NCBI GenBank assembly: GCA_003219695.1
Contig: QHQA01000014.1
Location: forward strand, 26,081 to 90,080
Length of the DNA: 64,000 nucleotides
Origin: Verrucomicrobiota bacterium
GTDB lineage: Bacteria; Verrucomicrobiota; Verrucomicrobiia; Chthoniobacterales; UBA10450
Reading direction: 5' to 3'
Part shown: positions 1 to 64,000 of the stretch, piece by piece
Layout: the number at the start of each line of letters is the position of its first letter
Numbering within the stretch: the first letter of the stretch is position 1
Program-made: the position numbers and the translations under genes
Notes under the pieces: generated by a model
What the model was told of the DNA's origin: nothing
Seen by the model: only the letters and a program-made list of their open reading frames with translations
The model's database searches: none

Positions 1-1542
1 AATCGGTGAGCTGAGATGAAAATGTCGCGCGACGAGAGATGGCTCGATATTTGCCCGATACAATTCACGTCGAATAGACCGCGCAGCCGGGCTTTCCCAG
101 ATCGCGTGCTCGACATTCACGATCGGCGCCATCAATGCCACAAAGCGAAGATCGCACTCGACCATTGCCAGCAATGCGCCGATCCAGCCGCCGTAACTGG
201 TGGCCAGCACGCCGAACTCGCGACAGCCTCGTTCGCGCAAAGCCTTCATCAATTGCCGCAGTTCGATCACCCCTTGGCGCAATCCTTCCGCATTGCGAAT
301 GAGGTCCGGTGTGATGGCAAGCTCGCCATTCCAGTAGCCGCGCGGCACACGCGAATAATGATACGGCAGGTGAACGAAACAAGCGTTCCAGCCGAGTTGG
401 TTGAGGCGTTCTGCGCAGCGACGGTAGCCGATGCCGCTGGCGGACATCAGCGAATGCAAAAGAAGCACTGTCGGCGCAGTAATGCCTTGTGCGCATCGGA
501 AAAAATCCGTGCGCGCGATGTTGTTCGCTGGGAATTGCGTCTTGATCGGGCTGGGCCATGCGATGGCAATCCGGCCGTTTCCGAGTGCTTCAGCGAGAGC
601 CGCGTCGCCATGAGCGGCGTAATATTCTTCGGCAGTAAGGCGCTCGCATGTGCTTACGTAACGCTCCATCTCCTCGCGACTGCGCCCGTTTAGCCGATGC
701 CGGGCATGAAGCAGATTGAACGATCCGCATATAAACCCATCCATTCCCCTCGCGGCGAAACCGCAAAACCCGTGCCGGCGAACTGTAGGGCAACCGCTCC
801 GGTTGCCGGTGACGTCGGCGGCAAGCGAAGCGCTTGCCCTACAATGTTTCATCCGTTCTCGCGGCGGATGCGGCAGATCATCGGGCGTGAGTTGGAATGC
901 TTGTTGCAATTCCGCGTAAAGATTTTTGAATGCGGCAGCCAGCTCGCATTCGATCCGCGCGCGCGCCTTCGATTTTTCACACTCTGGAAAATGTGAGGTT
1001 GCCTTTCCAAACGCGATCCAAATCGGCGTGCGGCGAAACGGCAGCCAGTTTTTTTTCGAGTAAAAGCGATCGCTGCCGAGAAGCACGCACGGCAAAATCG
1101 GAACGCCAGCCATGTGCGCAAGGGTCGCGGCGCCTGGGCGCAGAGGCGCGCCTTCGAGCAGCGAGCGTGCGCCATCGCGAATCCCGCCCTCGGGGAAGAG
1201 ACCGACGACGCGTCCGCTTTTCAGCCGCTCGATGGCGGTGCGAATAGTTTTGCGATCAGCATGATCTCGCTCTGCCGGGAACGCATCGACCGCGTGCAAG
1301 AGGAATCCCACGACTGGCGATCGGAAAAATTCGGCCATGGTCATCCAATCAATTTTTCGCGGCACGGCGAGGGATATCAGGAATGGATCGAAATGACTGA
1401 TGTGATTCGCCGCCAGCACAAAGCCGCCTGCGGGATTCGCGTTTTCGCGCCCCAGCACGCGAACACGTGCGACGCAGCCAAACGGCAGTTTCACGAACAG
1501 TTTGCCGGCGCGGTAGGCTAACGAGTGAAATAGCGAATGCAT
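1..1542 (-). CDS. PlsC-type 1-acylglycerol-3-phosphate acyltransferase fused in frame to an alpha/beta-hydrolase domain (C-terminus beyond left edge)
   Basis: Hand translation of the reverse complement from ATG at 1542 has no stop to position 1: MHSLFHSLAYRAGK...NHISHFDPF...LFPEGGIRDGA...(PlsC NHx4D and FPEG motifs)...ERMKHCRASASLAADVTGNRSGCPTVRRHGFCGFAARGMDGF...PTVLLLHSLMSASG...GVLATSYGGWIGALLAM (hydrolase oxyanion/nucleophile-like region). Not in the supplied ORF track because there is no in-window stop. Confidence 0.75.
   Translation of the reverse strand, partial: MHSLFHSLAYRAGKLFVKLPFGCVARVRVLGRENANPAGGFVLAANHISHFDPFLISLAVPRKIDWMTMAEFFRSPVVGFLLHAVDAFPAERDHADRKTIRTAIERLKSGRVVGLFPEGGIRDGARSLLEGAPLRPGAATLAHMAGVPILPCVLLGSDRFYSKKNWLPFRRTPIWIAFGKATSHFPECEKSKARARIECELAAAFKNLYAELQQAFQLTPDDLPHPPRERMKHCRASASLAADVTGNRSGCPTVRRHGFCGFAARGMDGFICGSFNLLHARHRLNGRSREEMERYVSTCERLTAEEYYAAHGDAALAEALGNGRIAIAWPSPIKTQFPANNIARTDFFRCAQGITAPTVLLLHSLMSASGIGYRRCAERLNQLGWNACFVHLPYHYSRVPRGYWNGELAITPDLIRNAEGLRQGVIELRQLMKALRERGCREFGVLATSYGGWIGALLAMVECDLRFVALMAPIVNVEHAIWESPAARSIRRELYRANIEPSLVARHFHLSSPI
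784..843. repeat. REP-like palindrome TGTAGGGCAACCG...AGCGCTTGCCCTACA (60 bp)
   Basis: Terminal inverted arms TGTAGGGCAA/TTGCCCTACA; 60 nt = 20 codons, lies inside the fused ORF. Confidence 0.75.
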
Positions 1543-1607
1543 CGAATAACAGCGACAGAATATCAGAAGAAACGGGCCTTAACACTTCGGCTTAATTCGA
1601 AAGCGGC

Positions 1608-2468
1608 TTATTGTCCGAGCGCCTTCAATTCTGCTTTGGCAAAGGCGTGTTCGCTGACGTTTTTTGGTCCTGCCGCGCATTTTTCGAAAAGCCCAGACGC
1701 TGCAGACTTATTGCCATCCAACAGGTTTTTCATCCCGGCGTAAAACCATGCTTCACAGCGCTGATCGGGACCTATTTTGCGATCCGGCGACACTGCAGCC
1801 AAGAATTCGCTCTCAGACAAATTACCGAGTAGATATCGCTGTATTTTAGATGGCCAGTCTTTTCCCTTCGCGTTGAACTGGGCCGCGAGCTCCTTATCTG
1901 CCGCTTCTCTTTCACCGAGACGCGACCGGATCATCCAAATGCCGAAGCGAGCATACTGCTGACTGCGCGGTGACAACTCGCAAAAACGCCTATAGTCCTG
2001 CAGCGCAGCGGTCCAATTGCGAGCCAGAAAATTCGCACTGCCGCGCGAGGCGTATGCTGCCGCGAGCTTCGGGTTGATGTTCAGCGCGCGATTGATGTCT
2101 GCAATAGCATTGTCCGTGTCACCCTTATATGCTTTAGCGATTCCCCGGTTTAAGTATGCTCCCGGGAGCTTCGGGTTGAGCTCAATGGCGCGATTGTAAT
2201 CAGCAACGGCGCTGTCCAAGTCGCCCTTAATCGCTTTGGCAACGCCGCGGCTTTCATAGGCTGGGGCAAGTTTCGGATCGGATTGCAGAGCGTGGTTGAA
2301 GTCAGCCAGAGCGCTATCTAGATCGCCGCTACTCAATTTAGCAAGACCCCGGTCGTCATAGGCCTTGGCGTTTCTGGGATTGAGTTGCAAAGCGCGATTG
2401 ACGTCGGCGATAGCACCATCCGAGGCACTTTTGTCTACTTCTTTGTCCCGAGATCGTAATTTGGCCAC
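1608..2468 (-). CDS. TPR-repeat protein, C-terminal portion (probably same gene as 2435..3043, split by frameshift)
   Basis: Tandem ~34-aa TPR units (DGAIADxNRALQLNPxxAKAYxxRGxAK) followed by a non-repetitive C-terminal domain. Confidence 0.75.
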   Translation of the reverse strand: MAKLRSRDKEVDKSASDGAIADVNRALQLNPRNAKAYDDRGLAKLSSGDLDSALADFNHALQSDPKLAPAYESRGVAKAIKGDLDSAVADYNRAIELNPKLPGAYLNRGIAKAYKGDTDNAIADINRALNINPKLAAAYASRGSANFLARNWTAALQDYRRFCELSPRSQQYARFGIWMIRSRLGEREAADKELAAQFNAKGKDWPSKIQRYLLGNLSESEFLAAVSPDRKIGPDQRCEAWFYAGMKNLLDGNKSAASGLFEKCAAGPKNVSEHAFAKAELKALGQ

Positions 2469-3043
2469 TCAAACGTATCGACAGCGCCAGAAACGCTCAG
2501 ATCGTACTTCTCTCTTTTGGCATCGGCACGGTCATAATAAGCGTTAGCGAGTTTGGGATTGAGCTGCAAAGCTCGGTTAAAATCCGCGATGGCGCCATCC
2601 AAGTTGCCCTTCTGTTGCTTCGCAATCCCGCGGTTGACATATGCTTTGGCGTCTTTCGGATCGAATTGCAAAGCGCGGTTGAAGTCGGCGATGGCACCGT
2701 CAAAGTCGCCCTTGTGTCGTTTGGCAACACCGCGGTTATCGCAGGCTTTGGCGTCTTTCGGATCGAGTTGCAAAGCGTGATTAAAGTCCGCAATAGCTCC
2801 ATCAAGATCACCCTTACCTTGCTTAGCAAGGCCGCGATCATCATAGGCTTTGGCAAGTTTTGGATCGAGCTGCAGAGCACGATTAAAATCCGCGATAGCA
2901 CCGTTGAAATCTTTCTTCTGGAGTTTTGCAATGCCGCTGTTGGCGTAAGCTGCGGCGCCCTTCGACTTGGTCTGAGCAAAACCCCGAGCTGAAAATGTCA
3001 AACTCGCCGCGATCAGTAGCGCTTTGGCTGATTTTGCTTTCAT
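2435..3043 (-). CDS. TPR-repeat protein with signal peptide, N-terminal portion
   Basis: MKAKSAKALLIAASLTFSARGFAQ signal peptide then TPR units; overlaps the 1608..2468 ORF in another frame. Confidence 0.75.
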   Translation of the reverse strand: MKAKSAKALLIAASLTFSARGFAQTKSKGAAAYANSGIAKLQKKDFNGAIADFNRALQLDPKLAKAYDDRGLAKQGKGDLDGAIADFNHALQLDPKDAKACDNRGVAKRHKGDFDGAIADFNRALQFDPKDAKAYVNRGIAKQQKGNLDGAIADFNRALQLNPKLANAYYDRADAKREKYDLSVSGAVDTFEWPNYDLGTKK

Positions 3044-3299
3044 AGAGCGTCTTTACGGGACCGTATGGTCGACTGCTGCGGATTTTGAGCTGGTTTGAAG
3101 GTCAAAGCAAGATTGTCTGACAATCCACGAATGCTTCACCGCACGAGCGCCACTATTTTATTCGGCGAGCTGTTGGCATTCTCTGGGTTGCATTTAAGTG
3201 TTTCGATTTTCGCGTGATCAAAAGCTATTTTTTCCGGCTGATTCCTTTTTTGAACGTGGTATCATAATTGCAGTTCCCACCGAATTTGGGGATACGGCT

Positions 3300-3587
3300 A
3301 TGAAACCAAGGAGTCCTTCCACGGACGGCAAAGGGCAATTTCCGCAGACCGACTACTTTTTCCATTCCGGTTTTGGTCAATGGCGTGGCGGGTGGTTCGA
3401 CGGCGAGGACAAATCGGGATTCAGGAATTTTTACAATTTAGGACGCGAATTCCGTATCGAAGCGGCGAGGGAACGAGCGAAGGAAATGGCGGTGTTTGCG
3501 TTGATCGTTCTGACTTCGGCCTGGCCGGTGCTCTACATGGTCGTGACGGTAGTAAAACTGCTGAGCAAGGGCCGTCCGTTGAATTAG
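3300..3587 (+). CDS. small membrane-anchored hypothetical protein
   Basis: ORF 3198..3587; likely start MKPRSPSTDGKG; C-terminal TM helix MAVFALIVLTSAWPVLYMVVTVV. Confidence 0.45.
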   Translation: MKPRSPSTDGKGQFPQTDYFFHSGFGQWRGGWFDGEDKSGFRNFYNLGREFRIEAARERAKEMAVFALIVLTSAWPVLYMVVTVVKLLSKGRPLN

Positions 3588-3655
3588 CAGCGCTACGGAC
3601 CCCGGATCGTAAGTCAGTGTCGGGAATTATCCGCGTAGTCAGCGTAAGCCGCGGT

Positions 3656-6600
3656 TCAATGTTTCGGCGGCCAGAGTAATTCGTCGCGATACTCGGGCGT
3701 CTTTTCCGGGGCAAGACCGTGCCGGCTGGTGTTTTCGGTGACCACGCGCGGGATGAGAAATTGTAGGAGATAATCTTCGCCACCGGCCTTGGTGCCGCCG
3801 CCGCTCATTTTGAATCCGCCAAAGGGATGACGCCCGACAATGGCGCCGGTGCATGAGCGATTGATATACACGTTTCCCGCCTCCAGTTGCGCTTTTACCC
3901 GCTCGATGTTGGCGGGGCTGCGCGAGAAAAATCCGCCGGTCAACGCGTAATCGGTGCCGTTCGCCACTTCGAGCGCCTCGTCGAGGTCGCGCACTTTTAG
4001 TACGCTCAGCACGGGTCCGAAAATTTCTTCGCGTGCGATGCGCATATTTGGTTTCACATCGGAGAAAATGGTGGGCGGAATGAAATAGCCGTGCGGCAGC
4101 ACTTCTTTCGCTTGATAGGCGAGCATTGCCTCGCTTTTGCCGATCTCGATGTAATACAGAATGCGCCGGTAAGCGGCTTCATCAATCACAGGACCGACCA
4201 TGATGCCCGGTTCTTCCGGATTGCCGACGCGCAGACTGGCTGCGGCCGGAATCAAACGCTCCATCACGCGACCATAATTTTCTTCCAGAAGAATCAGACG
4301 CGAGAGCGCAGAGCACTTCTGTCCCTGATAACCGAACGCGGAATAAATGGAATAATCGATCGCCTCGCCAACATCGGCATCGGAATCCACGATCATTGCG
4401 TTCTTGCCGCCCATCTCGCAAATGACCCGCTTGAGCTCGCGTTGACCGGGTCGAGTGATACCGGCCGACTCCCAAATTTTTAGCCCGACTTCGCGGGAGC
4501 CGGTGAACGCGATCAAATCGACATCTTTATGATCAACCAAGTGCGCGCCGATCACGGAGCCGTGCCCGGACAGAAAATTCAAAACCCCCGGTGGAACGCC
4601 GGCTTCCTCGAACACCTGCATCAGCATGGCACCGCAGATGATCGTTTGCTCGGATGGTTTCATGATCACGGTATTGCCCGTCACCACTCCGGCCGACGCC
4701 ATTCCGCAGAGAATGGCGATCGGGAAATTCCATGGTGCAATCACAAATGCGACGCCGCGCGGCCAGTAATGATGATAGCTTTCTTCGCCGGTGACTTGCT
4801 GCGTAAGCTTGGGACGTCCCAGCCGTCGCATCTGCTGCGCGTAAAATCGGCAGAAATCTATCGCCTCGCGGATATCCGCATCGGCTTCCTTCCACGGCTT
4901 GCCTGCCTCGAAAACTTCGACTGCTGAAAGTTCGTAGCGCCGGCGTTCCATGATGTCTGCCGCGCGCTCTAGCAGGCGCGTGCGCTCTTCGAATGGAGTC
5001 CGACTCCATTTGCCAAATGCCGCGCGGGCAGCTTTGACGGCACGCTCTGCCTCGGCAATTCCTGCTTCCGACCCGTAACCGACAATCTCGTCCGGAGCAC
5101 TGGGATTGACCGAAGGCGTCAGCTGATCGGTCCAGACCTTTTCGCCTCCGATGACGAGCGGATGTTTTTCACCGAAACGTTTGCGCACTTCGCGCAATGC
5201 GCTTTGCATTTTGTCCTGGCTGTCTTTGTAAACGAAATTCACTAGCGGCGAGTTTTCGTAAATATCTCCGGGGACGGCGGGAAGTGAAGCGCCATTTTTG
5301 CCATGTGACTTGGCGAGCTCGCCGGGATCGTCCCGACGTGTCGGGATTACAGTTGCATTTACCAGCTCTCTTGGATCGCGCAGCAATTCTTCCGCTGAGA
5401 CGTTCTCGGCAAATTTGGCGCGCAGAAATCCTTCATTCGACGTGTTCTCGAGCAAGCGCCGCACCAGATAGGCCATGCCGGGAAGCAGTTCTCCGACCGG
5501 GCAATATTCCCGGACGCGATAACCCATTTCCACCAGCGCGCGCTTGATCGGCCCAGCCATGCCATAGAGCAATTGAAACTCGAAGCGGCTGCGATCGATC
5601 CCGAGCTCATCGGCGAGTGCCTGCGCGTGCGCGATGCTCCGAACATTATGCGACCCGAACGCAGCGGTAACGACGAATTCATTTTCCAGAAGTAATTTCG
5701 TGAGCTTCTCAAAATTGGCGTCGCTCTGCGGCTTCTGAAAATAAACCGGACAATCCCAGCCGTTCTGACGCGATTTCGTGGTTTCGTAATCCCAGTATGC
5801 GCCTTTCACCAGGCGAACCGCGAAGCGCGTGCCTCGGGCGCGCCCCCACTCGATCAGGTCGCGCAGATCGGTTTCTGAATCTCGCAAATACGCCTGGATA
5901 ACAATACCGACGTGTGGCCAATCTCTAAACTCCTCCTCGGCGAAAATGGTTTTGAACAGTTCAAGAGTGGTGTTTTTGAGCGCATAACTTTCCATGTCGA
6001 AATTGATAAAAGCGCCGAGCGCTTGCGCCCGGCGCAGCAGCGGTCGCAGCTTGGGCGCGAGATGGGCAATTGCATCGGTCGGATCGGCCGAATTCATTTG
6101 CGAATAAAGCGCAGAAAGTTTGACCGAAAGATTTACAACAGGAAAGAACTCCAAATTCCTTCCCAGCGGATCGGTCCAGTTATTTGTTTCGCGCGCGAGT
6201 TTCGCCAGCAAATCCAGATAACGCGCCGAATATTTGTCCGCGTCCTCTTCGCTGACCACCGCTTCTCCCAAAAGATCGACGGTGAAGCCAATTTTTTGCG
6301 CGTGACGTCCGCGCAATGTCGTTATCACATCGTCCGGATTTTTTCCGGCAATGAATTGACGCGCCATACCGGAAACGTTCCAGCGCAGAAAGGGCCCGCT
6401 GATCCACGGGACGATGCGCGCCAGCCGGACGCCGGCGCGAACTAAAGGCCCAAAATGCTCGTGCTCATTGGCGAAATATTCCCTGAGATGCTCGACAATT
6501 TCGCCTGACGTGCGCAGCGAGGGGAGAACATCCACAAAGCGAAATAATTGCAGTTTCAACTGCTCATCGCGCATCGAGAGCGTCATCAATCGCTGATAAA

Positions 6601-6694
6601 ATCCCGTCCTACTGAAAAGCGGCTCGGGATGTTTATCGACCAGCTCCAAGATGCGCCTGCCGCGCCGCTCAATTTCGCTTTGGAGCGCCGTCAT
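3656..6694 (-). CDS. putA: bifunctional proline dehydrogenase / delta-1-pyrroline-5-carboxylate dehydrogenase
   Basis: 1012 aa; PRODH region (RLVKGAYWDYE, QLLYGMA) and aldehyde dehydrogenase region (IAPWNFPIAI, FTGSREVG, GGKNAMIV, GYQGQKCSALSR, EEIFGPVLSV). Confidence 0.95.
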   Translation of the reverse strand: MTALQSEIERRGRRILELVDKHPEPLFSRTGFYQRLMTLSMRDEQLKLQLFRFVDVLPSLRTSGEIVEHLREYFANEHEHFGPLVRAGVRLARIVPWISGPFLRWNVSGMARQFIAGKNPDDVITTLRGRHAQKIGFTVDLLGEAVVSEEDADKYSARYLDLLAKLARETNNWTDPLGRNLEFFPVVNLSVKLSALYSQMNSADPTDAIAHLAPKLRPLLRRAQALGAFINFDMESYALKNTTLELFKTIFAEEEFRDWPHVGIVIQAYLRDSETDLRDLIEWGRARGTRFAVRLVKGAYWDYETTKSRQNGWDCPVYFQKPQSDANFEKLTKLLLENEFVVTAAFGSHNVRSIAHAQALADELGIDRSRFEFQLLYGMAGPIKRALVEMGYRVREYCPVGELLPGMAYLVRRLLENTSNEGFLRAKFAENVSAEELLRDPRELVNATVIPTRRDDPGELAKSHGKNGASLPAVPGDIYENSPLVNFVYKDSQDKMQSALREVRKRFGEKHPLVIGGEKVWTDQLTPSVNPSAPDEIVGYGSEAGIAEAERAVKAARAAFGKWSRTPFEERTRLLERAADIMERRRYELSAVEVFEAGKPWKEADADIREAIDFCRFYAQQMRRLGRPKLTQQVTGEESYHHYWPRGVAFVIAPWNFPIAILCGMASAGVVTGNTVIMKPSEQTIICGAMLMQVFEEAGVPPGVLNFLSGHGSVIGAHLVDHKDVDLIAFTGSREVGLKIWESAGITRPGQRELKRVICEMGGKNAMIVDSDADVGEAIDYSIYSAFGYQGQKCSALSRLILLEENYGRVMERLIPAAASLRVGNPEEPGIMVGPVIDEAAYRRILYYIEIGKSEAMLAYQAKEVLPHGYFIPPTIFSDVKPNMRIAREEIFGPVLSVLKVRDLDEALEVANGTDYALTGGFFSRSPANIERVKAQLEAGNVYINRSCTGAIVGRHPFGGFKMSGGGTKAGGEDYLLQFLIPRVVTENTSRHGLAPEKTPEYRDELLWPPKH
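5312..5346. repeat. two adjacent small palindromes in the putA interdomain linker (GGCGAGCTCGCC and TCCCGACGTGTCGGGA)
   Basis: Perfect 12-bp palindrome plus 7-bp stem/2-nt loop hairpin; encodes part of TVIPTRRDDPGELAKSHGKNG. Confidence 0.5.
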
Positions 6695-6940
6695 TTGCGA
6701 AATTAGTCTGCCCCTGTGGGTTAGGCAAAAACTGAACCAGGCTGATAAATAATTTTGCTCGCGGACACGCTCATTTGGCGGCCTTTTTCCGAAACAAAAG
6801 TGAAACTATTGCACGCAATTTCGAGGAGCAAGTGGAGGAGATTTGCCTGGCAGATTTCGGAGGCCCAGGGCTCGGAGCTGTCAGGCAATCTCTTTGTGGC
6901 GATTGATCCGGCGCAAAAACTCGGGTAGCAAACAGTCGGG

Positions 6941-8005
6941 ATGACCGTAGAGCGCCACGAATTTGCGAGTGATAACGCCACAGGAATTTGCCCGGAGGCC
7001 TGGGCTGCATTGCAGGAAGCCAATGCAGATTACGCGCCATCTTATGGCGAGGACCGCTGGACCGCGCGCGTGTGCGATCGGATTCGTGAAATCTTCGAGA
7101 CTGACTGCGACGTCTATTTTGTTTTCACCGGCACGGCAGCGAATGCGCTGGCGCTCGCGCAGGTGTGCAAGCCGTTCCAGAGCGTGATCTGTCACCAGCA
7201 TTCTCACATTCAGACGGACGAATGCGGCGCGCCCGAATTTTTCACCGGAGGATCAAAACTACTTCTGGTCGGTGGCGCAAATGGCTCGCCCCAGCGAGTC
7301 CGTCCCGGGACGGACAAGATCGACATCGCGCAGGTGGAAGCGCTGCTAGCTCGCCAGAATGAGTTGCATTCGCATCAGCCGGGCGCGATCAGCATTTCAC
7401 AGGCAACGGAGTTCGGAACGGTTTATACACGCGAGGAAATTGCAGCGATCGCCGACTTGGTCCGCGCGCAGCAACTGTTTCTACACATGGACGGTGCGCG
7501 TTTCGCCAATGCAATCGCATCGCTCAACTGCGCGCCGAAAGCGATCACATGGCAGGCTGGGGTTGATGTTCTTTCTTTCGGTGGGACAAAAAACGGAGCA
7601 GCTGCAGGCGAGTTGGTGATTTTTTTCGATAAGAAAATTTCACGCGACTTTGATTATCGAGCAAAACAAGCCGGGCAGCTCGGATCGAAGATGCGTTTTC
7701 TCGCTGCGCCGTGGCTAGGGCTTTTGACCGGAGACGTCTGGGTGCGGAACGCCCAGCATGCCAACCGGATGGCGCGCAGGCTTGCGTGCCGTTTGCGAAA
7801 GGAGGCAGGGATCGAGAGTGTATTTCCGGTCGAGGCTAACGCAGTGTTTGTGTCGATGGATGAACAGCTCGCGGGCGGTCTCCACGCGCGCGGCTGGCGT
7901 TTTTATAAATTTATCGAGCCCGACGTTTATCGTTTGATGTGTTCGTGGTCCACAACAGAGGAGACGATATCAAGTCTGCTCGCCGATGTTGTTGCGATTA
8001 AATGA
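6941..8005 (+). CDS. ltaE: low-specificity L-threonine aldolase
   Basis: 354 aa; ASDNATG, FTGTAANALAL, HMDGARFANA, SFGGTKNGA motifs of PLP threonine aldolases. Confidence 0.93.
   Translation: MTVERHEFASDNATGICPEAWAALQEANADYAPSYGEDRWTARVCDRIREIFETDCDVYFVFTGTAANALALAQVCKPFQSVICHQHSHIQTDECGAPEFFTGGSKLLLVGGANGSPQRVRPGTDKIDIAQVEALLARQNELHSHQPGAISISQATEFGTVYTREEIAAIADLVRAQQLFLHMDGARFANAIASLNCAPKAITWQAGVDVLSFGGTKNGAAAGELVIFFDKKISRDFDYRAKQAGQLGSKMRFLAAPWLGLLTGDVWVRNAQHANRMARRLACRLRKEAGIESVFPVEANAVFVSMDEQLAGGLHARGWRFYKFIEPDVYRLMCSWSTTEETISSLLADVVAIK
7282..7315. repeat. tandem palindromes inside ltaE (CTCGCCCCAGCGAG, GTCCGTCCCGGGACGGAC)
   Basis: Perfect 18-bp palindrome at 7298-7315 preceded by a 5-bp-stem hairpin. 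Confidence 0.55.
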
Positions 8006-8045
8006 TTGAACAGATCGTGATGCCAGCGCATCTGTTACGAACGAA

Positions 8046-8603
8046 ATGAATGTATTTGAGCGGTCTCTGCTGTTTGCCACGGTTTTACTTGCTGGGTGTG
8101 GAACCACCCGCGACGTCGCGACGACCTCCTACCATGTGACGCGTGGGGCCGCGGTGGGCTCTTACAAAGTAGCTCGAGCCGTTGCGGTCGGTTCGTATCG
8201 TGTTGCCAGCGCTCCGGTGCATTATGCCACGCGGAAGGGCAATGAACCAACCATGGTCGGAACGACCGAGGCAACGGAATCCGATGTCACCGAGTCCGAA
8301 CAAGCCGGTCCGCCATCAGAGGCGGCCTCAGCGCCGCGGCGCCACCCAAACGTGGAGACGGAAAACACTCAAACTCGTCAGGTCGCCCACAGGGAAACAG
8401 CGCAGGCAAATCCCAAGCCATCAACGTCAGCGCGAGTTTCCTCCGCTCAGACGGAATTTCCGACTGCGAAAGCAGTGCCCGGGAAGTCCGGCTACGTGTT
8501 CAGTCCATTTGATGCCAGTGGAAGGTATGTCGATGTGAGCGGCTACGCGCCCGGGACCAAAGTGAAAGATCCCTGGACCGACAAGATCTTTATCGTTCCG
8601 TAG
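8046..8603 (+). CDS. putative lipoprotein
   Basis: 185 aa; lipobox LLAGCG; repeated GSYKVARAVAVGSYRVA segments. Confidence 0.6.
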   Translation: MNVFERSLLFATVLLAGCGTTRDVATTSYHVTRGAAVGSYKVARAVAVGSYRVASAPVHYATRKGNEPTMVGTTEATESDVTESEQAGPPSEAASAPRRHPNVETENTQTRQVAHRETAQANPKPSTSARVSSAQTEFPTAKAVPGKSGYVFSPFDASGRYVDVSGYAPGTKVKDPWTDKIFIVP

Positions 8604-8620
8604 CTTGGGCGACGTCCTTT

Positions 8621-8763
8621 CTGGGGAGCACAGGCTGCCAGCCTGTCGGTCTCGGCAGCTTGCCGAGGCGGGCAAATTTCGTGCGATTTTAGAATTGCGT
8701 GTTCCAGAAGATGTTGTCGGCAGGGCTGCCGACAACTACAGGCTGGCAGCCTGTGCTCCCCAG
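8621..8763. repeat. ~143-bp BIME-like element, copy 1 (CTGGGGAGCACAGGCTGCCAGCCTGT ... ACAGGCTGGCAGCCTGTGCTCCCCAG)
   Basis: Near-perfect outer inverted arms plus two internal hairpins (GTCTCGGCAGCTTGCCGAGGC; TTGTCGGCAGGGCTGCCGACAA); second copy at 31181-31324. Confidence 0.9.
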
Positions 8764-8800
8764 ACATTGCCGCGAACGTGGGCGAGTGCTACGTAATCAT

Positions 8801-10930
8801 ATGAGACCCGCTTCGAGGCTTGCTGCCTGTTTGGTGCTTTGCTGGCTAGTTGTTGGCATTGTGCCGTACGGCCTCGGCCAGGCGTACCGGGGAAAACAAC
8901 TTGTTAAGGCGGAGCTATTGGCTGACACCAACGCGATTGTCCCCGGCAAGCCTTTCACTGTCGGCCTGCTGCTGCGAATGGCTCCCGGCTGGCATACTTA
9001 TTGGAAATTTTCCGGTGACGCAGGTCTTCCCACAGAATTGAAATGGAAACTGCCACCGGGCTGGAAAATCGGCGAGATTCAATGGCCGATTCCACTGAAA
9101 ACGATCGATCCAGGCGATATTCAAACTTACGGATACGAAAATGAAGTCCTGCTGATGCAGGAAATCACGCCGCCGGCGAAAATTGATAGTCAATCAGTGA
9201 AACTTTCCGCGGACGCAAGCTGGCTGGTCTGCGAGAAAATCTGCATCCCCGGCGCCGCAACGTTGCAGTCGGATTTGCCGGTATCGACAACCAGTCAGCC
9301 AGCGAACACAGAACTTTTCGCGCGTTACCGGCGTTTGCTGCCGCGAGATTGGCCGGGACCGGACGTGGCAACTGCCGATTGGAGCCGGGTTGGCTCCGAT
9401 CTTCGTCTGAAAATCGGGAGCGCAACTTTGGCAAAGTATCCGGCCGTCGATTTTTTTCCTGTGCCTGACGAAGGCACGGTGGTCGGCCATCCAGCAATCG
9501 AATCGCGGAACAAAAATGAAATCGTGTTTCGTATTCCCATCGAGTCGTCGGGCAAGAATTTGTCGTCCATGGCAGGCCTGATTGTATTTTCGCAGCAGCC
9601 AAACGGCGAAGACCGCGCAGCGTGGCAGATTCCAACGTCGCCGGTTGTTTCGGCAGCGCGCCCGGTGCAGGCGCGTGGAGTTTTCACTTTTCTGCTCTTC
9701 GGTTTTATCGGCGGCATCATTTTGAATTTGATGCCGTGCGTGTTGCCGGTGATCTCGCTGAAGATCTTCGGGTTCATCCAACACGCGGGCCAGAGCCGGC
9801 AGAAAATCTTGCGAAGCGGGATTGCGTTCACGGCTGGAATTTTCGCGTGGTTTATCGCGCTTGCGGTGCTGCTGATTGCACTCAAGGCCGCCGGGCGCGA
9901 TGTCACCTGGGGCGGGTTTCAATTCACCAACGCTTATTTTGTTCTGACGCTGAGCGTGATTGTGCTGGTGTTCGCTTTGAATCTCCTTGGCGTGTTCGAA
10001 ATTTCGTTGCCGCAAAGCATGACGCGCGGCTTGCTTTCGACGACCGAGCGTAAGGATGATCTCGGCTCCTTTTCCCAAGGGGTGTTCGCGACTGTGCTGG
10101 CCACGCCATGCACCGCGCCGTTTTTGGGCACAGCGCTCGGCTTCGCCTTCACGCAGTCGCCCGGGATCATCCTGGGGATGTTTGTCGCCATCGCGGCCGG
10201 TATGAGCGCGCCTTATATGCTTTTCAGCGCGCAACCGGCGTGGCTGCGCTTTTTGCCAAAGCCCGGCCCATGGATGGTGCACGTGAAGCAATTCATGGGC
10301 TTTCTGTTGCTGGCGACATTGCTCTTTCTTCTTTACGTGCTCGGCGCTCAACGCGGGCTGGAAGGAGCGATCTGGGCAAGCTGTTTCCTGCTGGTAATCA
10401 GTGTCGCGTGCTGGATGAAAGGCGCGTTCGTTGTGCCAAAAGCATCGGTCACGGAACGAAGCATCGTGCTCGTGCTCATGCTCGTGCTCGTGCTCGCGAG
10501 CGGGATTTATTTCATCGGCGAGAAATTTCAGTCAACGAACCTAGCGTCAGTCGATTCTCGCCTCCGAGGCGACTGGCAGGCGTTCACGCCCGACCGCTTG
10601 CAAGCGGAGCTGGCGCAAGGCCGCACTGTGTTTGTCGATTTCACGGCCGCCTGGTGTCTCACGTGTAAATTCAATGAAGCCAACGTGCTTGAGAGCGCCG
10701 ACGTGCGGGAGGCGTTTCAACGCCACGGCATTGTGAAATTGAAAGCCGATTGGACCAACGGCGATCCGGTTATCACGAAATTATTACAACAATTCGGCCG
10801 TCCTGGCGTGCCACTGTATGTGCTTTATCCCGGGAAAAATGAACAGCCGATTGTGTTTCCCGAGCTGCTTACCAAGAACATGCTCCTACAGAAACTCGAA
10901 ACAGTCTCGCGCGCAGTCGCTTCGCAGTAA
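8801..10930 (+). CDS. DsbD/ScsB-like thiol:disulfide interchange protein with C-terminal thioredoxin domain
   Basis: ORF 8699..10930, true start probably MRPASRLAACLVLC at 8801 (upstream codons come from the repeat). N-terminal periplasmic domain with CEKICIPG; MPCVLPVISLKIFGF and ATPCTAPFLGTALGFA TM motifs; FTAAWCLTCKFNE thioredoxin motif. Confidence 0.92.
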   Translation: MRPASRLAACLVLCWLVVGIVPYGLGQAYRGKQLVKAELLADTNAIVPGKPFTVGLLLRMAPGWHTYWKFSGDAGLPTELKWKLPPGWKIGEIQWPIPLKTIDPGDIQTYGYENEVLLMQEITPPAKIDSQSVKLSADASWLVCEKICIPGAATLQSDLPVSTTSQPANTELFARYRRLLPRDWPGPDVATADWSRVGSDLRLKIGSATLAKYPAVDFFPVPDEGTVVGHPAIESRNKNEIVFRIPIESSGKNLSSMAGLIVFSQQPNGEDRAAWQIPTSPVVSAARPVQARGVFTFLLFGFIGGIILNLMPCVLPVISLKIFGFIQHAGQSRQKILRSGIAFTAGIFAWFIALAVLLIALKAAGRDVTWGGFQFTNAYFVLTLSVIVLVFALNLLGVFEISLPQSMTRGLLSTTERKDDLGSFSQGVFATVLATPCTAPFLGTALGFAFTQSPGIILGMFVAIAAGMSAPYMLFSAQPAWLRFLPKPGPWMVHVKQFMGFLLLATLLFLLYVLGAQRGLEGAIWASCFLLVISVACWMKGAFVVPKASVTERSIVLVLMLVLVLASGIYFIGEKFQSTNLASVDSRLRGDWQAFTPDRLQAELAQGRTVFVDFTAAWCLTCKFNEANVLESADVREAFQRHGIVKLKADWTNGDPVITKLLQQFGRPGVPLYVLYPGKNEQPIVFPELLTKNMLLQKLETVSRAVASQ

Positions 10931-11080
10931 TTGCAATGCCGCCTGGCTTTTGTGAGTCATCCCGGCGCGCCCGGCGGTCGCGCCCTACCGCTGCTGCATT
11001 TGAATTACTGCGCGTTTCTTACAGATGCGTTACTTGAGAGAATTTGAACCATCTCAGAGGCTGTGTTTTCTAATGGAACT

Positions 11081-11695
11081 ATGAATACGAAAACAACCTT
11101 AGCCATTCTTACATCATTAATCGCAACCGCGGCCTATGCGTTCGATCCGCCGCCGGTGGGCAACGCTGCGCCGGATTTTTCGCTCAGGGACGCGAAAGGC
11201 CAGGCCCATTCGCTTTCGCAATACAAGGGCAAATACGTCGTGCTCGAATGGTTTAATCCGGAATGCCCATTCGTGAAGAAGCATTACGGCAGCGGCAACA
11301 TGCAAAAATTGCAGGACGAATATACGAGCAAAGGCGTTGTGTGGCTGACCATCGATTCCAATGCGCCGGGCGCCCAGGGCAATCTGACGCCCGAGGAGGC
11401 AGAAAAAATTACTACTTCCTGGAAGACGCATCAGACCGCGTTGCTACTCGACCCCGAAGGCAAAGTGGGACAGGCGTATGGCGCCAAGAACACGCCCGAC
11501 ATGGTGATAATTAATCCCGAGGGAAAAATCGCCTACGAAGGCGCGATCGACAACAAAGCTACGCCGAACCCGGCGGATATCCCTACCTCGACCAACTACG
11601 TCAAAGCCGCGCTGGACGAATCCCTCGCCGGCAAACCCGTCACCACATCACACACGAAGCCGTACGGTTGCTCGGTCAAATACAAATCGTCATAG
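11081..11695 (+). CDS. redoxin/AhpC-TSA family thioredoxin-like exported protein
   Basis: Signal peptide MNTKTTLAILTSLIATAAYA; PDFSLRDAKGQAHSLSQYKGKYVVLEWFNPECPFVKKHY. Confidence 0.88.
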   Translation: MNTKTTLAILTSLIATAAYAFDPPPVGNAAPDFSLRDAKGQAHSLSQYKGKYVVLEWFNPECPFVKKHYGSGNMQKLQDEYTSKGVVWLTIDSNAPGAQGNLTPEEAEKITTSWKTHQTALLLDPEGKVGQAYGAKNTPDMVIINPEGKIAYEGAIDNKATPNPADIPTSTNYVKAALDESLAGKPVTTSHTKPYGCSVKYKSS

Positions 11696-11795
11696 AGCCG
11701 TAGCGGGCGCGTAGCCGGCAAAAGGTGTCGCAGCGGCGGTTCGCTTTCGGCAGTCTTTCGGCAAGCCCGAAAGATTGCAAAGTGAGCTGCGCAAC

Positions 11796-12593
11796 TCACA
11801 CGCGTTTCGGGGAGAGCCGTAATACCAAGCGCACGACTGGCATCGGCATCAGCCGACTCAGGAACATTGCAATCTTCATTGCAAGTCCAGGAATTACCAG
11901 GGGCAGGTCTGCTTCCAGCGCGGCCAGCGCCTGACGCACGACTTGTTGAACCGGAACAAAAAGAATTCTCGAACCCATCACGGGCTGAGCGCCCGGACGT
12001 GCGGCGATTTCTTGAAATTCCGTGCGCACAGGACCGGGACACACGGCACATACGCTCACGCCTGTTCTCCAGAGTTCGGCCCGAAGCGCTTCAGAAAAAC
12101 TTGTCACGTACGCTTTGGTAGCGGCGTAAACAGCGTCGCCTGGGATGGGAAGAAAACCAGCTGACGAGCTGACGTTCAGGATGCCGCCGCGGCGTTTTGC
12201 GATCATCTTTGGAAGCAAATGGCGGGTGAGCGAAGTAAGCGCCACCGTATTTACCAGCATCATCTGATCGTTGCGGATGGGATCGCTCGTCGCAAAGGCG
12301 CCGGTATCGCCCAGTCCAGCATTATTGATTAAAAGATCGACATCGATCTTTTCGCGATCGATCCAGTGCATCAATTCCTTGAGTTCCGCAAAATCAGCGA
12401 GATCGACTTTCCGAATGTAAACAGCGAGATTTGGATGCTGCTGTCGCAATTCATCACGCAGCTCAGCCAATCTTTCCTCACGACGCGCCACCAGAATCAT
12501 CGAGCGCGAGCGATTCGCGAGTTGCCGCGCAAATTCGCGCCCGATCCCAGCGGAGGCGCCCGTGATGAGCGCGTTACAGCCGTCGAGGTTCAT
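11796..12593 (-). CDS. SDR-family short-chain dehydrogenase
   Basis: ALITGASAGIGREFARQL, NNAG, SSSAGFLPIPGDAVYAATKAYV. Confidence 0.92.
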   Translation of the reverse strand: MNLDGCNALITGASAGIGREFARQLANRSRSMILVARREERLAELRDELRQQHPNLAVYIRKVDLADFAELKELMHWIDREKIDVDLLINNAGLGDTGAFATSDPIRNDQMMLVNTVALTSLTRHLLPKMIAKRRGGILNVSSSAGFLPIPGDAVYAATKAYVTSFSEALRAELWRTGVSVCAVCPGPVRTEFQEIAARPGAQPVMGSRILFVPVQQVVRQALAALEADLPLVIPGLAMKIAMFLSRLMPMPVVRLVLRLSPKRV

Positions 12594-12606
12594 TTCTCTC
12601 TTTATG

Positions 12607-12633
12607 TCATTCCGAGCGAAGTCGAGGAATCTC
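12607..12633. repeat. dispersed repeat TGTCATTCCGAGCGAAGTCGAGGAATC
   Basis: Same core at 13349-13375 and, inverted, at 42476-42503. Confidence 0.8.
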
Positions 12634-13329
12634 CAAGTATTGGTTTGGTCGCAACGAGTCCAGCTCACGCTTTGTCAGCGCCCGCCAATGTCCGCGTGGC
12701 AAATCACCAAGCCGCAGATGACCGATTCGAACGCGAACCAGATGTTTGATGCGGTAGCCAACGCCTTCAAACATGCGACGAACTTGCCGATTTATCCCCT
12801 GTCGAAGAACAACACGCAATTTCGTACGCGTGACCGGGCGGAGTTGCGTGATCTGCGCTCGTTGTCCATCGAGAAAAATTCCGCGCAGCAATCTCGGCGC
12901 GAGCGCCGGGTCCCATGACCGATCCAGCGTCACCTCATATTCTTTCTCGATTTTGTAACGAGGATGCGTGAGCCGCTGCGCCAGTTCGCCATCGTTTGTG
13001 AGAAGAAGCAGGCCCCCAGTTTGCGCGTCCAGACGGCCGATGTTGAACAGCCGGGAAAATTTCTGCGGAAGCAGATCAAAGACTGTATCGCGCGCGTGCG
13101 GATCTTTTCGCGTGGAAACAAACCCCGCCGGTTTATGCAGCATAATGGTAAACGCCGGCGCGACGTGAACCAGTTTGCCATCAACTTTGACGTGATCGTC
13201 CGGGCCAGGCTGTGCGCTGAAGTTGATGCACACCTTACCATTCATGGTGACGCGACCCGCCGCGATTAACTCATCACAATGCCGGCGCGATCCGACGCCG
13301 GCGGCGGCGAGGAAACGGTTGAGGCGCAT
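12607..13329 (-). CDS. rRNA pseudouridine synthase (RsuA/RluB family)
   Basis: S4 domain MRLNRFLAAAGVGSRRHCDELI; NIGRLDAQTGGLLLLTNDGE; RQGINRQVRRMFE. Last residues (EIPRLRSE*) are encoded by a dispersed repeat. Confidence 0.93.
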   Translation of the reverse strand: MRLNRFLAAAGVGSRRHCDELIAAGRVTMNGKVCINFSAQPGPDDHVKVDGKLVHVAPAFTIMLHKPAGFVSTRKDPHARDTVFDLLPQKFSRLFNIGRLDAQTGGLLLLTNDGELAQRLTHPRYKIEKEYEVTLDRSWDPALAPRLLRGIFLDGQRAQITQLRPVTRTKLRVVLRQGINRQVRRMFEGVGYRIKHLVRVRIGHLRLGDLPRGHWRALTKRELDSLRPNQYLEIPRLRSE

Positions 13330-13348
13330 GTCGCTTTGCTAAACCGAC

Positions 13349-13440
13349 TGTCATTCCGAGCGAAGTCGAGGAATCCCGTTGCACGACTGTGAGTAGCGCC
13401 ACGAGATCCTTCGACGTCGCTTCGCTCGCTCAGGATGACG
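13349..13440. repeat. dispersed repeat (TGTCATTCCGAGCGAAGTCGAGGAATC ... GCTCGCTCAGGATGACG)
   Basis: Inverted arms TGTCATTCCGAGCG.../...GCTCAGGATGAC; same family as 42242-42503. Confidence 0.75.
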
Positions 13441-13457
13441 CTAGCTGTTCAACGCTT

Positions 13458-13613
13458 CTACACGTCCGGCTTGGTCTTGGGCAGGCCGACCACTTTCTGG
13501 CCGTCCTTCCATTGATCGCGCTTTTTCAGAAGCTCAACGCGCTCGAAGCGTTTCAGCACGTTGCGCCGGGCAGCAATCGTGCTTGCCCCTTTTAAACTGC
13601 GATGTTGTGACAT
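13458..13613 (-). CDS. 51-aa small basic protein of the Verrucomicrobia/Chlamydiae type
   Basis: Hand translation: MSQHRSLKGASTIAARRNVLKRFERVELLKKRDQWKDGQKVVGLPKTKPDV*. Strongly basic; matches the 'small basic protein' pattern I recall (TIGR04137, unverified). Below the 60-aa cutoff of the ORF track. Confidence 0.8.
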   Translation of the reverse strand: MSQHRSLKGASTIAARRNVLKRFERVELLKKRDQWKDGQKVVGLPKTKPDV

Positions 13614-13748
13614 GAATGCGGCTGAAAAGTTAAAGGGTTAAATGATTACAAAGTTACAACGGAATGCGAGCGGGCACTGTAAGCCAGCACAGGCGTTTTT
13701 CAAGAAGCCGGACAGAATCCCTTTTTAACTTTTAACAAATCAAACTCA

Positions 13749-15551
13749 CTAAAGTTGATTGCTTAGCACTGCGTACGTCCCTGAGGTCGTGACCTGATGG
13801 TAAATGTGAAAGCGGCTGGTCAATAGCTGTTTCCAGTAGTCCGCCCGGCTTTGCTCGACAATTAGATAAACCGGGGTGGGCCGGCGCCATGTTTCCAGGA
13901 CCGCATCTTCATTCAGGAAAATATCAACGGAAGCTCCGCCAAGCGGCGCCGCTTTCCGGCGGTTTTGATTAACAAGAAAGAACTTTCGGTTCAGATAAAA
14001 GATCAGGCTGCTGCTGTCATCGAGGGGCCCTTCGAAAATCGTAATGCCGGCTGCCTCGAGCCGCGGATTTAAAAATCGTGCGACATCGGCGAGTGAAAAA
14101 TAAGGCGCGGTGCGCGCGATACCTGCGATCATACTCAGCCCGATTGGAACCATCGACGCAGCCAGAGCGATGGCAGCGAGTTTCTGGCGGTGTTTGAAAA
14201 TAAAGTAGAGCGCCACCAACGCGAAAACCGTGAGCGAAACCGCTGTGACCACTGCCAACGGCCGTAGTACCAGCCAGGTTGAGATGGGCATGTCGTGCAA
14301 TGCCTTCCAGGCTGTCCAGCGCGCATCCATCGTCCCCCAGTTTCCGTTTAAAGTGCGGGCGGCCCCAGCAAGGAAGAATGCCGCCGCGGCGCTCACCGCG
14401 CCGGCGACACCCACAGCGATTGCGCCTGTGGCGCGCCACACCCCCGGCATCCGGTCCCATGCGACCGCGGCCCAGAGCGCAAACGCGCCCCACATGCTCA
14501 TCGAATAATAATCCTGCCGTTGCCCCAGAAAGAGCAGCGGGACAAAAACGATGCCCATCCAGCAAAGCGGCAACGCATCGGCGAAGGTGATCTCACGCGG
14601 TCGCATCACGCGCTGCCAGGCAAACATCACTCCGGGGAGCAGCGCGATCGACCACGGAAACCACCAAGCCAGATGCATGAGCACAAATTGATAGGCAGGC
14701 ACGCCCAGGTAATCGTGCGTTTCGTCGGAAAGCCCGCGCAGATGCCCCAGCCATTCGGAGCGGATTAAATGACGAAAGTAACTGCGAAAATGCCATTCCG
14801 CCCAAATGTGCCAGGGGGTGACGATTAAAAGAAAGATCGCCACGTATTCCCATCGCAAAAGCGCGCGAAATCGCAGACGTGCTTCGCGATAAAAGATCGA
14901 CAGCAAAAGTAAAATCGCTGCCGGATAAACAAGGCCGAGTAACCCTTTCGTCAGGCAAGCGAACGCCGAGCAAATCCAAAAGCCCACGAACCAGGCACGC
15001 CGATGACGTCGCTGTTGGTAGGCGCACAATCCGCAGAAAATCGCGCCTGCGATGAATGCGCTGACCAGCGGTTCGGGCATGACGATGCGCCCGAGTAGAA
15101 ATGTGCCGCAGAAGCTGAGATAAATCAGACCGGCGATGAAGCCGCGCCAGTAATCCGTGAGTTTCTCGCCGATCAAAAAAATCAGCGCAACCGTGGCGAC
15201 TACCCCCAGCGCGGCGGGCAGCCGGGCAGCGGCTGCGCTGATGCCGAAAAGTTTGAACGAGATAATAATGAGCCAGTACAGCAACGGCGGTTTTTGCAGG
15301 CGCGCGATACCGTCGTTCGTCGGCAGAAGCCAATGGTGATTCGTTACCATCTCGCGCGCGGCTCCCGCGTATTGGCCCTCGGTCTGGCTGTACAAATCGC
15401 CCGTGCCGATCGTCGCGACGTGCAACAGCGCCGCCAGCGCAATTAGAATCACCAACAGAACGTGCCGCGTGGGCGGCGCAGGCAACGCCGGCGGTTCGAG
15501 CAGAGTCTTTTCCAGGGTTAAGCTGTGTGCGCTTGCGGTCATTGACTGCAT
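13749..15551 (-). CDS. ArnT-like membrane glycosyltransferase (GT39/PMT superfamily)
   Basis: TM-rich; SQTEGQYAGAAREMVTNHHWLLPTNDGIARLQKPPLLYWL is the typical ArnT N-terminal motif; start within ORF 13749..15743. Confidence 0.85.
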   Translation of the reverse strand: MQSMTASAHSLTLEKTLLEPPALPAPPTRHVLLVILIALAALLHVATIGTGDLYSQTEGQYAGAAREMVTNHHWLLPTNDGIARLQKPPLLYWLIIISFKLFGISAAAARLPAALGVVATVALIFLIGEKLTDYWRGFIAGLIYLSFCGTFLLGRIVMPEPLVSAFIAGAIFCGLCAYQQRRHRRAWFVGFWICSAFACLTKGLLGLVYPAAILLLLSIFYREARLRFRALLRWEYVAIFLLIVTPWHIWAEWHFRSYFRHLIRSEWLGHLRGLSDETHDYLGVPAYQFVLMHLAWWFPWSIALLPGVMFAWQRVMRPREITFADALPLCWMGIVFVPLLFLGQRQDYYSMSMWGAFALWAAVAWDRMPGVWRATGAIAVGVAGAVSAAAAFFLAGAARTLNGNWGTMDARWTAWKALHDMPISTWLVLRPLAVVTAVSLTVFALVALYFIFKHRQKLAAIALAASMVPIGLSMIAGIARTAPYFSLADVARFLNPRLEAAGITIFEGPLDDSSSLIFYLNRKFFLVNQNRRKAAPLGGASVDIFLNEDAVLETWRRPTPVYLIVEQSRADYWKQLLTSRFHIYHQVTTSGTYAVLSNQL

Positions 15552-16030
15552 TATTCGTCGGAAGCAAGTCCGATTCGGCGTTCGCCCTTGGAATGTCGGA
15601 CGGATTCCGCCTTTGTATATTTTTTCCAATGTTCGGGCAGACGCAGCAGTTTCCCGCTCGGCATCTCGATCAGCGCAAGCATCTGGCGACATTCCGCTAT
15701 GAGCGTGTTGTCCGTCGGTCGTGTAATCCGAAATGCGCACCAAAACCGCGCATGCTGCACCTCATCGAGCCAACCCTCGATCACCAGCCGGTCGCCGAGC
15801 TTGGCTGCGCGGCGATAATGAATCTCGGTGTGCACCACCACCGGATAAGTTTGTTTCTCGGCCATCTCTGCCAGGGCGAGCCCGAGTTGCTCGGCAAGAT
15901 GCGTGCGCGCGATCTCGATAAATCGCAGATACGCAATGTTGGAGACGACGCCTCCGCAATCCGTGTCGAAAAACATCACCTGCACTTCGGTGCGAATGTG
16001 CGGTGTATTTGCGGCCACAAGGACCAACAA
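15551..16030 (-). CDS. YbgC-like acyl-CoA thioesterase (hotdog fold)
   Basis: VQVMFFDTDCGGVVSNIAYLRFIEIAR motif of 4-HBT family. Confidence 0.88.
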   Translation of the reverse strand: MLVLVAANTPHIRTEVQVMFFDTDCGGVVSNIAYLRFIEIARTHLAEQLGLALAEMAEKQTYPVVVHTEIHYRRAAKLGDRLVIEGWLDEVQHARFWCAFRITRPTDNTLIAECRQMLALIEMPSGKLLRLPEHWKKYTKAESVRHSKGERRIGLASDE

Positions 16031-16090
16031 TCATCCCGAAATGGGTTTCGAAGCAACGCGAAAGGGATTTGACGTCTCACACTCGCGTGC

Positions 16091-16381
16091 ATGACTTACG
16101 AACAATTCGAAGATTTGCCTGTGTGGCAGGAAGCTATGCGCTTGGCCCATGGTGTTTACGATCTAACAGAAAATCAGCGGTTCAAAATCAGCTTCAGCCT
16201 GCGCGACCAAATTGAACGTAGTAGTATGTCTGTTTCCCACAACATTGCAGAGGGCTTGGAGCGTGGCACGACCAACGAATTGCTCGCGTTCATTTACATC
16301 ACGCGTGGCTCGGCTGGTGAAACTCGCTCCAAGCTCTGCTTCATGGAAAAGCGCCCTCGTGCTGGCGAATTTCAAATCTGA
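16091..16381 (+). CDS. four-helix bundle (S23-type) protein, C-terminus altered by repeat
   Basis: FEDLPVWQEAMRLAHGVYDLT...LRDQIERSSMSVSHNIAEGLERGTTNELLAFIYITRGSAGETRSKL; terminal codons EFQI* lie in the repeat 16367-16399. Confidence 0.8.
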   Translation: MTYEQFEDLPVWQEAMRLAHGVYDLTENQRFKISFSLRDQIERSSMSVSHNIAEGLERGTTNELLAFIYITRGSAGETRSKLCFMEKRPRAGEFQI

Positions 16382-16399
16382 AATTTCAAATTTCAAATC
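16367..16399. repeat. AT-rich heptad repeat (TTTCAAATCTGAAATTTCAAATTTCAAAT)
   Basis: Near-identical copy at 16606-16641. Confidence 0.85.
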
Positions 16400-16605
16400 C
16401 ATCGCCAAGTCTTGCTCGAAGCAATTGCGGGCTTGGGCGGATCATCTGCAGAACTCCGAGATCAGAGGCCAGAGGCATCTGAGTGATCGATCGCGGCACG
16501 CGTCGGACCAAAAGAAGCGTGCAATGGCCTTCAATGAGAAGCTTCTTCGCAAATTACCAGCAACTCATCCATTGCGATTAGCAAAGGAGAAGACGCCCGA
16601 GTCTG

Positions 16606-16641
16606 AGATTTGAAATCTGAAATTTCAAATTTCAAATTTCC
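16606..16641. repeat. AT-rich heptad repeat, second copy
   Basis: TTTGAAATCTGAAATTTCAAATTTCAAATTTCC; supplies the C-terminus/stop of the LpxL-WaaF ORF (GKFEI*). Confidence 0.85.
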
Positions 16642-18556
16642 CAGTAAGAATAGAGACCACAGCGTCGGCGACTTCCTGGCTGGTCACAGCTTTCATGCAT
16701 CGAAAATCAATCGGGCATTCGCGGAGGAAACACGGGCTGCATTCGACGTGGTGCCGCAGGACAATGTGACCGGTGCCGAGCGGCTCGGTCAGCCGCGGTT
16801 CGGTAGAACCGAAAATGGCGACCACTGGCACGCCCAGCAACGCGGCCAGATGCATCGTGCCTGTGTCGTTGGTCAACAGTAAGCGGCATTGCCGCAGTTC
16901 GTCGATAAGCTGATCGAGAGTGGTTTGGCCGATCCGGTTCACGCAATGGTTGCCGATCACAGCTCCAATCTTCTCGCCTATGGCCGCGTCGATGTTGGTG
17001 CCGAATAAAATCCACTGCGCCGGTGTTTGCGCGCCAATCTGTGCAGCTGCCTCCGCAAAGCGCTCCGGCAGCCAGCGTTTCGCCGGGCCGTACTCCGCGC
17101 CCGGACAGAGACCGATTTTGGAGGTTTGAGGTTTGAGGTTTGATGTTTCACGAAGGCGTTGGGCGTTGAGCGTTGAGCGTTGAGCGTTGAGCGTTTCCGC
17201 GCCGCAGTCGCCCGCGATCCGAAGAAATCGCAACGAATGATGCTCTGGCGGACCCGGTTTTCGCGGCTGGGGCGGGATTTGATTCAGCAGCCACCTTCTC
17301 CAATGTCCGCGATAACCAACCCTGCGCGGAATTCCGCTCAGCCAGGATTCAAGAGCGACCCGCAGCGAGTTTGGAAAAAGAATCGCTGCGTCAAAAGGCG
17401 CTCGTAGTCTAAGCAATCGGACGACGGAAAGAAGCGAACCATTCGGCAAAGGAACGATGTCGTCCACTTCTGGAACGAGCTTCCACACCGGCGCAATGTT
17501 CGCGGGCGCGGCAATTGTTACCTGCGCGTCGGGACGGCCGTTCTTGATCGCGCAAACTGTTGGCACGCTCATCACGGCGTCGCCCAGCCAGTTGCTTGAA
17601 CGAACAAGAATTCGGAATGGCTTGAGATCGCGGGCGGAAATTCCCGGTGGCAAATGGACGCCGCGTTTGTAGTGCGCAAGAAGAAAATTGGGTCGCGGGG
17701 TTTTCCACCGGCTATGCACCCAAAACCAATCTTCCGGCGCGAGGCGAATTTGTTGCTCGATGGTCTCGTTTATTTTCGATGTGAGCTCCGCGATCGAAGC
17801 GCTGGCCCGGTCAAAGCGCTCGGTAAAAACCATGCGCCAGCGCGCTGGAGCCGTCGTGTAAACTGCAGCGGCGATCACCGCCGAGCGGGTGCGCTTGGCG
17901 AGCACGCCAGGCAGGGGCGAAGTGGACGCGAGCCTTCCGAAAAAGGGCGTCCAAAGCCCGTGATCGCCTGCGTGTTGATCGGACAACACGCCGACACCGC
18001 CACCGGATCGCAGCAGATCAATTACCGGCTCAAATCCATCGTGGCGGTCGAACAGTTCCAGGCCCGTTTGGCTGCGGGTTCGGCGCACATGCTCGTCAAT
18101 GAAACGATTGCCGAGTCCCTGATAGACACTGGCGTTTCGCACGAACCCGACGAACTTCGGCATCAATTGCGCAAATAATTCCCATGTTCCCAGATGACTT
18201 AAAACGAGCACGACCGGAACGCCCGCGCGAAATTCGCGGGCCATGGCCTCAATATTCTCAACCGTCACTCGCTCGAGGATTTTCTCGGGCCGCATTTGGG
18301 TGAGTTTAATACTGCAAAGCAGGTTTGCGCCGAGCCGCCGAAAATGGCGGCGCACAAGGCGGCGCAACTCGAGCGGCGACTTTTCATTGGCAAATGCAAT
18401 TGCAACATTGCGTTTGGCCAGGCACCGATATTTCCCGGATATAAGCCACGCGCAAAAGCCGAGGAATTGTCCAAAAGCAAAGAGAAACCGCAACGGCATC
18501 GCAGCGGCAATGGCCGACCCTGCGCGATAAAGAAGATAAACGGCAAAATCGAGCAT
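16625..18556 (-). CDS. LpxL/HtrB-like lipid A acyltransferase fused to ADP-heptose:LPS heptosyltransferase (WaaF-like)
   Basis: ORF 16625..18649 (674 aa). N-terminal half: VVLVLSHLGTWELFAQL, LSDQHAGDHGLWTPFFGR, WFWVHSRWK. C-terminal half: VRSSNWLGDAVMSVPTV, GLCPGAEYGPAKRWL, LLTNDTGTMHLAALLGVPVVAIFGSTEP, CSPCFLRECPIDFRCM (GT9). Confidence 0.9.
   Translation of the reverse strand: MLDFAVYLLYRAGSAIAAAMPLRFLFAFGQFLGFCAWLISGKYRCLAKRNVAIAFANEKSPLELRRLVRRHFRRLGANLLCSIKLTQMRPEKILERVTVENIEAMAREFRAGVPVVLVLSHLGTWELFAQLMPKFVGFVRNASVYQGLGNRFIDEHVRRTRSQTGLELFDRHDGFEPVIDLLRSGGGVGVLSDQHAGDHGLWTPFFGRLASTSPLPGVLAKRTRSAVIAAAVYTTAPARWRMVFTERFDRASASIAELTSKINETIEQQIRLAPEDWFWVHSRWKTPRPNFLLAHYKRGVHLPPGISARDLKPFRILVRSSNWLGDAVMSVPTVCAIKNGRPDAQVTIAAPANIAPVWKLVPEVDDIVPLPNGSLLSVVRLLRLRAPFDAAILFPNSLRVALESWLSGIPRRVGYRGHWRRWLLNQIPPQPRKPGPPEHHSLRFLRIAGDCGAETLNAQRSTLNAQRLRETSNLKPQTSKIGLCPGAEYGPAKRWLPERFAEAAAQIGAQTPAQWILFGTNIDAAIGEKIGAVIGNHCVNRIGQTTLDQLIDELRQCRLLLTNDTGTMHLAALLGVPVVAIFGSTEPRLTEPLGTGHIVLRHHVECSPCFLRECPIDFRCMKAVTSQEVADAVVSILTGKFEI
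17121..17196. repeat. heptamer-type tandem repeats (GAGGTTT)n and (GAGCGTT)n inside the WaaF domain
   Basis: gaggtttgaggtttgaggtttgatgttt then gttgagcgttgagcgttgagcgttgagcgtt; same motifs at 32438-32530. Confidence 0.9.
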
Positions 18557-18627
18557 TACGAAACTGGCGACATCGCCGGATGGCGCGTGCAGGGTAGATT
18601 TGCCTGGGGCTGGCTTCAACCAATATA

Positions 18628-21036
18628 ATGTGCCCGGTGTCGCCGCCATTTTCCTCTTATTCTAACCCCGATTTTGCGCGCGCTATCTCGCAGAAAGTCG
18701 GACATGGCCGGTTTCTTGTCATTGGAGGCAACCCTCGGGAGCTTGGACCCCAATTTGCTGAAGCGAAAAGAGAAGCTGAGGTGTGGTCTTCTGACGAGCT
18801 CGCTTCAAAGCTGAGTCAGTACGAAGGCGCAGCTCGCTTTGAAACTGCGGCTTGGTTCTATCCTGCGGGAGCAAACGAGGACGAGCCAGTGGCGGAAGCG
18901 CTCACACGTTGCTCAGACAGCGTCATCCTCCTTCCCGGTCCGGGCGCTGACGCTGCGAGGCGCCGTCCTGAACTCGTTCAGTGTTTCGTGCGCCTCGGAT
19001 TTGTGCCCGATTACGAATGCGACGTCACAGACCTGAGCCCGGCGGCCGTTTGTCTCCGCCAGCTGCCGAGCAAGGTAACCGGCGAGTTCGTTGCTGCTGC
19101 GGAGACGGCTTTTGCCAGATTCAACAGGCAAGTAGCCGTGCTGCGGCGAACACTCGAAATCCGCGCCTCCGAACTGGAAGCAGCGCATCGTCATATCGCC
19201 GCTCTGGAGGAAAAGCTCCTCAAACTGAAACAATACCGGCGCGAACTCAGGTTGCTAAGAGAGCAGAGGCAAACCTTGCGCAAATCCCCCGAGCGCAAAA
19301 TGGGCCAGATATTGCTCGCGCCCTATCGTCTTCCGGAGAAACTGGCGAAAACAATCTGGAGAAAATTTCATCAGCAGACGCCAGAGCGTGCGAGATCAAC
19401 TGCACCAAGCGAATACCAGAAGTGGTTCGAGCAACATCGTGCGAGCGCGCAGGAGCTGAAGCAGATGCGGAATGAGTCGCGCGCGTTCGCCTCGCAGCCG
19501 CTCATCAGTGTCATCACGCCCGTGTTTGATACTCCGGTGGACCGCCTTGAGGAAGCGGTCAAATCAGTGCTGGCTCAGGCGTATGAAAATTGGGAACTCC
19601 TGTTAGCCGATGACGGATCGACTGATCCAGACCTGCTGCGCATTCTGCCGCGCATCGCCGCGCGCGACCGGCGCATCGTCCTGGCAAGCCTCGGAAAACA
19701 CGAAGGCATTTCGGCGGCGTCAAATCATGGACTCGCGCTCGCCCGTGGGGAGTGGGTCACTTTCCTTGATCACGATGATGTCCTCGAACCCGATGCGCTT
19801 TTCCGCCTCGTGGAGCTTTTGCAAACGCGTCCCGATGGAGATCTAATTTATTCCGACGAAGACAAGCTAGGCGAGGATGGATTGGAAGCGCCGTTGTTCA
19901 AGCCGGATTGGTCGCCTGATTTTTTCCTCTCCTACAGTTATCTGGGTCATCTGACCGCAGTGCGCCGCGACTTGGTGCAGAAAGCCGGCGGATTCCGTTC
20001 CCAGTTCGATAGTGCACAGGACTTCGATCTTTTCTTCCGCGTGATCGAGCGGACCAACCGAATTCATCATATTCCACGTGTGCTCTATCATTGGCGGCGC
20101 AGCGAAAGCTCCAGCGCAAACAGTGTCCGCCAAAAACCGGGGCAGCTGGAAACCTCGCGGCTTGCAATCGAAGATCACCTGAAACGCCGGGGCGAGCCCG
20201 CCCACGTGAGCGTGGACTGGCGCACCCACGCTTTCTGTGTGAGACGCGAGCTCTCGGAGGCGACCAAAATTTCTCTCATCGTTCCGAGTTACCACGGATC
20301 GGAGTCGCTCGCCCGATGCGTGGAAAGTATCACCAGCAAAACAAGCTACCCGAACTATGAGATCGTGATCGTCGAGAGCCGCGACAAATCTCCGGCGACC
20401 GCCACCCCGTTCCTACATCGTTTGCTGCGTCTCTCGGGCGCGCCGAATGATTCTGCAGCCAAAAATTACGCAGCCGAGCAAACCGACGGCCCATGGCTTC
20501 TTTTCATGGACGACAACATCGAAGTAATCGATCCCGAGTGGCTGACGATCATGGCTGAGCATGTTCAGCGGGCAGAAGTCGGCGCCGTGGGAGCTCGGTT
20601 GCTGAACCCGAGCGGCACGATCGAGCACGCGGGAATTGTGGTCGGCGTAAATAGAACCGCGCAGTCGGCCTTTCGCGGGTTTCCAGCTGAAGATCCGGGG
20701 GCAAACCGGCAATTACAGGTGACCCGCAATTGCAGCGGGGTATCGACCGCGTGCATGCTCACGCGCCGCGGAGTTTTTCAGCAGGTGGCTGGATTCGACG
20801 AAAGCCTCTCAGGCGCGCTCGCCGATGTTGATCTTTGCCTTAAGATGCGCCAGGCAGGTTACCTGATTGTTTACACTCCCTTTGCAAAGCTTTACTGGCA
20901 TGGAAGCTATCCTGACAAAATCGACGCGGGTAACGAGGCGATTGTGCGGGAACGTTGGGCCAGCGTTCTGCAGCGTGATCCTTATTACAATCCAAATCTT
21001 TCTCGCGAACGCGCCGATTTCTCGCTAGGCAAGTAA
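18628..21036 (+). CDS. multidomain family-2 glycosyltransferase with coiled-coil region
   Basis: Two GT2 cores: PLISVITPVFDTPVDRLEEAVKSVLAQAYENWELLLADDGSTD...FLDHDDVLEPDAL and ISLIVPSYHGSESLARCVESI...LLFMDDNIEVIDPEWL. Confidence 0.9.
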   Translation: MCPVSPPFSSYSNPDFARAISQKVGHGRFLVIGGNPRELGPQFAEAKREAEVWSSDELASKLSQYEGAARFETAAWFYPAGANEDEPVAEALTRCSDSVILLPGPGADAARRRPELVQCFVRLGFVPDYECDVTDLSPAAVCLRQLPSKVTGEFVAAAETAFARFNRQVAVLRRTLEIRASELEAAHRHIAALEEKLLKLKQYRRELRLLREQRQTLRKSPERKMGQILLAPYRLPEKLAKTIWRKFHQQTPERARSTAPSEYQKWFEQHRASAQELKQMRNESRAFASQPLISVITPVFDTPVDRLEEAVKSVLAQAYENWELLLADDGSTDPDLLRILPRIAARDRRIVLASLGKHEGISAASNHGLALARGEWVTFLDHDDVLEPDALFRLVELLQTRPDGDLIYSDEDKLGEDGLEAPLFKPDWSPDFFLSYSYLGHLTAVRRDLVQKAGGFRSQFDSAQDFDLFFRVIERTNRIHHIPRVLYHWRRSESSSANSVRQKPGQLETSRLAIEDHLKRRGEPAHVSVDWRTHAFCVRRELSEATKISLIVPSYHGSESLARCVESITSKTSYPNYEIVIVESRDKSPATATPFLHRLLRLSGAPNDSAAKNYAAEQTDGPWLLFMDDNIEVIDPEWLTIMAEHVQRAEVGAVGARLLNPSGTIEHAGIVVGVNRTAQSAFRGFPAEDPGANRQLQVTRNCSGVSTACMLTRRGVFQQVAGFDESLSGALADVDLCLKMRQAGYLIVYTPFAKLYWHGSYPDKIDAGNEAIVRERWASVLQRDPYYNPNLSRERADFSLGK

Positions 21037-21055
21037 CGCTTTTGAAGAGACTGAC

Positions 21056-21802
21056 ATGAATAAGAGCGAAATAAATTTGTGGCCGGGCGTGAGTGAGGCA
21101 GCACGAAATACATTAATCTCGCGCGATTATAAATTGGGCTCTTTGCCACAGCGAGTCGCGCATTCAGGTGTTCCTGCCGGCGAGCTGGCAAAGGCCGACC
21201 GGTCGAGGCCGGAGATAAAGCGTGCCTGGATCCCCGGCGTCGAAATTTTCTCTCGCACAATCCATCCACAGCGTCATCGCGGAGTTTTCGGTGAATTTGT
21301 CCGACGTGACGAGGGAGTCTTGGCTAAAATCGGATTTTGGCCCAGGCAATGGTCGGCGGCGCGCATGTTTGCACCCAGTGCTAAAGGCTTTCATGTGCAT
21401 CCACCCAGTATTCCGCCCGATACGGCCGCCGAGAAATGGCTGCGACGTTTGTTCATTCGCAGGCCCGAGAATTATTCGTTGCGTCGTTATGATGACGAAC
21501 AGTGGGACGTCACGTTTTTTCTCCAGGGACGCGTGGAGATGATTCTGTGCGATGTGCGCACTGGTTTGTCCAAACGCATCATGCGTTTCTTCATCGATGG
21601 CGACAATCACCACAGCAGCAACAATGTGGGAGTGGTCGTTCCACCCGGGGTTGCGCACGCCATTCGCGTAGAAGGGTCGGAAGACGTGGTCATGGTTTAC
21701 GGGACGAGCACCGTTTTTCATCCCGAATTCGAGGGACGTATTGCGAGCGAAGTCGAGACGGCGGAGTTGCCCGAGGCGTGGCGGGAATTTCTTGGGTTGT
21801 AG
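21056..21802 (+). CDS. cupin / RmlC-like protein
   Basis: VDGDNHHSSNNVGVVVPPGVAHAIRVEGSEDVVMVYGTSTVFHPEFEG-like cupin C-terminal region (FFIDGDNHHSSNN...). Confidence 0.6.
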   Translation: MNKSEINLWPGVSEAARNTLISRDYKLGSLPQRVAHSGVPAGELAKADRSRPEIKRAWIPGVEIFSRTIHPQRHRGVFGEFVRRDEGVLAKIGFWPRQWSAARMFAPSAKGFHVHPPSIPPDTAAEKWLRRLFIRRPENYSLRRYDDEQWDVTFFLQGRVEMILCDVRTGLSKRIMRFFIDGDNHHSSNNVGVVVPPGVAHAIRVEGSEDVVMVYGTSTVFHPEFEGRIASEVETAELPEAWREFLGL

Positions 21803-21862
21803 CGGCGGTCTATGACCGCCGAAGATGTGGCATAACTACGGCGCTCATAGAGCGCCGCTACA
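21797..21862. repeat. palindromic element TTGTAGCGGCGGTCTATGACCGCCGAA...GGCGCTCATAGAGCGCCGCTACA
   Basis: Outer TGTAGCGGCG/CGCCGCTACA arms, two inner hairpins; related copy at 60369-60435. Confidence 0.85.
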
Positions 21863-21865
21863 CAA

Positions 21866-22555
21866 ATGAAGCGAAGCTTCGATCCCGCTGTGTTGGAAAT
21901 GATGGACCGGCCGCAGCCGGTTTCTCCAGAGCTGGAGCGCGATCTGGCGCGAATTCGGCAATTCAATCGCTGGTTCGGAAGTTATCGTTTGATTTTGCGC
22001 TTTATGCGGCGGTGGATCGAGCCGGGCGCTCGCAGGCGCATCGTCGATCTTGCGACTGGCTCGGGTGATATTCCGCGATTGATTGCTGATTATGCTCGGA
22101 AAATTGGCGCGCAACTGGAGATCGACGCTGTGGATCGCCAATCTGCGACACTGGAAATCGCCAAGAAATTGAGCGCCGGGTACCCAGAAATTTCCTATCA
22201 CGAAGCCAACATTCTCGAATGGAACTCTGCCGAGGGTTACGACGTTGTGCTTTGCACCCTTACGTTGCATCACTTTAGCGATGAAGACGCGGTGCGGCTT
22301 TTGCGACAATGCCACCAGTTATCGCGGCAATTTGTTCTTATATCGGACTTGCGACGTGGATTCCTACTTAAAGCCGGCGTTTATCTTTTGACTGCGCTGA
22401 TCTTCCGGGAGCCAATGACACGCTACGATGCGCGCCTTTCCGCTGCACGCGCATTTTCATTTTCAGAAATGCGCGATCTCGCGTTGCGTGCTGGCTGGCA
22501 AAATTTCGGGCACGAAAAATTCCGCTTCGCGCGGCAGGCAATCTGGCTGGAATGA
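21866..22555 (+). CDS. class I SAM-dependent methyltransferase
   Basis: IVDLATGSGDIPRLIADYA, YDVVLCTLTLHHFSDEDAVRLLRQC. Confidence 0.85.
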   Translation: MKRSFDPAVLEMMDRPQPVSPELERDLARIRQFNRWFGSYRLILRFMRRWIEPGARRRIVDLATGSGDIPRLIADYARKIGAQLEIDAVDRQSATLEIAKKLSAGYPEISYHEANILEWNSAEGYDVVLCTLTLHHFSDEDAVRLLRQCHQLSRQFVLISDLRRGFLLKAGVYLLTALIFREPMTRYDARLSAARAFSFSEMRDLALRAGWQNFGHEKFRFARQAIWLE

Positions 22556-22634
22556 ATTGATTTAGAGCGAACACTCGCTTCCCTTTGGAGTGGCCAGATA
22601 GTTTCTTGAAAATTCGGCGTCGGGGAGTAATGAA

Positions 22635-24056
22635 GTGAATCACAGAAAACGAAGGGCGATTATGCCGCTCCTCAAGCCAGACCCGACGTTTTACCCATCG
22701 CCACGACTGGCGATGCAGGCGCCTCCGGAGAGATATGCGTTCGTCGCCGCGCTGAATCCGCCTGGCAACAAGCTCCATGACGCGCTGTTGGTAGTGGATG
22801 TCGATCCTGAGTCGCGCTCGTGTGGCCAGCAGGTCGGCGAAGTCACTATGCCGCAGTTTGGTGATGAGCTGCACCATTTCGGTTGGAACGCGTGCAGCTC
22901 AGCGCTCTGCCCGTATGCGCCGCATCCGCACGTCGAGCGCCGGTATCTAGTTGTGCCTGGGCTGCGGTCGTCGCGGATTCACATCATCGACACGAAGCCG
23001 AATCCGCGAAAACCAAAGATCGTCAAAGTGATCGAACCGGAGGAAGTTTTCGCGCGCACTAACTATTCGCGTCCGCACACTATTCACTGTGGGCCAGAAG
23101 GCATTTATGTAAGTGCGCTCGGAGCGCCCAATGGCGATGGGCCAGGCGGCATTTTCATGCTCGACTGCGAAACGTTCGAGGTTCTTGGTCAATGGGAAGT
23201 AAATCGCGGCCCGCAATTCTTGCATTACGATTTTTGGTGGCATCTGGGATTCGACACACTGCTGAGTAGCGAATGGGGCACACCGAATATGATCGAAAAC
23301 GGGCTGCAACCCGACCTGCTTCTCGGCAGCAAATACGGTCATCAAATGCACGTTTGGGATTTGCGCCGCCGCCGTCACGTGCAAGCGCTCGACCTAGGCA
23401 ATGAGCAGCAAATGGTGCTCGAGATGCGTCCCGCGCATGATCCGACCAAAGCGTATGGCTTTGTCGGCGTGGTCGTTTCGCTAAAAGATTTGTCGGCATC
23501 GGTTTGGCTCTGGCACCGCAGCAACAGCGCTTGGGATTTGAAAAAGGTGATCGAAGTTCCAGCCGAACCTGCTGACCCGGAAAAACTGCCGCCAATGCTT
23601 AAGGATTTTAAGGCGGTGCCGCCGCTCATGTCGGACATCAATTTATCGCTCGACGACAAATTTCTATACGTCTCCTGCTGGGGAACCGGAGAATTCTTAC
23701 AGTATGACGTGTCCGACCCATTCAATCCGAAGAAGACAGGTTCTGTGCGTATAGGCGGAATTGTGAATCGCACGCCGCATCCGAAGAAGCCAGACCAGCC
23801 GCTGGCCGGCGGTCCGCAGATGGTGGAAGTGAGCCGTGATGCCAAACGCATCTATTTCACGAATTCGCTCTATGCGGCATGGGACGAGCAATTCTATCCC
23901 GATGGCGTCGGCAGTTGGATGGTGAAACTCGACGCCGGCCGCGACGGCGGCATCGCGTTTGATGAAGACTTTTTCGTGGAAAGCAACGATTATCGAGTGC
24001 ATCAAGTTCGCCTCGAAGGAGGCGATTCCTCGAGCGATTCGTTTTGCTTTCCGTGA
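22635..24056 (+). CDS. selenium-binding protein 56 family / methanethiol oxidase
   Basis: 473 aa; HHFGWNACSSALCPYAPHPHVERRYLVVPGLRSSRIHIIDTKPNPRKPKIVKVIEP, DINLSLDDKFLYVSCWGTGEFLQYDVSDPFNPKKTG. Confidence 0.93.
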   Translation: MNHRKRRAIMPLLKPDPTFYPSPRLAMQAPPERYAFVAALNPPGNKLHDALLVVDVDPESRSCGQQVGEVTMPQFGDELHHFGWNACSSALCPYAPHPHVERRYLVVPGLRSSRIHIIDTKPNPRKPKIVKVIEPEEVFARTNYSRPHTIHCGPEGIYVSALGAPNGDGPGGIFMLDCETFEVLGQWEVNRGPQFLHYDFWWHLGFDTLLSSEWGTPNMIENGLQPDLLLGSKYGHQMHVWDLRRRRHVQALDLGNEQQMVLEMRPAHDPTKAYGFVGVVVSLKDLSASVWLWHRSNSAWDLKKVIEVPAEPADPEKLPPMLKDFKAVPPLMSDINLSLDDKFLYVSCWGTGEFLQYDVSDPFNPKKTGSVRIGGIVNRTPHPKKPDQPLAGGPQMVEVSRDAKRIYFTNSLYAAWDEQFYPDGVGSWMVKLDAGRDGGIAFDEDFFVESNDYRVHQVRLEGGDSSSDSFCFP

Positions 24057-24712
24057 GTGGCTTCTGGCCGTGGCTGGCGATCTTTGGGCTGGGCATTTTT
24101 CATGGGATCAATCCTGCCATGGGATGGTTGTTTGCAGTGGCGCTCGGACTACAGGAGCAGAAGCGCGCAGCAGTGCTTCGCGCACTTCCGCCAATCGTGC
24201 TGGGGCACGCGCTGTCGATCGGCTTGATCATCGCCGCCGTTCTTGTGGCCCGAATTAGTTTGCCGCACCGAGCTCTAAAGATTGCCGCTGCCGCGATCCT
24301 GTTTGCCTTTGGCTTGTATCGACTCTTTCGGTCGCGCCATCCCAACTGGGTCGGCATGCGAGTTGGTTTTGGCGATTTGACGCTGTGGTCCTTTATCATG
24401 GCATCAGCACACGGCGCAGGGCTGATGCTCGTCCCATTCTTTTTGGGATCGCCGGCTGCGCAGTTCACGCATCAAGTTGGTTCGCACAACCGACATGAAC
24501 ACGTGTCGGGATTCGCGAATTTTAGCACGCCGTCGCTACTGACGGCTTCAGTCGCAGTTCACACGTTGGGATATCTTCTGATGACGGCTCTGGTGGCGAT
24601 TTTAGTTTACGAAAAACTTGGAGTCGGCATGTTACGCCGCGCGTGGTTCAACATCGATTTGGTCTGGATGCTCGCGCTGACGTTCACCGGCGGATTTATT
24701 CTCTTCCTTTGA
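24044..24712 (+). CDS. integral membrane protein, overlaps SBP56 stop by 13 nt
   Basis: 222 aa, multiple TM; GIFHGINPAMGWLFAVALGLQEQ, ASAHGAGLMLVPFF. Confidence 0.75.
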   Translation: MLSVSGFWPWLAIFGLGIFHGINPAMGWLFAVALGLQEQKRAAVLRALPPIVLGHALSIGLIIAAVLVARISLPHRALKIAAAAILFAFGLYRLFRSRHPNWVGMRVGFGDLTLWSFIMASAHGAGLMLVPFFLGSPAAQFTHQVGSHNRHEHVSGFANFSTPSLLTASVAVHTLGYLLMTALVAILVYEKLGVGMLRRAWFNIDLVWMLALTFTGGFILFL

Positions 24713-24762
24713 TTTGCGGCCGCCTGCGTAATTGCATTTCATGATTCGCGCACCGTACGGAG

Positions 24763-25608
24763 TTGGATAAAGCTGGCGGCGTGAAAATTCTCACGATGAT
24801 CGCGCAGGCGCAGGCGCAGCCGCATGCAAAGAAACGCGTGCTCGTACCGACCATGGGCGCTTTGCACAAGGCGCATGCTGAGTTGATTCACGTGGCGCGT
24901 GAGCATGCCGGCCACGACGGCGAAGTGGCGGTCAGTATCTTTGTGAATCCGCTACAGTTTGAACCGGGAAGTGATTACGAGCGGTATCCGCGGCCGGAAA
25001 AAGCAGACGAGGAATTTTGTCAAAAGGCAGGGGTCGATCTCTTGTTCCGTCCGAGTGTTGCCGAAATGTATGCTGGCGATCGCTCGGTATTTATCGATGC
25101 ATCCTCTCTTGCAAACACACTGGAGGGCAGATCACGCCCTGGCCATTTCCGCGGTGTTTGCACAGTCGTGGCGAAGTTGTTCAATATTCTTTCGCCGGAC
25201 GCGGCGTTGTTTGGCGAAAAAGACTTTCAGCAACTGGCGATCGTCCGGCGGATGGTGCGCGATCTCAATTTCAAGATCGACATCGTCGCTGTGCCCACTG
25301 TTCGCGAGGAAGACGGACTGGCTTACAGTTCGCGCAACCAATATTTGACTGTGCAAGAACGGAAACAGGCGCCGGTTTTGTACCAGGCATTACGCGCAGC
25401 GGCAAACGCCGGCAAAAAATCCGCTGCAGATGTTGTCGCTATTGCGCGCAAGGTCATCGGGGAAGCGCCGCTGGCCCGGATCGATTATGTTGAAGTCGTC
25501 GATGCGGAAAACTTGCAACCGGTTGAGAGGGTTGGGCTAAATTCCGTGCTCCTCCTGGCGGTGTTCTTCGGCAAGACTCGTTTGATCGATAATATCCGGC
25601 TGTCATGA
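24763..25608 (+). CDS. panC: pantoate--beta-alanine ligase
   Basis: VPTMGALHKAHAELI, SIFVNPLQFEPGSDYERYPR, GEKDFQQLAIVRRMV, GLAYSSRNQYL. Confidence 0.95.
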   Translation: MDKAGGVKILTMIAQAQAQPHAKKRVLVPTMGALHKAHAELIHVAREHAGHDGEVAVSIFVNPLQFEPGSDYERYPRPEKADEEFCQKAGVDLLFRPSVAEMYAGDRSVFIDASSLANTLEGRSRPGHFRGVCTVVAKLFNILSPDAALFGEKDFQQLAIVRRMVRDLNFKIDIVAVPTVREEDGLAYSSRNQYLTVQERKQAPVLYQALRAAANAGKKSAADVVAIARKVIGEAPLARIDYVEVVDAENLQPVERVGLNSVLLLAVFFGKTRLIDNIRLS

Positions 25609-27227
25609 AGGAATACGATTTCGTCGTGATCGGCAGCGGTATCGCCGGTCTCAGCTTTGCGTTGAAAGCAGCAAAGCACGGCTCTGTAGCGGTCATCACG
25701 AAACGCAAAGCCGCCGACACAAACACCGCGTGGGCGCAGGGCGGAATCGCGTGCGTGACCAGCGAGGAGGATTCGTTTGAGCTGCACGTGCGCGACACGC
25801 TTCAGGCCGGCGCAGGGCTTTGTGACGAAGCGGTCGTGCGCACGATCGTGACGGAAGGGCCGGAGCGCATCCGCGAACTGGCAGAGCTTGGCGTGCATTT
25901 CGATGAGCGCGAGGTCTCAGGCCATCGTGAGTCCGCCACAGGACGGATTCGCCGAGGCGAACTTGATCTGGGCAAAGAGGGCGGCCATTCGAAACGGCGC
26001 GTGCTGCACGTGCGCGACGCGACCGGCAAGGAGATCGAGGACGCTTTGCTGCGCGAGTTGGGACGGCAATCAAATGTCCAGCTGCTGGAAAATCATATGG
26101 CGGTGGATTTGATCACCGCGGCCAAGCTAGGTTTCGCGAGCGAGGATCGTTGCCTCGGGATCTATGTGCTGGATGAAAAAACCGGAGACGTAGAAACGAT
26201 CCGATCGGACCGGATCGTGCTCGCGACCGGCGGTTGCGGCAAAGTTTATTTATACACGACGAATCCGGACATCGCGACTGGAGACGGCGTGGCAATGGCA
26301 TGGCGCGCAGGCGTAAAGATCGCGAACATGGAATTTATTCAGTTTCATCCCACCTGCCTTTTTCATCCCCAGGCGAAATCATTTCTCATTTCCGAAGCGG
26401 TTCGCGGTGAAGGCGGCATCTTGCGTAACGACCGCGGCGAAGATTTCATGAAGCGCTACGATCCGCGTGGCTCGCTGGCGCCGCGAGACATCGTTGCCCG
26501 CGCAATCGATGCAGAGATCAAACGCTCAGGCGCGAAATGTGTTTTCCTCGATATCACGCACAGGTCCCCGGAATTTGTTCGTGAGCGTTTCCCGCACATT
26601 TACCAGACGTGCCTGCGGTTCGGTATCGACATGTCGAAACAAGCGATCCCCGTTGTGCCGGCCGCCCATTATCAATGCGGTGGAATCAACACAGATGTGA
26701 ACGGTGTGACCAGTTTGCCCGGGGTTTATGCGATTGGCGAAGTCGGGTGCACCGGCATGCACGGAGCAAACCGGCTTGCGAGCAACTCGCTGCTGGAAGG
26801 GTTAGTGGTGGCGCATCGCGCCGTGGCGGCTGCCCTGCAGACGCGACCGGCGCGAAAACAGAAAATCGCGCTGCCTGAATGGCAATCAGGAAATGTCCAG
26901 GACGTCGATGAAATGGTCGTGATCTATCATAACTGGGACGAGATCAGACGCCTGATGTGGGATTACGTGGGAATTGTGCGCACGGACAAGCGGCTGCAGC
27001 GCGCCAGCGCGCGGCTGCGAAATCTCCAGCGCGAAATCCGCGAGTTCTATTGGAACTTCAAAGTATCCGTTGACCTGCTGGAGCTGCGCAATCTCGCCGC
27101 AGTAGCTGCTCTGATTGTCGATTCAGCATTGTGCCGCAAAGAAAGCCGCGGTCTCCATTACACCTTGGATTATCCCAACCCCGATGATGGCCAATTCAGG
27201 CGAGATACATTGCTCAGCCGCAACTGA
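25605..27227 (+). CDS. nadB: L-aspartate oxidase
   Basis: 540 aa; FVVIGSGIAGLSFAL, NTAWAQGGIACV, EGGHSKRRVLHVRDATG, GEVGCTGMHGANRLASNSLLEGLV. Confidence 0.95.
   Translation: MKEYDFVVIGSGIAGLSFALKAAKHGSVAVITKRKAADTNTAWAQGGIACVTSEEDSFELHVRDTLQAGAGLCDEAVVRTIVTEGPERIRELAELGVHFDEREVSGHRESATGRIRRGELDLGKEGGHSKRRVLHVRDATGKEIEDALLRELGRQSNVQLLENHMAVDLITAAKLGFASEDRCLGIYVLDEKTGDVETIRSDRIVLATGGCGKVYLYTTNPDIATGDGVAMAWRAGVKIANMEFIQFHPTCLFHPQAKSFLISEAVRGEGGILRNDRGEDFMKRYDPRGSLAPRDIVARAIDAEIKRSGAKCVFLDITHRSPEFVRERFPHIYQTCLRFGIDMSKQAIPVVPAAHYQCGGINTDVNGVTSLPGVYAIGEVGCTGMHGANRLASNSLLEGLVVAHRAVAAALQTRPARKQKIALPEWQSGNVQDVDEMVVIYHNWDEIRRLMWDYVGIVRTDKRLQRASARLRNLQREIREFYWNFKVSVDLLELRNLAAVAALIVDSALCRKESRGLHYTLDYPNPDDGQFRRDTLLSRN
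25931..25966. repeat. repeat GTCCGCCACAGGACGGATTCGCCGAGGCGAACTTGA inside nadB
   Basis: Second copy at 57748-57783 differing at one base; contains hairpin TTCGCCGAGGCGAA. Confidence 0.9.
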
Positions 27228-27310
27228 ATTGGGAACGAAGGCAATATTAGCTCCGAAAAATTGTCTTGCCTGATTGCCGGTGATCGGATAGAAGATGCCG
27301 GCGATTTAAG

Positions 27311-28150
27311 ATGAGGAGATTTCTCGCGGCTTGTTTCAGTTTGGCGATTGCTGCCGCCCCGAAAGCTTTCGGGGATGAACAATCCACTTCTCCTTACGCG
27401 ACTGCGGCGGATTTTGCCAAGTACGCAATGAAGCTGCGTGAGCAGGCATTGCTCAAAGTGGAACCGCAGGTTTTTATCCCTACCAGTTCCCACCCGGCGA
27501 TACAGCGTTACCCGTGGAAAATGAGTATTGTGACCACGGTGTTTTGGGTTGGCGAACAGGCCGGAGGCAACAATCCAGTGCCAAACTACAGGAGTTCGTG
27601 GGACTTGAATTGGTCGGACAACTACGGCGGAACCGATAATCCTGATCCGAGCTCACGGCGCAATTACATTCCAATCGCTTTCGTCCCGCATCAAAATCCC
27701 TTCTACTGCGCGTTGCCGTACAACGATGTCACGCACGGCCAGTTCAAACCGGAAGCGCCGCTGGTGATTCCCTGGTTCAAACAAACCTACACTGCGCCGG
27801 GGCAATCGGTGTGTCGCCACCACTGGGTGGCCATTCGCAAAGGTAATCGCACTTGTTATGCGCAATGGGAGGATTGCGGCCCATTCCGCACAGATCATTT
27901 CCAATACGTCTTTGGAAACGAGCGCCCCAAGCCGAACCTGAACCATGGGGCCGGGCTGGATGTTTCGCCGGCCGTGCGCGATTACCTGGGACTGGCGCCG
28001 ACTGACGTGACTGACTGGCAATTTGTCGAAGTCCGTGACGTGCCCCCCGGTCCGTGGCGAAGCTACGGCGAAAACAATCACTTCGTCATTGCGCGCCGCC
28101 AGAGCGAGCAGAAGCTGGCAGCGGGCGGCACAGGCGCCGCGAAAAAGTAG
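27311..28150 (+). CDS. exported hypothetical protein
   Basis: 279 aa, signal peptide MRRFLAACFSLAIAAAPKAFG; no family recognised. Confidence 0.65.
   Translation: MRRFLAACFSLAIAAAPKAFGDEQSTSPYATAADFAKYAMKLREQALLKVEPQVFIPTSSHPAIQRYPWKMSIVTTVFWVGEQAGGNNPVPNYRSSWDLNWSDNYGGTDNPDPSSRRNYIPIAFVPHQNPFYCALPYNDVTHGQFKPEAPLVIPWFKQTYTAPGQSVCRHHWVAIRKGNRTCYAQWEDCGPFRTDHFQYVFGNERPKPNLNHGAGLDVSPAVRDYLGLAPTDVTDWQFVEVRDVPPGPWRSYGENNHFVIARRQSEQKLAAGGTGAAKK
27357..27374. repeat. perfect 18-bp palindrome CCCCGAAAGCTTTCGGGG in the signal-peptide region
   Basis: Self-reverse-complementary. Confidence 0.7.
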
Positions 28151-28287
28151 GCGACCTTTCTTGAAGTAAGAACTACGCCATCGCGGAGATGGCGGTTCAA
28201 ATAAATTTGGAGAGGCAGGCGAAGGTACAAGTGATGGGCTTCCACCTGGCACGAAGTCGCCTTGGCGAAGGCGGCAGCCTTCACTTT

Positions 28288-29388
28288 TTAGCGGGACGGC
28301 TGCCCGAGCCGTCCTTCATTGGAAACGATCGCGATTCCCCACGGACCATCGCCGACTTTGATCCGGCGCAGTTCTTTGTGCGATTTTGGATCGACAACGG
28401 AGACGTCGTTTGAGGCGCCGTTTGCAGTGTAAAGCTTCGAGCCGCTGGGATCGAGCGCGATTCCCCAGGCGCGATTTCCAACAGGAATCATTGCAATAAT
28501 CGACTCCCCACCCTCCTCCTCTCCTCGCGTGGAGAGGAGAGGCGACCGTTGTCCGTTGATCTTTTGGGTGTCGATGATGGCGACCGCGTTTCCGCGACCC
28601 GTGGAGACGTAAAGTTCTTTGCCATCTTTGGAAATCGCGGTGCCCATCGGCAGCGAGCCTGTTGGCAATTGGATTTTCGACATTAGCTTGTGCGACTTCG
28701 CATCGATAATGGCGACGTAGCCGCCGTTTTCACACGCGGCGTATGCACGCGAGCCGTCCGGCAGAAATGCAACCGAACGCGGCCGGCCACCGGTGTCGAT
28801 TTTTGCGAGCACACGCTGTTGATCGGGGTCGATCGCGAATACTTCGCCTTTTGCTTCGCAGGTGACATACACCTCGCCGTTGCTCGGATTAACTCCGACG
28901 CCTTCCGGCTCGTCCGAGACTTTTATTTTGCCACGCGATTGCCCGGAATCCAAATCGACGATCGACGCGCTGGCTTCGTCTTCATTCGCGATGAACGCGA
29001 ATTTTCCGTCCCTGGAAATCGCGAATTGTTCAGGGTCCGAGCCGACATGCCAGCGATCGATCAACTTCCGCGCTGCGACGTCGATTACAGCAAGACCATC
29101 CGCGCGTTTGTCTGCAGGCGCGCGGCTTTCGTCCACGCCGGGCGCCATTCGCGGCGAGCCGCTCAAGGTCACAAACAGCCGTTTCCCATCGGGCGCGGCG
29201 TGAATGCCGCGCGGCCGTTTGCCCACTGGAAAAGTTGCAACTGCGGCATCCGTCGTCCCGTCAATCACCGTGACGTCGCCCGATCGTTCGTTGCTCACAA
29301 ACACGAGGTAGTTCTGCGCTTCGGCACGGACGACGAGCACCAGGCTCATGGCCACAGTCGCGTTAATCGCGAAAAACTTAAATTTCAT
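28288..29388 (-). CDS. YVTN-family beta-propeller protein (cytochrome D1-like/NHL-type 40-residue repeats)
   Basis: NERSGDVTVIDGTTDAAVATFPVGKRPRGIHAAPDG; start MKFKFFAINATVAMSLVLVVRAEAQ. Confidence 0.88.
   Translation of the reverse strand: MKFKFFAINATVAMSLVLVVRAEAQNYLVFVSNERSGDVTVIDGTTDAAVATFPVGKRPRGIHAAPDGKRLFVTLSGSPRMAPGVDESRAPADKRADGLAVIDVAARKLIDRWHVGSDPEQFAISRDGKFAFIANEDEASASIVDLDSGQSRGKIKVSDEPEGVGVNPSNGEVYVTCEAKGEVFAIDPDQQRVLAKIDTGGRPRSVAFLPDGSRAYAACENGGYVAIIDAKSHKLMSKIQLPTGSLPMGTAISKDGKELYVSTGRGNAVAIIDTQKINGQRSPLLSTRGEEEGGESIIAMIPVGNRAWGIALDPSGSKLYTANGASNDVSVVDPKSHKELRRIKVGDGPWGIAIVSNEGRLGQPSR
28505..28545. repeat. palindromic insert CCTCTCCTC-GCGTGGA-GAGGAGAGG within the YVTN gene
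   Basis: 9-bp stem hairpin; encodes GQRSPLLSTRGEEEGGESI between propeller blades. Confidence 0.6.
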
Positions 29389-29442
29389 GCGCTGCCCAGA
29401 TACATCTCGTCCATCTGCGAAGCAACGCCTTTCGCGCTTGCG

Positions 29443-29488
29443 TTGTAGCCGGGATCGGTGATCCCGGCATGGACGTGCCCGACTACAA
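29443..29488. repeat. REP-like element TTGTAGCCGGGATCGGTGATCCCGGCATGGACGTGCCCGACTACAA
   Basis: Palindromic arms; the 25-bp core is repeated inverted at 30017-30041; supplies RAYT stop codon. Confidence 0.88.
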
Positions 29489-29917
29489 GGCCAGCGACTC
29501 GATCTCACCCTGGAATGGCCAGTCCTCCGACTTCTTGACCAATCCAGCCCGCACCGGATTTTCTTTCACGTAGTCCCACTTCTGGCTGTAGCTCTCGGTT
29601 GAGCGCAAAACGTGGTCGAAGAACTCCTCATGCCAAACTCTTCCAGCAACGTTCAGCTCGCGCGCCATTCGCTTACTGCTCCACTCCTTCCATTTCTGCA
29701 TAAAGATTGGCAGCGGTTTGGAATCTAGTTCCGCCCGGCTAAAGAAATGCACATGTTCAGGCATGATGACGTAGCGCCCAATCGCCCATCCATGCCGACC
29801 ATGCGCCTTGCACCATTCCTCTACGAGTATCGCTGCAACCTCGTTAGACGCCAGAATCGCTCGTCGTCCGAAGATGCATGTAGTGACGAAATAAATCGGC
29901 CAATCGATCCAGATGCA
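29483..29917 (-). pseudogene. REP-associated tyrosine transposase (RAYT, Y1/HUH IS200-like), start codon not identifiable
   Basis: Track ORF 29483..29764 (MPEHVHFFSRAELDSK...GRVWHEEFFDHVLRSTESYSQKWDYVKENPVRAGLVKKSEDWPFQG). Reading upstream in the same frame adds IDWPIYFVTTCIFGRRAILASNEVAAILVEEWCKAHGRHGWAIGRYVI, with no ATG before a TAA at 29918-29920. HVH = HUH motif; Y of YVKENPVRAGL = catalytic Tyr. Confidence 0.85.
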
Positions 29918-29952
29918 TTAGAGCCGGCGCAGATGTTTGTGCACTCGCTCAT

Positions 29953-30041
29953 TTGTAGCTGGCATCGGCGATGCCGGCCAGCTTGAATCTTGTAATCGAG
30001 CCCGACAGTCGCCCGACCGGGATCACCGATCCCGGCTACAA
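29953..30041. repeat. BIME-like pair of REPs (TTGTAGCTGGCATCGGCGATGCCGGCCAGC ... CCGGGATCACCGATCCCGGCTACAA)
   Basis: Inverted copy of the 29443 REP core lies on the other side of the RAYT. Confidence 0.88.
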
Positions 30042-30081
30042 CAGCTTGCTCGCTCGTGACAAGTATTGGACGTTTCCTTCC

Positions 30082-31152
30082 ATGCATCCGCACGACAAGC
30101 TTTTCATTCCCGGGCCCGTTGAAGTATCAGAGAAAACATGGGCGGCGTTTTCGCGTCCGATGATTGGACATCGCAGCGAAGATTTTAAAAATCTTTACCG
30201 GGCGATACATCCGAAGCTCCAGATGTTGTTCGGAACGAAGCAGCCGGTGTTCCTTTCCACTTCCTCGGCGTGGGGCGTGATGGAAGCTTCCATTCGCAAC
30301 CTGGTCGATCGCGGCGTGCTTTGCTGCATGTGCGGCGCGTTCTCGGATAAATGGTTCGACGTGGCGAAGCGCTGCGGGAAAAACGCAGAGCCGCTGCGAG
30401 TGGAATGGGGAAAACATATCGACCCAAACGACGTCGATCGACAATTGGCGACTGGAAAGTTCGACACCGTCACATTGACACACAGTGAAACCTCGACCGG
30501 TGTCATGAATCCGCTGGGAGAAATTTGCTCTGTTCTCGCCAAGCATCCCGATGTCGCGCTCATCGTCGATACCGTTTCGTCGTTCTCCGGAGTCAAGATC
30601 GATATGGATGCGCTCGGGATCGATGTGATGCTCACCGGCGCGCAAAAAGCGCTGGCACTGCCACCGGGTTTTTCATTGTTTTCCGTTTCACAGAGCGCGT
30701 TCGCGCGAGCGGAAAAGGTTCCGAATCGCGGATTTTATTTTGATTTCCTGGAGTTCAGAAAAGAACAGGCGGAATGGCTGACACCGAGCACGCCAAGCAT
30801 CGCGCACATCCACGCGTTGCAATCGAAGCTCGACGAAATTTTCGACGAAGGCTTGGAGGCGCGCTTTGCTCGTCACGCGCGCACGAACGCGCTCGTGCAC
30901 GAGTGGGTGCGCCGCACCGGATTCGAATTTTTCGCCGAGGAAGGATTCCGCTCAAAGACGCTTACCTGCGTGAAAAACAACAAGGGCATCGACGTGCTCG
31001 AGCTCGCGCGGAAGCTGCGCGAGAAACATCATTTGGTGATCGATCCCGGTTACGGAAAGATTCGAGGTCAAACCTTCCGCCTCTCAAACATGGGCGACGA
31101 AACGGATGATACCGTCTCGCATTTGCTCACGTGCCTTGATGATGTTCTATAG
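30082..31152 (+). CDS. class V aminotransferase (alanine/serine--glyoxylate aminotransferase-like)
   Basis: MHPHDKLFIPGPVEVS, MIGHRSEDFKNLY, VDTVSSFSGVKIDMDALGIDVMLTGAQKALALPPG. ORF opens upstream (29971) inside the REP; start likely 30082. Confidence 0.9.
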   Translation: MHPHDKLFIPGPVEVSEKTWAAFSRPMIGHRSEDFKNLYRAIHPKLQMLFGTKQPVFLSTSSAWGVMEASIRNLVDRGVLCCMCGAFSDKWFDVAKRCGKNAEPLRVEWGKHIDPNDVDRQLATGKFDTVTLTHSETSTGVMNPLGEICSVLAKHPDVALIVDTVSSFSGVKIDMDALGIDVMLTGAQKALALPPGFSLFSVSQSAFARAEKVPNRGFYFDFLEFRKEQAEWLTPSTPSIAHIHALQSKLDEIFDEGLEARFARHARTNALVHEWVRRTGFEFFAEEGFRSKTLTCVKNNKGIDVLELARKLREKHHLVIDPGYGKIRGQTFRLSNMGDETDDTVSHLLTCLDDVL

Positions 31153-31180
31153 CGCGGTTCACCCCCACGCTGTTCAGTTC

Positions 31181-31324
31181 TCTGGGGAGCACAGGCTGCC
31201 AGCCTGTTGTTGCCGGCAACCCTGCCGGCAACACGTTTTCACGCTTGATTTTGCCAGCATGAGAGAATTACCCGGTCTCGGCAAGCTGCCGAGACCTACA
31301 GGCTGGCAGCCTGTGCTCCCCAGA
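31181..31324. repeat. ~144-bp BIME-like element, copy 2
   Basis: TCTGGGGAGCACAGGCTGCCAGCCTGT ... ACAGGCTGGCAGCCTGTGCTCCCCAGA; inner hairpins in reversed order relative to copy 1. Confidence 0.9.
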
Positions 31325-31399
31325 ACGAGATCTGCACGCGCGAGTGACATGCGATCATTTTGCTCAAGCAGCATCACCACGTAGCTTCATTGAGCGTCC

Positions 31400-32419
31400 A
31401 TGGCAGCAATAGAAGCTAACAAGTTAACCAAGGTCTATCGCACCTACCGCAAAGAGCGTGGTCTTTGGGGCGCGATGAAGGGACTTTTGTGGCGACGCTA
31501 CGATGAAACGCGAGCAGCGGACCAGGTCACATTTCAAATCGATGAAGGCGAGTTTGTCGGCTTTCTCGGTCCCAACGGCGCGGGGAAAACGACTGTGCTC
31601 AAAATGCTTTCCGGGTTACTCAACCCGACTTCGGGTGACGCGCGCGTGCTGGGCTTTGTTCCATGGGAAAGACGCAACGAGATGAAGCGGCAGTTCAGTC
31701 TGCTGATGGGACAAAAGAATGCGCTCTGGTGGGACCTACCGGCGCAGGAATCGCTGGAGCTCAACCGCGCCATCTACGGAATCGAGCGCGCTCGGTTCGA
31801 AAAGGTCGTGGATGGATTATCGGACCTTTTGGAAGTGCGGGACAAAATGAATGTGATGGTGCGCGAGCTTTCCCTGGGCGAGCGCATGAAGATGGAGTTG
31901 ATCGCCGCGCTGATTCACGAGCCGCGCGTGCTCTTTTTAGATGAACCGACAATCGGCCTCGACGTGGTCAGTCAAAAACGGGTGCGCGAGTTTTTGCGAA
32001 TTTACAACGAGCAACATCACATCGTGACATTGCTCACCAGCCATTACATGCAGGATATCCAGGAGCTGTGCGACCGCGTGCTGGTGATCGATCACGGCAA
32101 AATCTTTTTTGACGGGCCACTTGCAGAAATCGTGGATCGCTTTTCCGGATACAAAATCCTCAGTCTTACTTTTGAAAAGGAGGGAAAGCGCGACCTCTCC
32201 GCATTTGGCGAAGTGACTGAGCAAACGCCGGTTTCGGTGCAATTGAGAGTTCCGCGCGCCAAAGTCACCGAAACCTGTCGGCAATTGCTCGAAGCCTGCG
32301 ATGTGAGCGACATCAACGTGCAGGAAGTGCCGGTGGAAGAGGTGATCCGCCAACTGTTCGGGGAACGGCAGGAAACTGGTCGCGCGGTTGATCTCGCTAT
32401 GGCAGAAGCTTCGCGCTAA
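31400..32419 (+). CDS. ABC-2 type transporter ATP-binding protein
   Basis: FLGPNGAGKTTVLKMLSGL, LSLGERMKMELIAALIHEPRVLFLDEPTIGLD. Confidence 0.93.
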   Translation: MAAIEANKLTKVYRTYRKERGLWGAMKGLLWRRYDETRAADQVTFQIDEGEFVGFLGPNGAGKTTVLKMLSGLLNPTSGDARVLGFVPWERRNEMKRQFSLLMGQKNALWWDLPAQESLELNRAIYGIERARFEKVVDGLSDLLEVRDKMNVMVRELSLGERMKMELIAALIHEPRVLFLDEPTIGLDVVSQKRVREFLRIYNEQHHIVTLLTSHYMQDIQELCDRVLVIDHGKIFFDGPLAEIVDRFSGYKILSLTFEKEGKRDLSAFGEVTEQTPVSVQLRVPRAKVTETCRQLLEACDVSDINVQEVPVEEVIRQLFGERQETGRAVDLAMAEASR

Positions 32420-32437
32420 GACGGGACGGGGAACAAC

Positions 32438-32530
32438 TCACAACGCTCAACGCCCAACACTCAACATTCAATTCAGACGCCACCAGATGGACGTTGGGAG
32501 TTGAGCGTTGGACTTTGGACGTTGGATTGA
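32438..32530. repeat. heptamer-type repeat tract (caacgctcaacgcccaacactcaac...gttgggagttgagcgttggactttggacgttgg)
   Basis: Same sequence family as 17157-17196. Confidence 0.85.
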
Positions 32531-33390
32531 ATCTGCCCGGAAATTACATCCGCAAAACTCGGCAGGATGCTCGTTTCCATCGCATCGGCGAATGTCGGAT
32601 ACTGCGGTGTCCAGCCCAGGCGACGCAGCTTTGCGTTGCTCACGCGTTTGTTACCGTCCCCGCGCTTGCGTTGACCGGTTAGCTTTCCGATTGGCGGCAG
32701 CGGGCGATTCAATCTCTGCGCCAGCCAGCCGTAGCATTCGCTTTGCAGAATCGGCTGGTCGTCAACCACGTTGTAAATCTGTACGCCCTCCGCTCTTCGG
32801 CTCAACAAAAGGAAAAGTGCGGATGCGATGTCGTCCCGGTGCACTTGATTAACGTAGCGATCGTTTTCCGGATCAATGACTGCAGTGCCGTTCAGAAATT
32901 TACTTAAAAGCGCAGAGCGTCCCGGCCCGTAAATGCCGGCGAGCCGCGCGACGATGCCGCCGCGGTCGAGCACCAGCGTTTCCGTTTCAAGCAGGATTCG
33001 ACCGGTCTCGCGCGCGGGTTTCGTCTCGCTCTCTTCCGTGACCCACGAGCCATCGCGTTGCGCATAGACGCTGGTACTGCTCGTGAACAGCGCTTTCGAT
33101 CCGGGAAATATTTCGAGAAGATTGCGCGCACCGTTGAAATAAACCTGGCGATAAACATCGGCATCCCCGCCGCGTGAACTGGCGCAATGGATCACTGCAT
33201 CGAACGATCCTGCGTATTCATGAGCGAGTTGCGAGATATCGACATTGCGCACGAGATACGGCCTCACTGCCATTGCCGCTGCGGATTCCGGAGACCGAGT
33301 CCAACCTTCCACTGTCCAGCCTGCGGCATGGAATAGGTCGGCTGCCGCCTGGCCGACGTAACCACATCCAGCGATTAAAATTCGCGGCAT
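32473..33390 (-). CDS. NAD-dependent epimerase/dehydratase family protein
   Basis: MPRILIAGCGYVGQAAADLF, FTSSTSVYAQ; C-terminus (SNVQSPTLNSQRPSGGV) encoded by repeat. Confidence 0.85.
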   Translation of the reverse strand: MPRILIAGCGYVGQAAADLFHAAGWTVEGWTRSPESAAAMAVRPYLVRNVDISQLAHEYAGSFDAVIHCASSRGGDADVYRQVYFNGARNLLEIFPGSKALFTSSTSVYAQRDGSWVTEESETKPARETGRILLETETLVLDRGGIVARLAGIYGPGRSALLSKFLNGTAVIDPENDRYVNQVHRDDIASALFLLLSRRAEGVQIYNVVDDQPILQSECYGWLAQRLNRPLPPIGKLTGQRKRGDGNKRVSNAKLRRLGWTPQYPTFADAMETSILPSFADVISGQIQSNVQSPTLNSQRPSGGV

Positions 33391-33402
33391 TGCTTCAGGC
33401 GC

Positions 33403-34128
33403 TCACTTCGCTGCGGCCGCGATTTCAATTTCTCCAAAGACGTTTTTCTGGATTGCCCGTACTTGTTTGAGACGAATCAGCTCCAGCAGCGCGAGAAACG
33501 TCACGACTACTTCTACGCGCGACACGACAGCTCCAAACAAGTCGGAAAAGCGGATCCGATTACCACTTGCAACGTGCTGTAAAATCGCGTCGATCTTCTC
33601 CGAAACGCTAAAGCGCTCGCCAAAAATTTCCTGCACGTCCTGTCGCGCTTCGATTCGTTTCATCACCGTTTGGAAAGCGCTGATCAGTTGGAAAATTCCA
33701 ACTTCGCCCAAGCGCAACGGTTCCTGCAGAGCCGCGGACGCGCCGCTTTCACGCGCAAAGATTTTTTCCTGTTCCAGCGCGCGCAGATGCAATTCGGCCG
33801 CAGCTTCCTTGAACTTCTTGTACTCGATCAGTTGGCGGATTAATTCCCAGCGGGGATCCTCCTCCCCCGCGTCCTCTTCGGGCGGCTGTTGGTCGAGTGG
33901 CAGCAGGCTGCGGCTCATCAAGTAAATAAGGTTGGCCGCCATCACGACAAATTCGCCGGCAAGGTCGATGTTCAGCTCCTTGAATGCCTGAAGATACTCG
34001 AGGTACTGGCTGGTGATGCGTTCGAGCGAAATGTCGTAGATATCGATCTCGTCCTGCTTGATCAGGTAAAGCAGCAGATCGAGCGGGCCTTCGAAGACCT
34101 CCAGCTTGACCTTGTAATCGGCTTCCAT
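33403..34128 (-). CDS. scpA: segregation and condensation protein A
   Basis: MEADYKVKLEVFEGPLDLLLYLIKQDEIDIYDISLERITSQYLEYL. Confidence 0.95.
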   Translation of the reverse strand: MEADYKVKLEVFEGPLDLLLYLIKQDEIDIYDISLERITSQYLEYLQAFKELNIDLAGEFVVMAANLIYLMSRSLLPLDQQPPEEDAGEEDPRWELIRQLIEYKKFKEAAAELHLRALEQEKIFARESGASAALQEPLRLGEVGIFQLISAFQTVMKRIEARQDVQEIFGERFSVSEKIDAILQHVASGNRIRFSDLFGAVVSRVEVVVTFLALLELIRLKQVRAIQKNVFGEIEIAAAAK

Positions 34129-34202
34129 CTGTCGCGCCGGCCAGTTTAAACAACCGATGGCCAAAGTAAATCGCGTGGCCAGAATCAGTCGCGGGAGCGC
34201 GC

Positions 34203-34228
34203 GGCGCGCCCGGCGGTCGCACCCTACT
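34203..34228. repeat. GGCGCGCCCGGCGGTCGCRCCCTA repeat (also 10963-10989, 54690-54715, and in rnr 40302-40337)
   Basis: Near-identical core in three intergenic sites. Confidence 0.8.
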
Positions 34229-34257
34229 AGGGTGTGCTTGTACCTTTGCTCCTAGCG

Positions 34258-35370
34258 TTACGCAGGAATTCTTCGATGAATCCACACGCTGTTCACGAGT
34301 CCGAGACCAAACATGATCATTAGCACAAACGAACCGCTGTAGCTGATTAAGGGCAATGGCACACCCGTGATTGGCAGCATGGCAATCGTCATTCCTACGT
34401 TTTGGAAAATGTGGGTGAAGACCAGGGCCGTAATCCCCACCACCAAAAGCAGACCAAGTTGATCACCGGCAAAGAACGCAACGAAAAGACACGTCATCAG
34501 GAGCAAGGCAAAGCCTCCGATGAGAAGTATTCCCCCAACAAATCCCCATTGCTCGCCGATCGCAGAGAAAATGTAGTCGTTGTGCACAGCCGTAGCGGGG
34601 AGAAAGCCAAGCTCGATCTGTGTGTTCGGCGCTTTAAACCCTTTTCCCGACCAGCCGCCTGAGCCGATGGCAATGAGAGATTGATTAATCGCCCACGCCG
34701 AACCCTGTTTGTCGATATCGGGATGTGTAAAGGCGGTGATCCGCTGTTGCTGATACGGTTTAAGCCCGAAATTGATTGCGATCGGAACAAAAGCGATCCC
34801 GATGAGAATAACGCAAATCAAATAGCGCAGCGGCAGCCCGCCGACGAACCACAGGGCCAGGAGCACTGGGATCCAAATGATCACTTCGCCCAGATCGGGT
34901 TGCATCAGGATGAGCAGACAAGGCGCTCCGGCAATCGCTCCGGAAAGCAGCAACCGCAGCATAGGATTTAACTCCCGAAATTGCGTGAGGAATATCGCCA
35001 AAACCATAATGCCCGCGACAACCGCAAGCTGCGCAGGTTGAAAATTGATCGGCCCCAAATGCAACCAGCTGCGCGCACCATAAACTTTGGTGCCCATAAA
35101 TTTTGTCAGGATCAGAAAGACAATGCCGGCGAGATACATCGGCAATGCGCCCCAGCGCACCCAGCGATAATGGACCAAACTGGTCACCATAAACGCGAAC
35201 ACGCCGACGACCACCCAGTTGGCCTGTTTCCGCCAGAAGTCCGCCGCGTACGCGTCTGTGCGCGTGGAAGTCGCGCTGTAGATTGCAATGACCCCAAAAA
35301 TCGCCAGCGCGAGCATGGTCAGTAACAGAAGCCAGTTTTGACCGAGCAACTTTCGGAGAAAAGGCGTCAT
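34258..35370 (-). CDS. rodA: rod shape-determining protein RodA (SEDS)
   Basis: GARSWLHLGPINFQPAQ, HNDYIFSAIGEQWGFVGG, GVPLPLISYSGSFVLM. Confidence 0.95.
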   Translation of the reverse strand: MTPFLRKLLGQNWLLLLTMLALAIFGVIAIYSATSTRTDAYAADFWRKQANWVVVGVFAFMVTSLVHYRWVRWGALPMYLAGIVFLILTKFMGTKVYGARSWLHLGPINFQPAQLAVVAGIMVLAIFLTQFRELNPMLRLLLSGAIAGAPCLLILMQPDLGEVIIWIPVLLALWFVGGLPLRYLICVILIGIAFVPIAINFGLKPYQQQRITAFTHPDIDKQGSAWAINQSLIAIGSGGWSGKGFKAPNTQIELGFLPATAVHNDYIFSAIGEQWGFVGGILLIGGFALLLMTCLFVAFFAGDQLGLLLVVGITALVFTHIFQNVGMTIAMLPITGVPLPLISYSGSFVLMIMFGLGLVNSVWIHRRIPA

Positions 35371-35497
35371 CCTGTGTAATTTTGCATATATTCCGGGTGC
35401 TTTCGCCGGAAATCCAGAGCGATTATACGCAATTTACTTTTTCGGCAAAACCGGCCAATTGAAAAGAAGAGCAATGTGTCCTCCAGAGGCGGACGGG

Positions 35498-35531
35498 GGG
35501 GCCACAGAGATTGGACACTGGCCCCTTTTTT
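35498..35531 (+). terminator. rho-independent terminator-like hairpin GGGGCCA...TGGCCCCTTTTTT
   Basis: 7-bp GC stem followed by six T on the + strand; no + strand CDS immediately upstream. Confidence 0.6.
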
Positions 35532-35653
35532 CACTCAGTAACTTCTCGAACCTGAGTAGCTTATAGCTATTTCGCACAAATATTGGCACTTTACTTGTCA
35601 CCAGATTTGGAGGCCGCTAAAGTAGTCCTCGCGTTTCACTTTGGAGGACGGCA

Positions 35654-36115
35654 ATGGCTAGGAAGACGAAAAAGACCAAGCGAAAGCTCGCTCATCCAAA
35701 GTTTCCGATGCAGCAGCTGTTGAATTTGCGTCATGAGGGAACGCACTTCGACCTGCGCGCGATCTTTCATGAGTTGAACGAACGACACTTTCGCGGGCGT
35801 CTTCGCGGGTACAACGTCATCTGGGGTCGCCGGCGAAAGCATCGCCCGAGAGAACAATTCATCTTTGGCACAATTCAGGAAGAAGACCGGGTCATTCGCA
35901 TCAATCCTGCGCTGGATCAACCCTTCGTGCCCCTCTGGTTTTTGCGCTACGTTCTTTATCACGAGATGCTTCATTCCGTTGTGCCGGATGAAATGATTTC
36001 AGGTAATCGCCGGCGCGTTCATACGGAGGAATTCAATCGTCGAGAGCGCGAATTTCCCAGTTATCGGCGCGCCCGGCGCTGGGAAGAAGAAAACTTGTCG
36101 CGATTTTTACGCTGA
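35654..36115 (+). CDS. SprT-like zinc metallopeptidase domain protein
   Basis: VIWGRRRKHRPREQFIFGTIQEEDRVIRINPALDQPFVPLWFLRYVLYHEMLHSVVP (HExxH). Confidence 0.85.
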   Translation: MARKTKKTKRKLAHPKFPMQQLLNLRHEGTHFDLRAIFHELNERHFRGRLRGYNVIWGRRRKHRPREQFIFGTIQEEDRVIRINPALDQPFVPLWFLRYVLYHEMLHSVVPDEMISGNRRRVHTEEFNRREREFPSYRRARRWEEENLSRFLR

Positions 36116-36126
36116 ATCGCGCTGGT

Positions 36127-36276
36127 TTACCGGGTCTCGCTAACCGGCGCCCGGTAGGGCCTTTCAGACGGCCAGGGCGTCGTCGCTACGTTCTTTTTGA
36201 TCAGGTACCAAAGCGTTATCGCGAGCAGGAGCGAGATCAACTTCGCCCGCCAGTTTTTCAGAATCAGCCTCTTCAT
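36127..36276 (-). CDS. 49-aa single-TM protein resembling the CdaR/YbbR N-terminal anchor
   Basis: MKRLILKNWRAKLISLLLAITLWYLIKKNVATTPWPSERPYRAPVSETR*, overlapping the 3' end of cdaA. Confidence 0.6.
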   Translation of the reverse strand: MKRLILKNWRAKLISLLLAITLWYLIKKNVATTPWPSERPYRAPVSETR

Positions 36277-37039
36277 ACTTGCTGTGCAGCAAAATTTCCG
36301 CGATCCGCTGCCGAAACGTCTCGGGAGTGAAATTGCGCTCAATTCGGCGCCGGTGGCAAATGGAAATACCGCCGGTCTCTTCAGAAATGACCACCGCCAC
36401 GGCATCGGATTCCTCGGTGATCCCGAGCCCGGCGCGGTGGCGTAACCCCAGGCTGCGGTCCAGGGTTTCCCGTTGGCTTACAGGAAAAATGCAAGCGGCA
36501 GCCGCGACTCGTCCATTGCGAATGATCACTCCGCCATCGTGTAGTGCGGCCTTTGGATGAAAAATCGTTAACATCAGTTCGACGGAAAACTCGGCGTCAA
36601 TGGTTACCCCTGTCTCCTCATAAACGCGAATGGATGTATCGCGTTCAATGGCGATGAGCGCACCGAACTGTTTGTTCGCCAGCTGCGCCACCGCCTCGGC
36701 CAGGTCGTGGACCGTTTCGCGTTTCTCACTCGTCAGTGAAAAAATCGGGTGCCCGCCAAGCGCAGCGAGGCCGCGCCGCAGTTCCGGCTGAAAAATCACC
36801 ACCAACGCGACCGCGAGGAAGACCGAGAAACTTCGCACGATCCAAGCAATCACCACCAAATTGAGCAGCGTGGAGATTAACGTCAGCGTCAAAAAGACGA
36901 TCGCCAATCCGGTCAACACCTTCGCGCCGCGCGTTCCGCGAAAATAGAGATAGCCGTAATAGATCGCCACGGTCAGCAGCAGAATTTCCACCAAGCTGCG
37001 CCAGCTTCTGAACCAAAGATCGATGAGTTGATGAATCAT
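36164..37039 (-). CDS. cdaA: diadenylate cyclase (c-di-AMP synthase)
   Basis: DisA_N domain: FHPKAALHDGGVIIRNGRVAAAACIFPVS (DGA-like) and LGLRHRAGLGITEESDAVAVVVSEE-type RHR motif; three N-terminal TM helices. Confidence 0.95.
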   Translation of the reverse strand: MIHQLIDLWFRSWRSLVEILLLTVAIYYGYLYFRGTRGAKVLTGLAIVFLTLTLISTLLNLVVIAWIVRSFSVFLAVALVVIFQPELRRGLAALGGHPIFSLTSEKRETVHDLAEAVAQLANKQFGALIAIERDTSIRVYEETGVTIDAEFSVELMLTIFHPKAALHDGGVIIRNGRVAAAACIFPVSQRETLDRSLGLRHRAGLGITEESDAVAVVISEETGGISICHRRRIERNFTPETFRQRIAEILLHSKYEEADSEKLAGEVDLAPARDNALVPDQKERSDDALAV

Positions 37040-37887
37040 TTTTCCCTTTGAAGAATCGCGTCGGTTACTCGCAATGCATTAACATTTTCCTTGACATCAT
37101 GGACGCGGAACACGTCCGCGCCGCGGGCGCGCAAAAGCGAAGTCAGCCCCACGCCTGGGGCGAGCCGGTCCACCATCTCCTGTGAACCGATGAGCTTTGC
37201 CAGGAACGATTTGCGGGAAACACCAATCACCAGTGGTCGATCGTGCGCCCGGAGCCGCTCCAGTTGCGCGAGCAATCCCAGATTGTGTTCGAACGTTTTC
37301 CCGAAACCAATTCCCGGATCAAACGCAATCGCCATCGGATCAATATTATAACCTATGGCGCACGCATATTGTTGACGAAAAAAATTCGCGATTTCTTCAA
37401 CCACATCCTCATATTGCGGCTGGATTTGCATCGTTCGCGGCGTTTCTTGCATGTGCATGATGATGAGTGCCGATTTGGTTTCGGCGATCAGCGGCAGCAT
37501 TTGCTTGTCCCCTCGCCCGCCGGTGACGTCGTTCACCATCGACGCGCCGGCCCGAATCGCCGCGCGCGCGACTTCAGCTTTCGACGTGTCGATTGAAATC
37601 GGAACATTGATTTGCGCTCGTAAGTTTTCGATCACTGGAATCACGCGACGCAATTCTTCTTCCGCGGCGACAGCTTCAGCGCCCGGTCGCGTGGATTCAC
37701 CACCGACATCAATGATGTGCGCACCTTCCGCAGCCATTCTCAAAGCGTGCTTTGTTGCTTTGTCCGCTGCGAAAAACTGGCCACCATCGGAGAACGAATC
37801 CGGAGTAACATTTAACACTCCCATGATCAGCCCCTGCCGGGAGACATCGAAAATGCGATCGCCAACTCTCCACTGTCTCCCGTGCAT
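37036..37887 (-). CDS. folP: dihydropteroate synthase
   Basis: MGVLNVTPDSFSDGGQF, DVGGESTRPGA, INDV-type SMVNDVTGG, IGVSRKSFLAKL. Confidence 0.95.
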   Translation of the reverse strand: MHGRQWRVGDRIFDVSRQGLIMGVLNVTPDSFSDGGQFFAADKATKHALRMAAEGAHIIDVGGESTRPGAEAVAAEEELRRVIPVIENLRAQINVPISIDTSKAEVARAAIRAGASMVNDVTGGRGDKQMLPLIAETKSALIIMHMQETPRTMQIQPQYEDVVEEIANFFRQQYACAIGYNIDPMAIAFDPGIGFGKTFEHNLGLLAQLERLRAHDRPLVIGVSRKSFLAKLIGSQEMVDRLAPGVGLTSLLRARGADVFRVHDVKENVNALRVTDAILQREK

Positions 37888-37973
37888 TATACGGTGAGAC
37901 TAACACACGCGGAGCTTTATTCGATGCGTTGTAGCGGCCGCTCTGCGACTGCCGAAATCACGTGCGCTGGCAA

Positions 37974-38492
37974 TTATTTTTTCCTCGCGTATCGTCCCAT
38001 CAATTGCCCCTGCGCGACGATGTGGCCTTTCATCGCCGCGTCGAGCTGGCCGCGTTTTGCGCCGAAAGGCAGATCCAGCTCGCGATCCAACGCGAAAACT
38101 TTGAAGTAATAACGATGCGTGCCAGAAGGCGGACACGGTCCGCCGTAGCCAGATCTGCCGAAATCGTTTGTGCCTTGCACGCCCTTTGGCGGGTTCCCTT
38201 CGGCAATGCTGTTGGTCTGCGGCGAGATGTTCCAAACTGCCCAATGCGTGAACAGCCCGCTCGGCGCGTCTGGATCATCCGCGATCAGGACAAGGCTTTT
38301 CGCTTCCGAACGAACTTCCGCAATCTGCAATGGCGGGCTGGTGTCGCCGCCGTCGCACGTGAATTTTGATGGAATGTTTCCACCTTCCTGGAAAGCAGAA
38401 CTTGTGATCTTCATCTTGGCTCCTCCTGCAGCAAATGAAGCGATCGCCGCGAGTAAAATCGCCGATGCGCCGGCAGTAATCGGCTTTCGCAT
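37974..38492 (-). CDS. YbhB/YbcL-type PEBP (Raf kinase inhibitor-like) exported protein
   Basis: FTCDGGDTSPPLQIAEV, DDPDAPSGLFTHWAVWNI, GYGGPCPPSGTHRYYFKVFALD. Confidence 0.92.
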   Translation of the reverse strand: MRKPITAGASAILLAAIASFAAGGAKMKITSSAFQEGGNIPSKFTCDGGDTSPPLQIAEVRSEAKSLVLIADDPDAPSGLFTHWAVWNISPQTNSIAEGNPPKGVQGTNDFGRSGYGGPCPPSGTHRYYFKVFALDRELDLPFGAKRGQLDAAMKGHIVAQGQLMGRYARKK

Positions 38493-39083
38493 TGGTTAGA
38501 CCTCCAGTTGAAATCGCATTAAATCCAACGACAAATCTGACGATATTGTTTCGACCAAATGACCGTAAACGGACGTAAGATTCAGGAACAAATTCTCGCG
38601 CTGCTCGCCCGAAGAGATTACCGGCCGCTGAACAAGGTCGAGATCGCTCGCAAGCTGGGCTTCACCGGCACGAAACGAACTACGCTGCGCAAAATCCTGC
38701 GCGAACTCGAGCGCGCAGGGGAAATCGCGCGCATTCGCAGGGAGCGGTACGTTCTACCGGCCGAAGCTGACCTGATCGCCGGCAAATTGTCGATTCATCA
38801 GGCCGGCTACGGGTTTCTCACTCCGGAAACGCCGGGCGAGCCCGATATTTTCATCGCCGCTGAAAACATCGGCACAGCGATGCACGGCGATCGCGTCGTC
38901 GCGCGCATATCGCGCGAAGCGCCATATGGGCGCACTGGCGGACGGCGCGAAGGTCGCGTGATTCGAATCCTGGAACGCGCTCACGATACCATCGTCGGCA
39001 CACTCCAACGCTCGCCGAATTTTTACTACGTTGTCCCGGATGATCCGCGTTTCGTGCATGATGTCTATGTGCGCTCCAATGTT

Positions 39084-39140
39084 TGTAGCCACGGCCCTAT
39101 GGGCAGTCCGCTTGCAACCGGCCGCAGGCCGATGGCTACA
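39084..39140. repeat. REP-like palindrome TGTAGCCACGGCC...GGCCGATGGCTACA inside rnr (57 bp)
   Basis: Outer arms inverted; 57 nt = 19 codons; encodes CSHGPMGSPLATGRRPMAT. Confidence 0.8.
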
Positions 39141-40301
39141 GTCGGCGACAAAGTCGTCGTTCGCCTCGACGCGTGGGAATCGCGCCACGTCAATCCCGAG
39201 GGCGAAATCATCGAAGTGCTCGGGCTGGCTTCGGCCCCGGGAGTGGACATGCTCTCGATCGTTCGGAAATATCATCTGCCAACTGAATTTCCACGGGATG
39301 TTTTGGAACAAGCAGAACGCATTTCCGAAAAAATCGACTCCGGGCAACTGGAGGCACGCGAAGACTTGCGCAAAAAATTCATTGTCACCATTGATCCCGA
39401 CGACGCGCGCGATTTCGATGACGCGATTCAGGTTGAGAAGACTAACAGTGGTTGGCATCTCGGCGTGCATATTGCCGATGTCGCTGCGTACGTGGATCCC
39501 GGAAGCTCGCTGGATCGCGAGGCGCGCCTGCGCGGCAACAGCGTCTATCTGCCCGACCGCGTGATCCCAATGTTGCCGGAGCGATTGAGCAACGGCGTTT
39601 GCAGTCTCAATCCCGGAGTCGATCGGCTCACGCATTCGGTTTTCATTCAATTCGATAAACGTGGTGTGGCCAAAAGCGCGCGGTTTGCGCGAAGCGTGAT
39701 TCGCAGCGCGCATCGGCTTACGTACAAGCAAGCGTACGCGATCTTAATGTCGCGACCCCGCGACCGGTTAGGCGAACGGCTGCACACTGCGTGGGAACTC
39801 GCCTTGTTATTGCGCAAGAAGCGATTCGAACATGGCGCGCTGGACCTCGATTTCCCATAGGTAAAAGTTTTGGTCGATAGAGACGGCGGGTCGATCCGAT
39901 TAGAGCGCGTCGAGAACGATGAATCACATCAGTTGATCGAAGAATTCATGCTGGCTGCGAACGAAGCTGTCGCGCGCAAGCTGAAAAGGCGCGCCATTCC
40001 CACCGTCTATCGCGTCCACGAAAATCCTGACCCCGAGAAACTCGCGGAGTACCGCGAATTTGTGTTCAGCTTCAACTACAAGGTTGGGGATCTGACGCAT
40101 CGCGCTGAACTGCAGCGGTTGCTCGCCGCGTTCCGTGGAAAGCCCGAGGAGCAAGCGCTCAAGGTTGCTCTGCTCAAAAGTCTCAAACGCGCTCGGTACG
40201 ATCCTCAGCCGCTCGGCCATTACGGTTTGGCCAAGACAAATTATTTGCATTTCACCAGTCCAATCCGGCGTTATGCCGATCTGGTGGTGCACCGCGCGCT
40301 A

Positions 40302-40337
40302 GGTAGGGCGCGCTCGCCGAGCGCGCCGGGCGGCGCC
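40302..40337. repeat. GGTAGGGCGCGCTCGCCGAGCGCGCCGGGCGGCGCC repeat inside rnr
   Basis: Same family as intergenic copies at 10963, 34203 and 54690; encodes GRARSPSAPGGAARR within the RNB domain. Confidence 0.8.
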
Positions 40338-40759
40338 GCGCGCCGCCTCGACCATCTCGACATGGCCGAAATCACTTCCATCGCTGCGCACGTCTCAGCC
40401 ACCGAACGCAACGCAGCCGATGCAGAGATCGACGCCACGCAGATGAAGAAGCTCGAATTTTTTCAGCGGCAACTCACGCAACGCAACCCGCAGATTTTTC
40501 GCGCCACGATTGTGGATGTCCGCAACTACGGATTGATGGTGGAATTGCCGGATGCTCTGATCACGGGGCTTGTCCATGTCTCCTCGCTGACGGACGATTT
40601 TTATCTGTTCGAGCCTGCTCGCCGACAGCTCATGGGCAGACGATCACGCAAACGGTTCAGCGTCGGCGACGAAATATCGGTTTTCGTTGCCCGGGTTGAC
40701 GCATTCAAGCGGCAGGTGGATTTCGCAATTCCGCCGAATTCGCGACCCCGGAGGAGAAA

Positions 40760-41031
40760 TTGAAACGCTGGCGCATCGTTCGGAAATTCTCTCGATCCAG
40801 CATCGCGCATTATGGCAGCAAACAAGCGGAGAACGCGCCGGAACAATGGTATGTGGACCCGAGCTGCGCATTGTGCGCATGTGTTTGGAGGAAGCGCCAA
40901 ACCTCATCACTTACAACCGTGACGAATCGACCGTTCATTTTTTCAAACAGCCCGAAACGCCGGAGGAAATAGACGCTGCGCAGCGCGCGATGGAAGCTTG
41001 CCCCACACTCGCGATTGGGAATGACGGATGA
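40760..41031 (+). pseudogene. 4Fe-4S ferredoxin, apparently frameshifted
   Basis: Frame of 40760..: ...AENAPEQWYVDPSCALC; frame of ..41031: RMCLEEAPNLITYNRDESTVHFFKQPETPEEIDAAQRAMEACPTLAIGNDG. One missing base near 40878 joins CALC|RMC...CP. Confidence 0.8.
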
Positions 41032-41051
41032 AGATTTGAGGCGATCAGAAA

Positions 41052-42230
41052 TTGCCGCTAGAGACTGCTATGACTGAAGCCACCGCAACTGTTGCCGCTC
41101 CGCCGTATTCGCGGTCAAATCCGTTTCCTTCCAGAATGGTGGCCAACCGCCGGCTGAGCGGGCCGGAGTCGGAGAAGGACACGCGCCATTTCGAGCTCGA
41201 TCTCACCGGATGGGGCTTGAGCTTTGAGGTGGGCGATTCCGTTGCGGTGTATCCCACGAACGATCCAGAACTGGTCGATGAAATCATTCAGGCACTCGGA
41301 TTCAACGGGAATGAACAGGTCCCGCGACCCAAGGGAGAGCCGACCACCTTGCGCGAAGCGTTGCTGCGCGATTACAGCGTCACGCAACCAACGCCAAAGT
41401 TTCTCAAAGCGATCGCCGAACGCGCCGACGCTGCGCCTACGTTGGGCTACCTTCTCGCTCCAGACCGCAGACAGGACCTCCAGACTTATCTCTGGGGCAT
41501 GGAGGTCATCGATTTTCTACTCGAGCATCCGTCTGCGCGCTTCACGCCGGAGGAATTCGTCGGGCTGCTCACGAAATTGCAACCGCGCCTCTATTCAGTT
41601 GCTTCCAGTTTGAAGGCGTTTCCTGATCAAGTGCACTTGATCGTGGACGTCGTCCGTTACGAAAGTCATGGTCGCGTCCGCAAAGGCGTGGCCTCGTCGT
41701 TCCTCGCTGAACGCGCGGACGATGTGCCGGTGCTGGTTTATCCGAGCGCGGCCAAGCATTTTCATTTACCGGAAGATCCCGATACGCCGATCATCATGAT
41801 AGGGCCCGGTACTGGCGTCGCGCCCTTTCGGGCTTACCTGCAGGAGCGGCAAGTCATCGGAGCGAAGGGAAAAAACTGGCTCTTTTTCGGATCGCAACAC
41901 GAGAAATGCGATTTCGCTTACCGCGAAGATTTCGAGGCGTTCACCAAAGAAAGAATTCTCACACGGCTCCATTGCGCCTGGTCGCGCGATCAGGCCCAGA
42001 AAATTTACGTGCAGCACAAGATGGTGGAAAACGCCGCCGAGATTTGGAAATGGCTCGACGCTGAGGGCGCGCATTTTTTTGTCTGCGGCGACGCGCGTCG
42101 GATGGCCAAAGACGTCGATGCGACGCTGCGCAGGATCGTACAGGAGCAAGGCGGAAAAACCGTTGAGCAAGCTAACGAATACGTCGAGAAGCTCAAGAGC
42201 GAGAAGCGTTACAAGCGCGATGTTTATTAA
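41052..42230 (+). CDS. FNR/CPR-type flavoprotein reductase (sulfite reductase alpha-subunit-like, lacks flavodoxin domain)
   Basis: RLYSVASSLKAFPDQVHLIVDVVRY, MIGPGTGVAPFRAYLQER, FFGSQHEKCDFAYREDF, FVCGDARRMAKDVDATL. Confidence 0.9.
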   Translation: MPLETAMTEATATVAAPPYSRSNPFPSRMVANRRLSGPESEKDTRHFELDLTGWGLSFEVGDSVAVYPTNDPELVDEIIQALGFNGNEQVPRPKGEPTTLREALLRDYSVTQPTPKFLKAIAERADAAPTLGYLLAPDRRQDLQTYLWGMEVIDFLLEHPSARFTPEEFVGLLTKLQPRLYSVASSLKAFPDQVHLIVDVVRYESHGRVRKGVASSFLAERADDVPVLVYPSAAKHFHLPEDPDTPIIMIGPGTGVAPFRAYLQERQVIGAKGKNWLFFGSQHEKCDFAYREDFEAFTKERILTRLHCAWSRDQAQKIYVQHKMVENAAEIWKWLDAEGAHFFVCGDARRMAKDVDATLRRIVQEQGGKTVEQANEYVEKLKSEKRYKRDVY

Positions 42231-42241
42231 ATGAGTCTTTT

Positions 42242-42503
42242 TGTCATTCCGAGCGGAGCCCGTTCGACTCGCTTCGCTCGCTCAGGTTAAACTCCGCGCA
42301 GTCGAAGAATCTCTGGAAGCCTCAACAACGTCGCGGATCACCACCGCTTTAACGCTTCAGCGCTTCAACCGTTTAACCCTGCGAAGCTGTTCGTCATTTT
42401 CTTCATTTATGGCATAATAATTTAGAACCTTTTCCGACCGACGAGGGGAGTTGGCTCGTTCCAAAATGAATCCGGAGATTCCTCGACTTCGCTCGGAATG
42501 ACA
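42242..42503. repeat. 262-bp region bounded by inverted TGTCATTCCGAGCG / CGCTCGGAATGACA
   Basis: Perfect 14-bp terminal inverted repeats; same family as 12607 and 13349. Confidence 0.75.
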
Positions 42504-42518
42504 AAGAAAGAGAAAGCC

Positions 42519-43070
42519 ATGTACGAGAACACTGAATTCACATTGCTCCGGGATTGCGAGGCGATCCAGATCCCTAGCGGCCAGAAAACCATGATCCCGG
42601 CTGGAACGCAGGGCGTGATCACGCAAAGCCTTGGAGGGAGTCACACGATCGCAACTTACCAGGGCCTGGCGCGCGTCGCGGAGAAAGATCTCGATGCGCT
42701 GGGTTTGGAAAAACCGCAGGCGCAGGAAGCGAAAAAAACCGCACCCACAGACGGCGAAGTTTCAGAGGAAGATGTCTGGAACCAGCTGCGACAATGTTAC
42801 GATCCGGAGATCCCGGTGAACATTGTCGATCTTGGCCTGGTGTATGATTGCCGGCTGATCAAGAAAGAGGATGGCGGGACGCGCGTAGAAGTAAAAATGA
42901 CTTTGACCGCACCCGGTTGCGGGATGGGACCAGCCATCGCGCATGATGCGCAGAGCAAAATCCTGAGCATCGACGGCGTGGATGAAGCCGATGTCCAACT
43001 CGTGTGGGATCCGCCATGGAACCAAAACATGATCAGCGAAGCCGGCCGGATGAAGCTGGGCATGATCTGA
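42519..43070 (+). CDS. sufT: putative Fe-S cluster assembly protein SufT (DUF59/MIP18)
   Basis: NQLRQCYDPEIPVNIVDLGLVYDCRL, VKMTLTAPGCGMGPAIAHDAQSKILSIDGVDEADVQLVWDPPWNQNMISEAG; start MYENTEF (upstream MTKKEKA from repeat is possible). Confidence 0.9.
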   Translation: MYENTEFTLLRDCEAIQIPSGQKTMIPAGTQGVITQSLGGSHTIATYQGLARVAEKDLDALGLEKPQAQEAKKTAPTDGEVSEEDVWNQLRQCYDPEIPVNIVDLGLVYDCRLIKKEDGGTRVEVKMTLTAPGCGMGPAIAHDAQSKILSIDGVDEADVQLVWDPPWNQNMISEAGRMKLGMI

Positions 43071-43131
43071 TGAATTGCCGATTGCGGATTGGCTGTATCT
43101 GAAAAAAAGTCGCTGGAAAATTAATCGCGTA

Positions 43132-43159
43132 TTGACAGTGTGCGGCGCGCTTTTATACT
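43132..43159 (+). promoter_or_regulatory. sigma70-like promoter upstream of rplI-dnaB
   Basis: TTGACA (43132-43137), 16-nt spacer, TATACT (43154-43159). Confidence 0.65.
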
Positions 43160-43221
43160 CGTCGCCCGCGAAAGGATTTGCGGTTGAAAATTTTTCGAGC
43201 GCATTTTAGAAAGACATCGAG

Positions 43222-43785
43222 ATGCCATTAACTGAACTCATCTTGACCGAAAACGTTCCGGGACTCGGCGCCGAAGCGGACGTGGTCAAAGTGCGGCGTG
43301 GCTATGCGCGCAATTACCTTCTGCCGCGCGGCAAGGCTTACGAAGTCACCCCGGCGGCTTTACGCCAGCTTGATGCTCTGAAGCAAAGGCGGGCGGAACG
43401 CGAGGCTCGCGAATTGAGCGAGGCCGAAGAACTGGCCCGTCGCATCGGCAAAGCACGATTCATCTTCACGCTGGAAACCGGTGAGACCGGCAAAGCGTTC
43501 GGATCAGTCACCGCGCAGGACATCGTGGATCGGCTCAAGAACGAGCTCGGCACGGAGATCGACCGGCACAAAATCGTTCTCGAGCGCCCTATTAAAGATA
43601 CCGGTCAGCACGAGGTGCCGATCAAATTGCATCACGAAGTGACTGCGCAGCTCGTTTTCCAGGTGAAATCCGCAGCAGAGCCGAAGGCTGGGGCCGTAAG
43701 CGCTGCGACTGAGGAACCGGAGACCAAAAGGAAGCGTCCATTTTTTCGCAGGAAAAAAGAGGAGAAGAAAGAAGAAGAGAAATAA
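43222..43785 (+). CDS. rplI: 50S ribosomal protein L9 with charged C-terminal extension
   Basis: LTENVPGLGAEADVVKVRRGYARNYLLPRGKAYEVT. Confidence 0.95.
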   Translation: MPLTELILTENVPGLGAEADVVKVRRGYARNYLLPRGKAYEVTPAALRQLDALKQRRAEREARELSEAEELARRIGKARFIFTLETGETGKAFGSVTAQDIVDRLKNELGTEIDRHKIVLERPIKDTGQHEVPIKLHHEVTAQLVFQVKSAAEPKAGAVSAATEEPETKRKRPFFRRKKEEKKEEEK

Positions 43786-45180
43786 ATGGCGACTCAATCG
43801 TCCGCGTGGACAGGAGAGAAGCCTCGTAAAGCGGGAAATGGCGCTGGCCGAGGTTCGGCGGCGCGAAGCGGCGAAAAAGTTGTCCCCATTTCGCCCACAG
43901 GTTCTGCGCAGGATGTTCACCGCACGCCGCCGCACAGCGCGGACGCGGAGCAAGGTGTGTTGGGCTCAATGCTCATCTCCCCGCGCGAGACCATCGCGGA
44001 ATGCGTCGAGAAAATTAATGAGGAATACTTCTACGTCCCCGCGCACCGCACGATTTACAGCGTCCTTGTCGATCTTTGGAACGCGGGTCAGGCAATCGAT
44101 CTGATCACATTTACACAGGTGCTGCGCGACCGGAATTTGCTCGACAGCGTAGGCGGCGCGGCGTTGGTCACGAACCTCTTTACGTTCGTCCCGACTGCAG
44201 CGAACGTGCAATATTATCTCGAGATAGTTCGCGACAAATACATTCTGCGGGAAATCATTTCCGCCGCCACCGAGAGCGTCCGCCGCGCTTACGAAGAGCA
44301 GGATGACGTGAACAATCTCCTCGACGAAGTGGAACAGAAAATCTTCGCGGTGATCACTGGAATCTCCACGGGCTTTGTCGAATTCGACCGGATGACCAGC
44401 GGTTTGCACGCTTCGGAAATGATCGTAATTGCCGCGCGACCCAGCATGGGTAAGACCGCGCTGGCCATGAACATTGCAGAACACGTGGCGATTAATGAAA
44501 AACTTCCAGTGGGCGTGTTCAGCTTGGAAATGAGCAGCCAGCAGTTGGTGCAACGTCTGTTGTGCTCGCGGGCGCGCGTGAATTTGCAAAAAGTGCGCGA
44601 CGGATTTCTGGCTGAGCGCGACTTTCCTAGTCTGACCGCAGCGGCGTCGAAACTCGCGGAAGCGAAAATTTTCATCGACGACAGTCCGACTCTCACCATT
44701 CTCGAATTGCGGGCGAAGGCGCGCCGGCTCAAAGCGCAACAGGACGTGCGCGTGATGATCGTTGATTATCTGCAACTGCTTAGGTCCACTTCCCGCCGCG
44801 CGCAGGACAATCGCCAGCTGGAAATCTCGGAAATATCCGCGGGACTCAAAGCTCTGGCGAAGGAATTGAAGATTCCGATCATCGTCGTAGCGCAATTAAA
44901 TCGCCAACCGGAACAACGCTCCGGCGGCAAACCGCGGCTGAGCGATCTGCGCGAATCCGGTTCGATCGAACAGGATGCCGATCTCGTCGCGTTACTGGTG
45001 AGGCCCGAACTCTACGAGGAAGACGAGGAGGCCCGCGTCGAGAAAGCCGGCGAGGCTGAACTGATCATTGCGAAGCAGCGCAACGGCCCCGTCGGTGAAA
45101 TTCCGCTCACGTTTCGCAAAGAATTCACCCGGTTCGAAACTCGTGCGCGCAACGTGAGCGAGCCGGAAGAAGCGTTTTAG
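43786..45180 (+). CDS. dnaB: replicative DNA helicase
   Basis: PPHSADAEQGVLGSML, IVIAARPSMGKTALAMNIAEHVA, VMIVDYLQLLRS, SDLRESGSIEQDADLV. Confidence 0.97.
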   Translation: MATQSSAWTGEKPRKAGNGAGRGSAARSGEKVVPISPTGSAQDVHRTPPHSADAEQGVLGSMLISPRETIAECVEKINEEYFYVPAHRTIYSVLVDLWNAGQAIDLITFTQVLRDRNLLDSVGGAALVTNLFTFVPTAANVQYYLEIVRDKYILREIISAATESVRRAYEEQDDVNNLLDEVEQKIFAVITGISTGFVEFDRMTSGLHASEMIVIAARPSMGKTALAMNIAEHVAINEKLPVGVFSLEMSSQQLVQRLLCSRARVNLQKVRDGFLAERDFPSLTAAASKLAEAKIFIDDSPTLTILELRAKARRLKAQQDVRVMIVDYLQLLRSTSRRAQDNRQLEISEISAGLKALAKELKIPIIVVAQLNRQPEQRSGGKPRLSDLRESGSIEQDADLVALLVRPELYEEDEEARVEKAGEAELIIAKQRNGPVGEIPLTFRKEFTRFETRARNVSEPEEAF

Positions 45181-45184
45181 TCTG

Positions 45185-45333
45185 GGTAGCGCACGTGTCT
45201 CGCGTGCTGGTTTCGGCGTTGCGCCGAAACAGGCTTTCCCTTCAATTCATTGCCTTCAGGCGGGGTGGAAGTCACAACAGGAGTCCGCGATGGCGAGGAG
45301 GCCCTCGCCAGCACGCGAGACGCATGCGCTACC
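45185..45333. repeat. ~149-bp BIME-like element (GGTAGCGCACGTGTCTCGCGTGCTGG ... CCAGCACGCGAGACGCATGCGCTACC)
   Basis: 26-bp outer inverted arms with 2 mismatches, inner hairpins GTTTCGGCGTTGCGCCGAAAC and GGCGAGGAGGCCCTCGCC; half copy at 61165-61210. Confidence 0.9.
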
Positions 45334-47254
45334 CGAGACTTTTCGCCGCACCGATCACGTGCTGCGCGTCAATGCCGCGTTCTTTCATCACTTCGGAGCC
45401 GGGCGCGCTTAGTCCAAATTCATGCAGTCCAACCACTTTGCCGTCGAGACCGACATATTGATACCAAATTTCAGACACGCCGGCTTCGATGGTGACGCGT
45501 TTGCGGCATTCGTTAGGCAGAACTTCTTCGCGGTATTCTTGCGGCTGGCGGTTGAACCTTTCGAAACACGGCATCGAGACAACGCGCACGCCGTCGCCGA
45601 GCTCTTTCGCGGCAGCGAGCGCGTGCTGCAACTCGCTTCCACATGAGAGGATGATCAGCTCGAGCTTGCCAGTTTCCTTCTTCGCGATGTAACCGCCGCG
45701 CAACACTCCTTCGCGACGCAGTTCTACATCGATCTCGTTTAAGATCGGAACAGCCTGGCGCGTAAGCGCCAGAAAAGTCGGCCCTTCGATTCGCTGCATC
45801 GCCGCCACAAATGCGCCTGCGGTTTCTTCAGGATCAGCCGGGCGAATCACGTCAATGTTCGGCATCAAACGAACCGAGCTGACCGTCTCCACAGGCTGAT
45901 GGGTCGGGCCGTCTTCGCCGACGCCGATCGAGTCGTGGGTGAAAATGTAAACGTTCGGAAGTTTCGCCAGTGCCGCTAACCGGATCGACGCGCGGCAATA
46001 ATCGGTGAACACCGTGAACGTCGCGCCCGACGCACGGAACAGCCCGTGATACGAAATGCCGTTGACAATCGCGCACATGCCGTGCTCGCGAATACCGAAC
46101 CGAATGTTGCGCCCGCCGGGATTATCTCGGTTAAAATCGCCACCGTCCTTGATGTAATTCATGGTCGAGCCATATAGATCGGCGCTGCCGCTCATCAGCA
46201 GGGGCATGGCCCGCGCGATCGGCTGCAGCACTTCGCCACCCGCCTTGCGCGTCGCCAGTTTCGCGTCTGTCGGAAACTCCGGAATTTTCGATACCAGATC
46301 GGCAGGAACTTTTCGCGCGAGGCCATCGTCGAGCAGCTTCGCTTCACCAGGATTTTTCTCGCGCCATGCCTCGTAGGTTTCTTCCCACCGATCATAATCG
46401 GCGAGCAGCTTCTTTTTGTGCTGGGCGAAATAATCGTACACGTCCGCGCCAGCTTCCCCATGCGCCTTGTATGTGCCTGCGACTTCTGGGACGCCTTTGC
46501 CGATGAGCGTGTGGGCGATGATGAACTGCGGTCTTCCGTTGTCGCGCCTCTTCGCAACCTCGAACGCGTCGAGGAACTGCTGCATGTCGTGTCCGTCGAT
46601 TTCCTGCACATCAAACCCGTAAGCTTCAAAGCGCTTGCCGGTGTCTTCGCTCTGGGTCTCCTTCGCCGCGGCATCGAGCGTGACGGCGTTTGAATCGTAG
46701 ATGAAAATTAAATTATCGAGACCCCAGTGAGCAGCGAGGGCACACGCTTCCGAAGCGACGCCCTCCTGCATATCGCCGTCGCTGCACAGGCAGATCACGT
46801 GCTGATCGAAAATTTTGTGCTCATCGGTGTTGAAACGCGCCGCGGCCATTTTCGTCGCCACGGAAATTCCAACCGCGTTGCCAACGCCCTGGCCAAGCGG
46901 TCCAGTGGTGCATTCCACGCCGGGCGTATCACCAAACTCGGGGTGACCTGGCGTCTTGGAATGCAATTGCCGGAACCGTTTGATTTCCGACATGGGCAAG
47001 TCGTAGCCGCTCATGTGCAGCCAGGCGTAAAGGAACATGCTGCCATGCCCGCCGGAGAGTACGAAAATATCGCGATTAATCCAGCGCGGCTCGGCCGGAT
47101 TGTATTTCAGTGCGTAGCCGTAGAGCACCGCGCCCATCTCTGCGCATCCGAGCGGGAGCCCAAGATGCCCCGACTGCGAGGCCTGCACGGCGTCCATGCA
47201 CAAACCGCGCGCCTGCGTCGCCGCTTTCGAAAGAATTTCAATGTTCAAACTCAT
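45329..47254 (-). CDS. tkt: transketolase
   Basis: 641 aa; [78 protein letters not shown]. Confidence 0.97.
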
Positions 47255-47309
47255 GCAAGGCTTATAATCGCGGCGAAGCCATTCGTCATTCGGATTTCAT
47301 TTCTGAAAA

Positions 47310-48452
47310 ATGAACCAGACCACACTCGTTCAAATTGCCGAGCGCCTTGAACCTTTGGCAGGCAAACTTCCCGAGAGAATTCGGCGGCCGCTCCTGCGGG
47401 AACTGACCCCGCTCAAAGAGTTGTTTCTCAAACAGCGCCGGCCACGATTCCTGTTCGTCGGTTCGAGCAAAACGCCGATGCAAGAAATCATCCACATGCT
47501 TTTTGCTTCTGAATCTGACGAGTCCCGCAGTCGCGGGATCACGCTAATACCCGTGCATCGCTGGACTGAGTGGACAATACCGGGCCGTGGAACCATCTCG
47601 ATCCTGGATGCGCGGGACGCCGGCGATTCCGTCCAAGCGCAGATCGAAGAAGAACTCCAGCGCGAGCCTGCCGATATGATCTTCTTTTTCGACGATGGCG
47701 AATCGGATTTGAACAAACCCGTCGCGCTGCGACTGGGCGACACGAAAATCATCGGCCTTTCACTCGGGTCCGAAAAGCGCGCCGCGCAGTTGGAGCAAGT
47801 GCTCAATGCGCAGCCAGTGGGCAATCGTTTAGTGAGCGTAGCTCGCCTTCGCGAAACAGGATTGGCCGACAAACGGCGGTTGATGTCGCTGCTTGCGGAA
47901 GAATTGCCGAACGAAGCCAAGATCGAGATGATTCGAATTTCACGCGATCGCCAGGCGCAGGCTCATGTCGCGCAAATGCTGATAAAATCGACGACCGCGA
48001 TTTGTGCGGCAATCGGCACACAACCGATTCCACTGGCCGACATGCCGATCCTGACTTCGCTTCAACTCCTGATGGTCTCCGGAATCATGTACATCAGCGG
48101 CCGGGAACGGAGCTTGCGCGCCGCGACCGAATTCATCACTGCGCTCGGAGCAAATGTCGGCGCGGGAATGCTTCTGCGCGAGGGTGCCCGCGCGATGCTG
48201 AAGTTTTTTCCCGGCTGGGGCAACGTGGTCTGCGGCATGGTGGCCGGCGCGGGCACTTACGCGATCGGTCGCGCGGCGACGGCGTACTTTCTCGAAGGAG
48301 CTTCTTTGAAGGACGCGCGACAGACGTATCTGAAGAGCCGGAAAAAGCGCTCGCGCCGTGCGTTGCCAACTACGACTGACAGCGTACGCCAAGCCAATGA
48401 TCCGATCCTCAATCGCTCGTATACGCCGCCATCGGCCGACGCGCGTGAATAA
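47310..48452 (+). CDS. DUF697-containing protein with degenerate GTPase-like N-terminal domain
   Basis: RPRFLFVGSSKTPMQEII replaces a P-loop; C-terminal DUF697-like QAHVAQMLIKSTTAICAAIGTQPIPLADMPILTSLQLLMVSGIMYISG. Confidence 0.7.
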   Translation: MNQTTLVQIAERLEPLAGKLPERIRRPLLRELTPLKELFLKQRRPRFLFVGSSKTPMQEIIHMLFASESDESRSRGITLIPVHRWTEWTIPGRGTISILDARDAGDSVQAQIEEELQREPADMIFFFDDGESDLNKPVALRLGDTKIIGLSLGSEKRAAQLEQVLNAQPVGNRLVSVARLRETGLADKRRLMSLLAEELPNEAKIEMIRISRDRQAQAHVAQMLIKSTTAICAAIGTQPIPLADMPILTSLQLLMVSGIMYISGRERSLRAATEFITALGANVGAGMLLREGARAMLKFFPGWGNVVCGMVAGAGTYAIGRAATAYFLEGASLKDARQTYLKSRKKRSRRALPTTTDSVRQANDPILNRSYTPPSADARE

Positions 48453-48553
48453 CTTGTGAACAAGTTTTCCGCTTTGGCGCATTTTGTTCACAAGAAATTG
48501 TGAACAGGCATGCGATTTACCAGCGCTGTTCGCCGCAGCACGCAAGGTCCCCT

Positions 48554-49960
48554 ATGAAGCTTTCCGAGATACGAGCCACACTTCAAGAAATAGGCGTCTC
48601 GCCGGTCAAAACTCTCGGACAAAATTTTCTACACGACCAAAATTTGGCCCGCTGGATTGTCAGTCAGGCGCAAATCACTCCGGAGGATTACGTGATTGAG
48701 ATTGGGCCCGGGTTAGGTGCGCTGACTCGGTTTATCCTTGAGAAAGGCGCGCGCGTTCTTGCAATTGAAAAAGACGCGCGGCTCGCAAATTTTTTGCGCG
48801 CGCGCTTCGGCGATGAACAGCTTGAAGTGCTCAACATTGACGCGCTGAAATTTGACCCGCGCGTTCTTTTTGCGCGCCGCCGGGTAAAGCTGCTTGGCAA
48901 TCTGCCTTACAATATTTCGAGCGTACTGCTATTGAAATTCCTTGATCAGCCAAATCCTATCTCTTTGTGGCTGTTAACATTACAAAAGGAGATGGCCATG
49001 CGCCTGTCGGCGCTACCGTCCACCCATGATTACGGAGCGTTGACGCTGCGCGTGCAGTTGTACCATCGCGCAAAATATCTGCGCACGATTTCTCCAAGCG
49101 TTTTCTTTCCGCAACCTGAGGTCGATTCCGCAGTGGTGCGGCTCGTGCCACGCGATCCGGTCGAGCTGCCAGAGCGCGATAATGAACTACTTTTGAAATT
49201 AGTCTGCGTCGGGTTTTCTCAGAGAAGAAAACAGCTACGAAAATTGCTTCGTGAATACGCCACCGACTGGGCCGAGGTCGCGCGTCGTGTGAACATCGAT
49301 CCCAAGGCGCGAGCCGAAGAACTATCGCTGCTGCAATGGATCGCCCTCGCGAATTTCATTGCGCCGCTCCCCCGCCCAGACACGCCACTAACGAATGAGG
49401 AGCGCTTCCCGGTCGTCGATAAAAACGATCGGATTCTGCGCTACGCAACCCGCGCTCACGTGCATGGGAATAACTTGCGCCATCGCGCCGTTCACATCTT
49501 CATTTTCAACCACGCCGGTGAAGTTTATCTGCAGCAACGTTCGCGTTGGAAAGATCGCCATCCGTTGAAATGGGACTCGAGCGCCTCGGGACACGTGACT
49601 GCCGGCGAAACCTACGATGAAACTGCCCGACGCGAATTGAAGGAGGAGTTAAGCCTTGATGTCCCTCTTGAAGGAATCTCGAAGCTTCCGGCCTCGGCGT
49701 GCACCGATCATGAGTTTATCGCACTTTATCGCGGCGTGGCCTCCGGAGATCTCGCGCCTAACAAGTCCGAAATCGAGCAAGGCGCATTTTTGCCTCCAGC
49801 GATCGTCGATGGCTGGACGTCCGCGCGACCGGAAGATTTCGCACCAGGATTTTTAGCGTGCTGGAAAGCGTTCCAGCGAAAAACGCGCCTCGACCGCCAG
49901 CAATCTATCGACCGCCGAGAAATTTTCTCCGGGGCAAACGGCGCACCATCGTCCGCTTGA
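48554..49960 (+). CDS. rsmA: 16S rRNA dimethyladenosine transferase (RsmA/KsgA) fused to a Nudix hydrolase domain
   Basis: QNFLHDQNLARWIV, VIEIGPGLGALTRFILE, LLGNLPYNISSVLL; then Nudix box GHVTAGETYDETARRELKEEL. Confidence 0.92.
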   Translation: MKLSEIRATLQEIGVSPVKTLGQNFLHDQNLARWIVSQAQITPEDYVIEIGPGLGALTRFILEKGARVLAIEKDARLANFLRARFGDEQLEVLNIDALKFDPRVLFARRRVKLLGNLPYNISSVLLLKFLDQPNPISLWLLTLQKEMAMRLSALPSTHDYGALTLRVQLYHRAKYLRTISPSVFFPQPEVDSAVVRLVPRDPVELPERDNELLLKLVCVGFSQRRKQLRKLLREYATDWAEVARRVNIDPKARAEELSLLQWIALANFIAPLPRPDTPLTNEERFPVVDKNDRILRYATRAHVHGNNLRHRAVHIFIFNHAGEVYLQQRSRWKDRHPLKWDSSASGHVTAGETYDETARRELKEELSLDVPLEGISKLPASACTDHEFIALYRGVASGDLAPNKSEIEQGAFLPPAIVDGWTSARPEDFAPGFLACWKAFQRKTRLDRQQSIDRREIFSGANGAPSSA

Positions 49961-50153
49961 ACTTTCGGGCGGCGCGCCTCGCAGCTTGCTTTCCACCATG
50001 GACATTGTCGCTGAACATTTTTGTCACCACGCGATCACCGCGAAGAAAGTGGACCTGAAAACCGTGCGTCTGCTTCTTCGCGCGCGCTTTTGTGTCAATG
50101 CGGCGAATGTTTTCTTCCGAGTCAGGATTGGGACGTTTTCGTCGTCGTGCCAT
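49905..50153 (-). CDS. short basic AP2/integrase-arm-like DNA-binding protein
   Basis: HGFQVHFLRGDRVVTKMFSDNVHGGKQAARRAARKFKRTM resembles AP2-like beta-strand arm (FxDxxxGGKxxALxAA). Confidence 0.55.
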   Translation of the reverse strand: MARRRKRPNPDSEENIRRIDTKARAKKQTHGFQVHFLRGDRVVTKMFSDNVHGGKQAARRAARKFKRTMVRRLPRRKFLGGR

Positions 50154-50191
50154 GGTAAACTAACAATAAGCTAGCCAAGCAAGCTCAGGAT

Positions 50192-50986
50192 TCAATGATC
50201 TGATGAAACAGCGGGGGAAATCGTCTCCGGCGATGGAAGGTTCCACGCACGCCATTTTTTGTCGTAATCGGCAGCGGGCAATAAGGCATAAGAAGGATGC
50301 CGTTGCGCTCGCAGCCAGGTGATCACTTTTAAAAGGTTTTCCTTCGCCATCGTGGTGCAACCAGTGGTTGGCCGGTTCACGCCCCGCCGGATATGGAAAA
50401 AAATGGCGCTTCCCGCTCCGGGCACGGGCGGATCGGAATTATGCCTGACTTCGATTATCCACTCGTAAGCAAAATCACCCGGGCGCATCTTCTCGTGGCT
50501 GTAATTGTCTGGTGGATTTTTCGGATCGATCACAATATGCCGATTGTAATTGGGCGACCGCGGATCGTCGCTCCAAACATCTGCCTCGGTAACCTGATGG
50601 TACGGATAATCGGCTCCCGCCGGCAGATGCGGGGCGTATCCGAAGACCTGCCCGATCTCGAAGACTCCCGCCGGCGCGCGACCGTCTCGCTCTTTTTTCC
50701 GAAGGCCGGGCTCATTTTGACCGGCCAAACCTGTGCCCCAGGCGAGCCCGTTCTTGCCGAACAATGCGGGGAAAGGACCGGCGACAAGTTTCCAGCCCCC
50801 GCCGTGTGAACGCTCAAACAATCGCAAGTCGCCGCGCATCGAATTCCAAGTAGGCGCGATTCCCAGGATAAGCTGTGTGCAATCGTCGGGAACACCGTCT
50901 GCAAATGCATTCACGACGAGGAGCGCGAACAAACAGATCACAAGCGTGCGCAAGGCTTGTGCTGAGCGGAGCCGAAGGATCGACAT
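50192..50986 (-). CDS. L,D-transpeptidase (YkuD) family exported protein
   Basis: IFFHIRRGVNRPTTGCTTM matches YkuD HxxxxxxxxxGC-type active site; start within ORF 50192..51094. Confidence 0.85.
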   Translation of the reverse strand: MSILRLRSAQALRTLVICLFALLVVNAFADGVPDDCTQLILGIAPTWNSMRGDLRLFERSHGGGWKLVAGPFPALFGKNGLAWGTGLAGQNEPGLRKKERDGRAPAGVFEIGQVFGYAPHLPAGADYPYHQVTEADVWSDDPRSPNYNRHIVIDPKNPPDNYSHEKMRPGDFAYEWIIEVRHNSDPPVPGAGSAIFFHIRRGVNRPTTGCTTMAKENLLKVITWLRAQRHPSYALLPAADYDKKWRAWNLPSPETISPAVSSDH

Positions 50987-51200
50987 CATTTCTAAAAAGG
51001 AAGTCACTTTAGTCGTTGCGCCAGTTGTTTTCATATCCGCAGTGATGGCGCGTAGCGGTTCCCAGGTAAAGGACGTGATAATCAACCGCAACACAGGTTG
51101 CCTGGCTTACACTGTTCTTGCCACCAGCGGAGCTGGAGCGCATGGCTGCTGGGGTAGGCTAACGCAGCGACGGAACCGTTTGCGGAACGCCGAGCCGGCG

Positions 51201-52505
51201 CTACCTGATTTGTGCGTCTTCTACAGCGGCTGTATCAGCCGGAAGATATTTCACTCCCAGCAACCATATTAGACCCGACGCGAAAATAATTCCGGACACA
51301 AATAGAAACGCCACGTGCATGTTTGTGTGGCCTCCGATGTAACCAAGCAGCCAGAACGCCTGCACATCGCCCAACGCGTGGACGACGAGAATGTTTACCG
51401 CAAACGCGGTCGCGCGCACGGCGGGCGACGACACGTTGGCCAGAGCCGTGTTCGAGGGACCTGTGTTCAGAAACAAGAAGAAAATCGCAAGGAACATTGT
51501 GATCCATGCCGCGGGAAATGGAATATAAAGGGTCACAATGAAAATCGGACACGCGATCAGCATCCCGATTCCCGAGACCCAGAAGTATGAACCGGCAAAA
51601 CGCGAGCGCAATTTGTCGGCGATCACGCCGCCCAGAAGTGTCGAGATCAAACCTGCGACGACAGTGATCAAGCCAAAGACAGTCATGCCCACATCGGGAC
51701 TTTGAGCGCGATAACGCAAATAAGCCGCCACCCAAAACCCGAGGCCGCCGGTTACAAAAGTCATCAATGTTTGAGCCACGCAATTGATGAGATAAGAGCG
51801 TGTGCGGAATAGGTTCAGGTAGTCACGCATGCTGCGGCGCGGCAATTCCTGGACCAGGCGATTTGCAGCGACGCGCGGATCCCGTTGCCAGAAACACAGC
51901 AGGCCCAACAGCAAACCCGGCGGGGCAACTAGATAAAATGCCCAGCGCCACCCCATATGAGCACCAATTAATCCGCCGATGACATAGCCGAGTGCGCTGC
52001 CGACTGGAATCGCCGTGTAAAAAATCGCCATAACGCGGCCTCGCGTTTCGATCGGGAAGAGATCGGATAAAATGGTCGGTGCGGCCGGGCCGTAGCCGCC
52101 TTCACCAATTCCGACGCAAATGCGAGTCGCAAACAGGATGACGAATGTTGCCGCCAAACCGGAGCCTCCACTGGCCAGGCTCCACAAAATCACAGCACTG
52201 CCGACGATCATCCAGCGGGAGATCCGATCGGCAAGCAAACCGAGAATCGGCGCGCTGATCATGTATGTTACGAAAAACGCATCGCCGAGCAGGCCGGTCT
52301 TCGTCATGGCGTTTACGTCGCCAGGCGCAAAAAAACTTGCGCGAATGTCAGGCTCGACGGCAGCCAGAATTTGCCGGTCGATGTAATTGAACAGATTGAT
52401 TGTCAGCAGCAGGAAGAGAGCGGCACGGGCGCCGCTCTGTGTTCGCTCGCTTGTTTGCATCGACAATTGCCGATTGCAGTTTGCCGCTCGCCGATTGTAA
52501 ATCAT
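51201..52505 (-). CDS. MFS transporter, spinster-like
   Basis: LFNYIDRQILAAVEPDI, 12-TM pattern, GIGEGGYGPAAPTILSDLFP. Confidence 0.88.
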   Translation of the reverse strand: MIYNRRAANCNRQLSMQTSERTQSGARAALFLLLTINLFNYIDRQILAAVEPDIRASFFAPGDVNAMTKTGLLGDAFFVTYMISAPILGLLADRISRWMIVGSAVILWSLASGGSGLAATFVILFATRICVGIGEGGYGPAAPTILSDLFPIETRGRVMAIFYTAIPVGSALGYVIGGLIGAHMGWRWAFYLVAPPGLLLGLLCFWQRDPRVAANRLVQELPRRSMRDYLNLFRTRSYLINCVAQTLMTFVTGGLGFWVAAYLRYRAQSPDVGMTVFGLITVVAGLISTLLGGVIADKLRSRFAGSYFWVSGIGMLIACPIFIVTLYIPFPAAWITMFLAIFFLFLNTGPSNTALANVSSPAVRATAFAVNILVVHALGDVQAFWLLGYIGGHTNMHVAFLFVSGIIFASGLIWLLGVKYLPADTAAVEDAQIR

Positions 52506-52510
52506 AAATC

Positions 52511-54694
52511 ATGGCCGGAACATCCGCTGCTGAGCGCGCGCTTTATTTCTTTGGGCGCCCGCTGGTGCGCTGCTTTTATCGAGTCACGCCGCTAGGTCTG
52601 GAAAATTTGCCCGATAGCGGATTTCTTCTTTTGCCAAACCACATCAGCTGGGTGGACGCTCTCGTGCTGCAACTCGCCTGTCCGCGCCCGATCCGCTACG
52701 TCATCGACGAGGCCTATTATCACGAGCCGATCTCGCATCCCTTCTTGCGCGCGCTCGGCTGCATTCCAATCAATCCCCGTCATTCACATCATGCCGTTCG
52801 CGCTGCTGCTGAAAAAATCGCTGCCGGCGAGATCGTATGCGTTTTTCCAGAGGGCCAGTTGGAGCGCATGGGGGTGCTGCTGAAGTTGCAACGCGGATAC
52901 GAATTAATCGCGCGGCGCGCGAATGCGACAGTCGTTCCAGTTTGGACGGATCAACTTTGGGGCTCGATCTTCTCGTTCGAGGGCGGCAAATTTTTTTGGA
53001 AATGGCCGAAGCGATTTCGCTATCCGGTGACGGTCGCATTCGGCAAACCGATCAAACCCGAGGCAGCCGACACCGCCACAGTTCGCGCAGAATTGCTCAA
53101 GCTCGCCGAGTTTTGTTTCAGCCGGCGGCCATCATTGGACAGGCATCTTGCCGAAGAATGCGTGCGTGGTCTGAAGCGCGGCCGATTCGGGACAGCAGTC
53201 ATTGATGGAACCGATCACAGCAAACTGAGCCGGGCAAAATTGCTCGGCGCAGCGGCTGCGTTGAGCCGTCATCTCCGAAAAGGATTTCAAGACAAACGAA
53301 TAGCGGTCGTCTTGCCTGCCAGCAGAGGATCGATGCTGGCGAATCTCGCTGTGACGCTGGCGGACAAGGTGCCTGTCGATCTTAATTTCACGATGGGGCG
53401 TGCGGCGAATGAATCCTGCTGCAAGCGCGCCAACTTGCGCGTCGCAATTTCAGCCACGCAATTCATGGAACGAATCAAAGATTTTCCGTGGCCCGAACAC
53501 GTTTTGAAGCTGGACGAACTGGTTCCGCAAATGAAACGCCAGATCATTTTCTGGTGGATTGTGTCGGCCTTGGTCCCGGCACGTTTGCTTTTGCGGCTTT
53601 TGCAAGTTCCCAAAAACGGCGGTCGCGCCGAAGCAGTGTTGCTTTTTACAAGTGGAACGACCGGGGAACCGAAAGGTGTCGTGGTCAGTCATCGCAACGT
53701 CGTGGGAAATGTCTCGCAGTTCCGGCAGCTCCTCGCCGCGAAAAAAAGCGACGCTATCCTCGCGTCGCTGCCCTTCTTTCACACGTTCGGATCGACCGTG
53801 ACGCTTTGGTATCCGGTCATCGAAGGCGTGCGCATCGTCACGTATCCGAATCCATTGGAAGCAGCAACGTGCGCAGCGTTGATCGAGCGATACAAGCTGA
53901 CGTTTCTATTGGCGACACCAAGCTTCCTGCGTCTGTACTTGCGCAAAGCCGAGCCGCATCAGCTTCGCAGTTTGCGCCTCACCATCGTCGGCGCGGAAAA
54001 AATGCCGCTCGATCTGGCAACCCATTTCGAGAAACGCTTTGGCAAAAAAGTTTTCGAAGGCTACGGCCTGACCGAAACCGCGCCGGTGGTGAGCGTTAAT
54101 CTGCCGGAACCAATTGCAGACGCCGAGCCAACCAATCGCCTCGGTTCGGTGGGACGACTGGCGCCGGGAATTGCATCGGAAATTCGTGAACCGGACACAG
54201 AGCACAAACTTTCCCTTTACGAAACCGGGATGCTTTGGCTGCGCGGCGTCAACATTTTCGAAGGTTACCTGCACGATGCCAAAAGGACCGCTGAGGTCCT
54301 GCGCGACGGCTGGTTGAGGACGGGCGACATCGGCCGGTTCGACGAGGACGGCTTTCTTTACATCGAAGGCCGCCTGTCTCGTTTTTCAAAGATCGGCGGC
54401 GAAATGGTGCCGCACGAGGCGATCGAACAAAAAATCATCGACCTATTGGAGTTGTCCGGACGAGATGAACGTCCGATTGCCGTCATGGGCGTGCAAGACG
54501 AAGCCAAGGGCGAAGCGCTCGTTTTGCTCAGCGCCGTCGATCTGGATCTTGCCGAGTTGCGCGAGAAACTTCGCGACGCCGGCGTGCCAAATTTGTGGAT
54601 TCCAAAACACATCCAGCGCGTCGAAGCCATCCCGGTCCTCGCCTCCGGCAAACTCGACTTAAAAAAATGCCAGGAATTGGCAGCCCAACGGTAG
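52511..54694 (+). CDS. bifunctional lysophospholipid acyltransferase / acyl-ACP synthetase (Aas-like)
   Basis: PlsC region LLPNHISWVDALVL, VFPEGQLERMG; AMP-binding region LLFTSGTTGEPKGVVVSHRNVVGNV, EGYGLTETAPVVSVN, WLRTGDIGRFDEDGFLYIEGR. Confidence 0.93.
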   Translation: MAGTSAAERALYFFGRPLVRCFYRVTPLGLENLPDSGFLLLPNHISWVDALVLQLACPRPIRYVIDEAYYHEPISHPFLRALGCIPINPRHSHHAVRAAAEKIAAGEIVCVFPEGQLERMGVLLKLQRGYELIARRANATVVPVWTDQLWGSIFSFEGGKFFWKWPKRFRYPVTVAFGKPIKPEAADTATVRAELLKLAEFCFSRRPSLDRHLAEECVRGLKRGRFGTAVIDGTDHSKLSRAKLLGAAAALSRHLRKGFQDKRIAVVLPASRGSMLANLAVTLADKVPVDLNFTMGRAANESCCKRANLRVAISATQFMERIKDFPWPEHVLKLDELVPQMKRQIIFWWIVSALVPARLLLRLLQVPKNGGRAEAVLLFTSGTTGEPKGVVVSHRNVVGNVSQFRQLLAAKKSDAILASLPFFHTFGSTVTLWYPVIEGVRIVTYPNPLEAATCAALIERYKLTFLLATPSFLRLYLRKAEPHQLRSLRLTIVGAEKMPLDLATHFEKRFGKKVFEGYGLTETAPVVSVNLPEPIADAEPTNRLGSVGRLAPGIASEIREPDTEHKLSLYETGMLWLRGVNIFEGYLHDAKRTAEVLRDGWLRTGDIGRFDEDGFLYIEGRLSRFSKIGGEMVPHEAIEQKIIDLLELSGRDERPIAVMGVQDEAKGEALVLLSAVDLDLAELREKLRDAGVPNLWIPKHIQRVEAIPVLASGKLDLKKCQELAAQR

Positions 54695-54715
54695 GGCGCG
54701 ACCGCCGGGCGCGCC
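54690..54715. repeat. GGTAGGGCGCGACCGCCGGGCGCGCC repeat
   Basis: Inverted relative to 10963 and 34203 copies. Confidence 0.8.
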
Positions 54716-54750
54716 AATTCGTTATGTCAACTTACGATCGGCTTGGCAAG

Positions 54751-55758
54751 TCATGGCCGAGGCACCGAATCGTCTTCTTTCAATCGCCACGGTGAAATCC
54801 TCGTAAACAAATCGCGGGTCGCGCCCGCGATGTCTTCGACTTTGGATACGCCGCTATCGCGCGCCGCCTCCCAAATCTTCCTTACAACCAGTGCGCCGTT
54901 TTCTCGCACGATCCGGCCTAGATGGTGAACCGCTGCGGCCGTGGCAGATTTGCGGATAGCGTCAGGCGAACAGCGTGAAGTAAGCGCGCAATAGCGTCGC
55001 GCTACTTCACCAACCCTCAGCGTTAGAAATGCGTTCGCAGCGCCGTTTGAAATGCACCTTACGAGAAGCGCTGAAATGCCGCTTAGACCCGGAATTCCAC
55101 CTTTGAGGGCTGGCACAACGGAAGTGGCCAGCGGCGCGATCATTTCACCCAGATCGAGCGATTCCAGCCCGCTCGCTATCAATGCCGTGCCGGCCACGTT
55201 CGCATACAGCCGCATCAATTCGCGGGGCGACGGGCGCTGCACGTAAACGCGGGCGACCCGGTTCACCATTTGAATTTGTGTGAACAGGACCACGAGGCCG
55301 TCGAGCCGCCCGTTTTGCATCAGCGCCGTGCTCAGGAAAACAGTGCTCGCCGTCCGCCGCACAACCGTGTCTGCTTCCTTCGACAACTGCGTCACCGCGG
55401 CCTCAATGTCAGCCGGTGTGACCAGCGGCAATTCGCGCGTGCGCGGATTACTTGCTAGCCGTGCGCGCAGCGCTTGCAAGTACGCATCGTGCTTGGCTCC
55501 CGATGCCTCCTTCGGCGGCACCAGCGCTGCCGGCAGCCGTGCATACGCGATCACGCAATAGAGCGCACAAACTCCCGCGGCCAGACTGATGCTCCAGAAG
55601 ACGATCGTGCCCGCAAGCGGATGAATCCGCTCCGCGAACGAAATCAAGCTCATCGCACCCGCAACAAACAGCGACAGCATCGAAACGACGCCCAGCGTGA
55701 GAAGCACCAAAACGATTTTGTTCCAACTCGAGCCTTGATCTGCAGTAGCAGCGCTCAT
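54751..55758 (-). CDS. DUF697/YcjF-like membrane protein
   Basis: Two N-terminal TM helices, DUF697-like region DTVVRRTASTVFLSTALMQNGRLDGLVVLFTQIQMVNRVARVYVQRPS. Confidence 0.65.
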   Translation of the reverse strand: MSAATADQGSSWNKIVLVLLTLGVVSMLSLFVAGAMSLISFAERIHPLAGTIVFWSISLAAGVCALYCVIAYARLPAALVPPKEASGAKHDAYLQALRARLASNPRTRELPLVTPADIEAAVTQLSKEADTVVRRTASTVFLSTALMQNGRLDGLVVLFTQIQMVNRVARVYVQRPSPRELMRLYANVAGTALIASGLESLDLGEMIAPLATSVVPALKGGIPGLSGISALLVRCISNGAANAFLTLRVGEVARRYCALTSRCSPDAIRKSATAAAVHHLGRIVRENGALVVRKIWEAARDSGVSKVEDIAGATRDLFTRISPWRLKEDDSVPRP

Positions 55759-56024
55759 TATTCCTGTCCCAACTGTGCGCTGACTCAGCGCGGCTGCAAT
55801 TCGCTTCTCAAGGAGCGGCGGCTTCCCAGCCACCGTAGTTCATCCACAGATTGACTCGCTCGCTCCCGCTCTCTCGGCCATTCGGCCTTCCCGTCTATGT
55901 CGTTCGCTCCCCAGCGACTCCGTTCCCTGCGTCCCGATGCACACAGATTTGGACGGAGCGAAGCAGCGAAAGATAATCTGTGCAATCTGCTTTAATCTGT
56001 GGTCAATAAATCTGATCGGATCAT

Positions 56025-56336
56025 GTGATGAAAAATACGTTCATAACAATTTCGTCAGCTGGCCCCAATCGCGATCCATCGAAGGGCACGCGGGAGCAGC
56101 CCTTCTGGGACGAACACGCGGCCTTCATCGATGAACTCGTTGGGAAAGGCTTCATCATGATGGGCGGCCCCTTGCTCGATGAAGCGGGCCTCCCGCGTGG
56201 CGCGCTCTTGATCGTCAACGCGGAAAATGAAAATGAAGTGCGAGAAAAACTGAAAAACGACCCGTGGTTCCAACGCGCCATTCTGAAACTGGAAAGTGTG
56301 ACACGTTGGGAAATTTTCATCGACGAAAGACGGTGA
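56025..56336 (+). CDS. YCII-related protein
   Basis: REQPFWDEHAAFIDELVGKGFIMMGGPL...LIVNAENENEVREKLKNDPW. Confidence 0.85.
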   Translation: MMKNTFITISSAGPNRDPSKGTREQPFWDEHAAFIDELVGKGFIMMGGPLLDEAGLPRGALLIVNAENENEVREKLKNDPWFQRAILKLESVTRWEIFIDERR

Positions 56337-56376
56337 AATCTCGAGCGCGGCGCCTCGGAGATTCGATTTAACCAGG

Positions 56377-56460
56377 ATGATCATCATCCTAAACGCTGGT
56401 GCCGGTCCGGCCTCGAATTCTGCCGACGCATTACGGTCAAAACTCGCCGATGCCTTTTGA
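56377..56460 (+). pseudogene. possible diacylglycerol kinase N-terminal remnant
   Basis: MIIILNAGAGPASNSADALRSKLADAF* resembles the (V/I)LN.xxG start of DAGK catalytic domains; rest of family not found. Confidence 0.25.
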
Positions 56461-56652
56461 TGTGGCAGGCGTAAGCGCATCCGGCACCAGTGGCAAAGCC
56501 AGCGCCGCGCGTTCGAGCCTTTCTCAACCGAGCGTTTCATGCGCAGCTCGATCGGCTGGACGCGTGCATGACGGGCGAATCACGCGAGCGACTGCACGCG
56601 AGACCAGCAAGCGAGGAATTCGAACTCGCGCGCGAGGCAGTTCCACACGAAC

Positions 56653-57693
56653 GTGACCGGCATGCGAGTCCCGAGATCAATTCTCCAGTTGTTGAGTCTA
56701 ACGGTGCCTGTAGTTCTGTCCGTCTCCGCCATTGGCGCGGACGAAAAGCCTATGATGCGGGCTGTCGTCGCGCACGAATATGGCGCGCCTGAAGTGCTGA
56801 AACTCGAGCAAGTGCAGCGGCCAGAACCGAACGAGGATGAAGCGCTCGTGCGCGTGATCGCCAGCGGCGTCAATCCGGCCGACCCGCTCACGCTCAGCGG
56901 AAAATATGCGAAGGAATTCGGCACGCATCTGCCGCTGATTCCGGGCTACGACATCGCGGGCATTGTGGAAAAGACCGGCGCGAATGTCACCAGGTTGAAA
57001 ACAGGCGAGGCGGTTTACGGCTACCCAACCTTCGGCGGCGGTTGGGCGGATTACGTGACGGTCAAGGAATGGGAAGTGGCTGGAAAACCTGCGTCCCTGA
57101 AATTCGTGGAAGCCGCGGCGGTGCCGATGGGCGCATTGACTGCGTGGCAGGCATTAGTGGACGTGGCGAAGCTACAGCCCGGGCAAACCATTCTTATCCA
57201 CGGCGGCTCAGGCGGCGTCGGCAGTTTTGCGGTGCAGATCGCGAAAGCGCGCGGTGCGCGTGTCATTGCGACCGCTTCCACGGCAAACCAGGACCTACTC
57301 AAACAACTCGGCGCGGACGTCGCAGTGGATTACACGAAAACGCGGTTCGAAGATGTTGCGAAAGGAGTGGACGCCGTGCTCGATCCAGTGGGCAAAGAAA
57401 CCCTCGCACGCTCCTATGGCGTGGTGAAGAAAGGCGGCATCGTCATGTCGCTGGTCGAGCTTCCTGATCGGGCCGAGATCAAGAAGCGGGAAATTCACGG
57501 AGCGGCGATCTCCGTTCACCCGGACGCCAACGATCTCACTGAGATTGCGCGTCTGATTGAGGGCGGGAAAATCAAGCCAATCGTGACACAAGTTCTACCG
57601 TTGAGTGACGCGGTCACAGCGCAACAACAAGCCATGACCCATCATACGCGCGGGAAGATTGTGCTTAGGATTGCGGACGAGCCGAAAAGTTGA
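56653..57693 (+). CDS. MDR-family quinone oxidoreductase/zinc-less alcohol dehydrogenase with N-terminal signal-like segment
   Basis: MRAVVAHEYGAPEVLKLEQVQRPEPNEDEALVRV, IPGYDIAGIVE, ILIHGGSGGVGSFAVQIAKARGARVIATAS; preceded by MRVPRSILQLLSLTVPVVLSVSAIGA. Confidence 0.92.
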   Translation: MTGMRVPRSILQLLSLTVPVVLSVSAIGADEKPMMRAVVAHEYGAPEVLKLEQVQRPEPNEDEALVRVIASGVNPADPLTLSGKYAKEFGTHLPLIPGYDIAGIVEKTGANVTRLKTGEAVYGYPTFGGGWADYVTVKEWEVAGKPASLKFVEAAAVPMGALTAWQALVDVAKLQPGQTILIHGGSGGVGSFAVQIAKARGARVIATASTANQDLLKQLGADVAVDYTKTRFEDVAKGVDAVLDPVGKETLARSYGVVKKGGIVMSLVELPDRAEIKKREIHGAAISVHPDANDLTEIARLIEGGKIKPIVTQVLPLSDAVTAQQQAMTHHTRGKIVLRIADEPKS

Positions 57694-57747
57694 GCAGCCG
57701 GCAAATTTACAGATTCTTACGCGGCATAGCTGCCTTGGAGTGCGGTG

Positions 57748-57783
57748 GTCCGCCACAGGACGGATTCGCCGTGGCGAACTTGA
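57748..57783. repeat. GTCCGCCACAGGACGGATTCGCCGTGGCGAACTTGA, second copy of the nadB repeat
   Basis: 35/36 identical to 25931-25966. Confidence 0.9.
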
Positions 57784-57848
57784 CACCGCTTTGGGACCAA
57801 CGGCGTTTCCAACGGCCGAAAGAGCTCGAGCGAGCCAGCTGCACCCAG

Positions 57849-58193
57849 CTACAACGCACCGTGGCGAACTTTTTCGTCGATCGCCAGGTAGTCGTTGCGC
57901 GGCGGGCTGAAAGTATCGAGCACGCGCGTCGGTAAGAGCGTTTCCACGCCGTGCGGAACATTGCTGGCGAGATAAAACGAATCCCCAGTTGAAAGCTCGT
58001 GTGGCACGCTGTCAACGATCAGTCGCATTCGGCCTTCCAGAATGTGAACGATCTGCTCCTGCTCGTGTGAGTGCGCCGGCATTTTGCTCCCGGCGGCTAG
58101 CGTAGCCATCATCTGATACATCGTCTTCCCGTGTGCAACTGTCCGGCGAGTGATGCCGGGACAGATTTCAATTGTCGGATTTTCTGAATTCAT
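57849..58193 (-). CDS. cupin-domain protein
   Basis: MPAHSHEQEQIVHILEGRMRLIVDSVPHELSTGDSFYLASNVPHGVETL. Confidence 0.85.
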   Translation of the reverse strand: MNSENPTIEICPGITRRTVAHGKTMYQMMATLAAGSKMPAHSHEQEQIVHILEGRMRLIVDSVPHELSTGDSFYLASNVPHGVETLLPTRVLDTFSPPRNDYLAIDEKVRHGAL

Positions 58194-58442
58194 TTCACAC
58201 AAATTTAACCCTGAAATCACGAAAGCAGGAAGTAAGGAAACAACAATCTTGATTGTGGCGGCGATTGTGCGCGACGCCGGTTTACCATCGAGCAGTTCAA
58301 AGATCTTCTCTGGTGACATTTTCGCATGCGACTGCACATCGAACTCCGTCGAGAGCCATCGTGGCCTTTGAACATCCAAACAACTGCCGGCGCGCGTATC
58401 AAAAATGACTGAACTGAAACGAAACGAAGGAAAGGGAAACAA

Positions 58443-58805
58443 ATGAAATTGAAAATGATTGCTCTCGCTTGTGTAGCGATCGCGCCGGTCACGTTCGCCC
58501 AGACAAACGTGCCGACCGGGTCGGGACCAACAAGTACTGGAGAAAGGGATATCGCTGCGGCGCCGGGCGGCGAGGTCAGCTACGTCAATGAATTCACGCC
58601 GGGCAAATCCATCAAAGTGACCAGATCAGGTATTGGGACACAACCTGTCGTTTACAGACTCGCGCCAAATGTCCGGTACGTTAATGAGGATGGAAGCCCA
58701 ATCGATCCGAACGACATCCAAGCCGGCGCACGCGTGCGGCTTGACACGACCGGTACCGGCCCGGGTCTAACAGTGGATCGTGTTGTCGTGCTCAAGGCCA
58801 AATAA
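58443..58805 (+). CDS. small exported hypothetical protein
   Basis: Signal peptide MKLKMIALACVAIAPVTFAQ; 120 aa. Confidence 0.65.
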   Translation: MKLKMIALACVAIAPVTFAQTNVPTGSGPTSTGERDIAAAPGGEVSYVNEFTPGKSIKVTRSGIGTQPVVYRLAPNVRYVNEDGSPIDPNDIQAGARVRLDTTGTGPGLTVDRVVVLKAK

Positions 58806-58890
58806 CCTACTGGTTTGAGGTTTCGCTGCGTTTGCCCCACAGGCCAGCCACCGTGAGTCCATTCTGTGGCGGTTCTGCACTGATCAGTGC

Positions 58891-60318
58891 CTACGCAGAG
58901 GTCAGTAATAATCTTGCCACGCGCCGCAAATCATCGAGCAGAATTTCCATGTCGTGCAAAGTGGTCCGATAGTTCAGCACGCATCCGCGCAGCGCGAAGC
59001 GGCCGGCGAGCGTGGCATTGGATAGATACGAACTGCCGTCTCGTTGCAGAGCGACCAGAAGTCGTTCATTGAAGGCGTCAATTGCCTCGGGCGATTCATG
59101 TGTGAGCTGCGCTGGCACATGACGAAAGCAGAAGATCGATAGCTGCACCGGCGCGAGCATCTCGAAGTCATCGCTGGCTCGCACCATCGACTCGAGGTAA
59201 CGCGCGCACGCAAGATTGCTTTCAATCGCCTCGCTCAACGACTCGAGTCCCACTCCCTTTAAAAGCATCCACACTTTAAGCGCCCGAAAACGCCGAGACA
59301 GTTCCGGCCCATAATCCCAAAACGCGAACGCTTCGTCTGCCTTCTCACCAAACATGCGAGTGTAATCAGCTTCATGAGCAAAAGCGGCCCGGGCGATCTC
59401 GGGGTCGCGGTAGATCACGCAGCCAACGTCCACTGGCAGATAAAGCCATTTGTGAGGATCGAGCGCGATCGAATCCGCCTGCTCGATTCCCCCAAACAAT
59501 CTCCTCGCCGATTCCGCGAGAATAGCGAAGGCGCCATAACTTCCATCCACATGCATCCAAAGTTGGAAGCGGTCCGCGATCTCTCGAATTTCCGCCAAGG
59601 GATCGACTGCGCCCGTATCCACGGTTCCAGCGTTCGCAACGACGCAGAATGGAAGCAAGCCCGCCTCCAGATCAGTAGTGATTTTTGCAACGAGATCGTC
59701 CGTCCGTATTTTGAAGCGCTCGTCAACGGCGACCAAGCGCACATTTTCGCGCCCGATTCCCAAAAGCGCTGCCGCCTTGGCGATGGAAAAGTGCGTCGCG
59801 CTCGACGCGTACATGCGCAAGCGACTTGACGAAAAATCTTTCGCCTGCCGCGCCGCGGCGATCGCGGCCAGATTGGCCATGGATCCACCGCTGACAAAGA
59901 GTCCGCCGGCTTCAGCATTGAATCCAAGAATTTGCCGGATCCAATCGATCGTTAAGCGCTCGAGCTCCACTGGCGCCGGGGCGGAACGCCACACCGTGAG
60001 ATTCGCGTTTAAGGTCGATGCTAGCAGGTCGGCGAACGCCGCGATTGGAATCCCGGGCGATTGCACGTAGCCAAACATGCGCGGATGCGCGTTCTGTCGG
60101 CTGAATGGAATAATGTTTTCGCGAAAAACTTTCAGCAGGCCGTCAAAACTGATTCCTTTGGTCGGTAGCGCGGGGTCGAGTTTTTCTCGAATCTCGCGTG
60201 AAGACATCTGCCGATACACCCTGCGATCGCGGAGATCGCCGAGATAATCGACCATGAGCTGGATGACCGAATTTCCCCAATCGCGTATTTCATCCGCAGT
60301 AGGCTCGAGCATTTCCAC
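58891..60318 (-). CDS. pyridoxal-dependent (group II / aromatic-L-amino-acid-type) decarboxylase
   Basis: FGYVQSPGIPIAAFADLLAS, VWRSAPAPVELERLTIDWI, WMHVDGSYGAFA, DSIALDPHKWLYLPVDVGC. Confidence 0.93.
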   Translation of the reverse strand: MEMLEPTADEIRDWGNSVIQLMVDYLGDLRDRRVYRQMSSREIREKLDPALPTKGISFDGLLKVFRENIIPFSRQNAHPRMFGYVQSPGIPIAAFADLLASTLNANLTVWRSAPAPVELERLTIDWIRQILGFNAEAGGLFVSGGSMANLAAIAAARQAKDFSSSRLRMYASSATHFSIAKAAALLGIGRENVRLVAVDERFKIRTDDLVAKITTDLEAGLLPFCVVANAGTVDTGAVDPLAEIREIADRFQLWMHVDGSYGAFAILAESARRLFGGIEQADSIALDPHKWLYLPVDVGCVIYRDPEIARAAFAHEADYTRMFGEKADEAFAFWDYGPELSRRFRALKVWMLLKGVGLESLSEAIESNLACARYLESMVRASDDFEMLAPVQLSIFCFRHVPAQLTHESPEAIDAFNERLLVALQRDGSSYLSNATLAGRFALRGCVLNYRTTLHDMEILLDDLRRVARLLLTSA

Positions 60319-60368
60319 TTATTACACGCGCAAAAAATAAGGCGCGCAAATTGCGGCCTGCGGAAATC

Positions 60369-60435
60369 TGTAGCGGCGGTCTGTGACCGCCGAAACGAAC
60401 ATCAGTTACCGGGCAGGCGAAGCGCCCGCTCTACA
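60369..60435. repeat. palindromic element TGTAGCGGCGGTCTGTGACCGCCGAA ... GGGCAGGCGAAGCGCCCGCTCTACA
   Basis: Shares 5' half with 21797-21862. Confidence 0.8.
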
Positions 60436-60531
60436 AATGAATCTGTGCCAATCTGAGTCAATCTTCGGATCGACGAGAGCCTGTAGTGTCCGCTGTCGTA
60501 GCGGAAGATTTCACCAGAGATTACACTTGCC

Positions 60532-60930
60532 TCAAATCGAGCCGCGTATGCCGCGGTCGGGATCACGCGGACCGATCACGCCGGCCATTTTTTCCCAGAC
60601 CGCGTTTACCGCGGGACGCGCGATGTCCCATGGCAATGCTGAAGCCGGTTTAGCGTTTTCATATTCGGTCGCAACCGACTCTTCGACCTCGTCGAATTTC
60701 TTCCCCGGATACTTGAAGAAAGTATCGTAGCCGGTGCGATACGCGTGCCTGAATTCCTGGTAAGAGTAATTCTTCGCGTATGGTTGTTTCGAATGTCGTT
60801 TGCGCCAATAAGCCGCTTCCTTTTGCGGATACAGTCCGCGCTTTTGCCTGATTCGACCACTGCGCACGCCCGATCGCACCCGCGTACGGGTATTTAGAGA
60901 CCTGACACCTGTTTTGGAACGTCTTTGCAT
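60532..60930 (-). CDS. conserved hypothetical protein
   Basis: ORF 60532..61050; likely start MQRRSKTGVRSLNT; charged N-terminus then WRKRHSKQPYAKNYSYQEFRHAYRTGYDTFFKYPGKKFDEVEE. Confidence 0.5.
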   Translation of the reverse strand: MQRRSKTGVRSLNTRTRVRSGVRSGRIRQKRGLYPQKEAAYWRKRHSKQPYAKNYSYQEFRHAYRTGYDTFFKYPGKKFDEVEESVATEYENAKPASALPWDIARPAVNAVWEKMAGVIGPRDPDRGIRGSI

Positions 60931-61164
60931 ACCTCTCCCTTCCCTGATCTGCCCATTAAAACATCGCTGCTGACCAGCCAGTCGGTCGCTTTTTTCAATT
61001 GATCTCGAGACAATCCATCTCGAAGAATTTCCGCTGCCGACAGCGGACATTATACAGCCACATAGGGAGAATCCGGAGACAGTCTGTTATAGCGTGCGCT
61101 GTCCTCAGCGCAGAAAGTGGCCACGCTGCAGACTTGCCGCGGAGAGAACGCAGGAACGTGTTGG

Positions 61165-61210
61165 AGAGCATACGCGTCTCGCGTGTTGGTTTCAGCAGCC
61201 TCGCCGAAAC
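61165..61210. repeat. half copy of the 45185 BIME element (GAGCATACGCGTCTCGCGTGTTGGTTTC...GCCGAAAC)
   Basis: Aligns with GCGCACGTGTCTCGCGTGCTGGTTTCGGC...GCCGAAAC. Confidence 0.65.
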
Positions 61211-61621
61211 GAACTTTATTAATCCCCCGGCTGCTGTATGCGCCGTCGATCTCGCCGCAATTAAATCCGCCGTCGCACATTTTCCTCTGCACCTCGCGCA
61301 TGTTATTCGTTTCGTCTGCCGAAACTGATCTGGCGACTGCAAGCCGGACCGCCGCAACCCGCAATTGCAACAATGGCATGGTCAGCCTTCGCTAATCAGC
61401 CAAGCATCTCATCAATGGACAATCTTTCGGTGTTCTTTTCTCGCTGAAGGCGAACAATTCAACGCCGAGAACATTCTCTTCATCGAAAGCGCGCCGCTCG
61501 CGGACAGTTACAGCGCATACATCGATCATCTAAAATCGAAATACGCGGCGTGAAGCAATGTCCTGTCTCAGCCGCAAAGAGTGGCGTTGCGAACCGCTCC
61601 GGCGATTGCTAAACTTGCGAG

Positions 61622-61834
61622 GTGAAATTTCGTGTCATGATTGAACCCGATGAAGACGGCGTATTTGTCGCCGAATGCCCAGCTCTGCCTGGCTGCATCT
61701 CGCAAGGGAAAACCCGCGACGAAGCAATGACGAACATTCGCGACGCTATTCAGGGCTATCTTGAAAGTTTGAGAAAGCATGGGGAGCCGATTCCGGCACC
61801 GATCACAGAGGCAGTCGTGGAAGTCTCCGTGTGA
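61622..61834 (+). CDS. HicB-family antitoxin-like protein
   Basis: MKFRVMIEPDEDGVFVAECPALPGCISQGKTRDEAMTNIRDAIQGYLESLRKHGEPIP (GTG start). Confidence 0.88.
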   Translation: MKFRVMIEPDEDGVFVAECPALPGCISQGKTRDEAMTNIRDAIQGYLESLRKHGEPIPAPITEAVVEVSV

Positions 61835-61874
61835 GCCGTCTTCCCGCTTGTCCGGCGCAGGACTCGCGTGTGAT

Positions 61875-62348
61875 TCAGATCCAACGACGCACTTCGCGTT
61901 TGTATTGCAAATAAGGCTCACCGAATTTCGCGGTGAGATATCTCTCTTCACGAAGGATAACGCCGTAATGAAAGATCAAGGCGAGCGGCACCACAAAGAG
62001 CAACGTGATCCAGTCGTTAAGAAAAAAGCCGAGCGCGACCTGCACCAAACAGAGCGCCAGATACATCGGATTACGAGTGAAGCGAAACGGCCCGTCGCGC
62101 ACAATCGCCAGCGCAGGTTTGGCAGGGTGAACGTTCGTTCCGGCCGCTTTCATTGTTATCAAGGCCCACATTGCCAGCGTCGGCGCCAGAACGATAAAGA
62201 CAATCCCGAAGACGAGGCATGCGCCATATGTCATGATCGGCAGCCGTATGAACAGATGCACCAAAACGCTGATTACCGCGTTCACCAGCCAGATCAACGG
62301 CGGGAACGCGATGACTCCCGGATTATCCAGTGATTGGTTCGCGTTCAA
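61875..62348 (-). CDS. isoprenylcysteine carboxyl methyltransferase (ICMT)-family membrane protein
   Basis: GPFRFTRNPMYLALCLVQVALGFFLNDWITLL...REERYLTAKFGEPYLQYKREVRRWI. Confidence 0.9.
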   Translation of the reverse strand: MNANQSLDNPGVIAFPPLIWLVNAVISVLVHLFIRLPIMTYGACLVFGIVFIVLAPTLAMWALITMKAAGTNVHPAKPALAIVRDGPFRFTRNPMYLALCLVQVALGFFLNDWITLLFVVPLALIFHYGVILREERYLTAKFGEPYLQYKREVRRWI

Positions 62349-62473
62349 TGCGCGACAATTTATGCAAATGCGTCATGCGTGCTTTGCATTTCTGGGCATC
62401 GCGATTTTCACTCTTCATTCCTACGGCCAGGCGGCCTCGGTCGCTATTTCCCGGATCGATGCGATACTCTCAG

Positions 62474-62833
62474 ATGTCTAAACGATCTGCTATCTCTTTC
62501 ACGCGTCGCGGACCGGACAACATTACCGAAGAGTTGATCGCTGTGCTTTCGTCGAAGGCCTCTTTCGAGTTCAAGCCCTTGTTCGAAGTTATGCTCCTCA
62601 ATCTGCGGGAGCGAAACGCAGCCAGTGGCGGCCAAGAGATGCTGCGTTTGCGTGCGTATGAAAAGCTTCAGGGCCTTGTCAACCAAGGCGCGGTCCACCG
62701 GGAAGTCACAGGGACCACGAAGAAATACAAAGGCGTTGCTGCACGGATAGCCGTGCTGCGCACTGAGATGAAAGCTTTGCGCGCCGCCTGTAATCAGCGC
62801 GCTCGCGCCAAGGCTGCCGCCGCGGCGAACTAA
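62474..62833 (+). CDS. hypothetical protein
   Basis: MSKRSAISFTRRGPDNITEELIAVLSSKASFEFKPLFEVML...; basic C-terminus. Confidence 0.5.
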   Translation: MSKRSAISFTRRGPDNITEELIAVLSSKASFEFKPLFEVMLLNLRERNAASGGQEMLRLRAYEKLQGLVNQGAVHREVTGTTKKYKGVAARIAVLRTEMKALRAACNQRARAKAAAAAN

Positions 62834-62905
62834 TTGCTCCTGATCGAGCAGCTACAACGCAGCGTTTTGACCAGCCTCTTCGTCGTTTTTCCTTATTTCC
62901 GAATC

Positions 62906-63247
62906 TTACACTGCTCGCTTCGATACTCTCTTTCGTTTGCGTGGCGGCCGTTTCGGAGACTTTGAAGCAGCTCCCTTACGAACAGCAGGGGCTTTCTGCT
63001 TCTGTTCGGAAGCGGACGCATCGCGCTGGCGAAATTGCTTGCGTTGCTTACGCAACTGCTTCTTCTGCACGTAGGTCTTGAACTTTTTATAGGCAAGACC
63101 ACCGCCCAAACCAGCCGCGGCAACTGCCAGTGCCGCCGCAATTTTTACTGGCCCGCGACCAGGCACCATATGCCACGGGCATTTAGGCAGCGGATAGGTA
63201 TCCGGAAGAGAAAACTCGCAACCAGGCGAAGTACACTTATGCGCCAT
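62906..63247 (-). CDS. small basic protein with N-terminal Cys/His motif and TM segment
   Basis: MAHKCTSPGCEFSLPDTYPLPKCPWHMVPG, VKIAAALAVAAAGLGGGLAY, Lys/Arg-rich tail. Confidence 0.5.
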   Translation of the reverse strand: MAHKCTSPGCEFSLPDTYPLPKCPWHMVPGRGPVKIAAALAVAAAGLGGGLAYKKFKTYVQKKQLRKQRKQFRQRDASASEQKQKAPAVRKGAASKSPKRPPRKRKRVSKRAV

Positions 63248-63360
63248 AGCTTGTCGTATCGCGACCGGGTAAAATCGTCAAATGCGGAGGTTGCACCGCG
63301 TGCGCCTTCACTTTCAATCGGATGCTCGTCATATGTTGGTTGTGACAGATCGTAAGCCGC

Positions 63361-63996
63361 TTACGATGGATGAGTGGTACTGAGAATTTCCCAGCCGAAG
63401 ACTCGTAAGACCTGATGAACTGGATGAATCAATCCTTCGATCCGGCGCTCGATACGCGCGGTGAGCTTTACCTGCATCACTTGGGCTGCAAGCAATTCGA
63501 ATGAGCGAATCGCTGGATCGAGCGGAACCACTGCTTGTGTGTGTTCGTATCCAAACACGATGATGCCTTTGCGCTCCGGTAATCCAGATTGCAGAAGCTT
63601 CATTCAATCGCCGAGTGAGCTGGTGTTCCCAGGATATGGATGAAGAATATTTTCTGACCAGTGTTCCGCTGGACGCCCGTTATCGCCGAATGGCCGAACA
63701 ATTTTGAACTCGAGTGCCCACTGCTTCGGGATCAGGACATCGGGAAGCTGCTTGGTTCTGGCTTCTGAAAAAAACTCCGGCGATCGCGCTCGCATGTGCT
63801 GAAGTGCCAATCGGACAGCTTCTCCTTCACCGTCCGGCCCAACACCTGGCTTAAATAATTTGTGCGGGACACCGCTTCCATCAATCGCGAGTAAACCCTC
63901 AGCGAAAGCGTTAACGACTTGCTTGAGTGAGACGTCCACCGCGCAAGCAGAGCAGAAAATGCTTGCTTCGTCACCTTCGACGCTGGTTTCTTGCAA
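63361..63996 (-). pseudogene. possible PD-(D/E)XK-type nuclease-like protein interrupted by an in-frame TGA
   Basis: ORFs 63604..63996 (PDVLIPKQWALEFKIVRPFGDNGRPAEHWSENILHPYPGNTSSLGD*) and 63361..63603 (MKLLQSGLPERKGIIVFGYEHTQA...) are contiguous in the same frame; 5' end may lie beyond the window. Confidence 0.55.
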
Positions 63997-64000
63997 TCGA

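Follow-up and report, generated by a model that had tools for sequence, protein, structure and literature searches.

Comparison of one gene junction across about 40 related genomes, all available as fragmented assemblies, makes it likely that a small deletion fused a plsC gene to a neighbouring hydrolase gene, and that the linker so formed later took up REPINs in frame, which have been turned over there serially. The junction lies near the start of the verrucomicrobial DNA analysed in this study, a stretch of 64,000 nucleotides (the window).

The fused gene and its linker

The fused plsC-alpha/beta hydrolase gene occupies positions 1-1542 of the window on the minus strand. The initial annotation had described an uninterrupted minus-strand frame running from ATG 1542 past position 1. 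Following this frame leftwards on the contig (L011, which is G000:C106:22081-32080, G000 being the genome of the window) closed the open reading frame at a TGA about 197 bases beyond position 1, giving a whole gene of 579 amino acids (L011:3803-5542, minus strand). Residues 1-231 (850-1542, minus strand), up to ...DDLPHPPRERM, form a PlsC-type acyltransferase domain: residues 26-154 match Acyltransferase PF01553 (5.2e-23; 81.7 bits against a cut-off of 23), the motifs NHISHFD and LFPEGG agree with the HX4D and FPEG signatures of the PlsC type, and a Foldseek search with the predicted model found PlsC of Thermotoga (5kym). The codons for ERMKH (844-858, minus strand) were recognised by comparison with relatives as the conserved C-terminal codons of plsC. 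The alpha/beta hydrolase domain takes up residues ~266-579 (1-746 and on past position 1, minus strand). Its residues 289-495 match NCBIfam RcgR (1.9e-17; 63.4 bits, under the cut-off of 182) and residues 386-461 weakly match ABHD18 (9e-4; 18.9 bits, under the cut-off of 21). The many alpha/beta hydrolases found by Foldseek support the predicted fold. The second half is read as an alpha/beta hydrolase only distantly related to RcgR and ABHD18. Its putative catalytic residues lie in the serine motif ATSYGG and, for the acid and histidine, in GEFD and GHFGY. The beginning of the hydrolase had been placed near MDGFICG; this is not a conserved start, the ATG being ATC in the sister genome G031 and the residue V, I or A elsewhere.

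Analysis of the linker revealed a GTAG-tagged REP doublet, a REPIN-like palindrome designated type A (TGTAGGGCAAGCGCTTCGCTTGCC ... GGCAACCGGAGCGGTTGCCCTACA; 784-843, minus strand), identified from its inverted repeat, RNA fold, genome matches and GTAG tag. The inverted-repeat search and the RNA fold both agree with the 60-bp palindrome reported at this place by the initial annotation. Two arms of 30 nt each (784-813 and 814-843) are 83% complementary with a gap of 0, and the 60 nt folded as RNA reach a minimum free energy of -40 kcal/mol against a mean of -21.5 for dinucleotide shuffles (n=200; z -5.9), with 0 of the 200 shuffles folding as well. The ends are TGTAGGGC and GCCCTACA, and two inverted GTAG-tagged hairpins lie within (GGCAAGCGCTTCGCTTGCC and GGCAACCGGAGCGGTTGCC). 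The GTAG tetranucleotide is found at the outer ends (tGTAGGGCAAGCG...cgcttgcc and, opposite, GGCAACCGGAGCGGTTGCCCTACa), as in GTAG REPs, and the inverted 30-nt arms forming a stable hairpin are the two inverted REPs with a short spacer by which REPINs are recognised. In form the element matches a GTAG REP dimer or REPIN copy, dispersed and apparently non-autonomous. It amounts to exactly 20 codons, is in frame and encodes residues 234-253 of 579 (CRASASLAADVTGNRSGCPT); the 20-codon join proposed earlier is correct in length, and the final V of the string then quoted falls just outside it. An Rfam search of positions 1-30000 of the window gave no match.

The AlphaFold2 model (alignment of 62 rows) has a mean pLDDT of 88.3, an earlier alignment of 17 rows having given a poor 57.9. 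The sole segment below 50 is residues 232-253, the repeat-encoded stretch plus two residues, in what is taken to be a flexible, disordered linker; low pLDDT is expected anyway in a poorly aligned linker.

Dispersed copies and known in-frame repeats

Searches of the genome of the window with type A found 11 matches at E<=1e-3, or 18 with a 71-base query, some of these matches being both strands of one copy; all of the 33 genomes searched were also positive. Most of eight other copies inspected in the same genome lie between predicted genes or at gene ends and one lies inside tilS. Type A is dispersed, multi-copy and mostly extragenic, as REPINs are. The copy in tilS (L010:548-1837, G000:C44) is a second in-frame insertion that adds more than 20 residues to the PP-loop domain; it is common to G000 and G006 and absent from six other relatives. 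In-frame REP insertion is therefore not unique to the plsC-hydrolase gene. The genome also holds nine Y1_Tnp (RAYT-type) matches, and a Y1 transposase of this kind may mobilise type A. Type A was not found within ~1.5 kb of the ten Y1 transposase loci read, some of which are flanked by other GTAG hairpins.

Other palindromes were observed in the window. A further GTAG-tagged doublet (TGTAGCGGCGG...CCGCTACA) lies at 21798-21862, and the TAG stop of the ORF at 21056-21802 appears to come from its TGTAG; GTAG REPs that supply stop codons of ORFs have been published. Two copies of a longer inverted repeat (TCTGGGGAGCACAGGCTGCCAGCCTGT...), MITE- or REP-like, with arms of 38-40 nt about 65 nt apart, occur at 8620-8764 and 31181-31324. 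A copy of a second palindrome family, type B, is present at 13351-13439 between predicted ORFs 12607-13329 and 13749-15743, and is 77% identical to the repeat in the linker of G024.

In-frame repeats are documented in the literature. GTAG REPs and their dimers occur in frame within ORFs, where they encode 20-30 residues (Di Nocera et al. 2013, PMC3733652); in the same study intragenic GTAG repeats were most numerous in the verrucomicrobial species Opitutus terrae, and Xanthomonas recB was noted to carry different REPs at about the same site. The window element resembles these repeats in being GTAG-tagged, an inverted dimer, dispersed and in frame in an ORF. It differs in lying between the two domains of a fused gene, in a linker occupied across more than 20 species by about five palindrome families, not all of them GTAG-tagged. 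With the REPIN/RAYT system (PMC8049555) it shares two inverted REPs, a short variable spacer, the capacity to form a hairpin and the presence of Y1 transposase genes in the genome. Unlike REPINs, which are described as mostly extragenic (PMC8049555), the copy in the linker is intragenic, and type A was paired with no RAYT among the loci read. Protein-coding genes of Rickettsia likewise carry in-frame palindromic elements (RPE), described as ~150 bp long (PMC10969869) and in some cases as bearing a CGTC tag (PMC3733652). The likeness is that a palindromic repeat in frame adds a peptide to an otherwise normal protein; it is an analogy only, the window element being a 60-bp GTAG doublet with neither the CGTC tag of RPE-4 and RPE-6 nor the greater length of RPE-1.

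Separate genes, fused genes and linkers in relatives

The initial annotation had proposed a comparison of orthologous loci, and this comparison revealed both separate genes and repeat-free fused genes. In most relatives at the order level and in some family members plsC and the hydrolase gene are two adjacent, separate genes, and 13 of the 17 unfused loci read have a one-base overlap (ATGA or GTGA) between the plsC stop and the start of the hydrolase gene. Comparison of these junctions indicates that the ancestral state is two adjacent genes with overlapping stop and start, probably translationally coupled. At about 65% identity or above, the family relatives comprise 38 with fused genes and three (G013, G028, G044) that keep the overlap. 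A sequencing artefact, named earlier as a possible refutation, is contradicted by 37 relatives whose frame also passes through the join without interruption; in G022, fused at this point, plsC carries a frameshift further upstream.

The three unfused family members show how the two frames may have been joined. Their plsC ends in ...RM(A/K)E-TGA, and the ATG of 'RM' stands 8 nt ahead of the hydrolase ATG; in G013 the stretch from the ATG of 'ERM' to that of the hydrolase reads CGAATGGCCGAATGAAA. Removing those 8 nt gives ERM-K..., as read in many fused genes: 'ERM' is retained in most of them, and many have K next.

The refuting condition set earlier, that all relatives share this linker, did not hold: linker sequence differs widely among fused relatives. 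Type A occupies the linkers of G000, G031, G020, G010, G026, G034, G011, G012 and G014, with decayed copies in G018 and G017 (both judged by eye). Type B (CATCCCGAGCGAAGTCGAGGGA..., 91 nt) is found in G024, G006, G027, G001 and G023; type C (AACCACGAAGATC...) in G062, G038, G007 and G022, being low-copy elsewhere; type D (GTGCGCGGACACGTCCGCGC...) in G021 and G003; and type E (GGTAGGGACGCCGCGC...) in G056 and G041, with weak traces in G059 and G015. Types B, D and E are dispersed families of many copies each, with 30 matches to type B and 41 to type E in G000 and 30 to type D in G003. Eight further fused genes have short linkers of 72-84 nt with no recognisable repeat, and these fall in at least two separate clades (G053/G065/G070 and G009/G002/G005/G025/G019). 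Repeat type changes at least 13 times on the tree. Unrelated palindromes at one spot indicate a linker that tolerates insertion more than once. The sister species G020 and G021 are both fused and carry different repeats, type A and type D respectively.

Linker length takes 19 values and changes at least 24 times on the tree; every length is a multiple of three, and no linker contains a stop codon. If frame were irrelevant, the chance of its being kept over 24 changes would be (1/3)^24 = 3.5e-12; this statistic is drawn from fused genes only and may carry a selection bias, against which the other close relatives whose junction is complete (G013, G028, G044) all show the ancestral overlap. No out-of-frame linker was found among the 41 examined, the ancestral overlap aside, and no repeat was out of frame. 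The frame bears on whether the open join might be a chance open frame or an assembly error, the two enzymes being translated separately by re-initiation in the linker. The window gene does have in-frame ATGs at 'ERM' and at 'MDGF', and the ancestral genes overlap at stop and start. However, the frame runs open through the join in 38 family members, linker length changes by threes only, and the MDGF ATG is absent in the sister G031. The G020 linker contains no in-frame ATG, GTG or TTG, so the hydrolase there must be made as part of the fusion. Taken together we regard separate translation as extremely improbable.

A role for the palindrome itself, kept as a working mRNA hairpin or DNA element, for example in ribosome pausing between the domains or in mRNA protection, is scarcely more credible. 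Strong hairpins were found in linkers of different repeat families (G000, G031, G024, G056, G021, G007), and the palindromes of G000 and G031 are identical at 60 of 60 positions. Against this, the linkers of G053, G065, G002, G027 and G018 have unremarkable folding energies (z ~-1 to 0.5) and the older type A copies have decayed. The 60/60 identity was rejected as a sign of special conservation, the flank downstream being nearly as similar (~97% identical). In the same pair (L012 and L019) nucleotide identity rises from ~81% upstream to ~97% from the palindrome onward, which suggests a recombination breakpoint at or near the repeat.

Origin of the fusion and turnover of palindromes

The initial annotation had left two options, that the repeat made the fusion by removing the plsC stop or that it entered an existing linker. 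Insertion into an existing linker fits better, given the repeat-free fused clades and the other palindromes at the same point; the repeat as maker of the fusion fits less well. The proposed series of events would begin with plsC and the hydrolase gene adjacent, stop and start overlapping in ATGA. A deletion of ~8 bp, from the 'ERM' ATG of plsC to the hydrolase ATG, would have put both in one frame, and the old hydrolase leader would have become the linker of the fused protein. With no folding constraint on this linker, in-frame stop-free palindromes could land, decay and be replaced there, leaving type A common to the clade of the window and B, C, D or E in its relatives. The 20 repeat-encoded residues would serve as a spacer only.

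The opposite order is unlikely. Several lineages would each have gained, on their own and from different families, a repeat that was inserted across the ATGA overlap, did away with the plsC stop and had the right length to bring the two frames together. This order would account for repeats lying within a few codons of the ancestral stop, for unfused genes nested among fused ones and for different repeats in different clades, as separate events predict, and GTAG REPs are typically near the 3' ends of upstream genes (PMC3733652). Several fused clades nevertheless have short linkers and no recognisable repeat, the difference between G020 and G021, both fused, indicates that replacement without loss of the fusion clearly occurs, and 'ERM', often followed by K, stands in most fused genes as an ATG-to-ATG deletion predicts. 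It is similarly doubtful that the junction is a site where unrelated mobile palindromes recurrently create or rewrite the fusion, later swaps exchanging the whole linker. A literature search for gene fusions caused by REPs returned nothing relevant. The repeat-free fused clades and the swaps at the same site point to a repeat that rides in the linker as a passenger, and we conclude that it probably did not cause the fusion.

The unfused G013 and G028 nest in a well supported clade of fused genes, so that fusion may be recurrent or reversible. Constraining all fused genes to one clade costs 36 log-likelihood units (AU p 0.07), by which a strict single origin is possible, neither accepted nor firmly rejected. 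Trees of the plsC and hydrolase halves conflict for G012, G008 and G011; this points to recombination between the gene halves, which blurs the history of the locus. The genes may have fused once, with the fusion lost again later, fused several times, or been exchanged between species, and the type A insertion may have come at the same time as one of the fusions.

Verrucomicrobial ORFs with REPs in frame have been described before (PMC3733652); what is new here is the serial turnover of palindromes at one site. In the papers searched, no interdomain linker was found to have been occupied successively by several unrelated palindrome families, and the in-frame REP and RPE insertions known so far concern one gene at a time. 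At the junction described here, about 40 related species form a natural series: their interdomain linker either lacks a repeat or holds a palindrome from one of about five families, and in every case the frame is kept. This series lets one ask how often mobile palindromes enter coding DNA, which frames survive, how one palindrome replaces another, and whether palindromes help gene fusion or follow it.
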